This document shows positions 1-64,000 of a stretch of DNA of 64,000 nucleotides, piece by piece. The notes beneath the pieces are model-generated. The model was not told where the DNA came from and did no database searches. It worked only from the letters and a program-made list of their open reading frames with translations. A program made the position numbers and the translations under genes. Source of the DNA: Catenaria anguillulae PL171. Its lineage: Eukaryota > Blastocladiomycota > Blastocladiomycetes > Blastocladiales > Catenariaceae. The stretch is taken from contig MCFL01000044.1 in NCBI GenBank assembly GCA_002102555.1, forward strand, positions 143,643 to 207,642, in the 5' to 3' direction. The stretch's first letter is position 1, and each line of letters opens with the position of its first letter.

Positions 1-2
1 AC

Positions 3-2495
3 ACTGTCGACTACGCCATCTACACTGGTGATACCAACTACCGCATCGAAGCCAGCAGCTGCACACATGTCACCAAACTCTTGGAAGACGAGAAGCTGGA
101 TTCGTGTCTGCAAGCCGACCAGCTGGCACTGCATCGAAAAGCGGGCAACACATTTATTGGGTTTCATGAGGCGCCTATTCGGTTTCTGCCCACATTCAAG
201 TTATCGACGACTGCGCCATCGATCGCGTCGGGATCCATTGGCTCAGGTGGCGGAGGCGAGCCTATAGCAGCGAGTCCGACAAAGCGGCGTGGGTCCTTTT
301 GGACTGCCAAAGTTGTATCTGCCTCACGGAGATCCTCACTATCCCCTGGCTCACCGACATCGCCGTTGCCGTCCTCTTCGGCCATGTCGGCGATTTCTGG
401 GTCGTCTTCGGGCGTGATTCTGGAAACACAGGAGCCTGTTACAAGTGGGAACATCACTGTAGAGATTCCACAGCGACCGGGAGACGTATCCACCGTCCCA
501 GCCGGGATGCCGTGTGCGCGTTCGCGTTCAGATGAATCGCTGCCTGTGCTTGCCTCGGGCGCAGCCAACGACATCACCGACTTGCTAAGCATCTGCTCCA
601 ACGAGCTCTCCGTTGCGACCTCGGCCGCGTCCATGTCCGTTGCCACCTCTGACGCGCTTTCACCAGAGTTTGCGGCCTCACAAGACTCGTCCACGGCACT
701 TCCAATAATGTCCCCGCGCCCGCGGCCAGCCGCTGGTGCAAGTGGGAAACCAAAACGAACCATGTCCAACAAGCTGCTTCCCAAACTGCGCACATCCACA
801 CCCAAGAGCCCTTTGTCCCTCGAGTCGGACTCGCCCATAGCACGAAAGTACAACCCGCAACGGATCCCGGCTTGGACCGATCGGATCTTATTCAAGGCCA
901 AGCAGGATCGCGTCAGGGCAATGGCGACGGCCATGTCCACAACAGGTACCGTGGGCACAACCACGTCCGATGCCATGAACCGAAAAGAGCCAGCAGCAGG
1001 GGATGTATTAGGAACAACTGGAGGAACAACATGCAAAGCGACATCGCCTGCGGCGGTCGTTGGTACCATGGACATCTTTACCGAATCAGGCACAAGGCTG
1101 CCATCCAACACGGAAATCTTCAAAACCTCGACGCCGTCCATCATCAACTCACCACAAACAACCACCATGTCGCTCCCACCGCCTCTCACATCTGTTGTCG
1201 CCGTACCTGTGTACACGGCCGTCCACGAGCAAACTGGGTCCGACCATGCGCCCGTGGTGGGCGTGTTTGACCTGCCATTCGACTGGGCAGCGCTCATGGC
1301 CGACATGCCCATGGGCTCGGCCGAGGCCTTGGCCCATCAAGACATTGCAGCACTCATGGACCTGGATCTGACACGGACTGCAAGCGGAGTGGCGCCCGCA
1401 AATGGTAGCGGCGGTGCAGCACTCAAAGCAAAGCTGAAAAAGACGCGATGGATCCTGTCATGGCGTGGAAGTGACAAATCGCTGGGCAAAGTGTCACCTG
1501 CATCGGATAAAGCGGTGGCTGATGAGGAAGTTTGTGTGCCATCGACGTCGTCGCCGTTGGCAGCGCCGCCAATCAACTCGGCCAAAAGACCGTCGTTTGC
1601 CGCTCCCGAGGAGCCTGTGGATGTGGACTACTTGCTCAGTTTGAACCCAAGCTTACCTCGACCGCAGCCCGATGGCGTATCTTCTCCCACGCCCGAGCCA
1701 TCAACATCAACCAATCCAGGCGCGGCTGCTGCTGCTGCTGTATCGCCAAGCACGGACAATGAATCCGGACATACGGTCCCACCTCCACTCTCTTCGTTCC
1801 GCGACCCAACGGCCATTGTCTCTGGCCCGACCACCAGCCCGCCCACCAGCTCCACCAATGTGGCCGCCGCACCCGCTCTCCCACCACTTCCAACGCTGAG
1901 CCGCGTCCCGCGCCCGCGCGCCTCCTCCACCGGCCTCCCTCAACAACCCCACAAGCTCACGTCACGTGGGCGCGCGCATGGCAAATCCAGCCGCAAAGCC
2001 TCGATTGCACTCTTGCCCGGCGGCGTTCCACACTCGCCCAGCACGCCCAAACTGCCCACAAGCACGGCACGCAAGGTCGACAGTCCCGCATCATCGCAAG
2101 CTTTGTCGCCGTCAACACCATCTATGGCGTCCACGTTGTTGAGCGGGCACACGGGCACGTCGACTGCGCCGCCGACGCGGGCCATGTCGTATGCTACGGG
2201 ACGAGGCGGCGGCGGCGGCGGCGGCGGCGACGGTGAGAGCGTTTTGAGTCAGCGGACGGCAGATGTATTGTCCATGAGCGAGATTGAGGAGGCGAGGAGA
2301 GAGGAGGGGGCAAAGGCAGGGAAAAACAAGAGCAAGAGGGGGTGGTTGAGAAGGAAAAAGAGCAAGGGTCACCAGCCGCCGCCCCAGCAGACGTTGGTAT
2401 CGCCCACACCATCCGAGAATGAGTTGACGGCTGGCGGCAAGCGTGAGGGGCGCAGAAAGGCAAGGAAAGCAGGCGATCCGTGTTCGATAATGTAG
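3..2495 (+). CDS. Inositol polyphosphate 5-phosphatase, C-terminal part (5' end outside window)
   Basis: The frame is open from base 3, so the N-terminus lies upstream. About 830 residues are visible. Conserved 5-phosphatase motifs appear in order: the GD-NYRIE motif near the start, GFHEAPIRFLPTFK, then RIPAWTDRILFK (near base 860) and SDHAPVVGVFDLPF (near base 1240). These enzymes remove the 5-phosphate of phosphoinositides or inositol phosphates at membranes. Two Ser/Thr/Pro-rich insertions, roughly 215 and 110 residues, separate the last three motifs, and a long disordered tail follows that contains a Gly run (near base 2205). The protein ends in a basic stretch and then CSIM, a CaaX prenylation signal, as in some animal 5-phosphatases such as INPP5E and INPP5A. 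The insertions are read straight through; unrecognised introns inside them cannot be excluded. The substrate is unknown. Confidence 0.85.
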   Translation, partial: TVDYAIYTGDTNYRIEASSCTHVTKLLEDEKLDSCLQADQLALHRKAGNTFIGFHEAPIRFLPTFKLSTTAPSIASGSIGSGGGGEPIAASPTKRRGSFWTAKVVSASRRSSLSPGSPTSPLPSSSAMSAISGSSSGVILETQEPVTSGNITVEIPQRPGDVSTVPAGMPCARSRSDESLPVLASGAANDITDLLSICSNELSVATSAASMSVATSDALSPEFAASQDSSTALPIMSPRPRPAAGASGKPKRTMSNKLLPKLRTSTPKSPLSLESDSPIARKYNPQRIPAWTDRILFKAKQDRVRAMATAMSTTGTVGTTTSDAMNRKEPAAGDVLGTTGGTTCKATSPAAVVGTMDIFTESGTRLPSNTEIFKTSTPSIINSPQTTTMSLPPPLTSVVAVPVYTAVHEQTGSDHAPVVGVFDLPFDWAALMADMPMGSAEALAHQDIAALMDLDLTRTASGVAPANGSGGAALKAKLKKTRWILSWRGSDKSLGKVSPASDKAVADEEVCVPSTSSPLAAPPINSAKRPSFAAPEEPVDVDYLLSLNPSLPRPQPDGVSSPTPEPSTSTNPGAAAAAAVSPSTDNESGHTVPPPLSSFRDPTAIVSGPTTSPPTSSTNVAAAPALPPLPTLSRVPRPRASSTGLPQQPHKLTSRGRAHGKSSRKASIALLPGGVPHSPSTPKLPTSTARKVDSPASSQALSPSTPSMASTLLSGHTGTSTAPPTRAMSYATGRGGGGGGGGDGESVLSQRTADVLSMSEIEEARREEGAKAGKNKSKRGWLRRKKSKGHQPPPQQTLVSPTPSENELTAGGKREGRRKARKAGDPCSIM

Positions 2496-2605
2496 TTCAT
2501 TGCATATTTGACGTCAATAGAGGATGTAAATCAGACGCAAGGTGGAACAAGTTTTTGTACGTTTCGGCAAAGAGGCGTGAATGACAAGTGGAACATGAGC
2601 GCCGG

Positions 2606-3240
2606 CTACTCGTTTGCTGGTGGGCGGGCAGTTGACGGCACAAGGTAACGGACACGATCCATGTGCAAGAAGCAGCCTTTGTAAGCGTCGGGCCCTACTT
2701 CTTGATATCCAAGTGGCCCAAGATCGCAATCTGTGGCAATCGGCCCGAGTCAGCGCAACGCAGCGCAAAAAAAGGATCAAGGAACGACAAAGCCGACTGA
2801 GCGTACCGGCACAGGAAAGGAACTTGACCGACTGGTGGACCGTCTTTGAGAAGCCAATGTTTTCAAAGCTCATCATGTCCTTGATCTCGAAAAAGTCGGC
2901 CTCGCCTTGGTCGGCTTGAACGGATGGGGCGGGAACAGATTGAGCTTGGGTCTGAGGCATGCTGGGCATGTCAAACTATACGTGCAATGGCAGATTGGGG
3001 CCGAAAAGTCAATGTCGGCGACGCGAGACATCAGGACGGAAAGCCAGACAGTCGAACCTTGGCCGGTTGGCGCACATGGCGGCCGTGCTTTTCGCGCAAG
3101 ATGAGGCACTTGCACAGCGGGTTTGGGCAGTAGATGCGGTACGTGTTGAGGCCGTCACCGGTTATGAGAGGCATGGACTCTTCGGCAATGGAGGCGCGAT
3201 GCTCGAGGTGCATGGGCGTGGAGGTCTGAGAGGCGGTCAT
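2606..3240 (-). CDS. RABIF: RABIF/MSS4 (Dss4) family Rab guanine-nucleotide release factor, three exons
   Basis: Exons by inspection: 3058-3240, 2807-2951 and 2606-2730, with introns of 106 and 76 nt. The product is about 150 residues; human RABIF is 123. Exon 1 holds the first zinc-ligand segment (IYCPNPLCKCLIL). Exon 2 holds the family signature DMMSFENIGFSK, then KFLSCA. Splicing joins codon GAT to give CADCDLGPLGY, which matches the second zinc pair and the GPxG segment of RABIF almost residue for residue. Such proteins bind exocytic Rab GTPases and stimulate nucleotide release or stabilise the nucleotide-free form. The second intron is certain because the conserved block crosses it. The first intron's exact acceptor is less sure. 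The gene is divergent from the ankyrin gene at 3429, with 188 bp between the two starts. Confidence 0.85.
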
Positions 3241-3406
3241 TGTGAACTGGCGGCCGGTGCTGTGTGTGTTGAAAGGCGTAAGTATACGATGTTGCTTGTT
3301 CTGACTTTGAAAATGCATTGAGATACTTATGATTGTTGCTTCCATTCGCAAGGGCGAGGATATGCCAATACGGCTCGTTCCATGCCGGTGATGGCGAACG
3401 CCGAAG

Positions 3407-5585
3407 GACCTGCAATGAATAGACTGCAATGACTGAATGCACTGCACTGCCCAGCCTGCCCCACGAGGTGGCCGAGCTCATCCTCCTCTTTGCCATCCGC
3501 TCCATCGACTCGTTCGACCCTCGGAAACGCACACTCGACTCTGTCGCCATTCATGCCCTGCTCACCTCCCTTCCCGGCCATAGCTCTACCGGGGCCGACG
3601 CTGCCGGTGGTGGCTCTTACCTGACCCGCGCCGCACTCTTGCAAATGTGGTGGGTCGACTTGGACCATGCCAGCGCCCGCAACAGTGTCTCGCTCCTCAA
3701 CACCTTGCTCAACATGTCGCACCCTCGCCTCGTCCGCCCGCTGCAATACTCGCAAGCTGGACTAGCGGAAGCCGTCAAACTGTGTCATGTCGATATTGCT
3801 GAATGGTGGTATACTCAGCGGCAACGCAAGCTCTTGTACTTCAACGATGTGGAATGGAGCGATGTGATTGTGGGATTCAAGCAGGCCGATACCGAGGCCG
3901 ATGCGCTGCGACTCTTCAAATGGGCCATCCGTGCACTGCTCAATGTCGACCCAGACTCGCTCCCAACTTCTGGTCGTCCCGCCATTGACTCACCCGAGCC
4001 TGAATACGTCTACTCGACCGGATACGATGGGCGCAGTTATGCCTATTTGTCCATCTTGACGGAATCCATGGCCCGCGGATTTTATTCCACCGCACAACTC
4101 GTTTTGCAAGTCTGGAATGTGGCCGCCGAATACCGGTACTCGCTTGCGCTGCAATCGCTGGCCCAGAACAAGGACAAGGATATGGTCTTGTGGGCGCTTG
4201 CTAACCTGCCCGTTGACGACGATAGCTCAGACCCAAAGAACTACGTATTGACAGGCGCGGTCAAGTCGGGCGACCAGGACTTTATCCGCTGGGCTATGGG
4301 GTTGCACGATGAGCCACCGAGCAAAACGCTGTTGCAGCGTTTGCCGGGGGCAAGCGAGGCAGGCCAGCTGGCTACAATTCAGTGGATCTTGACCGACCCA
4401 GAGATGAACACTGGGCTGGATGCGCAGGGCAAGTTGCCTTACAATACGCAAGTTCACATGGACAAGATTGCGCTTGCTGGGCATTTGGATGTGCTTGAAT
4501 GGTGGGCAGCGAATGGTGACCGGCTTGGTGCATCGTTGGTTGCGCATGATCATCGCAACAAGTGTATTGTGCCTGCTTTGGCGAAACGAGGCCTCATGCA
4601 AGTTCTCAAGTGGTGGTTGGAGCAGAACTTGATTCCTGTGCAGCCCACAACCATCAAGGACCTGCCGGTGATTGCCGCCGAACATGGATTGGAAGAGTTG
4701 CTCGAGTACTGCAAGGGCACGCCCGCATTGGCAAAGAAGATGACGTATTCCTCAAGCGCACTGACGGCTGCGAGCACAAACGGGCATTTGCACGTGCTCG
4801 AGTGGTGGAAAGCCAACAAGAAGCGCATCACCTGTGGCAACGAGACGCTCCGCAACGCAACAGAACACGGGCAGTTGGCTGTGCTTGACTGGTGGTTTGA
4901 CAAGTCTGGCTGCAAGCAACTCGTGTACGACAAGCAGGTTTTAGTTAATGCGTTGCGGTATGGCCAATTGGAAGCGCTGGAGTGGTGGATGCAGCGATCG
5001 GTGTTTGATCAAGACGAAATCAAGCACGCATTTTCAAGTCTGGAAGTCCTGTCCGAGTGGAATCGATTCTCGTATCACCCAAGCATTCTTCTCTACCTTA
5101 TCCGACAAGGGTATTTTGCGCCGGCGCCGTCTGATGATGATGGCGGCAACATGAAGTCGACGAAAGCCTCGAATCTGGTCCTATCGGCCATGCGCCAACC
5201 CGTTTTGCTTCAATTCGTTCACAAGCATTTAGCATACACTGCCGAGCACACATGTCGCCTATTGATGCAGCAAATCCTGGCGTCCGCGGTTCAGCACGGA
5301 ACCGTGTGTACTCTGCAATGGATGCTGGCCATGCTCGGCAGCAAGCCGACTGATTTCCCACCCGTGCCCATCAATCATCTCAAACGCATTCTCCCGAAGC
5401 GCGATGATTCAAAGGCCACATTCCGCTGGTTGATTGACCACGAGATTCCGTTTGACGTTGCTGCCGTTGCAACCAATGGCCCAGGCTCGCCATATCAGCA
5501 GATTGAAGAGTGGTTGGTTGAGGAGGTGAGGAGGCACAAGGAGGAGAAGGCCGTGGAGTTGAGCATGTGTTGATTGTTTTTTTGC
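3407..5585 (+). repeat. Inverted duplication, copy 1 (partner 31912-34091)
   Basis: Sequence homology with the minus-strand copy begins about 22 bases before the start codon, at the shared stretch gacctgcaatgaatagac, and stops about 12 bases after the stop codon in a T-run. The duplicated block is therefore almost exactly one gene, about 2.18 kb, at high identity by eye. No terminal repeats or target-site duplications were seen at its edges. Confidence 0.85.
3429..5573 (+). CDS. Ankyrin-like repeat protein with F-box-like N-terminus
   Basis: One uninterrupted 714-residue frame. The N-terminus (LPHEVAELILLFAI) resembles an F-box or BTB-adjacent helix pair. The rest is a series of about 30-residue helical units with the recurring core VLEWWxxN, for example LDVLEWWAANGD, LHVLEWWKANKK, LAVLDWWFDKSG and LEALEWWMQRS. 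This style of degenerate ankyrin repeat is common in expanded families of zoosporic fungi, amoebae and large DNA viruses. No catalytic residues, signal peptide or membrane helix are seen. A role as a substrate adaptor or protein-interaction scaffold is inferred from the architecture only. A near-identical inverted copy lies at 31.9-34.1 kb, and this is the intact copy. Confidence 0.8.
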   Translation: MTECTALPSLPHEVAELILLFAIRSIDSFDPRKRTLDSVAIHALLTSLPGHSSTGADAAGGGSYLTRAALLQMWWVDLDHASARNSVSLLNTLLNMSHPRLVRPLQYSQAGLAEAVKLCHVDIAEWWYTQRQRKLLYFNDVEWSDVIVGFKQADTEADALRLFKWAIRALLNVDPDSLPTSGRPAIDSPEPEYVYSTGYDGRSYAYLSILTESMARGFYSTAQLVLQVWNVAAEYRYSLALQSLAQNKDKDMVLWALANLPVDDDSSDPKNYVLTGAVKSGDQDFIRWAMGLHDEPPSKTLLQRLPGASEAGQLATIQWILTDPEMNTGLDAQGKLPYNTQVHMDKIALAGHLDVLEWWAANGDRLGASLVAHDHRNKCIVPALAKRGLMQVLKWWLEQNLIPVQPTTIKDLPVIAAEHGLEELLEYCKGTPALAKKMTYSSSALTAASTNGHLHVLEWWKANKKRITCGNETLRNATEHGQLAVLDWWFDKSGCKQLVYDKQVLVNALRYGQLEALEWWMQRSVFDQDEIKHAFSSLEVLSEWNRFSYHPSILLYLIRQGYFAPAPSDDDGGNMKSTKASNLVLSAMRQPVLLQFVHKHLAYTAEHTCRLLMQQILASAVQHGTVCTLQWMLAMLGSKPTDFPPVPINHLKRILPKRDDSKATFRWLIDHEIPFDVAAVATNGPGSPYQQIEEWLVEEVRRHKEEKAVELSMC

Positions 5586-6272
5586 ATTTGTGTTGTTTTT
5601 GTTTCATTCCCACTGCATGGCATCGCTGACTCGTGTTGAGACTCGGCTTTGAGAATATACGTACTTACAGAATTCACCATGATCGCATATTGCAATTGCG
5701 TTGCTGTCCGGCCTACGACCCTCCAACTGGTATCAACTGAAGCTTCCAGGGTGGAACACGGCCCCTCTGGGACTGTTCACATGTGATCTGTTGCTTGATC
5801 AACACCATTGAGCGATCAGGATGGACAGTATGGTGAGACACGAGCCACTTTGAGCCGTCAGACATTTTTGACGAGATGAATGCAATGTGGCTTTGTACGC
5901 TCCTGATTTATTTTAACCTCTCTGCAGAGCACACACACAAAAATGCACACATGACGAGCAACGGCCCAATCATCGCCAAGCTGGCTTGGCTTGGGGGTTG
6001 GGCGGATGCCAGAAAGGAGCGCCACTGCTTCCTCAAAAGCATCTTGCACCCCGACTAACTCTCCATTCCACAGTTGGTTCTCTTTTGCTGTCTTTGTGTC
6101 TGTCACGATACAATTCTGTAGTACTGGTGTAGCCGCCATTCATTTCACTGTGCACTCCAACCTCCAACCAGTCTCCAGCCAACCAGCCAACCACCAATAG
6201 ACGGCACGGCACTTCCAGCTGCAAGTCATTCCATTCACATTCACATACACTTAGACCGACAACTTCTCAACA
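5586..6272. other. Intergenic stretch, no supported gene
   Basis: This is the 3' flank of the ankyrin gene and the promoter side of the mucin-like gene. A minus-strand frame of 93 codons (5858-6139) exists but shows no recognisable domain and ends in low-complexity sequence. It is not called. Confidence 0.5.
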
Positions 6273-8264
6273 ATGCGCTCCAACTCGCTCCTCGTCATCC
6301 TGGCCACCCTGGCCATGCTCTCGGCCGCCGCGCCGGCGCCCATCCCGCAGATCCGCGGCGGCGTCGACGGCACCGTCGTCCGCGACGGGGCCAATGACTT
6401 GGTGCCCGCCGAGGGGTTCACCACCACTACTCCCGCCACCACCACCACCACGGTGACCCGCCAGCCCATCTTGCCCTCGCTCTTCCCCATCACCCGCTCG
6501 CGCACTTTCACGGGCACCCGCACGGGAACTCGCACGGGCACTCGCACGGGCACCCGTACCTTCACGGGGACGCGGACAGGCACTCGCACCTTCACTCGCA
6601 CCCGCTCTGTGCCGACGACGGCGACGACGCCAGCAGTGGCGCCCATTGTGCCCACGCTGATTCCGCCTGTGCTCCCGTCCATCTCGCAGTCTCGCACTCG
6701 CTTCACCACGACCACCGATGACGATGTCGAGCCAACCACCACTGCTCGCCGTACCACCACCACCACGGAAGAGGAAGAGCCCACACCGGCCCCTCGCCCC
6801 ACTCGCACCACCGTGTCGTCGCCGGTCGCTCCCACCCGCACGCCCACCCCCGAGCCCGAGCCCGAGCCGATTTTGCCGCCCGTGCTCCCGACTCCGCCCG
6901 TGTTTGTCCCCACCACAACTGCCGCCACCACCACCACCCAGGATGAGCCCGTGCGCCCGACCCGTACGCCCGAACCGGAACCGCCCGTACTCCCCATCCC
7001 CACTCTGATTCCTTCGCCACGCCCCACCGCAACCTCCACCACCGCCGAGGAGCCCCGTCCCATCATCACCGAGACCCCTGTGGTGCCTGTTCCTCGCCCT
7101 ACCATCCCCATCACCACCACGACCGAGCCCACGTCGACTGTTGCGCCTCCTCCCCCGCGCACCACCACGACGCAGGACCCCATCATTGTGGATCCGATCC
7201 CGCTCCCGACGCTGCCCATTCCGCGTCCGACGGCCTCGGCTACCACAGTTGTCACCATCCCTCCGGCTCCGACGCCCACGTCGACCGACCCGCCCATGCC
7301 CGTGATCCCGCAACCGGGCAACCCCTCGTCGTCTGGCGGCGCCGCCACCCCGACCACCATCATCACGGTGCCTCAACCGACCGAAACCAACTCTGCGCCG
7401 CCCATGCCGGTGGTGCCCGTGCCCACGGCCACGTCGCTTGTGACCATTCCTCCCGCTCCCACGTCGACCGACTCGCCCATCCCCGTGATCCGCCCTCCCG
7501 GTCAATCCTCGTCGTCTGGCCCCGCCACGCCCTCGCCCACGGACGCGCCCATGCCCTTTGACCCTTCCAACCCAACGGCGCCCATCACCATCCCCGCTCA
7601 ATCGTCGTCGACCTCGGCCTCTGCTTCGGCCACCATTCCGACCATTCCGCAACCCACCCCGACGCAAGCCGATTCGCCGCCGCGTGACCCCAATGTGATT
7701 GGCGCCGGTGGTGTGCGCCCCGATGCACAGCTTGGCGGCAACCCGAACGATCTTGGTGACATGGCCAACGTGGCCGTTGCAGATGCCGCCAAGGCCGCAC
7801 GTGACAACAAGCCAGTGCTTGGCGGCGGTGCCCTCTTTGGATCCAAGAAGGAGGCAACCGCGGCCGGCGCGCTCGGTGAGAACGCCTCGGGCAATGGTGA
7901 CGGCACCAGCGCCGCCACGGAAAGCGTCCCAGTGGCCGTGTTTGTCGGCAGCATGATTGGCGGCTTGGCGCTCGTGGGCGTAGCCATGGCGGCCGCTTTT
8001 CATGTGCGCAAGGCGAGGTTGGCGGCCGCCGCTGTGGTGGTTGCCGGTGGCGGTGCTGCGGGCAACGCCGCCGTGAACAGTCAAGGCAGCTCGGATGCCG
8101 CCTCGGTCAACTCGCGCGACTTGGCCATGGGCCACCAGCGTGGCTATGATTCCGAGAGCATGCACTCGGTCGACTTGTCGGGCGAGTATGTGCCTCAGGG
8201 TCACCAGCAGCAAGGCAACGGCAACGCCAATAACAACAACCAGAGGTCGTTCTTTGAGTTGTGA
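6273..8264 (+). CDS. Mucin-like Thr/Pro-rich single-pass membrane protein
   Basis: 663 residues. An N-terminal signal peptide (LLVILATLAMLSAAAPAP) is followed by about 480 residues dominated by Thr, Pro, Ser and Val. These include a tight TRTGTRTG repeat (bases 6498-6605), several runs of four Thr, and repeated units of the type VTIPPAPTSTD-P-PVI. A transmembrane helix lies near residues 552-576 (VAVFVGSMIGGLALVGVAM), followed by a basic and then Asn/Gln-rich cytoplasmic tail. The layout matches heavily O-glycosylated cell-surface proteins such as wall sensors or mucins, and function beyond that is unknown. It is convergent with another secreted Thr/Pro-rich gene at 8736-10142. A single exon and the ATG at 6273 are well supported by the signal peptide. 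Confidence 0.82.
   Translation: MRSNSLLVILATLAMLSAAAPAPIPQIRGGVDGTVVRDGANDLVPAEGFTTTTPATTTTTVTRQPILPSLFPITRSRTFTGTRTGTRTGTRTGTRTFTGTRTGTRTFTRTRSVPTTATTPAVAPIVPTLIPPVLPSISQSRTRFTTTTDDDVEPTTTARRTTTTTEEEEPTPAPRPTRTTVSSPVAPTRTPTPEPEPEPILPPVLPTPPVFVPTTTAATTTTQDEPVRPTRTPEPEPPVLPIPTLIPSPRPTATSTTAEEPRPIITETPVVPVPRPTIPITTTTEPTSTVAPPPPRTTTTQDPIIVDPIPLPTLPIPRPTASATTVVTIPPAPTPTSTDPPMPVIPQPGNPSSSGGAATPTTIITVPQPTETNSAPPMPVVPVPTATSLVTIPPAPTSTDSPIPVIRPPGQSSSSGPATPSPTDAPMPFDPSNPTAPITIPAQSSSTSASASATIPTIPQPTPTQADSPPRDPNVIGAGGVRPDAQLGGNPNDLGDMANVAVADAAKAARDNKPVLGGGALFGSKKEATAAGALGENASGNGDGTSAATESVPVAVFVGSMIGGLALVGVAMAAAFHVRKARLAAAAVVVAGGGAAGNAAVNSQGSSDAASVNSRDLAMGHQRGYDSESMHSVDLSGEYVPQGHQQQGNGNANNNNQRSFFEL
6498..6605 (+). 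repeat. Short tandem repeat encoding TRTGTRT units
   Basis: Imperfect 6- and 12-base repeats of the form cgcacgggcact encode alternating Thr-Arg-Thr-Gly inside the mucin-like gene. Length variation here would keep the reading frame. Confidence 0.7.
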
Positions 8265-8735
8265 GCTTGTAATGTAGTGTGTACACACCTTTCCCCTCCT
8301 CCCATTCCGTCATGTATTCATTCGGTTGTATCCTTTTTCCGCTTGACACTTTTGTGAATCTTTCCTTTTCCCTCTTTTGCACATTTTGTTCCTTGATGAT
8401 CCTCTATTACTTCAATCTTGGTCACATACACTTGCTTTTTCTTTCTTTCGTTTCACCAGCACAGTGAGTCGTCTGCGAGTCGCCTTTTGGCGCTCCAACT
8501 TCCGAATCTCTGCGGACTTTTTTTTTTTCCTCGCCTAGCGACATGGAGTGAGGGTATGCATGTACCAGGCATGTATTTACGATATCGCAATAGTATGGCA
8601 GTAAATTCATCAGAGTGTGACATATACGAGTAACGAATATGGTCCCCGCGACGAACTAGGAAAACGAAAAATCAAATCAACATGGCAAACAAACCAGAGC
8701 AAACTCACCCGCAAAGCAAACTCACCATCCACTAC
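8265..8735. other. Convergent 3' flanks, no gene seen
   Basis: This is AT-richer sequence between two convergent genes with several T-runs (for example near 8520). It probably holds both 3' untranslated regions. Confidence 0.5.
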
Positions 8736-10142
8736 CTACGCCTCAACGGCCGCTGTCGGCTCGATCAACTCGGCCGTCGCACTCACCTCCGCCTCCTCGT
8801 CCGCATCTGCACTTGCGGTAGCGGTCCCGGTCGGCGCTTCAAACGCTGTCAACGTCGCTGCGTGCTCATCGGCATCCCACATGTGCGTCGGGTCCATTGC
8901 AGCCGTTGTTGTCGACGAGCTAGGCTCTTGAACCGAATCGGTCGCCGATTCCGTCGGCGTGGCGGGTTCAGCAGTCACATCCGCATCAGATGGAGGCAAA
9001 GTTGGTTCAGGCATGGCTCCATGGTCCTCGGGAGTTGGCTGGGGAACCGGGTCGACAGGCTCAACGGGTTCGACAATGCTGGAATCCGTCGGTTGCGGCA
9101 CCTCGGTCGGCCACACGGGCTGTGGCTGCGTCGGCGGGAACATGGGATTGGGATCCAGCGGACCGCCAGGCCCAATCACAATGGTCGGCAGGTTGATGAC
9201 GACGCCCGGAGGTTGGATCGGGTTGGGTTGTGGCTGAGGCCAGAACGGGTCCGGGTGGGTTGGCGAGCGTGGGTTCGAGGGCGGTGCTGGCGCCAGGTCG
9301 TCCGAGGTTGGAGTGGGTTGGGCGAAAGTGGTCGTTGACGGATTAGTTGTCGGCGAGGCAACGACAGTTGTAGTGGTTGCCGATTTGGCAGAAGATGCGA
9401 CCGGGGTGCTTGAGGTAGGTCCAGAGGTTGACAAGGACGGCACAGCCGTGGGCGACGACAAGGTGCTTGTGGTTGACATAACACGCTTGGTTTCGGAAAG
9501 AGTCGATGTCTCACTTGTTGAACGCGTCGATGAAGATGCGGTGTGCGAAACCGTCGTCGTGGGAACAGGGGTCGAGCGCGACGATACTGCAGTCGACAAT
9601 GCCTTGGATGCGGGCACGCTGGCCTTGGTCATTGTCGTCAAGCGAGCTGTAGACGAGGCTTGAGTCTTGGTTGACCCAGTGCCGGCCGCAGTCGTCGTTG
9701 TACGCTTGGTCACATCCGTACTCGAAGTAGCACGAGCCGCCGGCTTGGTGGACATTGTACGTGTAGGCACCACGCCAACGCTCGTCGTCGGGCGAGGAGC
9801 GGAAGCCGTCGAGCTGGGGCGCAATGGCTGCGGGCGAGTCGTGTGCGCAACTGGCGTGCGCGACGGAATGCCGGGCTTCTTGGTTGCCGGCGGCGGAGTC
9901 ACGGGCTTCTTGGACACCGGAGGTGGGGTCACAGGCTTCCTCTGCGCGGGCGGCGGAGTCACGGGCTTCTTGGGCACTTGCGGGGGGGCAATCGGGCGAG
10001 GAGGAGCAGGGCGTGGGGCAGGTCGAGATGGTGCAGGGCGGCGGAAACCGCCACCGCCGCGGCGCGGGGCTGGGACACCCGAGGCGATAGCCGCAAGAAG
10101 GGACAATAGTACAAGAAGGGACAGGATTGGCGTGGAGCGCAT
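8736..10142 (-). CDS. Secreted Pro/Thr/Ser-rich protein
   Basis: About 468 residues starting at the ATG at 10142, chosen because it opens directly into a signal peptide (MRSTPILSLLVLLSLLAAIASG). A Gly/Arg/Pro stretch follows, then four or five copies of a KKPVTPPP unit (about bases 9840-9990), then a long Thr/Ser-rich region with many TTT and SST runs. The C-terminal third is acidic and Pro-rich. There is no second hydrophobic segment, so it is predicted to be secreted or wall-associated rather than membrane-spanning. No enzyme domain is recognised. It resembles its convergent neighbour in composition but not in order, and homology between them is not claimed. Confidence 0.78.
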   Translation of the reverse strand: MRSTPILSLLVLLSLLAAIASGVPAPRRGGGGFRRPAPSRPAPRPAPPRPIAPPQVPKKPVTPPPAQRKPVTPPPVSKKPVTPPPATKKPGIPSRTPVAHTTRPQPLRPSSTASAPRPTTSVGVVPTRTMSTKPAARATSSTDVTKRTTTTAAGTGSTKTQASSTARLTTMTKASVPASKALSTAVSSRSTPVPTTTVSHTASSSTRSTSETSTLSETKRVMSTTSTLSSPTAVPSLSTSGPTSSTPVASSAKSATTTTVVASPTTNPSTTTFAQPTPTSDDLAPAPPSNPRSPTHPDPFWPQPQPNPIQPPGVVINLPTIVIGPGGPLDPNPMFPPTQPQPVWPTEVPQPTDSSIVEPVEPVDPVPQPTPEDHGAMPEPTLPPSDADVTAEPATPTESATDSVQEPSSSTTTAAMDPTHMWDADEHAATLTAFEAPTGTATASADADEEAEVSATAELIEPTAAVEA

Positions 10143-11230
10143 GATGGGCAAGTGGATGGATACGGTCCGTCTAGGTCTAGTGTATAGTGTGTGGGAATGA
10201 GTGATGGGATCGGACCTGCCAACGTCTATCAAAGCGAAGGCAGCCGGATCAGCTGAGGTGGTTGGACTTCAGTTGGGGGAATCGAGAATGGGTTCGGGAA
10301 GTCCTTTTGTACTCTCGGTATTCCCATGGAAGGGGGAACTGATAGAAGCTTGTGAACCCAGGCAATCACCCACTCACGACGGTTGCTGACCACCATATAC
10401 TTTGATTGAGTTGATTGTCTTGGGGCACCTGTAACGCGACCATTCAACCTGGGTGTAAAATCAGACGACTTGTCACCAACGAGTGTCTGCGGATCCGGAT
10501 GGCGTTGGCGTTGGCGTGATTTTGCGTTTTGCATGTGGGGCCATGTGAGTTGGTTTGGTTCAAGATTTGGATGTCGCTCGAAATATATACACTGCGACGG
10601 TCATGCGGAATTCAGGGATCAGATTCAGATTTGCGCACAGCGGTGCCGTCATCAGCAGTCTGTGCCGGTCCATGTGTTGATGTTCTGCGAAGATGTGTGC
10701 GACTGGTGCTGGAAAACGGTGGGAGTCATCGCTGAGGGATATCATGCCCATATGCTCAGTCGATTATGAATGGTACTTAACGGAATACAGCTCGTGCAAT
10801 CAGGCTGGAAACAATCGATAAGTCGGAGGTTGTGGTCTCCGACTTCCTTCCTGGACGCGGTGTGGCCACAAAGTGCACGTGTGAGGCGCTGGGAGCGCTG
10901 GGTCCAAAAATGAGGCAAATCAAAACACGTCCAAGCTTAGATTCAGTCAAGATCTTGTGAGACGTGCCCCCTTTGCGACCGATGGTGTCATTTTCGAGAC
11001 AAAAGTGAATGGACATACGACAACAAGGGAACCTGTGTCCGTTCCCGGCCAGCGTCTCATTGAGCAGATAACCACTGCGCAACTTGACAGGGTGGAGCGC
11101 CGGCCGTGACGAAAAGGATTGCTGGGGCATGTTGGAGCATGTCAAGTGCCGCTGGCTGGCTGCTAGCAAAAGCTCTCTGCCGACCCACTCAGACTCTGAC
11201 CACTACCGCGAAGATCGTGCCTTCAAATTA
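10143..11230. other. Intergenic 1.1 kb, no supported gene
   Basis: Several short frames occur on both strands, the longest being 130 codons on the minus strand at 10777-11169. None shows a family motif. The stretch includes the promoter side of the secreted protein and the 3' flank of the tRNA gene. Confidence 0.5.
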
Positions 11231-11302
11231 TGGAGCTTGCGGGGTTCGAACCCGCGGCTTCTCGCATGCAAAGCGAGCACTCTACCACTGAGTTAAAGCC
11301 CC
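11231..11302 (-). tRNA. tRNA-Ala (anticodon UGC)
   Basis: The minus strand folds into a 72-nt cloverleaf. The acceptor arm GGGGCTT pairs with AAGCTCC with one G-T pair. An A-box-like TAACTCAGTGG follows, then the anticodon stem CTCGC/GCGAG with loop TTTGCAT, so anticodon TGC, and a B-box-type T-arm around GGTTCGAACC. There is no intron and no encoded CCA. The first 12 nt of the tRNA lie inside the left target-site duplication of the adjoining LINE, yet the gene is intact. The nearest run of four T downstream is about 60 nt away, which is unusually far for a Pol III terminator. Confidence 0.95.
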
Positions 11303-11307
11303 TTGAA
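11291..11307 (+). repeat. LINE target-site duplication, left copy
   Basis: The 17 bases agttaaagccccttgaa cover tRNA-Ala nucleotides 1-12 plus five bases upstream of the tRNA. The same 17 bases recur exactly at 19523-19539 beyond the element's 3' end. Confidence 0.93.
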
Positions 11308-11432
11308 AAAATTGAAAGAAGCGCCAAAATAGGCAATACTGACAATATCGCTACGAAACCCTGCGCAATCGAATCAGCGCCCCAACTTACCTACCCTGTC
11401 AAAATATCAAGTCAAACGGACGATTTTCGGCC

Positions 11433-13406
11433 ATGACCGACCCGTCCGCCACCCAAACAATGGGTGATCCGCCTCGCCCCCCGCCTGATCAACAGGCCAA
11501 AACCCCCGATATTGTCACTGCCCCCGCCCGCTCTGCCGCCCCCCGCCCCGCTCCCCTCCGCTTTGCCGCTCCGGCCGACGACGACGACAAGATGGACGAA
11601 GACGTCCCGACTCCGACCCGCCCTACCGCTAACCAACGTTTCTTTGCTTCCTGCCTCCTGGCCAACATGCCTGGTACGTCCCGCGCCGAAAAGCTGAACA
11701 CCGCTCGCTTCCAGTACCATACTGGGGCTTTCGAAAAGTCCGCTTGTAACTTTAGCATCCCTCGGGTTTTTGCTGAGGGGGTACGTCAACCGGATCTCGA
11801 ATCCATTGTGATCGAGTTTTACACTGGTGAGGGCCGTGACGACGCGGTCCAACACGCCCGCCCGCTTCATGGATCCGAGGGTGTCACCACCATCCTCGAA
11901 ATGTACACCCCGCCTACTGTTGCCCCGATCACCCAGGTCTCGGCTATTTACTTGTACGACGCCCCTGCTGGCATCGTTCCGGCTGCCATTGCTGCTCGCT
12001 TGGCGGAGAAGCTCCCGCCCACTGCTCGCGTCAAGGTGTTCGCACCAGACGTCTACGACCGCTTCTACGGGGTGTGGAGGGCCGAGATCGTCTCGCCTGA
12101 CCACGCCGCAATCTCGTCTCGCTTGCTTTGCCTTGGCGGCATCACTGTCGCCGACCACCTGCTCCGGATCGCGGGCACGTTCCACGCCGCCCGCAACTGC
12201 CGCCGCACAGACCGCGACACCATGCTCCACCTGTACGGTATCCCTGCCGGTGCCACTGCCATTCTGATTGGCAAGGCGCTTCAGAATGCTGGTCTCTCTG
12301 CGTCCGCCTGGCGCATTGAGTTGAACAAGGATGGCAAGAAATTGTCACGTGCGGTGGTCGTTTTTCCGTCTGCTGACGCTGCAGAGGCAGCCACGCATGT
12401 CAAGGTTAGGTACACTTGGCATGACCTCGATGTCGCGCTTGTGTGGGCTCCGGCCAGCACCCCTCTGTGTTTCGCCTGCCACAAAAGTGGCCACGCCGCA
12501 GCAACCTGCCCCCGCAGCCGCTCACTCCGTGCAGCTCAGCAGTCCCGCAAGACAATCCGCGATGCTCTCTCCTCTGCTCCCGCCCACACCTCAATCATTC
12601 CCATCCGCTCCCTTGCCCCCTCTCTTGTCCGCCCCGGCATGTCCTTCCGTGATGCTGCCTCCGCCTCTAACCCCGACTTCCCTGCCCTCGACTCTGCCCG
12701 TCCTGCTCCTGCCAAATCCTCACTTTCAGCGCCGCAAAACACCACTCCCTCCTCGCAAGAAATCCTTCTCCTCCACCAAAAGATTGATGACATCAGCTCC
12801 GAGGTGACCACACTCAAATCTCGCCCTGGCCCAGGCACCACGGCCCCGGCCGCGCCTGCTCTCACGCTCTCTGATGTCAAAGACCTTCTCACTGACACTC
12901 TGAAACCGGTTCTCCAGGACCTCGCGCGCTTCCAAAAGCAGCAGTTCAAGCTGATCGAGGCAGTGACTGCACTGCAAAACGAGCGGGCTCGGTTCAACCA
13001 GATGCTCGTTTCCGCGGCGCAAGAAGAAACTGTCGCACTTGCCCCCAACACCCGCGGAGCGGTGAAGCGCGCAAAGCTCAACGACTCGGCGGCGTCCTCC
13101 TCGTCCGCCACGTCAAGGGCTCCTCCGCTGTCCCAAAACCAACTGGCGGCAGTCGCACAGCTCACGGCATCCACGACCATGGAACACCAAGTTCGATTCT
13201 TGGAATCCATGCAGGCAAGCATCCAAACGAGCCTGCAAAAGACCATGCACTTCTTTGCCAGCAGCCTCGCCCAGCACATGGGCCGCGAGCTCCCAGTCCC
13301 TATCATCGAGCTGACGGCACCCGACTTTGACCCTCATCTTGTGGTTGACGCAGCTAGCGGGCCTGCCAATCACGAAGTCCCCGTCCTCCCCAACTACCAA
13401 CAATGA
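11433..13406 (+). CDS. LINE ORF1 protein with CCHC zinc knuckle
   Basis: 657 residues from the ATG at 11433. The first 70 residues are Pro/Ala-rich and disordered. A folded region (about residues 75-330) resembles the RNA-binding half of LINE ORF1 proteins. A single CCHC knuckle, CFACHKSGHAAATC (C-x2-C-x4-H-x4-C), sits near residue 347. A Ser/Pro-rich linker follows, then a helical stretch near residues 435-530 (EILLLHQKIDDISSEVTTLK) likely to form a coiled coil for multimerisation. It is expected to coat the element RNA as a ribonucleoprotein. Its TGA stop overlaps the ORF2 start codon in the sequence ATGA. Confidence 0.88.
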   Translation: MTDPSATQTMGDPPRPPPDQQAKTPDIVTAPARSAAPRPAPLRFAAPADDDDKMDEDVPTPTRPTANQRFFASCLLANMPGTSRAEKLNTARFQYHTGAFEKSACNFSIPRVFAEGVRQPDLESIVIEFYTGEGRDDAVQHARPLHGSEGVTTILEMYTPPTVAPITQVSAIYLYDAPAGIVPAAIAARLAEKLPPTARVKVFAPDVYDRFYGVWRAEIVSPDHAAISSRLLCLGGITVADHLLRIAGTFHAARNCRRTDRDTMLHLYGIPAGATAILIGKALQNAGLSASAWRIELNKDGKKLSRAVVVFPSADAAEAATHVKVRYTWHDLDVALVWAPASTPLCFACHKSGHAAATCPRSRSLRAAQQSRKTIRDALSSAPAHTSIIPIRSLAPSLVRPGMSFRDAASASNPDFPALDSARPAPAKSSLSAPQNTTPSSQEILLLHQKIDDISSEVTTLKSRPGPGTTAPAAPALTLSDVKDLLTDTLKPVLQDLARFQKQQFKLIEAVTALQNERARFNQMLVSAAQEETVALAPNTRGAVKRAKLNDSAASSSSATSRAPPLSQNQLAAVAQLTASTTMEHQVRFLESMQASIQTSLQKTMHFFASSLAQHMGRELPVPIIELTAPDFDPHLVVDAASGPANHEVPVLPNYQQ

Positions 13407-16400
13407 GTAACGACCGACAACCACCACCACCCATACCCCCGATACCCAATCCATCACCTTCCTTCCGCATCAATCTCGCCGTCGCCAACTGCAGGGGTGT
13501 ACAGAGTGCTGCTGCAAGCGGCAAACTGTTCTCGCTCCTGGATTGGATGCGCGGCGGGCTTGATGTGGACATTTCCTTCCTCAACGAAACCAAAGCCTCT
13601 CAAACCTCGCTCAAGCGTGCTACCCAGTACACTGACCTACCTTTCACCTTCTTTTCTACTGTTGATACCCTACACACAATGGGCAGCGGCGCCGCCATCG
13701 CGGTCCGTAACTCATTGTGTTGTTTTCTAGATCCTCCTCAATTCCTTGTAGGCTACGCCGTCCATCTTCCTCTTCGCCTCGCGACCGGCAGTCGATTGCA
13801 CCTTATATCCATCTACCTCTCGCCCGACAGCGGCCGGCACGTTCCCAAGTCCTACCTTCCGACTCACCTCCAATCTCGCCTGCCTGCTTCGGTTCTGCTG
13901 ACCAAGGCATTGTCCATCTTCATCTCGGACGTGTGTACTCGCGCTCGTGATGCTGGCGACCATGTCGTGGTTGGTGGTGACTGGAACTGCAGTGACGGAT
14001 CACCCCGTGCAGCCCTGGTCCAGAAACTCGAGACTCGTCACCACCTTGTTGATGTTGCTGAGGCGTTTGGCGACATGCAACCTACCCACGACCGCAACCG
14101 ACTTGACCGGATTCTGATTGATGAAGGTCTTGCTCACTATTTCAATGGGTACGCTGTCACGTGGCCCGCCGACGTGCCCGACAACCCGCTCATGGGTCTC
14201 GACCATGCAATCATCTCGGCGCGCACGAGTTTGGGTACCCTTCTCGACCGCGAGCTGATTCGCAAGATGGAGTCGTGCGCAAAGGCGGCGCAGCGGCAGG
14301 TCCTGGATTTGCCCGAGTGCACGCCGAGGATGTGGGAAGCGTATCAGGGCGAGTGTGCGCGGGCAGTGACCGAGGCAGACGTGCTCGACATTATTGCGCG
14401 AGGTACACCAGAGTCGCTGGACGCAGCTCAGGTTGCTTGGCACAAGGTGTTGATCGATTCGGCCAAGGCCAAGCTCAAGCACCGCAAGGCTGGCGGCAAG
14501 ACCCCGTTCACGGAGCCGCGCCGCAACACGCCCAACTCGCCCGAGGGTTATCATATCCTCAAGCTCGACAAATGGCGAAAGCAAGGGTACAAGCTGCCAG
14601 GCCCGCAAGGTACGTTTTCCCGTCTCACTGAGCTTGGCATTGACCCGCCCGGCTCGACCGAGTCTGAGTGCGCAAAGTACTACGCGCGCGCTCGGCAGGC
14701 GCTATCCACGATTGTCCTGGTTCGTGACCAAGCAAAGCTCTCGGAAAAGATCGCCGCGGCCGTGAAAAGCCGCTTCGAGGCTGCTCCGCACGCCATTGCT
14801 GACCTTGTTCGCCGGATCTTTGACCGCACTCGACCTGTCTCGGCCGTTGACTCGGTCCGGGATGGCGACCGTCTGTCGTTCGACCCGGACGACATCATCA
14901 CCCAGATTGCTGTGCTCATGTCTGTCAGCTTCAAGGGTGAAGTGTTTGACCCCGAGGGGTTCGATGCCTATTGGACTGAAGCGTGGTCGCCCAAGTCGCA
15001 CGACAAGATTCCGCCCGAGGCGTGGGCGGGTGTCATGGTCGCTATCACGGTCGAGGAACTGCGGGCGGCGCTGAGCTCGGCGGGCGTCGACAAGGCACCT
15101 GGCGTGAGTCAAATCACGATGCGCATGATTCGCGAATCGGGCCCAGAGTGTCTTGAGGTGCTTGCCGCTTTGTGCACTGCGTGCTTGCATCAGAAACGGG
15201 TGCCGGAGGCGTGGAAAGAGGGCTCGATCTACCTGTTGCCCAAGTCCGAGGAGGGATTTGTTGGGTTGACGGAGGGGATGCGGCCAATTACGTTGCTCGA
15301 GTGTGCCAGCAAGCTTCTTATGAAGGTGCTGTTGACTCGTATATACAAGGTCATGCTGTCATATCCAGTGTTGGAGGGTGCCTGTCACTCCACCTTGCCG
15401 GGGACTGACGCATCGACCCCGATCTCGATCCTGCACGCTGCCTTTGAACAGCAGTGGGCGCAAGGGTACGTTCCGGAACACGCTGCCGGCAAGGGCCAGC
15501 TCTTTGCGTTTTTCGAGGACAAGTCCAAGGCCTTTGATTCAGTTCCGCACGAGGCACTGCGGCTTGCTCTCCGGCGTATCAACATGCCCGAATCGTTTGT
15601 GTCGTTCTATTGCGATGGGTACTTGGCAGGCCGGGTTGCGCGAGTGATCACGTCGTACGGACTTTCTGATCCCGTGCCGATTGAGCGAGGTGTGCCGCAA
15701 GGCGCCGTTGAATCGCCGCTGATGTGGGCCATTTTCTACGATGTGCTCTTGTCGGCGGTGAACACTGACCCCTCCATTCTCGGAGTTACGATCACGGCCC
15801 AAACCAACCTCGTCTCTGTAGGTGACCCGCGCAAGCAAAAGGACACGGGTAAGCTCCTCGGCCGGATCCGCCTGGCCGGCATGGCGTTTGTTGACGACGC
15901 CGTCTTCCTCGCCACCACGCGCGCCGACATGGACCGAATATTGCGGCGTGTTGAGCAGTTCAACGACATGACCAACGTCCGATCCAACCCAAAGAAGGGG
16001 GCGGTTTGGATTTTGCACGGGGCGGACAAGGACGAGAGCGACCCGTTTACCATTCACGGTCAAGACATTCCGCGGGTGAATGACATGACCTCGTTTCGGT
16101 ATTTGGGCATCTGGGTGGACCACCGTTTCCGCGGTACCAGCGCTCGCAAGTCCATGTTGGATGTGTTTCGGCGGTGCATCCCGCTGCTGAGACGCAAGGC
16201 AGTGACGGGTAAGATGGCAGTGTGGCTTCTTAACGTCGTTGTTTTCCCTAGCGCCCTGTACCGGACGCTTGGTTTTGTCCCGACGCCCACAACGCTCAAC
16301 TTGTGCAATGCCATGGCCACGGGTCTCGTCAAGCGCAAGCTTGGCTTGCCCGTCAACCACCCCACCGCCTCTCTGCACCACAAGTCAACAGTCGGCCTGC

Positions 16401-19267
16401 TCTCCTTTCCCGACCTTGTCCTTGCTGCCCGCCTCACCGACATTCTCACCGCGCTCAACGATGACCACCCGCGCAGTGTTGCCATCAAAGCGTCCCTGTG
16501 CTTGCTACAGCACAACCTTGCCCTCCCTTTCTGCCCTCTCTCACACCCGCTGCCTGTCACAGTTGCTCGCAGTCGCTGCTGGTTTGGCAATCTCCTTCCT
16601 CTGATGCATGCCCGCCGCCTCTCTGTCTCGGACTCGACGGGTTCGTTTTTCCTTCCCTTTGCGCCCGGTGTGCCCTCCTCCCCTACTACGCATGACCCTT
16701 GGGGCGGCGCCTCTGTTCCTCTTGTGTCGATTCTTCCCATAGACACATACTCGGCTGCCGTCAAGTACTTTCGAAACCACAAGCTCAAGTACATGCACGA
16801 CCTTCTCGACAAGGTGGGCGTTCCTGCCGACTATGCCGAGTTTGGTCATGCCCGCGTGCACATGGCGATCAGTACCAAACTTGCCGTGCACACTGCCGGC
16901 GGCGTTGAGAAGGATGTGGCTGCGTTCCTCGTTGATGCTCTCTTTCGCTTACCCTCGTCTTTTTCGTCTCACTCGTTCCCTGCCCCATACACCCCGACCG
17001 ATCACTCCCTTTGTCCTTCCTTTTTGCTTAAATCCCCAACCCTTGCCTCGCCCGATCTTTTCTCTCTCCCGGGCCTTCCCCCATTTGACCTAGAGTCTCT
17101 CGACGTTGACGTCGTTCTCGCATTTTGTTCTCGTGTTTTTCTCCTCTCGCCGCCCACAGTCGACGCCTGTGACGTTGTCTCGTGCCCTTTTGACCTTGTG
17201 CCCGATTTTCTTTCCACCCTTGACCGCCCGCGCCCGCTCATTGCGTACACGGACGGCTCGCTTTTCGATCCTCCCAGCCCCCTCTTTTCAATTGATACCC
17301 CTCTTGACAAGTCTGCTCGTGCGTCTGGGTCGGCGGCCTACTTTCCCGAGCTCGGCTTTTCCTGCCGTGTCCGACTCCCTCCAGGCGCACATTCGTCCAC
17401 GCGCGCTGAGGTGTGGGCCATCCTCCTTGCAATTGCATCGGTACCCATCTCGGCTCACGTGCACATTTTCACCGACTCGAAGGCAGCTGTCGCCCAGTTC
17501 CGCCGTCAGGTCTCGTCCCCCGCATTTCCGTCTCCCCCTCTTCCGCGCTGTCGTGTCCGGTCTCCGTTTTGCCAAGAATGGGCGGCCGTCCGCTTCGTCA
17601 TTGCTCACCGCAGGCTCTCTGTCAGTGTCAGCTGGGTCAAGGGTCACTCTGACGACACAGCTGACCCGCACCGGGTCCACAATGACATGGCCGATGCGCT
17701 TGCAAAGTCGGCGGCGACTGATCTTTCTTCATCCTTCATTTCTCCGCACCTTCTTGCCTCATCCGACCTTCCCTTTTCGCTCGCTTTCGGCTCGTGCAAA
17801 AGCGGCACCGACATGCTCGTTCGCTCCACGGCCGAGCCTGTCGTTGTCGTCAATGGGCAGCGCCACCGCGTTCGCCACATTCAACCACGCGTCCCTGCCG
17901 CCCGTTTGCGTCCTGACTTGACCTCCCTTTCCCGTGTGCAATCCCAAGAACTACTTACTCCCACCCATTTTGTTCTCCCCCCTCCCCATCCAGGGTCCGA
18001 TTCCTCACCAGACTTTCTCTCAACAAACCCGCCTCACCCATCGCTCACGGCCCGTATCGTCAGCCACGACCCCCGCCGTTTCATTCTCTTCCACTCCCAA
18101 GTCCGCGCCCACTACCAGCTCCGCGATGCCGCTCCTCACATCGACTGGTCAGTTGTTCACCCCGCCGCGTCCGAATGCGCCTTGCACGACGGTCGCTGCG
18201 CGGGTGATCTCTACTCTTCTACTGCGTCCAACACTGTGCTCTCGCGGCGCATCAAGGTTCGCACCAACAGCCTTCCCACCCGACTCCTCAACTTTACCCG
18301 CCGGCCGGATAAGTACCACGAAGGTCCCTGGTGTCCGCGCTGCCCGCTGGCCGACGTAGCTTACTTTGACGACTCTGTGCACTGGCTCGAGTGCCCTGCA
18401 GGAGAGGAAGACCGCGCGGCGGCACAGGCCCTTGCAGTCGGTGCAGTCGCGTCGCTCTTGTCCACGTTCACGACCAAGCCGATCCGTCGCATGGCGCTTG
18501 CGCACCGGCTGGTTGGCCTCTGGCTCAAAGACACCTCCTCGCTCCGCCTCGCTGCTGGCTGCCTCGTCACGACCCAAGTGATCGACCTACTCCGCCCGAT
18601 CAGCACGCGCCTCAAGTCCCCTGTTGCGCGCGTCGCCGGCCTCCTCCTCTCGCCCGTCTCTTACATTCTGTTCGAGCACGTGTGGGAGAGGCACACCAAG
18701 GCCATCTACTCCTTTTACCCCGATCCAAACTCGCCCGAGAGCAAGGAAGCGTTGCGGCTTGCGTGGGAAGCACATGTTGCCATGCTCCCGCCCCAAGACC
18801 CGCCGCGGCTGGCGGCGACAGACGCGGTGGTGCCTCGCAAGCGGCACTCCAAGTACGACGGATACGTGCCAGTCTACCACCCCACGCCCACGTCCCGGTT
18901 TCGCCTGCCCCCAGACATGCCCATGGCCGACCCGCCCCCGTTTGTTGCCCCCGCCCCGCCTCTTCCACCACCGGCCCAGTTGCGAAAGCAACCCAAGCGG
19001 CTTCCCTACAAGATGGTTGCGGCGCTGCCGTCTTCGCTCCCGGCCCCTCTCGATCCTCCTCTGCCCCTTCCGTCCATCTTTTGCCTGGCGTGTTTGACGC
19101 CATACTCCCACCACCTCGACACCCATCACCCGATTCCTCACCGCTGGCGCGGCGTCGCCATTTCCAAGTTCCTTTGCCCTGTTGGTCGCCACGACCATAC
19201 CTGTCTTGCTGCCGACGATGCCGCCTCACGGTGGCTTCTGTCTGGTATTGCTCCTCCCTTTGCGTAG
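13403..19267 (+). CDS. LINE ORF2 polyprotein: endonuclease, reverse transcriptase, RNase H
   Basis: 1954 residues in one frame. The N-terminal AP-type endonuclease shows NETK (near residue 61), GGDWNCS (near 191), LDRILID (near 234) and LDHAIIS (near 265). The reverse transcriptase shows EAWKEGSIYLLPK, DKSKAFDSVPHEAL (near 702), RGVPQGAVESPL and the catalytic FVDDAVFLA (near 828). RNase H follows with YTDGS (near 1281), the RAE glutamate, FTDSKAAV and HNDMADALAK (near 1426), so all acidic residues are present. A C-terminal WCPRCP...HWLEC zinc motif lies near residue 1643. The protein nicks the target and primes reverse transcription from it. Translation probably relies on termination-reinitiation at the ATGA overlap. 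Confidence 0.93.
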   Translation: MSNDRQPPPPIPPIPNPSPSFRINLAVANCRGVQSAAASGKLFSLLDWMRGGLDVDISFLNETKASQTSLKRATQYTDLPFTFFSTVDTLHTMGSGAAIAVRNSLCCFLDPPQFLVGYAVHLPLRLATGSRLHLISIYLSPDSGRHVPKSYLPTHLQSRLPASVLLTKALSIFISDVCTRARDAGDHVVVGGDWNCSDGSPRAALVQKLETRHHLVDVAEAFGDMQPTHDRNRLDRILIDEGLAHYFNGYAVTWPADVPDNPLMGLDHAIISARTSLGTLLDRELIRKMESCAKAAQRQVLDLPECTPRMWEAYQGECARAVTEADVLDIIARGTPESLDAAQVAWHKVLIDSAKAKLKHRKAGGKTPFTEPRRNTPNSPEGYHILKLDKWRKQGYKLPGPQGTFSRLTELGIDPPGSTESECAKYYARARQALSTIVLVRDQAKLSEKIAAAVKSRFEAAPHAIADLVRRIFDRTRPVSAVDSVRDGDRLSFDPDDIITQIAVLMSVSFKGEVFDPEGFDAYWTEAWSPKSHDKIPPEAWAGVMVAITVEELRAALSSAGVDKAPGVSQITMRMIRESGPECLEVLAALCTACLHQKRVPEAWKEGSIYLLPKSEEGFVGLTEGMRPITLLECASKLLMKVLLTRIYKVMLSYPVLEGACHSTLPGTDASTPISILHAAFEQQWAQGYVPEHAAGKGQLFAFFEDKSKAFDSVPHEALRLALRRINMPESFVSFYCDGYLAGRVARVITSYGLSDPVPIERGVPQGAVESPLMWAIFYDVLLSAVNTDPSILGVTITAQTNLVSVGDPRKQKDTGKLLGRIRLAGMAFVDDAVFLATTRADMDRILRRVEQFNDMTNVRSNPKKGAVWILHGADKDESDPFTIHGQDIPRVNDMTSFRYLGIWVDHRFRGTSARKSMLDVFRRCIPLLRRKAVTGKMAVWLLNVVVFPSALYRTLGFVPTPTTLNLCNAMATGLVKRKLGLPVNHPTASLHHKSTVGLLSFPDLVLAARLTDILTALNDDHPRSVAIKASLCLLQHNLALPFCPLSHPLPVTVARSRCWFGNLLPLMHARRLSVSDSTGSFFLPFAPGVPSSPTTHDPWGGASVPLVSILPIDTYSAAVKYFRNHKLKYMHDLLDKVGVPADYAEFGHARVHMAISTKLAVHTAGGVEKDVAAFLVDALFRLPSSFSSHSFPAPYTPTDHSLCPSFLLKSPTLASPDLFSLPGLPPFDLESLDVDVVLAFCSRVFLLSPPTVDACDVVSCPFDLVPDFLSTLDRPRPLIAYTDGSLFDPPSPLFSIDTPLDKSARASGSAAYFPELGFSCRVRLPPGAHSSTRAEVWAILLAIASVPISAHVHIFTDSKAAVAQFRRQVSSPAFPSPPLPRCRVRSPFCQEWAAVRFVIAHRRLSVSVSWVKGHSDDTADPHRVHNDMADALAKSAATDLSSSFISPHLLASSDLPFSLAFGSCKSGTDMLVRSTAEPVVVVNGQRHRVRHIQPRVPAARLRPDLTSLSRVQSQELLTPTHFVLPPPHPGSDSSPDFLSTNPPHPSLTARIVSHDPRRFILFHSQVRAHYQLRDAAPHIDWSVVHPAASECALHDGRCAGDLYSSTASNTVLSRRIKVRTNSLPTRLLNFTRRPDKYHEGPWCPRCPLADVAYFDDSVHWLECPAGEEDRAAAQALAVGAVASLLSTFTTKPIRRMALAHRLVGLWLKDTSSLRLAAGCLVTTQVIDLLRPISTRLKSPVARVAGLLLSPVSYILFEHVWERHTKAIYSFYPDPNSPESKEALRLAWEAHVAMLPPQDPPRLAATDAVVPRKRHSKYDGYVPVYHPTPTSRFRLPPDMPMADPPPFVAPAPPLPPPAQLRKQPKRLPYKMVAALPSSLPAPLDPPLPLPSIFCLACLTPYSHHLDTHHPIPHRWRGVAISKFLCPVGRHDHTCLAADDAASRWLLSGIAPPFA

Positions 19268-19522
19268 TCGTCAGCTGACACTGCGCTCAAGGCACGCGGC
19301 CGCGTGATTCCAAGGTCGCGTGCACTCTGGTGTATTGGGTTGGTGCCTTTCCTTGCAATGCCCAACAACATGCCTTCCGCGCGATTGGTCAGCACACCAC
19401 TTTTGGCTCGATCTGAACCTCCGTATTGGCGTTGGGTGCATACAGTGTTTGGTCCTGATTTGTTGTTGTAATTTTTTCTCGCACGTGAGTCTGAATTCCT
19501 CAATTTCAATACAATACCGATA

Positions 19523-19539
19523 AGTTAAAGCCCCTTGAA
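19523..19539 (+). repeat. LINE target-site duplication, right copy
   Basis: An exact 17-base match to 11291-11307. It leaves a 12-nt relic of the tRNA 5' end on the far side of the element, followed by what was originally the sequence upstream of the tRNA gene. Confidence 0.93.
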
Positions 19540-19933
19540 CACCCAATTCCGCCATGTCTTATGGCCCGGCGGCCTTGATGAAGGTCGAAAATGGGCAAGA
19601 TGACTGCACTTGCCCCTGCTTGCCCCTGCTGGTTGTCGCGCTGGTGCAACTCTTTGGGCACCTGAATTGAGGTTTCCAATGATTTGGACAAGCGAGGGAG
19701 CGTGTGAGATACTGGTTTGCTTTGGCGCCCCAAGACCCCCAAGACACGGATGGGAGCCAGTGGAGCAGCGATGTGGACGGAAATGGTAAGAATCAATAAT
19801 TGAATACATAGAGAGACACTCTGTCGAAGCGAAATCAAGCGCGGGACTGAGGAGAACACAAAAAAAAAGAGCCGGAAAGAGTACAGTTTGGTGGAAAGCA
19901 CACACTCGAAAGAATCACACATCCACACCGAAC
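19540..19933. other. Intergenic, original upstream flank of tRNA-Ala
   Basis: No gene is seen. The repeated phrase tgcccctgct occurs near 19610, and an A-run near 19860. Before the LINE inserted, this would have been the 5' flank of the tRNA gene and the 3' flank of SMC6. Confidence 0.5.
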
Positions 19934-22900
19934 TTACACATTGTTTCGCTCTGGTGCGTCCAAGAACACAATGGAAATGTCTGGATCGTCATTCTCTTGC
20001 AAGTTACTAGTGAAGCGAAACAGAGGGACATGTGAGTGGACGGTGAAATGTGCAGGCGAGAAACAAGGTAGGTGCGCAACGTACGAAATGCTCAATGGTG
20101 TGATAAACATAAACTGCGAGTCTCCCTTCTTTGCGGCATCAATGAGAAGCTCCATGGTGACCCGACTGGAGAAAAGAAAACATGTCAGCCGACATCCTCA
20201 AGTGAATCGAGCAGCCGGAAAAAAAAAGAGTAAACGCACCGATTGACCTCATCCATGTAGACATCAAACTCGTCAAGAGCCCGAATTGGTGTCGGCATGG
20301 CATCCCACAAGGCAAGCAGCAAGCACACGGTACTGAACGACTTTTCTCCTCCGGAATACGTGCGCATGGATCGGTCGGCATTAGAATCCAACTTGTTTGC
20401 CGTAATGTGCAACAAACCCTTGTCATGGTCAAACTTGAGCTCGCCCACAAACCCGCGCTTGGCCATGCGCATCCTGAATGCTGCACCCGCCTTGACCGAC
20501 AAGTGGTTGACGAGATGGGAAAAGCGGGCTGCGCGATCCGACACAGTCTCGCGCAGCTTGTTGACGAGCAAGTTCAAATCATGGTGCTCGGTCTTTGCCT
20601 GCTCGTGCTTTGCCTTTGCCTCTTCGTACAGCCGTTCGGCCATGTCATAGTCAAGGCCGCGGTTGCGCGCAGTGATTTGCTCGAGAACACGGACCCCGTG
20701 CTCGCGCGCGTGGTCAATCTCCTCGCGCGTGCGAATAGTGCTGGGCCGCACAACCGACTCGGCCAAGAGCGTTGCAAGTGCTTGATCGAGAATGTTTTGC
20801 TGTTCTTGGCGCTGGTCGTCAACAGCAGTGCGCATCTGTTCGTGCTTTTGTACTGTCGCCACCCAATGCTCGACACGCCCCTGCAGCACTCGCACAGCCC
20901 GCTCGGCCTCCCGAATGCGCTGTTGACGCTGCGCCTGGTAGTTCTTTTGCTGGTCGCGCATGTTACGCAGCTCGCGCACGCGGGCCTCCATGGCTTCCAC
21001 CTCGGCCGTTGCCGCATCGCTGGCCGCATGTGCTGCCGGAAGTTGCGCCGCGTACTGGGCAAGCTGCTGCTCGAGCTCGTCAATCTGCATCATGATGGAC
21101 GCCACCTCGACGGGCTCTTCGGCACGCAGCGACTCTTCGAGCTTGGTTATGTCGCGTTGCAGCGGACGCACGCTACGATCGGCCACGGCACGCTCGTGGT
21201 TGATTTGCTGCATGTTGCGACCCAAGTTGTCGAGCTCAGCGCGTGCTTGAGCGAGCTCGTGTGAAACTTGTGCGTGGACTTGTTTCTTTTCGGTAATCGA
21301 CTGGCGCAGTTGGTCCATGTTGACCGACCCAGAGTGCGCGCCCGTGATCCCAAAGGGGCACATGCGGTCGTTGCGCCAAATAGGCCCTGCTTGCATTGCG
21401 AGCCCGCCATGTTTATTGCCGACACGATACCCGTTGGGCAAAAATACACCGACCGAGTTGGGTGGCCACCCGCTGCGCGTGACTTGCTCGGCGTCTTTGC
21501 GGTTTTCAATCAAGATGCGCTGCTCAATCTGCTGGTTGACGCACAGCACGCGCTGTACGACCGGGTGGGTGATTTCGAGCGTGTCGAGCGACGTAAGAAA
21601 CCGCGAGTCGGGCAAGTATCCGCGCAAGTCGAGTCGCGCGCGCATGTCGGTGATGATGATGCGCGAATCGCGCTGGTGGAATTGCGCAAATAATTGCTGC
21701 AACACGGCCCGGTCCTCCTTACAACTGACGACGAAATCCTTCATGCCCATGCCAATGTTGGCACGCAAGTAGTTCAACCACCGGTCGTGGTACTCGGGCT
21801 TGGGCTTGACGTAGCGCCCCAGCGGGCCCAACGGCTGCTCGCCGCGCCACTGCGTCCGCCCGATCGCATCAATCAACTGGGCCATGTTGGGGCCCCACAG
21901 GTTCAACTTGTTGCTTGCCGCTTGCTGCATGTTGACCAACAAGCTCTCAGCCTGGCGAATCTCGCCACCAATGGCCTGATCCTTGCGCACGAGCTCGTCC
22001 ACTTTGGCTACCAAGTCTGGCCGCTGCCGCTGCAGCTCCTCGGCCTGTGCATCCAACTCGACAATCCGAGCGCCCAACGCGTCCAGCTGGTGCTTGAGCT
22101 GTGTCAAGTGTGCTTGCTTGCGCGCGCGCTCCTCTTGTCCCTCGCCCGACTCGCGCCGCTCCACCTCGGCCAAAGTGGCCCTTGCCTCTTGCAACTTGTG
22201 GCGCGTGCGTTCTTGCTCGGCCTCGATCGTCTTGATTTCGCGTACGGCGTGCGTGCGCTGCGTGCGCAACGGGCCCAATGCCTGCTGTGCCTGGTCAAGG
22301 GCCGCAGCGTCAAACCCGACATTGGCATCTGCACGTGCTTGCTCGAGCTGGTCCACGGCCGCTTGCACTTGGACTTGTTCGTTGGCCAACCGTTCCTGCG
22401 CCTCGGCCACTAGGTCGGCCTCTTGAGCGACCCTGGCCGTGAGCTGATCCAGGGTTTGTTCCATTTGCGCAACCAAGCACCATTCGCCCTCCGTCTCCAA
22501 CTTGCGCAAATCTTCTTCAAGCGCGCGAGCGTGCTTGAACTCGGCAAACACGCGCTTGGCCTCTGCGCGCTTGTCCTTGAGCGTATCGATCGAGTCGTTG
22601 ATGAGCAAGAGCTTGGCGCACAGGGCCTTGAGCTCGTCGCCGATTTGCGCATACGTTACGTTGGTTTGGGTAATGTCTGCACCCTGCGCGAAAAACTTGT
22701 ACAGGTCCGAGTCCTTGACGTTCATGAGAAACTCCTTTGCTGCGTCTTGAGTGAGGAACGTGAGCGAGTTGTCGGTCATGATGTTGAAGTGGTCCGTGAT
22801 GGCCGAAAGCTCAGACCGGCGTTTGGTGACTTCGACATTGTTAGCGGCGCGGATCGAGTAGGTAGATGCGCCCGATTGGCCAATGCGTCGGGTGATGATG

Positions 22901-23510
22901 ATGGTGTGTCCGTACACGTCGGGCTTGTAGGCATCGTGCCCTTCGTTGGCCAGCTTGATGGTGATGGAACAGAACGATTTGCCGTCTTGGATCAGGCCCG
23001 TGATGCGTTGGCCACGGCCAGTGTTTGTGGCGCGGGCACCCAGGCCGATCATGAGTGAAGCGAGGACCGCGGATTTGCCTGATCCATCTGTAATTTGGCC
23101 GAGTCGAGCTGTGAGTGATGCATTTGGAGTCTCAAGGGACCAATTCAGAAGAAAGCCGTACTGGCGCCGTTCAAAAAGTTGATTTTTGGGATAAACTGGA
23201 CCGTCAAGTTGTCGTGGGTGAGGAAATTGACCAAGTTTGCCTCGCGAATGATGCCCGCGAGCTGCGAGCCGGCGCCCGTGTGCTCGGTGCCCTGTTGTTG
23301 AGTGGCCGACGAGAGGGCGGCGCGCTGGTTTTTGCGGACGCGGCGGGTGGTTGTAGCTGGAGTGCCGTTGCCATTGGCCGAGGCAGAAGAAGAGGATTGT
23401 GAGGGAGTTGGCGGAGGCAGAGACTGGCGCAGGTCGTGGCCATCGTCGTCTTGGGTGCGCCGGCGTCGGCGGCCAGAGGGGGTGGCTGCTCCGCCCGGGG
23501 AGGTGGTCAT
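19934..23510 (-). CDS. SMC6: SMC6, structural maintenance of chromosomes protein 6
   Basis: Four exons: 23162-23510, 20240-23087, 20085-20165 and 19934-20006, with introns of 74, 74 and 78 nt, encoding about 1116 residues. After a basic, Gln/Ser-rich N-terminus comes VNFLTHDNL and the Walker A GANGSGKSA (residues 115-123), whose Asn codon is created by splicing of intron 1. LTQDAAKEFL and the FF-QGADI segment are SMC6-type. Two long coiled coils flank a hinge near bases 21600-21850. The C-terminal ATPase lobe has YSGGEKSFST and Walker B ALDEFDVYMD, and ends in NNV. With SMC5 and Nse proteins it forms a DNA-repair and chromosome-segregation complex. It is divergent from YIF1, with 293 bp between starts. 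Confidence 0.95.
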
Positions 23511-23803
23511 TGTTGGTATTTTTTATTGCCGCAAGTCAGAGACCCAAGAAAGTAATCAATCCATGGATGTTTTTCATCATTTTCGTCAAGCAATTATTCA
23601 TACTAATCAGCGTGAGACTCGTGGGTGGGAACAAGGGCAGATCGGGGTGCACTCCTTCCATTGGGCTTCTGCGACTCTTCTTGACTCTTTCCACGCCTCA
23701 CCCACCCACTGATCTGAACTGATCTGATCTAAAGTAGTATGTCCATAAGTATTGCCACGTGTAAACAACGGATTGAATTACATAACGCCATCTATACACC
23801 ACA

Positions 23804-25880
23804 ATGTACCAACAGCCACCGCCAGGAATTCCACAGGGGTACCGCCCCGCCTCCATGCCGCCCGCCCCGGCCACCGCCGCTGCGCCCTCGCCCCCGCCGC
23901 TCGTCCACCCTGTTCCTGTCCCGGCCTCTCGTACTGCCCAGCAGGCTGCTCAGCAGGCCCAGTCCCAGCCGCAGAACCAATCCTACACTCCAATTGCTAC
24001 ACCGGGACCATCGGCCGCATCTGGATCCATGTCCTCTGCCACCGCCACCGCCGCCCATCCGTACATGTCTGGCCACATGGCGCCCTCGCCCGCTCCGTCC
24101 GTCACCTCGTCCATGACGGGCGGCACGGGCACACCGGCCCCACCCGTGTATATGCCTGCCGGCTACCAAAACCAGTACCAAGCTCCCTCGCAAGCCCGTG
24201 CTCAGCAACAACCCGCAACCAACACCAACCCATTTGCATCTGCTGGCTACGCGCCCATTCAACCCCAGCAGCAACACCCATGGCAACCCACCCCACCCGC
24301 ATCGTCCATGACGCCCGCTTCGGGATCCATGATGGGCTCTGGCTATGGTCTTGCCGGCTACGCGCCCGTCCCCGTCCCAACCCACGTCACGGGCGGATCC
24401 GTTGGTGGCGCACGCGCAGCGTCGCCGGCCATGTCGTCGCATTTCGGATCAACAATGTCCATGCCCGCGGCGGTAAATGTACAACAACAGCAGCAGCAGC
24501 AGCAGCAGCTCTCCGGCTCGCCTGCTGGATCTGCGTCGCACATGGGATCCATGATGTCCATGGGGAGCGGGTTTGGGCAACAGCAGCAAGGTTACACCCA
24601 GCAGCAACAGCAAAGTCAGCAATATGGGCAGTCATATGGCCAGTCCATGCAACAACAGCAGCAGCAACAACAGCAAGGTGGTCAGCAATTCACACAAAAC
24701 CTTGCTCAAGCATTTGCACCCGCGTTTGGCGGATTTATCAACGATCCCGCCGCACAAATCGGACTGCAATTAGGATCCAAGGCCATGCACGCCGGCCAAG
24801 AATATGTCAACCAAAATGTATGCCTTCTTCCTCTTGTACCATTCCTATCCATGCGACACGGATGCTGACGCCTGTGTATGAACTATGGATAACAACTGGA
24901 TAGCTCGGCCGCTACGTCAATGTACCGCATCTCAAGTACTACTTTAACGTGTCCAACTCGTACGTCCTCAACAAGCTGCGCCTTGTCCTGTTTCCCTTTC
25001 GCCAATCTGTACGTTTTCATGCTTATGTATTCCCCTCTTGCTTCTCTCTGTTCATTCACCCCATTCACTCTGCCTCGCGTTCGGACCAATCAAAAAACAG
25101 CACTGGCACCGCACCATCATCAACGCGCCCACGGCCACGCCCGCCTACCCATCCCCACACATGCCCCACAACCCCTATGCGCCACAACCCATGGCCACGG
25201 CAACGCCCCAACCTTCGGGCACCCCCGGCGGCTCGCTGACGTATCGGCCGCCACGCGAAGACCTGCTCTCCCCCGACCTGTACATTCCCGTGATGGCCTT
25301 TGTGACCTATGTGCTGCTGATTGGCTACGAGCTAGGCATGCGCAACAAGTTTCACCCGCGCGAGCTCGGCATGACCGCCTCAACGGCTTTCTTTCTGGTA
25401 TTGCTCGAGATCTTGCTCGTCAAGCTTGGGTGTTACTTGTTTTCAGTGACGCCGGGCGCGCCCATGCTTGACTTGGTGGCGTATGCTGGGTACAAATTTG
25501 TGGGCATCATTGCAGTGACGCTGGCGGCCATGGTGTTGCCGAGTTGGGGGTTTTGGGCGACGTTGGGATACATGAGCTTGGCCACGGGGTTTTTCGCGTT
25601 GCGCAGCATGAAGTACATTGTGATTCCCGAGAGTTTGCTAGTGAGTGCGGGCACGGGGCATATTCCACAGCGTAAGCGCAGGTCGAATTTTTTGGTGGCC
25701 GTGGTTGCTGTGCAGGTGGCGGTCATGTGGGTGTTGGTGCCGTGGGCGGGTACGGCAAGTGGGACAAAGCGCAATGGTGGGTTTGTTGGAGATGCCGGTG
25801 GACTGGATGGCGGGGCCGCCAGTGAGGGGATCGTGGGAGATGGAGCGAGTGGGTTGGTGAGAAGGAGTGCTTGGTTCTGA
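23804..25880 (+). CDS. YIF1: YIF1 family ER-Golgi membrane protein with long Gln/Pro-rich N-terminus
   Basis: Three exons: 23804-24817, 24904-25008 and 25101-25880; 632 residues, about twice the usual YIF1 length. The first 300 residues are Pro/Gln/Met/Ser-rich with two poly-Gln tracts. The conserved part starts with INDPAAQIGLQLGSKAM and continues across the introns through LGRYVNVPHLKYYFNVSNSYV and LRLVLFPFRQ to YRPPREDLLSPDLYIPVMAF. About five membrane helices follow. YIF1 works with YIP1 in COPII vesicle traffic between ER and Golgi. A Pro/Thr-rich insert (THMPHNPYAPQ region) interrupts the usual spacing after the HWHR segment. The ATG at 23804 is the first in frame. Confidence 0.92.
24482..24676 (+). 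repeat. CAG/CAA tracts encoding poly-Gln in YIF1
   Basis: Two CAG/CAA runs (24482-24509 and about 24648-24676) each encode eight or more Gln. They are separated by Gln-rich but mixed sequence. Confidence 0.8.
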
Positions 25881-26534
25881 GTTGTCTGTCAATGGTTGAA
25901 TTGAGTTGTGCTGCTTTCTCGGCGTCATTCCCCTCTGTTTGTTGTTTCTTTCACAGTATACTCTTTCATCATACATACACGGTATCCACCGCTTTTGCAT
26001 TTCTTGTTTCCCATCGTTCGCGTTTGTTTTCGGGCCGTCTGTCTTTCGGCTCCGCGTCGCCCAACGTCGCCACTTTTCACTTAACCAAAACTTGTCTCTC
26101 ACTTCTAAACGCTCTCACGGCGCCAGAACTCAAGCAGAAGCCAAAGCCAAACACTGCAGTATCCTTCGGCATTTCCCTGATTGTGTATGTATGTCCCCGC
26201 TCGTCCTTGCTACCGGTCGCACCCACGCACGCCTCTCAACCCCCGGCAACCCCACCCTCTGCGTTCGTCACCCTTCTGTAAGCGGCGCTGAGTGGCAACG
26301 GCGCACTTTCAGGCGACCGAGTGGATAGTACAACCCCATCATCGGCGACGGACCGATTCCGGCGCCCACCCCACGCTCGCAGTCTCTGCCCAGCAAGACC
26401 AGTGGCGGTGGACCATCTCCTCTTGGGAGGCGGCAACCGCCTTGTGCGGCCCGCTGCGCCAACTCGACATCCTCGACATTCTCGGCGCCCGTGCCCCGTT
26501 CGGCGAGGATCAATCACATGGCCGAGTCAAAGCT
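25881..26534. other. Intergenic flank of the decayed region
   Basis: The 3' flank of YIF1 is followed by short frames without recognisable motifs. Similarity to the 30.6-kb gene begins only near 26535. Confidence 0.45.
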
Positions 26535-26919
26535 TGCGTTTGGCCACCATGTATACCTGTTCTTTCCGACTCACGGCTGACGTCGCTCAAGGACCGAAAA
26601 TACGCCTTTTGCATCAAGTGCCTGGACCCCGTCCTCGACTATTTGCAAAGCGTCGAGTTGCCGCGGTACCCTCAAGACGAGTGGGCCGCGTGGATCGCGG
26701 GCAAGGAGGCCTGTGTACGAGGACGCAAACTTGGACTGCATGGGCTGCGTTGGCCGAGCTGTGCGCTTTCCCGTGGCTCTTGCGCGAATGGCTGCAAGTC
26801 GTGCGCATGGTCGACGTCATGTTTGGCATCAAGGACCCTTTCACGCCCGAACACACAGCCACCATGGCCACCTCGACCACACCATCGACTCAGCCATCGC
26901 CCGACTCCTTACCACCATC
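26535..26919 (+). pseudogene. Fragment A1 of the 29.9-31.6 kb gene family (C-terminal half)
   Basis: The frame around 26590 encodes DRKYAFCIKCLDPVLDYLQS and LPRYPQDEWAAWI, nearly identical to the segment near 30655 in the longer copy. At about 26707 the similarity jumps to another frame (ELCAFPWLLREWLQVVRMV, then DVMFGIKDPFTPE). A frameshift and small indels therefore break it. No start codon or upstream half is attached. Confidence 0.7.
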
Positions 26920-27444
26920 ATGTCGCAAACCATGACCCTCAAGAATGTCTCGACCCGCATCAAGGTTGAGGTGCTGTTTGGCGCGCGCCCATCGACCCAG
27001 CTGTCGCCTCCACGACCCTTGGCATCCCTTGCCGCCAACCCGTCCAACGCAACCAACGCGGCGAAATGCGGCGACAATGTTGAAATGGCCTCGCGTTCGT
27101 CAACCCGCTCTGGGTCGCCCATGGACGTTGACCGGCCTCAAGGGCCGATTGCTGCGGCGGTCGTTGCCGCTACTCTGCCGGATGCAGCCGTTGGTGTGAC
27201 CAAAGAGACTCAATCGGCCACGGGCGCCGTTGGCGGGCAGTTGTCCATGGCCCTCATGACCATGCGCGACGCGGTCGCCTTGACGTTTGCCGAGATTGAG
27301 GACGAGGAGGAGCGTTGGACTGCGTTTCAAGAGTACTTGACCCATTGTATACGAATCAACGCCAAGGGGACTGCCATTGTATTTGCCAACTATGTTGCCC
27401 GTCCAATTGCCTTCAAGTCCGACAGGGTGTCTCCTGGTCCATGA
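26920..27444 (+). pseudogene. Fragment A2 of the same family (central segment with unrelated N-terminus)
   Basis: An ATG at 26920 opens a 174-residue frame. Its first 90 residues (MSQTMTLKNVSTRIKVEVLF and a Ser/Pro/Ala-rich stretch) have no counterpart in the longer copy. The remainder, ETQSATGAVGGQ through the segment ending IAFKSDRV, matches bases 30230-30450 at about 90 percent by eye. The frame then stops where the longer copy continues. It could be a real short protein made by shuffling, but truncation of a family member is the simpler reading. Confidence 0.5.
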
Positions 27445-28306
27445 TATGCCTCCGATCACAGATGCCAATTGGGAGGAATGGATGGATGCCGAGCTGGATG
27501 CGGAAGATCGGAAAGTTATTGGCTGGTTGCGCTCGCTTGGTTAGATCGACTGGAAGTGGATTCATGTTGTACGAATGGCCGCCTTGTTGAGGTTGTGTCG
27601 TCCCGGGCGTCTGCTTTTGCCACACCGGTTGCGATGCACACGGACGCGCGGATTCGGGGTCGAGACGGGCGTATTCTAAGTCATGTTCACGCTACACTCG
27701 AACACGCACGGGAGGATGTTGCAAAGGTGATGTTTGGCTATGACTGTCCGCCTGTTGGCTCCGATTGCGTTTCAGCGTTATTTGGTTGGGTCGAGGTGCA
27801 TGGGCGCTCAACTGTGAGTGGCAATCAGGCGGATTTATTCTGGTACCTGGTCCATTCAACCAAACTCTTCCGCAGCCAAGGCTACTCATGTATTCCCACA
27901 CCCCTCCCGCCAGTCACGACGTAACAAAAGAGCCCATCATTGCCAAGTACTCCTCCGATTTGCAACGTACCTCCGCCGCCATCGCGCACGCAGTCAACGC
28001 CTCCTTGTTGCATGTACTGCCCCAAGTGCGCTGTTGGCGTCATATGACTGATTCGTCACGCTCGTCATCCGAGATCAGTGACGAGTCGTTTGCGGCGTTT
28101 CTCACTGGGCGTGTGCTGGCAAGGACTCGCTCGCGGACCACATCCTCTTCAAATTCACCAACCATGAGGGCGACACTTGACGTCGAGCCCACTTTGCAGA
28201 AAGCAGTTGACGCACATCCAGCTTGCCTGGCAAGTGGTTCCGGATCATCAGTTGGGTGTGAGGAGCCTTTTCAGGTGAGGGCGAAGGATCAGGATGATGT
28301 CGAGTG
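27445..28306 (+). pseudogene. Fragment A3: diverged pieces resembling the family's C-terminus
   Basis: Short segments in different frames echo the longer copy. PPITDANWEEWMDAEL (near 27450) resembles LPRYTPDEWAAWIAAE. HAREDVAKVMFG...LFGWVEVHGRSTVSGNQADLFWYL (27700-27850) resembles bases 30990-31140. A Ser-rich RTRSRTTSSS segment (near 28130) resembles 31370-31450. No continuous frame links them. The order of A1, A2 and A3 relative to the longer copy suggests at least two decayed tandem copies. Confidence 0.5.
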
Positions 28307-28307
28307 A

Positions 28308-29498
28308 GTGGAGGGAGAGATGTATATCATACCAACAGTTTTCTCGGCAAAGAGACAGGGTAGTATGTACGGGTGGTCGCTGAGTGTTCCAGCGCTATGT
28401 TTGGCTTGAGTGAAGGGAACGCTTTTTCTGATTTTGCTTCGTCCTTGGGCCTTCAACCTTGTTTTTTTAACCCTCAGTATTAACTATGGTTTTCCTCCTG
28501 TCGCGTATGGGGGGCAAATGCTTCCCTGTTTTCCTACATACATCTTTCGCATTTGTTTGACCACCCGCATCTCGACTTTGTCAAACATCTGCAATCTCTT
28601 GTTTCAATATCTGGTAGCGTTTATCTTTGTGATACTTTCGACATTCACTTTCACACACAATCAGCCACTGACTCCCGTCCCCATGATCTGGTCGGAACGC
28701 CCACGTCATGTTCCCACAAACACAGGCAAGCACCATCATTAAAACGCAGCCAAAGGCAGACACTGCAAACAACCCACTGAGGCTGAACAACCTGCCTTCC
28801 AATCCGACTACTTCGCAACCCCATTCATATCCCACAAATGGCTCGGTACGCACATAAATGTGAAGCTTGGCAGGCAAGTAGCTGCACTCAACACCGTCGG
28901 CGACCGCTGAGCAGTAATTCGGACTGTACCGAGCCAATGAGACAAGCCATGGGTCCATTCCCGATTGGGAGTAATTTATGGCGAACATGGTGCTTTTCGA
29001 ACGGTTTAGGATGGATCGATTGTGATGCAGCTCAAGGGAAGAAGCAGTGACCGTCGTTGGACGCGATTCAAGAGGATGGCACGAGTGAATGAGCAGGGAA
29101 AGGGAGATGCAAACACGAAAAACAAAACGGATGGATAGATTAGCAAGGTAAGAAAGGTCCGTGGTGTACCAATCTTGACAAGTGATTGACGGTGCATCGA
29201 TCGTGAGTCGTGACGAGTAGTGTGGTGAAACTTGCTGTGTTTTCTTGGGTCATGTTGACGTCTGTTTGGTGGAGGGCGACGAGTTGTTACGTCTGGGATG
29301 GCCAAATGGTGAATGATCGACGTCGGCAAAGCGGTTGCAATGATTGCGCCAAGTTTCTAGCCGAGGCGGACCGATAGTGTTTTTGTGTGCACGGTCAGTG
29401 ATTGACTTGAAAGAGAAAGGGTCGCATCAGGCAAGTGTTGGGTGGGAAGTCACAAAGACGCGCGTTCAGTGTCGCGTCGGCCGAATGACTGCACGCGA
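28308..29498. other. Intergenic, no supported gene
   Basis: About 1.2 kb of AT-richer sequence with short frames only and no family motifs. Confidence 0.5.
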
Positions 29499-29535
29499 GC
29501 TTCAAGCAGGGGAACTTAGTTCCCCTGCTTCAAGC
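29499..29535 (+). repeat. Strong inverted repeat (17-bp stem, 3-nt loop)
   Basis: The arms gcttcaagcaggggaac and gttcccctgcttcaagc are complementary except for one base, and are separated by tta. It stands alone in noncoding sequence. It could act as a hairpin in RNA or be a small palindromic scar. Confidence 0.75.
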
Positions 29536-29880
29536 ATGACGCACTGGACTGACATATGATATGATACATGAGGAGCAACGCGTTGCAACGTCTGTTTGTA
29601 TGTGCTCGTGTGGGTGGCCATGGGCGGTTTGGTTTGCACTCAATGCAATGGGGAAGGAGCTGGAATCCGGATCCAAGGTCCAGGCCAAACGTTCCAGTTG
29701 CAGCCCACGCCGGCCGTGACCAGTCCCAAGCATCATGAAGAGGACGCCGATGTCGATGGCGACAGTTGTCAATTCCGGTCAATAGTCGCTGGCCGACCTC
29801 CATTTTCAATGATTCTCTCTCCCCACCGTGACTCTGTTATATGATACGAATACGAAAATCGACTTTCATCCCTTGCCAAC
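29536..29880. other. Upstream region of the 29.9-kb gene
   Basis: No gene is seen. It probably contains the promoter of the following gene. Confidence 0.45.
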
Positions 29881-31619
29881 ATGTTCGCCTCGCATGGTAC
29901 CTCGCCCTTGCCCTCGGCTTCGGTTTCGGCCTTGGCCGGCGCTGCCTCATCCTCGACCACCCCCAAACCGCCCAAATCCTTTGACACACTCACGACCCAC
30001 CGTGTCTCGACGATCGGCTTTGTCGGTGTGCATACGTCGGAGGCACACGCCCGCCGCAAAGCTCGCCGCAGTGCCGACTCGCACCTGACCAGCGCCGAAC
30101 GCTTGGTGCAAAAAAAGAGCGACTGGTCCATCCCCGAGCCCACCGACCAGGCGCATGTGACGTGGGTGCTGCGCATCATTGCGTACATGCGTACAAAGCA
30201 GTACAGCCATTTGGTCTACGTTGGAGTGAGCAACGAGACTCAAGCAGCCACGGGCGCCGTTGGCGGGCAGTGGTCCATGGCCCTCATGACCATGCGCGAC
30301 GCGGTCGCCATGACGTTTGCCGAGATTGAGGACGAGGAGGAGCGTTGGACTGCGTTTCAAGAGTACTTGACCCATTGTATTCGCATCAACGCCGAGGGGA
30401 CCGCCGTCGTGTTGGGTGATTATGTCGCCCATCCGATTGCCGTCAAGTCGGACAGGGTGGCCGCCAGCAGGTTGCTTGTCAAGTACACCAAGTATCCCAC
30501 GAAAGCATCCTTCGCCAAGTCATCGACCCTCGCCCATGCCCCCCAACGCGACAAGCTCACCATCACGCGTGCCATCATTGTAGATTTGCCCGCCACCTTG
30601 TCATGTGGCCACCATGTGCCCGTCCTTTCCAATGCATGGCCGACGTGGCCCAAAGACCGAAAGTTGGCGTTTTGCATCAAATGCCTGGACCCCGTCCTCG
30701 ACCATTTACAAAGTGTCGAGCTGCCGCGGTACACTCCAGACGAGTGGGCCGCGTGGATCGCGGCCGAGGAGAAAAACGCAAACCTGGACCGCATGGCTGC
30801 GTTGGCCGACCTGCGCGCATTCCCGTGGTTCTCGCGCGAGTGGCTCCAAGCCGCGCGCATGATCGGCGTCATGTTTGGCGTCAAGGATGCTTTCTCGCCC
30901 GAGTTTGCAGCAACCATGGCCATCTCGACCAACGCTCGCCTCGAGGCCTCGAGGTGATTGACAAGTCAACAGACGCGTCGCGTGTGTTGGAGTGGATGCG
31001 AGAGGACGTGGTCGGGACGGTTGTGTTGGCCGAGGACAAGTTGAATTTGGGCGGCGAGCTTGTCACCCACTTGTTTGACTGGGTCGAGCAACATGGCCAA
31101 GATACATTTATTCAGTCTCGAGACGACCTTTACTGGTACCTCAACCAGTACTGCGCGCTCGCCGCCGCGCACATCCCCATCAACCAAGCCCGCAACACGG
31201 CCCCCAAGCTGCCTCCACGCGCCGGCCACAGGTACACGGCATTTTCAGTCGCGGCCAAGTACGCCCCGCTCGAGAAAACGTGCGAAGCTGCCGCTCGTCG
31301 GCTGCAACACGATCCGTCGACTCCGCGGTCACGCCGCAGCAGGTTCAGCACGTCGTCGTCGTTGACGTCGTCGGATTCGACCGCGTCGTGGTTGAGCGAG
31401 TTTTCCGCGCTTGTGGCGGGCAGGTTGCGGTCGCGCACGCGCACGTTGTCGGCGCAGCACCAGGTGGAGCAGCCGATTGCGCAGGCACTTGAGGTGGGCG
31501 GGGAGGAGGTGCAAGGCGGGTTGGAGCAGGGAGTTGGAGGAGTGACGCTTGTTGAGGGAAAGGAGGAGGTTGGTGGTGTCGTGGGAGAGCAAGATGGAAG
31601 GGATAGATATATGGGGTAG
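29881..31619 (+). CDS. Lineage-specific hypothetical protein, frame broken by an 8-bp tandem duplication
   Basis: An ATG frame runs from 29881 to a stop at 30957 (358 residues). The sense continuation lies in a different frame from about 30955 to 31619. At 30939-30954 the octamer cctcgagg occurs twice in tandem. Reading with one copy would join the two frames into one of about 576 residues, so the second copy is the likely cause of the break. The protein has a basic N-terminus, a helical region with FAEIEDEEERWTAFQEYLTHCI, a Cys pair in FCIKCLDP, a WMRED...LFDWVEQHGQDTF region and a Ser-rich then acidic tail. No family was recognised and no membrane segment is seen. Fragments of relatives lie at 26.5-28.3 kb. 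Confidence 0.6.
30939..30954 (+). repeat. 8-bp perfect tandem duplication (cctcgagg)2
   Basis: Two adjacent identical octamers sit exactly where the coding sense moves between frames in the surrounding gene. Confidence 0.85.
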
Positions 31620-31911
31620 GTAGGTGAGGACATGTAGGACGAAGACTCAAGGCTTGATGAGGAGCAGGAAGAGCAAGTGTAACGTTTAAGGTGTACATGT
31701 GGCTGTTTGTGTGCCTGATACATGTGCAGTCATCATCGCCTTGCCTTGTCACTGGCTACCTGTCTGGAAAGGAGGGTGTGAAACAGCATTGGCAAAAGCA
31801 CCTCATGTGGGCGGGACATGCTGTAGTCTCAGAGCTAAGATTTTTTTTATCTCCTCGCAAGTCTACAGTGTCGGCTTCACATGCTGTGCTGATAATCAGA
31901 ACTACACGAGG

Positions 31912-34091
31912 GCAAAAAAAAAACAATCAACACATGCTCAACTCCACGGCCTTCTCCTCTATGTGCCTCCTCACCTCTTCAACCAACCACTCTTCAATCT
32001 GCTGATATGGCGAGCCTGGGCCATTGGTTGCAACGGCAGCAACGTCAAACGGAATCTGATGGTCAATCAACCAGCGAAACGTGGCCTTTGAATCATCGCG
32101 CTTCAGAAGAATGCGTTTGAGATGATTGATGGGCACGGGTGGGAAATCAGTCGGCTTGCTGCCGAGCATGGCCAGCATCCATTGCAGAGTACACACGGTT
32201 CCGTGCTGAACCGCGGACGCCAGGATTTGCTGCATCAATAGGCGACATGTGTGCTCGGCAGTGTATGCTAAATGCTTGTGAACGAAATGAAGCAAAACGG
32301 GTTGGCGCATGGCCGATAGGACCAGATTCGAGGCATTCGTCAACTCCATGTTGCCGCCATCATCATCAGACGGCGCCGGCGCAAAATACCCTTGTCGGAT
32401 AAGGTAGAGAAGAATGCTTGGGTGATACGAGAATCGATTCCACTCGGACAGGACCTCCAGACTTGAAAATGCGTGCTTGATTTCGTCTTGATCAAACACC
32501 GATCGCTGCATCCACCACTCGAGCACATCCAATTGGCCATACCGCAACGCATTAACTAAAACCTGCTTGTCGTACACGAGGTGCTTGCAGCCAGACTTGT
32601 CAAACCACCAGTCAAGCACAGCCAACTGCCCGTGTTCTGTTGCGTTTCTGAGCGTCTCGTCGCCGCAAGTGATGCGCTTCTTGTTGGCTTCCCACCACTC
32701 GAGCACATGCAAATGCCCGTTCGTGCTCGCAGCCGTCAGTGCGCTTGTGGAATACGTCACCTTCTTTGCCAATGCGGGCGTGCCCTTGCAGTACTCGAGC
32801 AACTCTACCAATCCATGTTCGGCAGCAATCACCGGCAGGTCCTTGATGGTTGTAGGCCGCACCGGAATCAAGTTCTGCTCCAACCACCACTTGAGAACTT
32901 GCATGAGGCCACGTTTCGCCAAAGCAGGCACAATACACTTGTTGCGATGATCATGCGCAACCAACGATGCACCAAGCCGGTCACCATTCGCTGCCCACCA
33001 TTCAAGCACATGCAAATGCCCAGCAAGCGCAATCTTGTCCATGTGAACTTGCGTATTGTAAGGCAACTTGCCCTGCGCATCCAGCCCAGTGTTCATCTCT
33101 GGGTCGGTCAAGATCCACTGAATTGTAGCCAGCTGGCCCGCCTCGCTTGCCCCCGGCAAACTCTGCAACAGCGTCTTGCTCGGCGGCTCATCGTGCAACC
33201 CTATAGCCCAGCGGATGAAGTCCTGGTCGCCCGACTTGACCGCGCCTGTCAATACGTAGTACTTTGGGTCTGAGCTACTGCCGTCAATGGGTAGGTTGGC
33301 CAGCGCCCACAAGACCATGTCCTTGTCCTTGTTCTGGGCCAGCGATTGCAGCGCAAGCGAGTACCGGTATTCGGCGGCCACATTCCAGACTTGCAAAACG
33401 AGTTGTGCGGTGGAATAAAATCCGCGGGCCATGGATTCCGTCAAGATGGACAAATAGGCATAACTGCGCCCATCGTATCCGGTCGAGTAGACGTATTCTG
33501 GTTCGGGCGAGTCAATGGCGGGACGACCAGAGGTTGGGAGCGAGTCTGGGTCGACATTGAGCAGTGCACGGATGGCCCATTTGAAGAGTCGCAGCGCATC
33601 GGCCTCGGTATCGGCCTGCTTGAATCCCACAATCACATCGTTCCATTCCACATCGTTGAATACAAGAGCTTGCGTTGCCGCTGAGTATACCACCATTCAG
33701 CAACATCGGCATGACACAGTTTGACGGCTTCCGCTAATCCACCTGCGAGTATTGCAGCGGGCGGACGAGGCGAGGGTGCGACATGTTGAGCAAGGTGTTG
33801 AGGAGCGGGACACTGTTGTGGACGCTGGCATGGTCCAAGTCGACCCACCACATTTGCAAGAGTGCGGCGCGGGTCAGGTAAGAGCCACCACCGGCAGCGT
33901 CGGCCCCGGTAGAGCTATGGCCGGGAAGGGAGGTGAGCAGGGCATGAATGGCGACAGAGTCGAGTGTGCGTTTCCGAGGGTCGAACGGGTCGATGGAGCG
34001 GATGGCAAAGAGGAGGATGAGCTCGGCCACCTCGTGGGGCGGGCTGGGCAGTGCAGTGCATTCAGTCATTGTGGTCTATTCATTGCAGGTC
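31912..34091 (-). repeat. Inverted duplication, copy 2 (partner 3407-5585)
   Basis: A minus-strand copy of the 3.4-kb ankyrin gene with about 22 bases of 5' flank and a longer T-run at the 3' edge. High identity by eye implies a recent duplication or gene conversion. Confidence 0.85.
31927..34069 (-). pseudogene. Ankyrin-like gene copy 2, two single-base deletions
   Basis: It starts as the intact copy does (ATG at 34069; LPSPPHEVAELILLFAI) but loses one base near 33741, where the intact copy reads cgcaagctgg, and another between 33660 and 33661. Between the two sites the expected residues (LAEAVKLCHADVAEWWYTQRQ) continue in a shifted frame. After the second loss the original protein resumes in a third frame (FNDVEWNDVIVGF) to the usual stop at 31927. 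All three pieces remain highly similar to copy 1. The gene is either newly inactivated or affected by two sequencing indels. The intron-exon structure of copy 1 gives no support for splicing here. Confidence 0.8.
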
Positions 34092-34436
34092 AATACATCC
34101 AGTGGGAAGTGGAAGAGCAACGCATGACGTCGTGCTGTTTTGCTCTCTTGCTTGAACACTCTGTTTATTGAGGGTCCAACAGGTCCATTTGGCGGGCCAT
34201 TTACGACCGGGCTACGACTGGCTTCATGCTTTTTCACAATACGGAGGCATTTCGCAGTGACCTTGACAGGGTCGATCATGTACAAATGGAATCGATCATG
34301 TTGAGCTTTGAAAACACTGGGACGAATACACGGTTGTGCTGTCTGTACGTTGTATGCTATGGAAACATTAGGAAGGTAAATAATCAATTACATCGATCAG
34401 CACTGCAAGACGGCTGTGACTCACCTATGTGCCTGC
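34092..34436. other. Intergenic between copy 2 and the F-box-like gene
   Basis: No coding signal was found. Confidence 0.45.
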
Positions 34437-36449
34437 CTATGCCTCCACTGCCAACCACCCATTTTCCCTCATAAAGTCAACAACCTCCTCAACCGACTCG
34501 GCAGTCAACCTGTGTGCCAGTTCTCTTTTGTCCGGCGCCATCAACCCAACCATCTCCTGCATGCTGATGCGCCAGCTTGAACACCGCTCGATTCCCTTTG
34601 CCTCGTCAAGCACCTGTATCGCCTCAGGCAACCAATGTCCTTGAATCATGGCCCGCATAAACTCGCCAAACGGAATCACATTGAGGGCAGTGTCGGGATA
34701 TCGATTCGCATCGCGGACGTGTGGCCAGAGTAGCGGCAGCAACGAGTTGCCATAGCTTGTGCGCTGGGCCACAAACGAGTCGAGGTATGCGCGCCAAGAA
34801 TGCGAATCGCCGGTCTTGGATGCGGCCGATGCTGCAGATCGAGGAGGAATTGACTTGAGCAATGCCTGAATTGCACGCGCCTCTTGCAGACGCTTGTGGG
34901 CAGGAATTGGGACAAATGACATGGGCGACGCCTCGTCATACTGCTTGACAAATCGCTTAAGCAGCGCGGGCGCGCCCGGTTGGTTGGCAAGCTGCTTGAG
35001 CTGCTCGCAACGGTCACACTTTGTGGGGTACTTGGTGTCGGTGATCTCGCGGGCATGCACCAAATCAAATGGGACCTCTTCGAGCACACGTTGGAGAGCA
35101 CGGCCAGATACCTTGGAGCACGCGGCACGCAGGCTTGTCGCCAGCCTATGGCTGTAGGCGTGGACAAGATCCAAATGCAGCGGCTTTCGCACAAGGTACC
35201 AATCGAGCAGCTCCCGATCCACAGGCGAATAAGGGTTTTCTTTGAGTTGGAACCAACTATCCATGTCGTACCAGTTCCATCCACGCAACGAGGCAATGGC
35301 TGCTCGAATCAAGTCTTGGGAAGCACCCGCGAGAATGAATGGCCGAAACACGCTTGGCTCGACAGAGTCTGCGTCTTGGTCAGCGGGGAATTTAAGCGGA
35401 AGCGCCTTTTTGGGTCGCGTAACGTGCTGGCCCATGGCCCACAAGAGCGGGTCGGCATCGGCTTCGCGGAAGGCAAAGTACCGCACTGAGTGCGTGCCCA
35501 AGGCGAGAAGAAACAGGTCCAGAAATTGCAATGTGAGGTTCTTGCGGCCGGCGGTCCAAAGCGCGTACACGAGATCGGGCAGGCAATACAGGGTTGCACT
35601 CAAGCTATCGTTTCCATTTTTGGCAAACAAGCGGACGCCATTGAGCAGAACGAGTGGGTGGCCGCTCGCGGCGAGCCATTCACTTGCGCATTCGCAGGCG
35701 TCACCGCCCTCGTTACCAAACCATGTGAATGGGGAGAGGGCGAGTTGCATATCGACAAGCTGTGGAGCGGGTACGTCGGTTGCCTTCGTGAGAGTCATCA
35801 AAGTGCCGAATAGATCGAGCGATTCGAGCCAAGCTTTGTTGCGCACACAAAAGGTTGACAAGCTTGTCAGCCCAATCGAGTGCCGGCGGCTGACGGCGAC
35901 GTCCAGCATGCGCTCAAGAAACCGCTGGGTGTCCGTTTCGATCTGATCGAGGCCCTTGAGCACGGCAATGTCGGTGATGGACTGGCCAACCCCATTCGCC
36001 TTGTCCAAATGGTCGAGTTCCCTGAGGTATACCTTGGTTACATCGTACAGAAGATCGAGCGGGGCCCACCACACACTTGAGGGCTCGTTGTGTGTGCAGA
36101 CGAGGTGCCAAACACAGGCCTGGAATAGTTGGCGGCGGCGGTCGTAATGAATGAGGTCTGCCTCTGTGGGCCATGTCGGCGGTTTTGCGGTGAGGTCGGA
36201 TGATGCGGAAAGGGCTTGACAGAAGGCACTATTGTCGCCCGCAGTGACGGCTTGCAAGATGCGAACGTCGGAAATGCTCGAGTAGAGGGCGGGGTTGGCA
36301 AACGCTCGGCAGGTGCAATGGAGCTGAGCGATGGAAATGAGATCGGAATGGCGGGCAATAGCCGACTGTACATCGAACGGCAGCGTCGCCAGGGAGGACG
36401 GCACGAGTGGCCGGCTCGGAGAGTCTTGGGTAATGTGCGCTGAATGCAT
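34437..36449 (-). CDS. F-box-like hypothetical protein
   Basis: A single 670-residue frame from the ATG at 36449. Residues about 20-60 (LATLPFDVQSAIARHSDLIS, then AQLHCTCRAFANPALYSSI) resemble an F-box: a short LP-F motif, a helical segment and a C-CRAF core. The remainder is helical with no enzyme motif, containing many Trp/Leu-rich stretches and a Cys-x2-Cys in KCDRCEQLKQL. There is no signal peptide or membrane helix. A role as SCF ubiquitin-ligase adaptor is inferred from the N-terminus alone. The general make-up, an F-box-like start then a long repeat-poor helical body, resembles the ankyrin-like genes nearby, but specific homology was not seen. Confidence 0.7.
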   Translation of the reverse strand: MHSAHITQDSPSRPLVPSSLATLPFDVQSAIARHSDLISIAQLHCTCRAFANPALYSSISDVRILQAVTAGDNSAFCQALSASSDLTAKPPTWPTEADLIHYDRRRQLFQACVWHLVCTHNEPSSVWWAPLDLLYDVTKVYLRELDHLDKANGVGQSITDIAVLKGLDQIETDTQRFLERMLDVAVSRRHSIGLTSLSTFCVRNKAWLESLDLFGTLMTLTKATDVPAPQLVDMQLALSPFTWFGNEGGDACECASEWLAASGHPLVLLNGVRLFAKNGNDSLSATLYCLPDLVYALWTAGRKNLTLQFLDLFLLALGTHSVRYFAFREADADPLLWAMGQHVTRPKKALPLKFPADQDADSVEPSVFRPFILAGASQDLIRAAIASLRGWNWYDMDSWFQLKENPYSPVDRELLDWYLVRKPLHLDLVHAYSHRLATSLRAACSKVSGRALQRVLEEVPFDLVHAREITDTKYPTKCDRCEQLKQLANQPGAPALLKRFVKQYDEASPMSFVPIPAHKRLQEARAIQALLKSIPPRSAASAASKTGDSHSWRAYLDSFVAQRTSYGNSLLPLLWPHVRDANRYPDTALNVIPFGEFMRAMIQGHWLPEAIQVLDEAKGIERCSSWRISMQEMVGLMAPDKRELAHRLTAESVEEVVDFMRENGWLAVEA

Positions 36450-36641
36450 TGAGTCGATTTTTCATCACAGTATGGCTGCATTTGTCTGTGCAGACTGGCA
36501 AAGTTCGGCGACCGTACATCATAACTCCTAGGTACATGAGGTAAACACCTAAACGTTGGTCGCTATGTACTCATGTGAATGTGCAAAGGCCATTGTACAA
36601 ATATGTGTGCAAGTATACCTACTGCAAATTATGACAGGATT

Positions 36642-38354
36642 TCACATCAACATAGCCATGGCCGGATCATCGCCCTCCTTATGCTCGGCCCACTCGAATC
36701 CCAGCTTGCTCAAAAACCCTTGCACCACTGCATCTTCCTCGTCGTCGTGGCCTTGAAGGTCACCAACGTTCGTCAACCCAACCAATACCCGCGACATGTC
36801 CCCGCCGCGATACCGGTAATGGAACAAGGTACAGTTGAGTGCGCTCTCGCTCATGCACTTGAGAAACATGGCGAGAGACCCTGGCCGTTCGGGAAACACA
36901 AATGAAAAGAAGCGCTCACCACGGCTCGGGTGCGGGCCTTTGCCCGCACACAAGTAGCGAGCGTGATGCTTTGCCAATTCGTTTTGTGTCAAGTCTACGG
37001 CCGACCACTCGCCGGTGCCATCGGCCACATGATTAAAGGACGCCACCACCTCATTGACCTCTGGTTGGCCGCGCGAGATTTCAAACCCAATAAACACTTT
37101 GGCCGTTGCTGTGTCGCCAAACCGGTACACGAGCTCGGTCACGTTCCGGGGATGAATCTTGTCGTACAGCCGAATAAACGATCCGGGCACCTCGGGAATC
37201 CTTGCACACACGAGCGCCTCGCGGCCGTCGCCAATGCGTGTGCGGTCCGCAATGAATCCGAGCCGGTCAAAGCTCGCGTTGGCACCCGACAGCACACACG
37301 CAAACACGCCGCCGGCAAGCTGCGGAAACCGCGCCAAGTACTTTCGGCACCCCGCCACTGACAAGGCGCCTGCGGGCTCGAGAATGGACCGTGTCTCTTC
37401 AAACACGTCGCGAATCGCCGCACATACTTCGTCGGTGGTGACCGTGATCATGTCGTCGACGAGCTGGCTCGCGAGCCGATACGTCTCATCGCCCACGACG
37501 CGTACCGCGGATCCATCGGAAAACAAGCCCACTTGAGCTTGAGCCATAACCTTGCCGTGTGCAATCGACTCTGCCATGGCGCGCGAGTCGACCGTGTTGA
37601 CGCCCACAATGCGCACGTGTGGGCGCACACGCTTGACGTACGCGGCAATGCCCGCCAGCAATCCGCCGCCCCCGCAGCACACAAAGATGGCATCGAGCCT
37701 GTCCTGCTTGACCTGATGCAAGATTTCCATGCCAACGGTGGCTTGGCCCGCAATCACCTTTGGGTCGTCAAATGGCGGAATGATGACTGCGCCCTGGTCC
37801 TTTGCCAGCTGCAGCATGTGTTGCTTGCACTCATCAAAGTCGGATCCGGATAGTACAACATGCCCACCGAGCCGCCGCACATTGTCGACCTTGATCTTTG
37901 GAGCAAATACGGGCATGCAAATGGTGGCCCGGATGCCGAGCTTTTGCGCAGCGAGGGCAACGCCCTGAGCGTGGTTGCCTGCAGACACGGCAATCACGCC
38001 GCGCGCGCGCTCTTCGGGCGTCAGGTTGAACAACTTGTTGAAGGCGCCGCGCAGCTTGAAGGAGAAGACGGGCTGCAAGTCTTCGCGCTTGAGCAGTATG
38101 GTCGATGCGAGGCGTGCAGACAGGCGCGGGGCAGGAACCAGTGGCGACTCAATGGCGACATCGTAGACGCGCGCATTGAGGGTTTCGAGCAGGTAGTCTG
38201 TGCCGTGGGCCGGGTGGGTGGTGATGGCGGTCACTTGATCGCGGGTCAGGTGCTGCGCGTTGGCACAGGCAGCCAGGAGCGGCGATGGCCAGGGTAGCGG
38301 GAAGGGTGTTGATGAGGACATGGTGCTAGCCTGCTGACAAGTGCTGTTGTGCAT
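36642..38354 (-). CDS. ILV1: Threonine dehydratase (threonine ammonia-lyase), biosynthetic
   Basis: 570 residues with no intron. This PLP enzyme converts threonine to 2-oxobutanoate, the first step of isoleucine synthesis. The PLP lysine is Lys100 in SFKLRGAFNK, the glycine loop is CCGGGGLLAG, and SAGNHAQGVAL and the KREDLQPV region are all conserved. The C-terminal 200 residues carry two ACT-like regulatory modules (EVPGSFIRLYDKI, then FPERPGSLAMFLKCM), so feedback inhibition by isoleucine is expected. There is a second in-frame ATG at residue 12. The first 30 residues are hydroxylated and poor in acids, compatible with a mitochondrial leader but not diagnostic. The length fits fungal ILV1. 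Confidence 0.96.
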   Translation of the reverse strand: MHNSTCQQASTMSSSTPFPLPWPSPLLAACANAQHLTRDQVTAITTHPAHGTDYLLETLNARVYDVAIESPLVPAPRLSARLASTILLKREDLQPVFSFKLRGAFNKLFNLTPEERARGVIAVSAGNHAQGVALAAQKLGIRATICMPVFAPKIKVDNVRRLGGHVVLSGSDFDECKQHMLQLAKDQGAVIIPPFDDPKVIAGQATVGMEILHQVKQDRLDAIFVCCGGGGLLAGIAAYVKRVRPHVRIVGVNTVDSRAMAESIAHGKVMAQAQVGLFSDGSAVRVVGDETYRLASQLVDDMITVTTDEVCAAIRDVFEETRSILEPAGALSVAGCRKYLARFPQLAGGVFACVLSGANASFDRLGFIADRTRIGDGREALVCARIPEVPGSFIRLYDKIHPRNVTELVYRFGDTATAKVFIGFEISRGQPEVNEVVASFNHVADGTGEWSAVDLTQNELAKHHARYLCAGKGPHPSRGERFFSFVFPERPGSLAMFLKCMSESALNCTLFHYRYRGGDMSRVLVGLTNVGDLQGHDDEEDAVVQGFLSKLGFEWAEHKEGDDPAMAMLM

Positions 38355-38715
38355 TGGGTTGCTTTCGACTTGACGGGGATTGGGAGCATTTGGGGCTGGC
38401 TGAGCTTTTCACTTGATTGGCCGTGAGACAGTGAATCATGATCTTGGATTGACCACGTGAGCTTGCCAGTCATACTCGTCCCGCTTGATCGGGTTCCGCC
38501 ACGAAAAAGGATGATAAGTCTCGTACATATTTATATTTATATCTGTCTGTGTCGATTACAGTGACGATGGGTGCCTGCTGATGGCCTGCCTATCATCCAT
38601 GGCACTGACGGGGCGGATCCCACCTCTGCCAAGGGTAGTATACAATTTTACTTTTCTGCACACTTGCGCAAGAGCCACGTGCTCCCTTCTCAACCCCTCT
38701 CCGCCTCACACACAC
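38355..38715. other. Intergenic upstream of ILV1
   Basis: No gene is seen. It is expected to hold the ILV1 promoter and the 3' flank of the neighbouring minus-strand gene. An AT-rich stretch lies at 38520-38545. Confidence 0.5.
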
Positions 38716-39720
38716 TCACCTTGACCCGTTTTCTTCTGATACACTGCCGACATCGGCCTGCCCCTCCGTATCCGACACCTGCTGCTCGCCGCCATCGCCA
38801 GCATCTGAACCCGCCAGGAAATGGAGCATTTGCGTCGGCATGGGTGGCAGCCGAGTTCCCCGCCCTGGCGTCTCATTTGGACCTCGACTGCTCGCAATCC
38901 CGAGCAACTCTTCGAGTGTATCGAAATCCAACGGCGGCTCCTCCTCGTCTGCATGCAACTCGGATGGGTCAAGACATGCGGCATCTTGCGTGGGCGACAC
39001 TGAAGATGGGACTGGCAGAAATGAAAACAGCGACGCAAGTTCCTCCTCCTCCTCTTCATCTACTTGGTTGTCGCTGCCACCATCGGCATGTCCCGGCCGC
39101 ACGGTCGCAAATAGGTCTTGCGGGTGCGCCGGTGGGCCAGCCGCGACCGACGGCGGCACGGAAAACACATCACGTGCAGGGTCGTGGGAGGAAGTCGGCG
39201 ACGAAAAATGTATCAGCACGTCTGGCTGCGACCAAAACGGGTCCGTGTCTGGAATCGCTGCCCATTGCGCGTACGTTGCACGCAAGTGCGACTGCTCAAT
39301 CAAGGCGCGCGAGAATTCGCCCGCAACAGAGTCGGCCAGGTTGGCCAGCATGGTTTCTTGTGCTTGCAGGTCGGCCAAGAGGACGTCGCGCAGCAGTGCG
39401 GCTTGTGCGTGGACGGCGGTCGAGGCGGTAGCCGTTGAGGGGTGTTGATTCGCAGGGTCTGGGCGAAGACGGTAGGGCTTGAGTTTGCGAGGTACCGGAG
39501 CTACTGAAGAAGCTTGTGTCGGTTCGTCAACAGCGTTGTCGTTCGTAACGGGGGATTGCGGTGGTGAATCATTATGGCCTTGCGAGTAACTGTCATTGTC
39601 ATGGTCCGAGTGCGAGTCGCCAGTCTTGCCTGTGGGAGCCGGTGGGGAGGACAGACGGGGCCGCTTTGCCCGCACTGACGGCGGTGATGCTGCTGTTGCA
39701 TTGGACGACATTGTTTTCAT
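38716..39720 (-). CDS. Hypothetical acidic protein, possibly nuclear
   Basis: 334 residues if read from the ATG at 39720; a second ATG follows three codons later. The N-terminal third is disordered with a basic RAKRPRL that could be a nuclear localisation signal. The middle has a helical segment (HAQAALLRDVLLADLQAQE and onward) with coiled-coil character. The C-terminal part is acidic with a run of five or six Glu and a DFDTLEELLGI patch reminiscent of acidic activation segments. No known domain was recognised. It could be a transcription or chromatin factor, but that is a guess from composition. It lies 117 bp downstream of the C2CD5 homologue's stop on the same strand. Confidence 0.65.
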   Translation of the reverse strand: MKTMSSNATAASPPSVRAKRPRLSSPPAPTGKTGDSHSDHDNDSYSQGHNDSPPQSPVTNDNAVDEPTQASSVAPVPRKLKPYRLRPDPANQHPSTATASTAVHAQAALLRDVLLADLQAQETMLANLADSVAGEFSRALIEQSHLRATYAQWAAIPDTDPFWSQPDVLIHFSSPTSSHDPARDVFSVPPSVAAGPPAHPQDLFATVRPGHADGGSDNQVDEEEEEELASLFSFLPVPSSVSPTQDAACLDPSELHADEEEPPLDFDTLEELLGIASSRGPNETPGRGTRLPPMPTQMLHFLAGSDAGDGGEQQVSDTEGQADVGSVSEENGSR

Positions 39721-39838
39721 TAGATGCAGTGCACGTGAGAGACACGAGAGACTTGGAGAGGAGAGATTCGAGCAACTGCCAATGAGGAAGCGTGAACACA
39801 AGTTTCCATCATGAACATGGACTGTGTCTATACTTTAC

Positions 39839-42800
39839 TCAGCGAATACAAAAAATGTCGATGAATACAGAATCAGAATCAAGCTCAAGTCCCTTGTCGG
39901 TCCAAAACTCACCCCACAACCGCACTCTCCCCGCCCGCCGCCACCCAGCCGTCGGCACAACCGAGCACACATCCCCACTCACACACACTAGCGCATACAT
40001 CTGGTTCTTCAACCCATCATGAAACCCGCTGTGCTCCACCCGGAACGCCATGAGCGCATTCCCGCCCAACGCCTGCACATGTGCTCCAACCACGGCCATG
40101 ATCTCTGTCCACGTTGTCTGCACAAACGCGCCCATGCCACCGGCATCCACGTCGTCTGCGCCCACACTGCCCGCAAGCAGCGGATCCCATGCATTGGGCG
40201 CCGAGTTGGGCGGGCATGCATACGCCAGCGGAACCGGATGCGACACCACATGATGCGACACGTAGCTTTGATGGTGATGCTCGGCAATTTCCTTGACGAA
40301 ATGCAACGCGAGCCGGCCAAGATAGGTCGTGATGCGCGTGTGCGGAATCGAGGCTAGTGGCGTGATTTCCACGCCCGACGTGCCGCCAAACCCAAGCCCG
40401 GCACCGAGCCCAAACCCTGCTGCCGCGGCTGATGAAGGCAAGATGCTTGCCTGGCCCGCGTCTGCATCGGCATCACCCAACAGCGCACTCAATTCGCCGG
40501 GCACATCGACCCTGCCCATGACTGTCCCGACCATGCGCACTTGCAACACACCGCCGTCCAGAATCGACACGTCGTGCGACACGCCCGCCAGCAAGCACGG
40601 GCGCAGCATGGCAAACTGTAAGCTCGTTTGCATGTACAAGGCATTCATGATGGCGGCCAACCGGTCGGGCCCGCTCGCTGCGGCGCCGCCATTGCCCATG
40701 GCTGTCCCAAGGGGGCCAAACAAGTCGGATGCCGATGGATTTGACGCAACCATGTCACCCAATGCGTTGGGATTGGGCGGCGGCGGCGGCACGGGAAACG
40801 CCTGGGATGCGGCCGACGATGCACTTGGACCGCCGCCGCCGCCACCCACCACCACCAGCGCCACCAAGCAAGCCGCCCGCGCTTGCGGCCACGGCCGCCG
40901 CCGCCGATGCAGCTGCCCCGCTCAAGCTGCGCCGATTGGTTGCCGATGCAAACGACGACGACGGCCGCGCATCGGGCTTGCTGCTCGCGTCGCCAGGCAC
41001 ACCCGTGGGCGACGGCGCAGAAAGCAAGGCTTGGCGCACGGCCACAACGATCTGGTGGGCAAACATGGGGCCGGGAGCGGGAATGTGCAGTGCCGGTGGC
41101 GCGCAATTGTACGTGACGGATCCGAGCATGGCCGGGTCGGCCATGGCGTTGGTATTGAGTGCATCGGATGAATTGTTGAGCGGATCGTCGGCGGCGTTAT
41201 TATGCAGCACAGAGGGAGTGTAGGAAGAGTCAGGCACGCCCGCAAGACCGAGCCCAAGGCCCGTCACGGACACGGACGACGTGGACGAGTCCGAATCGGA
41301 ATCCGACGACGACGATGCATCTCCCCCGCCGGCCTTGTTTCCATTGCTATTGTTGGTTCCATGGCCCTCGCGCATTAAGCCACTCCCACTGCCCAACCCA
41401 CCCGCCACCACAGGCTCCGGACCAGGAATCCACGGCAACCGAAACGCCGTACCCGTGGCCACCGCCACCAGATGCTCATCGCCCAACACCAGTTGGACCT
41501 TGAGTCCAAACACGGCATTCCCGCCGACGGCGCGCAACTTGCCCGTCAGCTGCCGATGCAAATCAAACTCGGCAAACGGAATGGCATCACTCACGAGCGC
41601 AGCATTTGTCTCGCCATCCTTTTTCTTCTTGGGCCTCAACACGTGCGCCTCAATCAAGACGCCCGGACCAACACTTGCCGGTAAATCCAGCGGCGGATCC
41701 ACGGTTGCCAGCACCAGCGGCGGCACAGGCCTGCGGCCACACGCCGCACACGTAGCGAGCGCCGCATGCAACGTCGTGGACCGTGCCGGATACGGCACGT
41801 GCGTCAGCCGGCACACGCCTGCGGCCTTTGTGTTGGTGGGATCCAAATTAGCGGCCGTGCCAGTGGCACTCAACACCACAAGATCGTCGTGAATGGCCGT
41901 GGATTCAGAGTAGCCCAGCACGTGCGTACACCGCAAGTGTTTGGCGTGTGCACGCACTTCGTCGCGCAGCTCGCCCCACCAAGCGTCGCGCGTGGCTGCG
42001 GGCGTCGAGTCGTAGGTAGACAAGAGTTTGACGGATTTGGCCGTCACGAGCCCGGCCAGGTTGACGATCGAGTAGGCGGGGAACCGGGTCAGGGTCGTCA
42101 GCAGAATCGGGTGTTCGAGCCAGTGCGTGAGCGACCGGCGGCGGCGTCGGCGTTGCGTGTTGGTCGCGGCGCTGTGCCTGTGGCGGGCGTTGTGGTGGAG
42201 CAGTGGTACGTGCGGGCGGGACTGGCGGTGATGCGGCCGCGGCGGCGGCCGGGGTTGCAGGAACTGGTTGCGAGAGACCAGGAGGTGGGTTGCGCAGAAG
42301 CGTCGTTGGCGTCATGGGCGTGACAACGGATGAATTGGGTGCGATTGTGGGTGAAGGAAGCGGGGCAAAGGCAGAAGATGCCGGGTCTTCTGCCGAGGTC
42401 CCGGGGGCATGGTGTTGGACCGACTAGGGGTTTGCGGTGGATAGATCTGGCGCACGGGAGAAGCGAGTACGTCCATGGGCGATTCCGTGACCTGATGGTG
42501 CCGCCAAATTCCGGCGCGGTCCTGACCCTGCTGCTCTGGCGCTTGTTGGTACAAGGGCGCATTTTCAATTTGAAACACCTCGGCATCACCCGAAGCCGAC
42601 TCGAGCACGGGCGTCACCAAACATGCGGTTCCAATGGCACGTGCCACAATGTTTTTCGTTTCATTCTCCAAGTCAAAGCACTGCTGATAGCCGACAATGG
42701 CGTTGGCGCCGAGCTCGAGCGCCTTTTTGCCCATGAGCCGGCGGAGCTGGCATGACATGCGGCACAGAAGCTTTTGCCTGGATTCGTTGGAGGCTCGCGG

Positions 42801-43552
42801 TGTTCGGAACGAGTCGGTCCAATGGTATTCGGGGTCGTCGTCAATGAGCAGGGCGTCGACAAAGCCCGACAGTGTGGTGAGCTGGTAGCAAGATGGGATT
42901 TGCGGGGAAGTGAAAATTGAACACCTGCCGACGAGTCTTTGAATGGGTCTGGCACGTATTTCAATAGTCGTGAGTGAATGCCAATGATGTGAAAAGGTAA
43001 ACAACCAACAGACTTGTACGCACTGGCATTGCCAAAGAACTGGAGTCGCACAGTGACATAGACCTCACCACGGATTCCCCGCAGCGTGTCGTACAATGGA
43101 AACCACCCCCGAATCTCGCTCGATCCGCCACCTGGCGTCATTCCCGACGGTGCCGTGGCGGTGGCACTTCCTGCCAACCCCCCTGCTCCAACACCACTAA
43201 TACCCGCCGCCGACATTCCCGCACCCGCGCCGCCGCCACCTGTCGACGAATCCAGCCCCAGCAACGGATCCAAATCAATCAAGACAGATCCCACCGCATC
43301 GTTGGCCGTGATGGCATCGTAATCGAGGACGCGAATCTCGAGCGGTTCCGACTGCAGCACAGAGTCGTCGGCAATCTCGAGCCGAAAGTCGTGATTCCAC
43401 ACGGGGTTGAGGGTCTTGCGAGCAATGGGCGACCGCTGCGGGTCGAGGTCGCCAAAGCGGATTTCTGCATAGGCGTCGGCCAGTTCCGAGGCGCGGTCCA
43501 TGACGGGCAGGTCCCGGGCGCACGAGACGCGGATTTTCAGAATCGAGGGCAT
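39839..43552 (-). CDS. C2CD5: C2CD5 (CDP138)-like C2-domain protein
   Basis: Exon 1 (43020-43552) encodes a C2 domain starting MPSILKIRVSCARDLPVMDR with a calcium-type loop (LDYDAITANDAVGS) and the C2CD5-specific GWFPLYDTLRGIRGEVYVTV. After a 95-nt intron, exon 2 starts at 42924 and carries GFVDALLIDDDPEYHWTD and FRTPRASNESRQKLL, then NAIVGYQQCFDLE. Further blocks at 42.1-40.9 kb (TLTRFPAYSIVNLAGLVTAKSVKLL; RDAWWGELRDEVRAHAKHL) and 40.4-39.9 kb (ITPLASIPHTRITTYLGRL, ALGGNALMAF) match C2CD5 to its C-terminus. Two joints are unresolved: an in-frame stop at 42312-42314, probably within an intron, and a frame change near 40860 in a GGT/GGC-rich stretch. The animal protein takes part in GLUT4-vesicle and membrane traffic. 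The large insertions are low complexity. Confidence 0.88.
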
Positions 43553-43859
43553 GGTGTTGTCTTTTTTGCTGTGGTATGGGCATTTATTTTCATTGACAAA
43601 TCGGCATTTTGTCAGTGTAAACTAGGCCTACGAAACCACAAGAAGAAACCCAAGAAACTACTCAGAAAGAAACCACGAAAACAAGCATGGCGGGCCGTCG
43701 ATCGTTTCGCCGATCGGCACTCACATGTACATATGTACCACTCTCAATCAAACGCAACAGCGAACGCGTGTGATCCCTTTTCTTCGTGACACACGTGCAT
43801 GTAACCCGCCAAAAGCGCCCGCACTGAAACCTCACGCATTTCCCACCATCACCCCGACC
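43553..43859. promoter_or_regulatory. Shared upstream region of C2CD5-like gene and SEM1
   Basis: 307 bp lie between the two divergent start codons. It probably contains both promoters. No specific element is claimed. Confidence 0.5.
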
Positions 43860-44321
43860 ATGAGCTCCAACAAGCCCTCGGCCGCCGCCGCGCCCAAGTC
43901 GGACGCCGCGCCTGCGCCCTCCAAGGATCAGCAGCAGACGCAAAAGCAGGAGTTGCCGGGGCTCGGCATTCTCGAAGAAGACGACGAGTTCGAAGATTTC
44001 CCCGTCGAGGGTAAGTGTATACTCCTGCCAATACCCGAGTCTCTATGCAATTCAGTTGACTTGACCTTGCCGCATGTTCTCCTTGTACATGTACAGACTG
44101 GAACACGGCCGACGAGACAAAGCCAGAAGTGCACGCTTGGGACGACAACTGGGACGACGACGAGACCACGGATGATTTCTCCAACCAATTGAGGTATCTT
44201 TTGCTTCCTTGCTTCTTTTCCTCATCACTCCTATAGACTCACTCACCCGCTTGCTTGATGTTGCTATGTCTGTCCCAGGGCCGAATTCCAGAAACTCGGC
44301 CAGGAGCCCATGGAGCAGTAA
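43860..44321 (+). CDS. SEM1: SEM1/DSS1, 26S proteasome lid and multi-complex subunit
   Basis: Three exons: 43860-44010, 44097-44193 and 44279-44321; 96 residues. The hallmark acidic motif [14 protein letters not shown] and the second one, [22 protein letters not shown], are both present. Each straddles a splice joint with correct phase, which fixes the exon edges. The protein is small, intrinsically disordered and acidic. It docks onto PCI-domain or BRCA2-type partners in the proteasome lid, TREX-2 mRNA export and recombination. The N-terminal 40 residues are Ala/Pro/Gln-rich and longer than in most relatives. Confidence 0.96.
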
Positions 44322-44740
44322 ACGTGTAACGAGTCCCATTCGCAATCCCGAGTCGAGCAAAGATCTTGTAAATACAATTCATCGTTTGGTCATCCACCAC
44401 TGACTTGCCATTGCTCAAGGCTACGATGGTTGAGAGAAAAAGGCAAGGTGTATTTACAAGGTGAATCAAGTACATGTGTGACAATCACACAAGCGGACTT
44501 GTGTTGTGAATAACATGTTGAATAAGGACAGGAGGTTGGGCTTGGTGTGTGGGTAAATCTGGAGTCTTGAGAATGCGACTGGCAGCATCAACAACAAGGA
44601 CAGTGAGGCAACCGACGGGCGAGCGTGGCGGCAAAGCCAACGAGCGGATATGGTATGATACTGGGTGAAGGGGATTGATGGGAGATTGACTAGCAGAGTG
44701 TAAGAAAAAAAAAACAATCAATTCTTCCAGCACATGCACT
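44322..44740. other. Convergent 3' flanks of SEM1 and the p22-phox-like gene
   Basis: No gene is seen. A long A-run (44704-44714) lies close to the stop of the minus-strand gene. Confidence 0.5.
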
Positions 44741-45229
44741 CTATCGCTTTTCGCCCTGCGCTCGCGCCGGGGGAGGCGCCGGCCGCGCTCCGCCCCGTCC
44801 CCTCGGCGGCTTCCATGACTCGCCCCGGAACGACGCTACCAGATACGTCAGTCCGCAAAACGTCAAAAAGTTGCCGCCATTAAACAGCGCGGCTTGCAGG
44901 TAGCATGCTGCCGACAAGACCACGTAAAGCAATCCGCGAATCGAGTAGTTGGAGTAGAATGCGCCCAGGGATGCCGGGTTAACGAGCGGCCATTCGAGGG
45001 CCATCACAATGAGGCCAAGGGCAAGGCCGTATGGGCCGAGGTACCACCGTGGGTAAAAGTAGCAGATGGGCCACCGCACACAAGGGCTATTTGGTTGAAA
45101 GTGCAAGGGTGTCAGAGCCATTATCGATTCGGATGGACAGGAAATGAAGGAATGAACCGAACCTGCGCCTGCGCCAATCCCTTGAAAGTGTGCCCAGTCG
45201 GCGAATCCGCCCTTCTTTGCGTTGGACAT
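44741..45229 (-). CDS. noxD: p22-phox-like NADPH oxidase subunit (NoxD/CYBA family)
   Basis: 162 residues if read without splicing from the ATG at 45229. The diagnostic part matches p22-phox: RWYLGPYGLALGLIVMALEWP, then YSIRGLLYVVLSAACYLQAALF, LTYLVASFRGESWKPP and a Pro/Arg-rich tail (ARPAPPPARAQ). p22-phox is the membrane partner that stabilises the NOX catalytic subunit and offers a PxxP site to SH3 regulators. The first membrane segment is not convincing in the unspliced reading: residues about 24-45 are polar. A candidate intron (GCAG|GTTCGG to AAATAG|CCC) would remove them but leaves the wrong phase. The start region is therefore unresolved; the C-terminal two thirds are secure. Confidence 0.75.
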   Translation of the reverse strand: MSNAKKGGFADWAHFQGIGAGAGSVHSFISCPSESIMALTPLHFQPNSPCVRWPICYFYPRWYLGPYGLALGLIVMALEWPLVNPASLGAFYSNYSIRGLLYVVLSAACYLQAALFNGGNFLTFCGLTYLVASFRGESWKPPRGRGGARPAPPPARAQGEKR

Positions 45230-46632
45230 GGTACTTGGTGCCGAGTCGAGTGAGTCGAGGCGAGCTGAGGCGAGTTGTCGAGTCGTTGTCGAGCCAATGG
45301 CCTTGGTACCGTCAGTCAATGACAGTCTGTGGTTGGCGGAGTCGAAAGGAAATGTGTCCGACGTCGAGCCGGGTCTTGGATGATGGTACTGGTCCGAGGT
45401 ATGCACAGCACACGGTGTTTTGACATTCGGATTACGGTGAAGGAGATAAAGCACGCGGAGGTGCGAGCCAAGTTGCTCCCGTCCACAGGCAATGAAGTGA
45501 AGTGAGTGCCAATGGTGACCGTGATGTAGGGAACGGCGGCCAAATATGGAAGGACGTTTGGGTGCGCAACAAACACAGCGGCCACAATGTTTGCCGGTTT
45601 CCACGCAGGATGAGCTGTCCATGGTCATGGTTTGGCAGCCGCCATTGGCCAGTGGCAAGAGTGGATTGGCTTGGGAACCGAAGCGGGGCTGGGAAGCATG
45701 TGGTCGAGTGGGTGAGTCATGAACTGCGCCTTGCCCATGCCGCCCATCTCGTCCCATGAGTGCCGCGTTCAACCCACGCGTTTCTTCACGTTCCTCCATT
45801 TCTTAGTTTTTGATTCCTGCAGTCAGGTGGACGAATGGATGGTAATTGGACATGATAACTTCAAGAAGATACCCGAGGCAGCAGAAGTTCATGCTCAACG
45901 AGCGGCCATCGGCTCTCGATGTTTTTCCACCTGTTCGTCCCCTGTCGCCGCTCGCTTCCCCGTTGTCGTACGAGACATGTGTTTGCAGTCGCGAAATCGG
46001 TATGTGGGTGACTGTCACTTGTATCCAGTTAAATTCCAATTCGAACGGCATCATTCCGTTTCATCTCAGATCCTGTCACCTTTCATTCAGGGCCGTTGGT
46101 CATCTGCCTCCAGGTGGTCGGTCAATGGTCCATGGGCAAAATCGGTTGCCATTGACACAGAGTACCACTTTCGGTTCATCATTCAATCCACACAACATCC
46201 ACGTCCGCACCTTGACTCCAGCCTCGACGCGTTCATGGACCCATGCCACGTTGAACCATGATCCGCCATTCTACACCTCAATTTGCCACCTTCATGCCAT
46301 CGCCCCTAGCTCGCTCGCCAATTGCAATGTGAGATTTCATGTATACACTGCATGGTCGCATTCCATGACTTTTGAGCCACATTGCATCCTCAGTCGGACC
46401 GCAAATCGCGGACACTCGCGAGGCAGTCAATACCGACTTATGCAACACACATGCCCTTGCACTGTTTGCTCTTATATCCCTGCCGCCCCGCCCGCAGCAA
46501 GTAACGGCCTTTCATTTCGCACACACCATACCCCCCCCAACTCACCCACTCACCGGCTGGTCCGCTGCACATCTACTTGTCGACTCGTACACCAAATCCA
46601 CACAAGCAGGTCCTTGTCCATTTCCCTTCACC
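45230..46632. other. Intergenic 1.4 kb, no supported gene
   Basis: Long open frames occur on the plus strand (one spans 45846-46781) but have His/Ser/Pro-rich non-protein-like composition and run over the start of the next gene in another frame. They are judged chance frames. The stretch probably contains the promoters of both neighbours. Confidence 0.5.
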
Positions 46633-47115
46633 ATGCTCCTCACCTCTGTCCACATTGCCACCTCTGTGGCGGCCCTTCTCCTGGCGTCTACCCCGTCCAC
46701 GCTCGCACAATCCCCAAGTGTACCTTCATCCAACACCTGGGGCGGATGCGCCATTTGCCCCGCGCAACCGCCGGTATGTGAACCCGGCTGCCCCAAATGT
46801 GTGGTGACACTTGGGTCGTGTTCCGAATGCGCCACTGCCACGTGTGCGCCTGCGGGTCAAGCCGACGACGGCGGGCTGGGCCCGCTTGGCGAAGACCCGA
46901 TTAACGCAAAGTTGCCTGTCAATGTGAATGTCGGGACCGAAGGCGGCCAAGCATTGCCCGGCGTCGTGGAGGCCAGCGAAAAGAAGTCGAGTGCCGAGGG
47001 GTTCAAGGTGACAAAAGTAACTGCGATGGGCGCGTTGGTGGTTGCTGGCGCATTGTGGCCCTGTAGGCTGATTGGAATGTGGAGGTCGAGAACATTTGTA
47101 TATACTCTGTCATAA
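46633..47115 (+). CDS. Small secreted Cys-rich protein
   Basis: 160 residues from the ATG at 46633, which opens into a clear signal peptide (LLTSVHIATSVAALLLASTP, cleavage likely after TLAQ). Residues about 37-75 hold ten cysteines in a close pattern (CAIC, C-x3-C-x2-C, CSEC, C), suggesting a disulphide-bonded knot. A Gly/Pro-rich linker follows, then a C-terminal hydrophobic stretch (TAMGALVVAGALW). That stretch could be a membrane anchor or, since a basic tail follows it, a single transmembrane helix. No family was recognised. A cell-wall or effector-like protein is possible but unproven. Confidence 0.7.
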   Translation: MLLTSVHIATSVAALLLASTPSTLAQSPSVPSSNTWGGCAICPAQPPVCEPGCPKCVVTLGSCSECATATCAPAGQADDGGLGPLGEDPINAKLPVNVNVGTEGGQALPGVVEASEKKSSAEGFKVTKVTAMGALVVAGALWPCRLIGMWRSRTFVYTLS

Positions 47116-47504
47116 ACACGCCAATGAAGAACTGCCCCGCTTTTGCTTTTTTGAATGATCTCTTGTCATACGCCAGGCAACAAATGCATGGTGGCTGCCT
47201 TGGAATCACGACATTTTGACCGCGGCGGACGATTGGTTGAGGCTGCCACTGGCGTTGGCTGGCAACTGTTCACTCGTCTCCGTGTCTGACGGCTAAATGT
47301 ATGAGGCGCGGTGATCATATGCAGCCGACCAGTCAATTGTTCCCAGAGCGTACGAGCCTATTCTGGCACAAGAAGCGCTAAAAGCGGGTGAGTCCCTCCC
47401 TCATGCACGCTTTTCACACCTCGTTCCAAACTTGCAAAGCATGATAGACAGATCCGTATAGACGCTGACCAACCATTTTTTCGTTTTCGAGCCCATCCAT
47501 CAAC
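47116..47504. other. Intergenic between two small secreted-protein genes
   Basis: No gene is seen. Confidence 0.45.
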
Positions 47505-47861
47505 ATGTCCCGCTACTGTCTGCATCTCGTTGCTACATCCGCACTCCTACTGTGGGTCGCCTCGTCGCTCGCACTGGTCGCCACGGGCGCACCCGTTGCC
47601 ACCGTGTCGGCCACGCCTCGGTCCATGGCGGCTCAGTACTGGGACCGATCGCGATACACCGTGGACCCCAAAGGGCCGCCGTCCGTTTCGAACACGCGCA
47701 TATACCTTGCCAAGCGGTCGGTACCGAATCATGTAGGTGGAGGGCCGATGGATGCAAGCCGAGGTCAGACACATATGCGGTCCGAGTCGGAGTCTCGGTC
47801 CCATGTGCGCCGTGTCCAGGACGAGTATTGGATGCGCAGAAAGTATGTTGGCAACTTGTGA
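47505..47861 (+). CDS. Small secreted protein with dibasic processing-like sites
   Basis: 118 residues from the ATG at 47505. The N-terminus is a signal peptide (LHLVATSALLLWVASSLALV). The mature part is short, basic and without cysteines. It contains a Lys-Arg pair (YLAKR|SVPNH) and an Arg-Arg-Lys near the end, typical of Kex2-type cleavage. This would be compatible with a secreted peptide precursor, though no repeated peptide unit is present. No homology was recognised. The single frame ends at 47861. Confidence 0.6.
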   Translation: MSRYCLHLVATSALLLWVASSLALVATGAPVATVSATPRSMAAQYWDRSRYTVDPKGPPSVSNTRIYLAKRSVPNHVGGGPMDASRGQTHMRSESESRSHVRRVQDEYWMRRKYVGNL

Positions 47862-48180
47862 TGGCACTGCATTGCTTGGTGCTTGGTGGACGTATAGCTA
47901 CTTCTCAATATATTGCTTTGGGCCTCCGTCGCTTGTGCTTCGCGGCATGTGTGCAATTGTGTATTTGCAAGTAGTGAAGGAAACGACAGCAGGATGCAGT
48001 GGCGAATGACCAACTGAAGTGAAATGAGAGTGCGTGCGCGTGTGTCGTTGAAGGCAAGTGCGGTACTACGGTCACAAAAAAAGAAGAAGCCTCAAAGCAA
48101 ATGAGAACACATCCAGACAAAAAGAGGAAACGAGAAAGGGAATTGCCAAAACAAAACTGCATGTATATACAAGGCACAAT
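47862..48180. other. 3' flanks, no gene seen
   Basis: The gap lies between convergent genes. There is a short A-rich stretch near 48077. Confidence 0.45.
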
Positions 48181-50115
48181 CTAATGCTGCGGCAAATGAT
48201 GGACCTGCTCCCTCCTTACTGCCGCGTGATCACGCACGGGCGCACTTGCTCCCTGAGCCAAGGGCCCCAGAGTTACCGTGACGCCCGCATCCATGCCTGC
48301 ACCCGATGGATACGCCGTGGGACTCGAGCCTGAGCCCGAGGGCATGCTGCCGGGCAAGTAGAGTGATTCGCGCTCTGGCATGGTCGTCGTCGTTGTCGGC
48401 TTGGCGGATGACGGCGACGGCAGGTACAATGGCCCTTCCGTGTCGTCGTGGATGTGTACTTGCTGTGCTTGGGGCTTGTTGGGCGGAAGATACAAGTGTT
48501 CGTCTGCACCCGACAGGTATTTGGCGGTAGATGGGAACGTAGGCGGCTTGCCCATGAGCTGGTCGTTGGTTGCGTATCCAGGAAGTGATGTGGACGTGGA
48601 TTGCATGGTGGATGTGGGCGAGGCGACCATGTTGGGCCCGTTGGTGGGCAGCGGCGGTTGGAAAGAAGCAGCAGGGCCCGATTCGAGTTTGGATGGTGGT
48701 TGATGGTGGGAGCCCGCGTTGGAGCGGCGCCGGCGAACATAGACAAACACGCCAATTCCCGCCAACAACACCACGGCAGCGGCGCCGGCACCTGCAATCA
48801 AGAGCAACTTTGATTTGCCACCACTGGTCTCTTCCACTTGTCCATCCTTTCCGCCCTTGTTGCCAGCCAAAGTCGCGCCAACCAAGGGCGACGCGTCGTA
48901 CACGTCGGTCCACCGAAACTTGAGCATGGCCGACCCAGGCGCCTCCCTTGCAACACTCAGCACGCTGACGGGCGGTGGGGTGGTATCCATATCGCCCGAA
49001 ACACCATCCGCCTTGACAAATGTGCCGCCAACAAGCACGACCTGGTTGCCAACCACATGCGCCACGTGGCCAGTGAGCGACTTGATGGGCGACGCGTCGG
49101 CATTGTCAATGGCGCCGCGATACCAAGTCATGGTGGGGAAATGCAGGTATTCAATCAAGATGTAGGAAGACCCACGCAAGGCTTCGCTTTGCCCACCAAT
49201 CACGAGCAAGAACTCATCCTTGTCAAACATGAGTGCGCGATGGTTGATGCGGCCCATGGCCATGGCCTTGAGCGACTTCCAAGTGGAGGTGGATGGCGTG
49301 AATTCCCAGACATCGGCCAGGGACGCGGGTGCACTGTTTGTGCCGCCCGAAATGATGATGCGGTCCGGGTTGACGGGCGTAATGCATGGGATGGCGCGAA
49401 ACGATGGACCACCAGCCGAAGCAGTGCGATTGACCAGCGTGACACGTGGCGAGCCACGTTGTGGGTCTGTGCTCGGGTCGGCAAGCACCAAGTCGCGCAG
49501 CCATCCGCGCGATTCGTCGTGGCCGCCGTACATCCAAGTGGGCAGTTGGGCGGCGCGTTGAGTGGCGGGGGCCACCGTAAGCGTGTTGCCCATGCGTGCA
49601 TGGTCTCTGGGCACGTTGAGCGACTCTGGGGTGGCGAGCTGGCCCGAGGTGGTGGTCCAGGTTTTTGAGTCGAGCGAAAACACGAGCGTTGAGTTGGCAT
49701 TGACTTGGACGCGCAAGGGAGCGCTGCCTTGAGGGCCCGAGAAGCCGCCAATGATGTGGACGAGGCGGGCAACGGGGTCGACGACGGGGACGGCATAGGC
49801 GATGCCCGTGTTGCCCGTGACGGGGTAGTCGAGCGAGAGGCCGGTAGTGGAAGCCGTAAAGTTTTTGGAGAGGTCGAGCGAGGCGACGGCACGGTTGGTC
49901 CACTGGGCGCGGCCGCGGGTGACTTCGTAGCCGCCAAAGAGGTAGAGGGTGTTTGAGGCCGAGTCGAGGACGGCGGCAGCGCCAGCAGGGCCCGGTGAGC
50001 GCTGGGCTGACGTCGCCAAGATTATGGCGAGGACGAGGAGAAGGGTGGCGGCGGCCCTACTCGCCTTGGCCCCAAGATGGGCCCGGACGCGGGCGGGATA
50101 GCATTGATTGTGCAT
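48181..50115 (-). CDS. Kelch-repeat single-pass membrane protein
   Basis: 644 residues from the ATG at 50115. An N-terminal signal segment (AATLLLVLAIILATSAQ) is followed by a kelch or galactose-oxidase-like propeller. The double-Gly motifs recur as LYLFGGYE, VHIIGGFSG, WMYGGHDES, RIIISGGTN, LLVIGGQSE and VVLVGGTF, so about six blades. A transmembrane helix lies near residues 435-460 (LLLIAGAGAAAVVLLAGIGV), followed by RRRR and a long Pro/Ser/Thr-rich cytoplasmic tail. No catalytic residues of galactose oxidase were identified, so a binding or adhesion role is more likely. The single exon is continuous. It is divergent from the F-box gene at 50.5 kb. Confidence 0.83.
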   Translation of the reverse strand: MHNQCYPARVRAHLGAKASRAAATLLLVLAIILATSAQRSPGPAGAAAVLDSASNTLYLFGGYEVTRGRAQWTNRAVASLDLSKNFTASTTGLSLDYPVTGNTGIAYAVPVVDPVARLVHIIGGFSGPQGSAPLRVQVNANSTLVFSLDSKTWTTTSGQLATPESLNVPRDHARMGNTLTVAPATQRAAQLPTWMYGGHDESRGWLRDLVLADPSTDPQRGSPRVTLVNRTASAGGPSFRAIPCITPVNPDRIIISGGTNSAPASLADVWEFTPSTSTWKSLKAMAMGRINHRALMFDKDEFLLVIGGQSEALRGSSYILIEYLHFPTMTWYRGAIDNADASPIKSLTGHVAHVVGNQVVLVGGTFVKADGVSGDMDTTPPPVSVLSVAREAPGSAMLKFRWTDVYDASPLVGATLAGNKGGKDGQVEETSGGKSKLLLIAGAGAAAVVLLAGIGVFVYVRRRRSNAGSHHQPPSKLESGPAASFQPPLPTNGPNMVASPTSTMQSTSTSLPGYATNDQLMGKPPTFPSTAKYLSGADEHLYLPPNKPQAQQVHIHDDTEGPLYLPSPSSAKPTTTTTMPERESLYLPGSMPSGSGSSPTAYPSGAGMDAGVTVTLGPLAQGASAPVRDHAAVRREQVHHLPQH

Positions 50116-50495
50116 GGTATAGTAAAGAATCGTCAATAACTGAGTCTACATATATGTCAGAGCCACAGCCACAGTCACAGTCAACGTATGAGAAACAGGA
50201 AAGACTGGCGGCGTTGTTTTGTTCTTCGTTTCACCAGTTTCAGTACCAGTTGGAGTCAATGCAAAGTTTTTCCGAGAGCCTTCTCAGATTTTCCGTCTCG
50301 GTTCTTTTCTTTTATACATATGTGGATCGGCAGCCGTGTGTCATACAGATCATCATCATGTAAATATTGATGAATATTAATATGAATGAAATTGGAGCAT
50401 GTTATCAGTATCACTCGAGATCGACACTCGACGCAATCCAATCCGTGTGCAAGCGACTCTCCTCGTACGACCCACAACCAATCACCCAAATAACA
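50116..50495. promoter_or_regulatory. Shared upstream region of kelch and F-box genes
   Basis: About 380 bp lie between divergent starts, with an AT-rich patch at 50360-50400. An in-frame ATG at 50370 means the downstream gene could start earlier. Confidence 0.45.
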
Positions 50496-53400
50496 ATGCT
50501 GTCCGAGTCCGAGTCCGACCCTGTCAACGACCCTCAAGTGCCATCGCAATCATCGCTGCTGCTGGGCCTGCCTGCTGACATCCTCACGTACCGCCTGCTC
50601 TTTACGCGCCCAAACCAGCCCTGCTACCTCAACCGCTCCGACATCATCGCCTTTGCCTGCTGCTGCAAGCTTGCTGCTGCCATTGCCCTCCCGCAACTCT
50701 ACACGCACTTGTTTGCGCCCTCGCTCCCGTCGCTCCCGCTCATCTTCAACACGCTCTCGTCACGCCCAGACCTTGCTGCCCATGTCCGCTCCCTCACCGT
50801 CTCGCGCTATTTCATTGAATCCGCGGAATTCGATCTCGTCACTGATGCCTTGCGCCGCAGCAAGGTCTTGCTCTCCCCCGACCAAGACGATCCGCAAGGC
50901 GCCGCCACCGCATCGTCATCACCTTCAAAGCCAAAAAGAGATAGCCGTCGTGGTCATGGCGGTGGCAGCACCCGCAGACCAAAGAACGCAAAATCTCACT
51001 TGCTCAGCAATCATGATCCATTTGCCTCGATTCCCTCCGCCTCCTCTTCCTCTTCTGCACCGACTCACTTGATCTCGGCCATCACTTCCATCACTCATGC
51101 CCACCGCCGCTGTGACCCGTCCATCCTCGCCAACCTCCCCATGGCCTGGTTCACGCGCATTGCTCTCATCTGTCCAAACCTCACACTGGTCGATCTCTCG
51201 TTCATGCCGCATCTGACCCCCCTGGGCGGACTCAGCACTCCCATTGTCTTTGGCTTTCTCGATCTCGCCCGCATTTTGCGCAACCGAGCAGGCGTCTTCA
51301 AGTCGGCTCCGCACACACCCGTGTCGGCCGTCATTGTACTCGAAGACAGCCGCCATCAGGGAAAGCTTGGACCCGAAGTGTACTTTATCTCGGCCATGGA
51401 TTGGGGAAAGCGCACCGTCGATATCAGCGGCATCATTGCCTTGGGATTCGAGTTTCCTTTGGATTATCCACTCGTACCCTTTAGCGATTTGAGTGGAGAT
51501 GCAGACGATCTTGACTCTGCCGCCGAGCCAATCGATGGTGACGATTCACCAACTACGACAACGAAACAAAAGTCACCTCAAGTAGTTGTCTCCAACAAGC
51601 CTGCGGTCGTCAACCCAAACAAGAAAACCAAGGCGGCTGCAACTCCTGTTCCTCGTCCCAAAAACAGCAAATCCTCGTCCAAACCCAAAGCCAAGCTCAA
51701 GCTCAAGAAATGGACCATTGGCCATGCTCTCGTGCAAATCCAAAACGCCAAGCAACCTCGCCCCTGGGCAGCGTGGCTCAACTCGCCGCGCGACCTTTGG
51801 CTTCACTTTGGCATCCGCAAGGGCATTGACCCCGTGTTTGACTTTTCCCGCCCTGGCACCTTCCAATCCACGCTCATCGACTTTCACACGCCCGTCATCC
51901 GGTACGCAAAGTCCATGCTGGAAGAGCGACACATTTGCGCATCTGCCCAAGTCAAGGAATACGACCTAGAAGGACTCGATCCGAAACACATGGCCATGCA
52001 AGAAGCCACGCGCGACCCGGACTTTGCCTCCAACATCCGGCTATGCATCCACGATTTCGACCACTTGCATTCGTCACTGTTTACCTCGCTGCGCAAGCTC
52101 GTCATCTCGTCGGCCTTCTTCATCACCACCGACTCTGCCGACCACGTGTGCTCGCAAATGGCCACGGGCTTACCCAACCTTGCGGATCTGTCGGTGCTCC
52201 AAGTGCAAATCCCCATTGACCTGGTGCTCAGCATGCTTGACATGCTCACGCGCCGCACGCCCGACCGCGGCCTTCCACTCACGTCCCTACGCGTCATCCA
52301 ATACATCCCCGAATCTTCCTACCGCCTGCGCACTGTCAACTCGCCCGCCCGTTGGCCACCCAACGTTGCCCATGCGCTCGCGCGCATCAAGCGCACCGCA
52401 CTCAGCGCCACGTGCGCAACACGCGGGCACGTGCGCTTTTTGTGCATCGAAGCCGGTGGGCACGGCTTGTCGGAGGAACACGACCACTGGGAATTGCCCA
52501 TGGTTGCCGTGCATCCTGGGCTCGTGCACGGGCTGGAAGAGCTGCGCATGTTCAAGTTGAAAATGTACATTGTGCCGCCCGTGCTCGCGGGCCCGTTGGC
52601 GCCGTCGTTTGTGCCCGTGAGCCACGTGCTTGACGGCCTGCGTGACGCCAGTATTACGCAGCGCACATTGCTGATGCTAGGCAACGTTACACTGCGCAAC
52701 CTGCTGATTCACGGCACGGGCGCACATTGCTTGTTTCCACCAGGGCGCACATTGGCCATTGTACCCTCGCGCTCGCTGCTCGACCTGTTGCCCACGTGCC
52801 CGAACCTGTACTGGCTCAATTTCGCCAACGACGAGCTCGACGACGTGATTCGCTTGCACCAACTCACGGCGCTGCTCCACGCACACCCACGGCTCGTGTC
52901 CTTGACCATCTCATACACGGGCCTGACACAAGCCGACCTGGCCGCGCTCGCGCGCACTTTCATTATCCCACCCAATGCCTTCCGGGCGCTGTACCCATGT
53001 CCAAACTTGCGCCAACTCGAGGTCAACAACTCGCAAGCGCGCTCCAAACTCGATCAAGGCACCTGGGTGTCTGTGCATCACATGTCGCAACTACCCCAAG
53101 TATCCACGCCCTTGCTCGATACGCACTTGTACATGCCCACGTCACTTGAACGTTCCGTGGCCATGGACTTTTCGGCGCTGCTAGGTGGCCCCTTCTCATC
53201 ATCCACGGGCCTTTGCCCGCAATGCGGCCTGTTGATTGAAAAGAAGGAGCACACGCGCCCGGCCATGGAATTTGCCGCCTTGTTTGCACAGAGTGTGTTT
53301 GGCGAAGGCGCGGGCGACTTGTTGAAGAGCAGGTTGGAGGGGTTGAATGTGTTTCAGGATTTGGGCGCAGAGCCCGAGGCGTGTTCGCGGTGTGGACCAA

Positions 53401-53507
53401 GGGCGTTGACGGTGGCGGGTGGACGGGATAAGCACGATGGGATGAGGGGCAAGATGTGGAAGCGCGTGAGTAGTTTGGTTAGGCCGTATATGCATGATTT
53501 GGTGTGA
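50496..53507 (+). CDS. Large F-box/LRR-like protein
   Basis: 1003 residues from the ATG at 50496; an earlier in-frame ATG at 50370 would add 42 residues without a recognisable domain. An F-box-like segment (LLGLPADILTYRLLF, then DIIAFACCCKLAAAIALPQLYTHLF) lies near residues 20-75. A basic, Ser-rich disordered insert follows, then a body with irregular leucine-rich segments (LRKLVISSAFF, LADLSVLQVQIP, LYWLNFANDELDD, LVSLTISYTGLTQ), consistent with a diverged leucine-rich repeat. A Cys-x2-Cys pair (LCPQCGLL) and a second (CSRCG) near the end may bind zinc. The substrate is unknown, and an SCF adaptor role is inferred. Confidence 0.75.
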   Translation: MLSESESDPVNDPQVPSQSSLLLGLPADILTYRLLFTRPNQPCYLNRSDIIAFACCCKLAAAIALPQLYTHLFAPSLPSLPLIFNTLSSRPDLAAHVRSLTVSRYFIESAEFDLVTDALRRSKVLLSPDQDDPQGAATASSSPSKPKRDSRRGHGGGSTRRPKNAKSHLLSNHDPFASIPSASSSSSAPTHLISAITSITHAHRRCDPSILANLPMAWFTRIALICPNLTLVDLSFMPHLTPLGGLSTPIVFGFLDLARILRNRAGVFKSAPHTPVSAVIVLEDSRHQGKLGPEVYFISAMDWGKRTVDISGIIALGFEFPLDYPLVPFSDLSGDADDLDSAAEPIDGDDSPTTTTKQKSPQVVVSNKPAVVNPNKKTKAAATPVPRPKNSKSSSKPKAKLKLKKWTIGHALVQIQNAKQPRPWAAWLNSPRDLWLHFGIRKGIDPVFDFSRPGTFQSTLIDFHTPVIRYAKSMLEERHICASAQVKEYDLEGLDPKHMAMQEATRDPDFASNIRLCIHDFDHLHSSLFTSLRKLVISSAFFITTDSADHVCSQMATGLPNLADLSVLQVQIPIDLVLSMLDMLTRRTPDRGLPLTSLRVIQYIPESSYRLRTVNSPARWPPNVAHALARIKRTALSATCATRGHVRFLCIEAGGHGLSEEHDHWELPMVAVHPGLVHGLEELRMFKLKMYIVPPVLAGPLAPSFVPVSHVLDGLRDASITQRTLLMLGNVTLRNLLIHGTGAHCLFPPGRTLAIVPSRSLLDLLPTCPNLYWLNFANDELDDVIRLHQLTALLHAHPRLVSLTISYTGLTQADLAALARTFIIPPNAFRALYPCPNLRQLEVNNSQARSKLDQGTWVSVHHMSQLPQVSTPLLDTHLYMPTSLERSVAMDFSALLGGPFSSSTGLCPQCGLLIEKKEHTRPAMEFAALFAQSVFGEGAGDLLKSRLEGLNVFQDLGAEPEACSRCGPRALTVAGGRDKHDGMRGKMWKRVSSLVRPYMHDLV

Positions 53508-54294
53508 GCTGTGTGTTTGTTTTGGGCAGTGTACAGGTCATTGGCAAGGGTTTTGGTGCGGACAAGAGGCAAGGGATGTTAAGTTGAGTTGCAGAGACAT
53601 GTACTTATTTGCTGCCCATTGTGCATATGATATGTATGTTGCGTTGGACTGGCGCAAGCAACTTGTGCACCTTCATTTCGAACGCTCGAGAGTGCTGGTC
53701 GGTAGATGAGGAAACTGTGTCTCAGCGTGCATTCCGCCATGCTCTTTTGCCTTTCTCCCGCCTGCGACTCGGATAATGTCAGCATGCAAGCAACAAGACT
53801 GCAGCTGATCACAATCCTTAGGGTCGTGTGAGACATTTGTTCCTGTGTCTCTGTCGAATGTGCCAGTGGCGCCGCCCGGCAAAATCGATGGGACCTCATA
53901 TTGTCCTCTTTACTCAGCCTTGACAAATGCGGCAACATTGTGGCGTTTGTACAAACCAAAAACGCATGGCCCGCCGATCGCTTTCGACATATTTGTGTCG
54001 CGTGATGATTTCAATTTCGACATTTCCGTTTGGATCGGACGAAAGCACTCTCCTCATTGGTGGAAATGCTGGCCATCAGTTTGGTTCATCCGTCCAGCTC
54101 GGCTCAAGTCACGGGCGCATGATAGTGCGAACGCCCGTCTTGATCCGGGCGGTGGTGGACACAAGTAATCGTCTCGGGCACTATAAAGGCAAATCGTCAC
54201 CCTTGTTGCCTCACCCGCGGATCGCAAATGCTGGCTCCACTGCTCCTTGTCCACACCCCAAGTCCCATTCAAACGATCTCAACGACCTCATACC
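53508..54294. other. Intergenic, no supported gene
   Basis: Short frames only. It probably contains the promoter of the ABC transporter gene. Confidence 0.5.
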
Positions 54295-59587
<5,293 letters not shown>

Positions 59588-59976
59588 CGTGCTGCCATCA
59601 ACAGACCTTTGTATAGTTTATAGATTTTTCATGTTTGGTCCTGTTGCTTGATATTTTGCAGACATGATACCACTTTGTCATGGACTGAGACGAGCGCAGA
59701 CACATGCTTGCCAGAGGTCACCTCACAGTACATCGCGCCAGAAGCGCAAATCCGTGAACTGTTTGGCTCCAGAGCATTGGAAGTATAGTCCGAGGTAAAC
59801 ACTCTGCCATGGATCAAATGACTTGTACTATGTAGAAGCTTGCAACATGGTTGTAAAGGAATGGAATGCAAACATCTCAAGAAACATGGAAGAAGGAATG
59901 GAATGCAAACACCTCGATAAACACAGAGGAATAGGAAACACCAGGGTCAGCTTACCCTGCTTGTACTTTCATCCCA
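59588..59976. other. Convergent 3' flanks of ABCC and receptor genes
   Basis: No gene is seen. The stretch contains a short direct repeat (next entry). Confidence 0.5.
59857..59930 (+). repeat. 37-bp direct repeat, two copies
   Basis: The phrase aggaatggaatgcaaaca recurs at 59857 and 59894 with further similarity through ctc...aaaca. This gives a 37-bp period, with the second copy incomplete. Confidence 0.75.
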
Positions 59977-62900
59977 TCAAGCGCCTGTGGTCGACTTTCT
60001 GTGATTCGACGTCGCTGCACCGCCGGTACTAGAGGTTGCCGACGACTTCTTGGTTGCATTGGATGCCCCCAAGAGCTTGAGCCACGTCTCTCTCTGATCA
60101 GCCGTCTCGAACTGCAGCGCCCAACCTGCGTGCATTTGGCGTGGTATGGGTGAGACGACTGTGCCCGCATCGATCACGTCCATTATAACAAGCTTTGGCA
60201 CATACCTTTTCCTTTTGCCCAAATCTCAATACAGTTTGCAAATGACTCGGAAGCATCGTACTGCAACTTTGTCAGCTGAATCACGGTGCCGGCCTGCCCT
60301 TCTTCCTTGGTGTTGACGAGCGTCAAGTAGCCCACGTTTGTGAAGAGCATGACGTTGTGATTGATCCACGTTGACATGAGTGACCCGAGTTTCTTGCAAG
60401 CGAGTGTTTCTTGGACAAAGGGTGTCGTCTACATCACAAGTTATGAGTTGTCATTTGCTTGATCAACAGTGGGAAATGATTCACAGCGACCAAAAGTGTA
60501 CCTTGAGATCCTGTCCCTGTCCAGCACTCGGAGTCGTTGAGCCGATCCTTCCGGTCGTATTGGTGACGGACGAAGAGAAAGCATTCCTGCCCGACTTTGA
60601 AGCATTTGGATCGAGGGGTGCCTTGGACTGATTTGATGGGCCGAGGGAAGAGACGGGGCGAGCATGGCGGCAAGCGCGATTCGGCCGACCAGCGCAGTGA
60701 ATGCAAATGTAACCGAGTACTAGCAGTCCGTGGTGGCAATGAGCGTCAGCAATAGACAATGTGTAGTTTGAAGAAACAGACATACAATGATGACGACTTG
60801 TTTGACAATGAGCCCAGACAAGTGCGACTCGCCAAAGTCGAAAAATGCAAATGCCGCAACGACAGCGCCCGACAAGAATGTGTTTTGAGCCGTGTAGAAC
60901 AAGAAAGAAGTCTCGTTAAAGTTCATGGCAATGTTCCGCGTCTTGTACGCCAAGAAGAGGAGCGCAAGCAGGAGCAAGGCATTGTACGCAATAGTGACGG
61001 CGGACAGGGCCATGTTGAAGTTGGCATCAATGCTTGCGCACCGGAAAAAGAAGTACGTCCGCCGAGATACAAGGATCGCTTGTTGTGCACCCACGCCATT
61101 CCAAACAGCAAGAATGACGGTTTGGATAAGCATGATGACAGCGACACCGGCAAACAAGTACTTGTTGCCGATTTTGCCTGCCGAAATGTATCGATTGTCA
61201 AAAATGCGCCACAACTTTTCACAAGCAACGGGTTGCAGCGTTTTCGAAGGGTTAGTTCATAGTTAGGTGGCGAAAACGAAAGGAAGAAACTAACGTACGC
61301 GATACGCCTTGGCTGCACTGGAGGCCATGACGAGCTCAAAACCATAGGTGAACAGCCAGAGGCTTGCTTGGCACCCGACATTGGTTGGGTCACCAAGCGC
61401 GGCAATGTTGCTGAACAGCACGGATGCACATCCAAGCGAAATCAGGGTCAAGAATGGGAAACTTAGACTGCGTACAGTGGGCTGCTCTCTCTTGACAAAC
61501 AAAACCACCCAAGCGACTGCAATGGCCGCAAGAATGATGACGTTGAGCACAGTCAACGCGATTCCCGACGGGCTGCTCCAGTATGGCACAAGCGGCTCTT
61601 GGTACGTGCTGTCGCGCGGGACATTGGATGTGCCGTCATTGAAGCGCACAGGACCCCGAGGAACAACAGTCTTGTCTGGGAGGACATCGTAGACGAGGCT
61701 GGACGTCCCATTGTACCAGTTGTAGACGGAAAAGGCTCTGAAAAGAAGGGAACAATGTGATATCGATGAGCCAACTCGCTGGTGTAAAGCAAGGCTCGAA
61801 AAGATTATGGAACGCACGCGATTCGATTGCCATTCCTGTCATACTCGATACGACCGGTGACGCCATCAAATGGTTCCAGAAAGTACCGAGTCATGTTTGG
61901 CCGGTAGTTTCGGGACAAGATATCGGCTGGCGATACATCTTGAGCCAACTGCGGTTCGTATATGTGCACACACGCATGGTCGAGATCAGTGTGATGACCC
62001 TGGCGGCATGTGGAAAAAAACTCGAAATCGATGTACCCTGATAACCCCACGAGCAAGAGCTGTCAGGCAATCTGAGAAACGCGAAAATGCTCCGAGTCAG
62101 CTTTCTTTTGAAATGAGTCCGTCCTGTGCCGATGACAATATGTACCCAAGAACATGAAGCCATAGTTGGAGGCGGGGGCGTTCGGATATGCTTGATTGTA
62201 GCGAGCGAGCGATGCATTGAACGCAGCGTTGAAGGACTTTGCTTGAGGGTAAACATAGATCATCCCGTTGGCCATGTCTTGATGTGCCTTGGTATTACCC
62301 AAAGTATTCCATGTGTCGTATGCCTAAACTCGAATGCGGGAGTTATGCTTTGCTCCTGAAGCAACCAAGGGGCGTCAATGCATACCTCTGGTGCAACCCA
62401 CCTGTTGTGCGGTGATGGAAAACAGAGGCTCTGTGAGTTCGACGACAAAGAATTGATTATAGCGTAAATGAAGTTGCATACACCCATTGTGGGCCAATCA
62501 AGCCTCTGGCACTGGAGAAAGCAACGGCACCGGACCACAATGTCAGTTTCTCATTCATTGGCCAAGAAGATTTCGACACAAGACTCGTACTTTGCCGCCC
62601 GAACAAACGGCAGCGAAGCGGATGCTGTCGACGCGATGACGATAATGTGACTACCCGAAGCGACGATGGCATCAAGAAGGAACGAAAAGTCGGCCTGGCC
62701 AGGATTGAAGGCTTGGTTCGCCTTGATTGTGATGCCGAGGGATTGTGCCGTCGTTAAAAATGTGCCACTGACTAATGGTTGGTTTTGCAATCCAATATGA
62801 GTGCTCCATCACAGTCAACAAAGTGGTCTCCCAGAGATGCGAGTCGTACAAACCTGATTGACCATAAGCGTCGTTGGAAGTGACCAGTGCAGCCGATTTC

Positions 62901-63767
62901 CAGCCCATGTACCGCAAGTATTGTGCCTGTTCATGCCGCATAGAATATGTGCATGCAAGAAACGGGTTAGCCATGAAAGGAGGCGTGTGAGCGGGTTTCA
63001 CGTACAATCACAATACCCTGCGAGGGGTCATCAGCAATTGTACTGTTGATTTCCACGGTAGGTCAATTTCATCCTAAAGCACCACCGCGTAGGACGAATG
63101 GACCAGCGTACCGGAAAAAGTAGCTGTAGAGCGACTTGTCAGACAGCTGGCCACTTGTCGAAGCGCCTGAACACATGTATAAAAAGTACTGCAAACACTC
63201 AAATTGATCAGCAGCAAGCCGGGGACGCACAAGCACAATAGAGACCGTAGTAGATAGAATTATGTACTTTTCCACCAGCCAAGGCTGCTGGAATGGTCAT
63301 ACTGGACGCAAAGTCGCCGACTGCAGCCACAATGTTATCATTTTGGATCGAGTTGAGTGTCGCAATCTGGAAAACACGATTCATGTGTGTTTTTTGAGTC
63401 CAAGGCAAGGCAAGGGTTCGGTAGACAGCTTGGGTTCAATTCATACAGTTGTGAGAAGTTGGGTGTGGTTGGTCGGGGTGTAAACGAGCTCAATGGTGTG
63501 CTGACCATTTGGGTCAATCCCGTTGAGCACCGCAGCCTCGTTTGCGCGAATGTAGTTGACGACATTTTGAATGGTTGTGCCAAATGCTGGCGTGAGGTAA
63601 GGAAGATTGATCCCAATCTGTGCGTCGGTATACGCCACAACAAGGGTTAACCGTCAGAGCCGACGTACTGCGCATGATTCTGGTTGGTAAAAGGATTCAG
63701 GGGAAAGCACCTTGAATACAGCCGCGTTTGTGCCGACCATCCCCAGCAAGAGTGGGGCTAAGAGCAT
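59977..63767 (-). CDS. Class C (GABA-B-like) G-protein-coupled receptor with C-terminal PH-like domain
   Basis: Many short exons. Reconstructed by phase: 63711-63767 (signal peptide MLLAPLLLGMVGTNAA), 63447-63617, 63268-63366, 63112-63188, 63006-63042, 62850-62926, 62591-62767 and 62484-62511. Later exons are less exact. The ectodomain is a type I periplasmic-binding fold: KIGINLPYLTPAFG, VGDFASSMTIPAA, SDKSLYSYFFRT, SNDAYGQSG and FDGVTGRIEYDRNGNR. Seven helices follow, from SGIALTVLNVIILAAIAVAW to GLIVKQVVIIV, with SAAKAYR and LWRIFDNRYI flanking the second cytoplasmic loop. A Ser/Thr-rich tail leads to a PH-like module in exons 60206-60428 and 59977-60125 (LGSLMSTWINHNVMLFT, CIEIWAKGKGWALQFE and TADQRETWLKLLG). 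The ligand is unknown; in relatives, amino acids or GABA bind the ectodomain. Confidence 0.85.
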
Positions 63768-64000
63768 GACAGCCAGGACGAGGTGGGAACACTTGCGCTA
63801 ATGCGCCGACACGTCCGGGGTGGGTGGCTGGCCATTTGATGTTTTCGTTCTGTGACTTAAGGGACTCGCTCACGGAACAATACAGGCCAGATGAGAATAG
63901 CATGAAACCGTCGTCTGGTTTCCCGTCGAAAGGTGCAATGCAAAGGTGGTGGTGGAGAGCCGGGAAGGGGAGGCCTGCGGTTCATATCATAACCAATGCG

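What the first reader, a model, noticed from the sequence alone, without database searches (positions are those of the whole stretch)
11231..19539. Full-length LINE inserted into the 5' end of a tRNA-Ala gene, with the tRNA regenerated by the target-site duplication
The 17-bp duplication agttaaagccccttgaa covers tRNA nucleotides 1-12 plus five upstream bases. The insertion therefore cut inside the tRNA gene yet left it complete, while replacing its upstream flank with an 8.2-kb element in head-to-head orientation. Targeting of tRNA-gene surroundings is known for Dictyostelium TRE elements, which lie some distance from the gene. A LINE that lands in the tRNA 5' end and restores it through its own duplication would be a neat safe-site strategy. 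A single insertion cannot distinguish targeting from chance.
Basis: partly seen in the sequence, partly recalled or inferred. Interest (0 to 1): 0.82.

Follow-up and report, generated by a model that had tools for sequence, protein, structure and literature searches.

The report
LINE cuts tRNA genes, restores them
A jumping gene repeatedly inserts at one exact spot inside tRNA genes of this organism, and the short stretch copied at each insertion rebuilds the tRNA gene, so the same spot can be used again and elements pile up beside it.

Summary
An 8215-bp LINE (11308-19522) with open ORF1 and ORF2 lies between perfect 17-bp copies of agttaaagccccttgaa and leaves tRNA-Ala(TGC) (11231-11302, minus) complete. 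The window site has an empty allele (C187). Two alleles of one tRNA-Cys carry different LINE copies at the same nucleotide. A second LINE subfamily and a tRNA-headed SINE use the same site. Since each insertion rebuilds the target, elements stack: LINE, SINE, LINE, SINE beside one tRNA-Ala. Inferred mechanism: the APE-type endonuclease nicks the tRNA sense strand in box A (TAGCT|CAGTGG); the second cut falls 3-6 bp upstream of the gene. Closest in behaviour: Dictyostelium purpureum NLTR-A (2-6 bp upstream of tRNA genes), TRE5/TRE3, tRNA-specific restriction-endonuclease LINEs, Dada transposons. My searches found no report of an APE-type LINE that cuts box A and restores the gene: a new variant of a known kind. 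11 of 28 LINE tails stayed unread; host not identified.

The parts
11231..11302 (-). tRNA-Ala(TGC), the targeted gene, complete after insertion
   Evidence: ARAGORN; Rfam tRNA 70.6 bits, equal to the empty allele C187; the 72 nt are identical in both
11291..11307 (.). left copy of the 17-bp target-site duplication: complement of tRNA nt 12-1 plus 5 upstream bases
11308..11331 (+). 24-nt copy-specific 5' extra between the duplication and the shared element start GGCAATA
   Evidence: comparison of 12 copies
11332..11432 (+). LINE 5' untranslated region; the query 11330-11480 matches 25 places in the genome
11433..13406 (+). ORF1, 657 aa, one CCHC knuckle (CFACHKSGHAAATC at residue 346), no Pfam family
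13403..19267 (+). ORF2, 1954 aa: AP-type endonuclease (28-244), reverse transcriptase (616-904), RNase H (1308-1438), C-terminal CPRC...HWLEC motif (1644)
   Evidence: Pfam; EN model pLDDT 82.5 matching LINE-1 EN and AP endonucleases; motif by script
19268..19522 (+). 3' untranslated region ending TTCAATACAATACCGATA, no poly(A)
19523..19539 (.). right copy of the 17-bp target-site duplication, a 12-nt tRNA stump plus 5 bases
19540..21061 (.). original upstream flank of the tRNA gene, displaced 8.2 kb; contiguous with the tRNA in the empty allele C187 (97.9% identity from 19523 on)

Best explanation
A young APE-type LINE family inserts specifically inside tRNA genes; a second LINE subfamily and a tRNA-headed SINE use the same target. 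Its endonuclease nicks the tRNA sense strand between nt 12 and 13, in box A (TAGCT|CAGTGG); the freed 3' end primes reverse transcription of the element RNA; the other strand is cut 15-18 bp away, 3-6 bp upstream of the gene. The duplication therefore holds tRNA nt 1-12, so the gene next to the element's 5' end stays complete and only a 12-nt stump marks the element's 3' end. The rebuilt site is a fresh target, so elements accumulate head-to-tail, the newest presumably nearest the tRNA. Shown: position, TSD, orientation, empty allele, repeated use, stacks. Inferred: which strand is nicked first, direct box-A recognition, order of arrival, and that the SINE is moved by this LINE's enzymes.
For: 9 of 10 copies with matched TSDs start at tRNA nt 12, TSD 15-18 bp. 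Of 31 distinct tail junctions in held sequence (40 pattern rows, less 7 double hits and 2 chance hits), 25 run into the nt 12-1 complement of tRNA-Ala (17), -Cys (4) or -Lys (4). Of the 28 LINE-A tails, 17 were read: 10 Ala, 3 Cys, 2 compatible, 2 not. Of 25 LINE 5' ends, 9 lie within 60 bp of the 5' end of an opposite-strand tRNA gene, 10 within 60 bp of another element's 3' tail, 6 neither. Empty allele C187 has one 17-mer with both flanks contiguous (95.5% and 97.7% identity over 1.5 kb on each side) and is still syntenic about 19 kb on. By coordinates two more alleles lack the insertion: C13:238768 for C418, C124:302826 for C15. C128 and C279 (flanks 98.3% and 99.8% identical over 2.2 and 0.6 kb) carry LINEs of different subfamilies in the same tRNA-Cys. 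Stack at C404 with identical AGTTAAAGCCCCTTGTT separators. ORF2 has APE, RT and RNase H; its EN model has the LINE-1 EN/APE fold. The six occupied tRNA-Ala genes in the Rfam list score 70.6 bits, as C187 does.
Against: C223: a long copy with a clean 17-bp TSD (AGAGAGGAGAAAGAAGA) and no tRNA in the ~2.8 kb held on either side. C13:518 kb: the 3' junction does not fit box A; it lies in what I read as a tRNA 5' half cut at about nt 33, but Rfam did not report that half; 5' side unread. One SINE tail in C404 runs into AGTTTTTT. C252 has different sequence at its two ends and no tRNA beside it. Four of the 6 unplaced 5' ends are copies in C418/C13. 11 of 28 LINE-A tails are unread. The occupied tRNA-Lys of C431 scores 58.2 bits against 69.7 for C15 and C124 and its 5' end is one base shorter, so not every occupied gene is unscathed. 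C128/C279 could be one insertion later altered by gene conversion.
Confidence: 0.93

Rival explanations
1. Chance insertion into one tRNA gene, no targeting.
For: An off-target copy exists (C223).
Against: 9 of 10 matched TSDs start at the same tRNA nucleotide, in genes with distinct flanks.
Confidence: 0.01
2. Targeting is by the Pol III machinery (TFIIIC/TFIIIB) bound at the gene, as for TRE5-A, and the box-A sequence only sets the final nick. This is compatible with the best explanation's geometry.
For: Different tRNA types are hit at the same nucleotide. The 8-mer CTGAGYTA occurs 3 times in the window, which scales to roughly 1900 in 41 Mb (crude, one of the 3 is the tRNA itself), far more than the occupied sites. 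TRE5-A needs the B box and its ORF1 interacts with TFIIIB subunits (PMC5391098, PMC5911963, passages).
Against: Exact-nucleotide precision, and exceptions that also begin with AG (C223 AGAGAGG, C13 AGTCTCG), suggest that the endonuclease reads DNA; the protein-guided retrotransposons in the passages of PMC5911963 land in windows outside the gene.
Confidence: 0.4
3. The tRNA+LINE cassette spread by segmental duplication, not by repeated insertion.
For: Some loci share flanks (allele pairs; C224/C357 99.3% over 1.2 kb); three near-identical 273-bp tail units in C357 look like tandem duplication.
Against: Different bases follow the stump (TTGAA, GCGAA, TTGTT, AAAATT, TGTTAA, TTA), different truncation and subfamilies, three tRNA types, empty alleles.
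Confidence: 0.03
4. Insertions are random but only those that restore a gene survive selection.
For: Restoration makes these insertions harmless to the tRNA coding sequence.
Against: Selection could hardly concentrate survivors on one nucleotide of a few tRNA genes when many non-coding positions should be harmless too; copies about 98% identical already show the pattern.
Confidence: 0.02

Closest known systems
Dictyostelium purpureum NLTR-A (PMC5006619: abstract, passages, section 9 read)
   Same: Non-LTR retrotransposon with RNase H after the RT, found 2-6 bp upstream of the first mature tRNA nucleotide; here 3-6 bp.
   Different: 'target site duplication' and 'TSD' occur 0 times in that main text, and section 9 mentions no cut inside the gene, SINE partner or stack. 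Sequence kinship could not be tested. (The review PMC5911963 lists it as L1; PMC5006619 could not place it.)
TRE5-A / TRE3 of Dictyostelium discoideum (PMC5391098, PMC5911963: passages)
   Same: APE-type LINEs at tRNA genes; a new TRE5-A can form a tandem with a resident element at one tRNA gene.
   Different: Listed as L1, 40-54 bp upstream or 40-150 bp downstream, outside the gene; here the cut is inside box A, and RNase H is present.
NeSL-1_TV, LIN15_SM, LIN25_SM (PMC4640811: passages)
   Same: LINE families specific for tRNA-Pro, tRNA-Arg and tRNA-Glu genes.
   Different: Treated there as relatives of NeSL, a restriction-like-endonuclease clade; here APE-type. Position in the gene and restoration were not stated in the passages seen.
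Dada DNA transposons, including Perkinsus families (PMC3706591, PMC8869645: passages)
   Same: Insert in box A at tRNA nt 8-13; putative TSD TAGCTC for three Perkinsus families: the same few bases.
   Different: DDE transposase and 6-7 bp TSD; [quoted passage not shown]
Dewa of zebrafish (PMC3706591: passage)
   Same: Target-specific non-LTR element at tRNA clusters.
   Different: Described as inserting in the spacer of tRNA-Leu.
R1- and Tx1-clade site-specific LINEs (PMC4640811: passage)
   Same: APE-type endonuclease and specific targets.
   Different: Clade membership of this element was not testable. That paper lists tRNA genes among the targets of site-specific LINEs in general, without naming an APE-type family that cuts box A in the passages seen.

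Membership tests
APE-type LINE (non-LTR retrotransposon) | AP-type endonuclease domain with catalytic residues | tested here: met
   Exo_endo_phos over Pfam cut-off; N29, E62, D193, N195, D235, D267, H268 invariant in 8 sequences (that these are the catalytic ones is recalled); EN fold
APE-type LINE (non-LTR retrotransposon) | reverse transcriptase | tested here: met
   RVT_1 1.7e-16; matches LINE-1 and R2 proteins in the PDB
APE-type LINE (non-LTR retrotransposon) | target-site duplication, 5'-truncated copies, no long terminal repeats | tested here: met
   TSDs; C418 starts at element base 2609; no terminal repeat beyond the TSD region in the window copy
TRE5 / TRE3 | position 40-54 bp upstream or 40-150 bp downstream of the tRNA | tested here: not met
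   3-6 bp upstream, cut at nt 12/13
TRE5 / TRE3 | L1-clade reverse transcriptase phylogeny | not testable with these tools
   no named reference elements held; RNase H present
NLTR-A | 2-6 bp upstream of the mature tRNA, RNase H after RT | tested here: met
   definition from PMC5006619 section 9
NLTR-A | sequence kinship to Dp_NLTR-A | not testable with these tools
   its sequence was not to hand; none of the 15 hits bears such a name
NeSL/LIN tRNA-specific LINEs | restriction-like endonuclease | tested here: not met
   APE domain instead; no such Pfam domain among the 3 found in ORF2
Dada | DDE transposase, 6-7 bp TSD | tested here: not met
   RT protein, TSD 15-18 bp
R1 / Tad / I clades | RT/RNase H phylogenetic placement | not testable with these tools
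   nearest relatives (36% and 34% identity) carry no names
tRNA-derived SINE (partner element) | tRNA-like head, unrelated body | tested here: inconclusive
   Rfam tRNA 23.1 bits, below the cut-off of 29, E 0.02

The most novel reading that the evidence does not exclude
The tRNA box A is a self-renewing docking site: every insertion rebuilds its own target, so LINEs and SINEs pile up beside one tRNA in order of arrival. Copies start their RNA in or upstream of the restored tRNA end, so new copies carry a short piece of the previous target between the new duplication and the element (5 of 12 extras hold 8 or more bases of a tRNA nt 12-1 complement; 2000 shuffles: mean 0.07, maximum 2; one of the 5, C413, could be a local duplication). 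The genome would thus hold a readable itinerary of hops from tRNA to tRNA, and a whole SINE could be carried along (C252).
Probability: 0.4. Interest if true: 0.78.

Novelty: new variant of a known kind. Interest (0 to 1): 0.64.

Why it matters
The best-studied tRNA-targeting retroelements avoid harm by landing near the gene. This one cuts a conserved promoter element inside the gene and avoids harm by geometry: the stagger between its two cuts is longer than the distance from the cut to the gene's start. It explains how a cut inside an essential gene can be a safe site, makes the site reusable, and allows a direct test of whether an APE endonuclease reads box A or is guided by Pol III factors. 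A precisely addressed, gene-sparing LINE could also be of interest as an insertion tool.

Tried and rejected
Chance insertion and segmental spread were considered and rejected on the TSD and flank table. tRNA-His as the site in C13 was my first reading and was dropped: the intact tRNA-His nearby has a different sequence. That the half at the C13 junction is tRNA-like (Gln-like) rests on my own reading and recall; Rfam at E up to 0.1 did not report it. A tRNA or other Rfam family at C223 was sought and not found. PDB sequence search with the EN domain alone gave nothing at E up to 1. The profile search for named relatives gave 7 proteins, unnamed or generically named, so the clade stays open.

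Literature: 10 searches ran. One search returned 0 papers; one search returned 5 bacterial papers; one search listed 25 of 74, one search listed 15 of 66; one search listed 8, of which 6 were tRNA-targeting element papers already listed before and 2 off-topic. Passages only were seen of PMC8869645, PMC4640811, PMC5391098, PMC5014426, PMC5911963, PMC3706591 and PMC6875170; of PMC5006619 the abstract, passages and section 9. Kojima and Fujiwara 2004 was seen only as a citation. An earlier count said 11 copies with both junctions; the right number is 10.

Dropped before counts: 9 of 40 rows (7 SINE tails also hit by the LINE-A pattern; C128:19008 and C279:29883, degenerate hits not at an element end). 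In one search, 4 of 14 copies gave no TSD: three were entered without a tail partner (C224, C199, C357:201.7 kb), C252 had unlike ends. The 14 are the copies whose 5' side was in held sequence; ORF2 places with unread 5' sides (C13:510 kb, C21, C112, C357:174-189 kb) are not among them. The 31 junctions are not all separate events: they include tandem units in C357 and allele pairs. The held loci were fetched by ORF2 similarity or by the 17-mer; C418 came up in both, C187 only by the 17-mer. In one search the limits of the 5' extras and the five tRNA ends compared were set by me.
Full report
What is in the window. The window is contig C379:143643-207642 of an unnamed 41.07-Mb assembly of 457 contigs, apparently eukaryotic. 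ARAGORN finds a single tRNA gene, tRNA-Ala(TGC), at 11231-11302 on the minus strand. The 17-mer AGTTAAAGCCCCTTGAA stands at 11291-11307 and again at 19523-19539. Its first 12 bases are the complement of tRNA nt 12-1. Between the copies lies an 8215-bp element pointing away from the tRNA, with ORF1 (657 aa, one CCHC knuckle) and ORF2 (1954 aa) open and overlapping by ATGA. ORF2 carries an AP-type endonuclease, a reverse transcriptase and RNase H above Pfam cut-offs. A model of the endonuclease (pLDDT 82.5) matches AP endonucleases and LINE-1 endonuclease (best E 1.4e-11; TM by target length up to 0.70 for LINE-1 EN variants in the 50 rows shown). This is an APE-type LINE.

Genome-wide test. ORF2 gave 38 matches (24 of 465 candidates scored, so a lower bound). 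For 14 copies whose 5' side was held I compared flanks. Ten gave a matched duplication: C379 17 bp, C418 18, C413 17, C404 17, C128 18, C279 16, C167 18, C15 15, C431 16, C223 17; the last base or two can be ambiguous where element and target agree. Nine of these ten begin with the nt 12-1 complement of a tRNA: Ala AGTTAAAGCCCC, Cys AGCTATAACCCC, Lys AGCTAGGGGGGC. Where the tRNA is directly beside the element (8 of the 9) the left flank ends CTACCACTG or CTACCGACTG, the rest of box A; in C431 a SINE lies between the LINE and the tRNA. The exception is C223, in a GA-rich place with no tRNA in the ~2.8 kb held on each side. C418 is the striking case: a LINE starting at element base 2609, at another tRNA-Ala gene, with the very same 17-mer.

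All element ends. A tail-pattern scan of the held sequence gave 40 rows, 31 after removing 7 double hits and 2 chance hits. Twenty-five of the 31 run straight into the Ala (17), Cys (4) or Lys (4) stump. Three run into AGCTACAAAGGC (C21), AGCTAAGCCGGC and AGCCAAGCCGGC (C252), compatible with other tRNAs; three do not fit (C13:518 kb, C223, one SINE in C404). Seen from the genome list of LINE-A tails (28), 17 were read: 10 Ala, 3 Cys, 2 compatible, 2 not; 11 are unread. By coordinates, the first part of the element matches 25 places: 9 within 60 bp of the 5' end of an opposite-strand tRNA gene, 10 within 60 bp of another element's tail, 6 neither. Exact tRNA-Ala 5' ends (nt 1-18) number 11. LINE or SINE sequence stands directly upstream at C224, C379, C404, C413, C418 (read) and C443 (by coordinates), probably also at C357:179.9 kb, where a tail lies 150 bp away. 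C187 is empty by reading and C13:238768 by coordinates; C69 and C70 show no LINE head or near-full SINE. Of 15 near-intact tRNA-Cys genes (17 matches in all), 3 have a LINE head beside them.

Empty and occupied alleles. C187 holds the same locus without the element: tRNA, one AGTTAAAGCCCCTTGAA, then CACCCAATTCCGCC exactly as on the far side of the window's element, 95.5% and 97.7% identical over 1.5 kb on the two sides, and still in register about 19 kb further on, 93%. Coordinates give two more alleles without the insertion. C13:238768 pairs with C418 (flank 94-97%); a degenerate tRNA-Cys upstream lies 218 bp from the tRNA-Ala in C13 and about 250 bp from the empty-site position in C418. C124:302826 pairs with C15 (91%), has no LINE head, and its distance to the next shared tRNA is 8.9 kb shorter. 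C128 and C279 are a pair, and both carry a LINE in the same tRNA-Cys: flanks 98.3% identical over 2.2 kb and 99.8% over 0.6 kb. The C128 element matches C413 at 98.6% over full length, the C279 element matches the window copy at 98.5% over full length, and between the two about 730 bp of ORF1 does not align and the 5' extras differ. Two insertions into the same nucleotide are the simplest reading; gene conversion is not excluded.

Stacks. Because the duplication rebuilds nt 1-12, the tRNA end next to the element is a fresh target. At C404 one tRNA-Ala is followed by LINE, SINE, a truncated copy of the second LINE subfamily and another SINE; the first three element ends are each followed by AGTTAAAGCCCCTTGTT. 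C224, C199, C357 and C431 show similar stacks, C112 by coordinates. The SINE (about 450 bp; 41 matches: 18 long, one short 94% fragment, 22 at 73-77% over its first ~200 bases) has a weak tRNA-like head (23.1 bits, below the Rfam cut-off) and a tail (CACTACAATACATTACC) resembling the LINE tails (TTCAATACAATACC, TTCAATACAATCATCATC). That the LINE moves it is inferred.

How it works. Inferred from anatomy and from the established target-primed reverse transcription of LINEs: the endonuclease nicks the tRNA sense strand after nt 12, inside box A (TAGCT|CAGTGG; box A starts at +8, PMC5391098). The 3' end at nt 12 primes synthesis on the element RNA. The other strand is cut 15-18 bp away, 3-6 bp beyond the gene's first base. 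The stagger exceeds the 12 bases cut off, so the gene is rebuilt. The six occupied tRNA-Ala genes in the Rfam list score 70.6 bits, as C187 does; against this, the occupied tRNA-Lys of C431 scores 58.2 against 69.7 for C15 and C124 and is one base shorter at its 5' end. A read-through RNA would end in the same 12-nt stump and could pair with the nicked strand; this is a suggestion only.

5' extras. Twelve copies have 12-29 bases between the duplication and the common start GGC(A/C)A or GCCA. Five contain at least 8 bases of a tRNA nt 12-1 complement; in three (C167, C224, C252) it is all 12 bases, and in C128, C167 and C252 it belongs to another tRNA type than the local target (2000 shuffles: mean 0.07, maximum 2). 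C413's piece ends like its own target and could be a local duplication; seven of the twelve show no such piece of 8 bases. The simplest reading is that the RNA began at or before the source copy's own restored target. In C252 the order AGCCAAGCCGGCTTGA - SINE - Cys stump - LINE - AGCTAAGCCGGCTTGA suggests that a SINE and LINE moved as one transcript; recombination is the rival there.

Comparison. TRE5 and TRE3 land outside the gene (PMC5911963, passages). D. purpureum NLTR-A, with RNase H, lies 2-6 bp upstream of the mature tRNA (PMC5006619, section 9), the very footprint seen here; its duplications are not discussed in that text, so it may work the same way. NeSL-1_TV and planarian LIN elements are tRNA-gene-specific but of the restriction-endonuclease lineage (PMC4640811, passages). 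Dada DNA transposons use the same box-A bases (PMC3706591, PMC8869645, passages). PMC4640811 and PMC8869645 list tRNA genes among the targets of site-specific LINEs in general. None of the passages I read describes restoration of the tRNA by the element's own duplication, and the ten searches brought up no such title or abstract opening among the papers they listed. Subscription literature and Repbase were not searched.

Limits. The host is not identified and the clade not placed. Box-A recognition by the protein itself is not shown.

Noticed in passing
L041:858-1305 (C404:8857-9304): tRNA-headed SINE of about 450 bp that uses the same box-A site; 22 more places match only its first ~200 bases at 73-77%, perhaps a second SINE family.
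   Followed up: partly
C187/C379, C13/C418, C124/C15, C128/C279, probably C21/C112: The assembly holds both alleles of several loci as separate contigs, so insertion polymorphism can be read from one genome. C21/C112 is judged from element and tRNA coordinates only.
   Followed up: partly
C357:205300-205480: A tRNA-Ala, still called by ARAGORN, whose box A is lost: LINE ORF2 sequence is fused to about tRNA nt 17; a deletion joining two stacks, or an assembly fault.
   Followed up: no
C357:188376-189214: Near-identical LINE 3' ends repeated in tandem at 273-bp spacing, each followed by AGTTAAAGCCCCCTTGTG, probably duplication through the repeated stump.
   Followed up: no
C252:1384-10211: Composite SINE - Cys stump - LINE flanked by AGCCAAGCCGGCTTGA and AGCTAAGCCGGCTTGA; no tRNA found beside it.
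   Followed up: partly
C13:518477-518600: Off-position copy: its 3' end joins what I read as a tRNA 5' half cut at about nt 33, not reported by Rfam; the 5' side was not read.
   Followed up: partly
C431:11911-11984: Occupied tRNA-Lys with one base fewer at its 5' end than the stumps beside the elements and a lower Rfam score, 58.2 against 69.7 bits for C15.
   Followed up: no
L053:3322-3416 (C15:42821-42915): A ~90-base sequence near the tRNA-Lys recurs at about 30 places, including C178, C341 and C436 with their repeated tRNA genes; ARAGORN calls tRNA-Ser there.
   Followed up: no
window 20185-23052 (-), 36642-38354 (-), 81-2495 (+): Neighbouring host ORFs: SMC_N match, threonine dehydratase (PALP + Thr_dehydrat_C), and a partial Exo_endo_phos2 match.
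   Followed up: no
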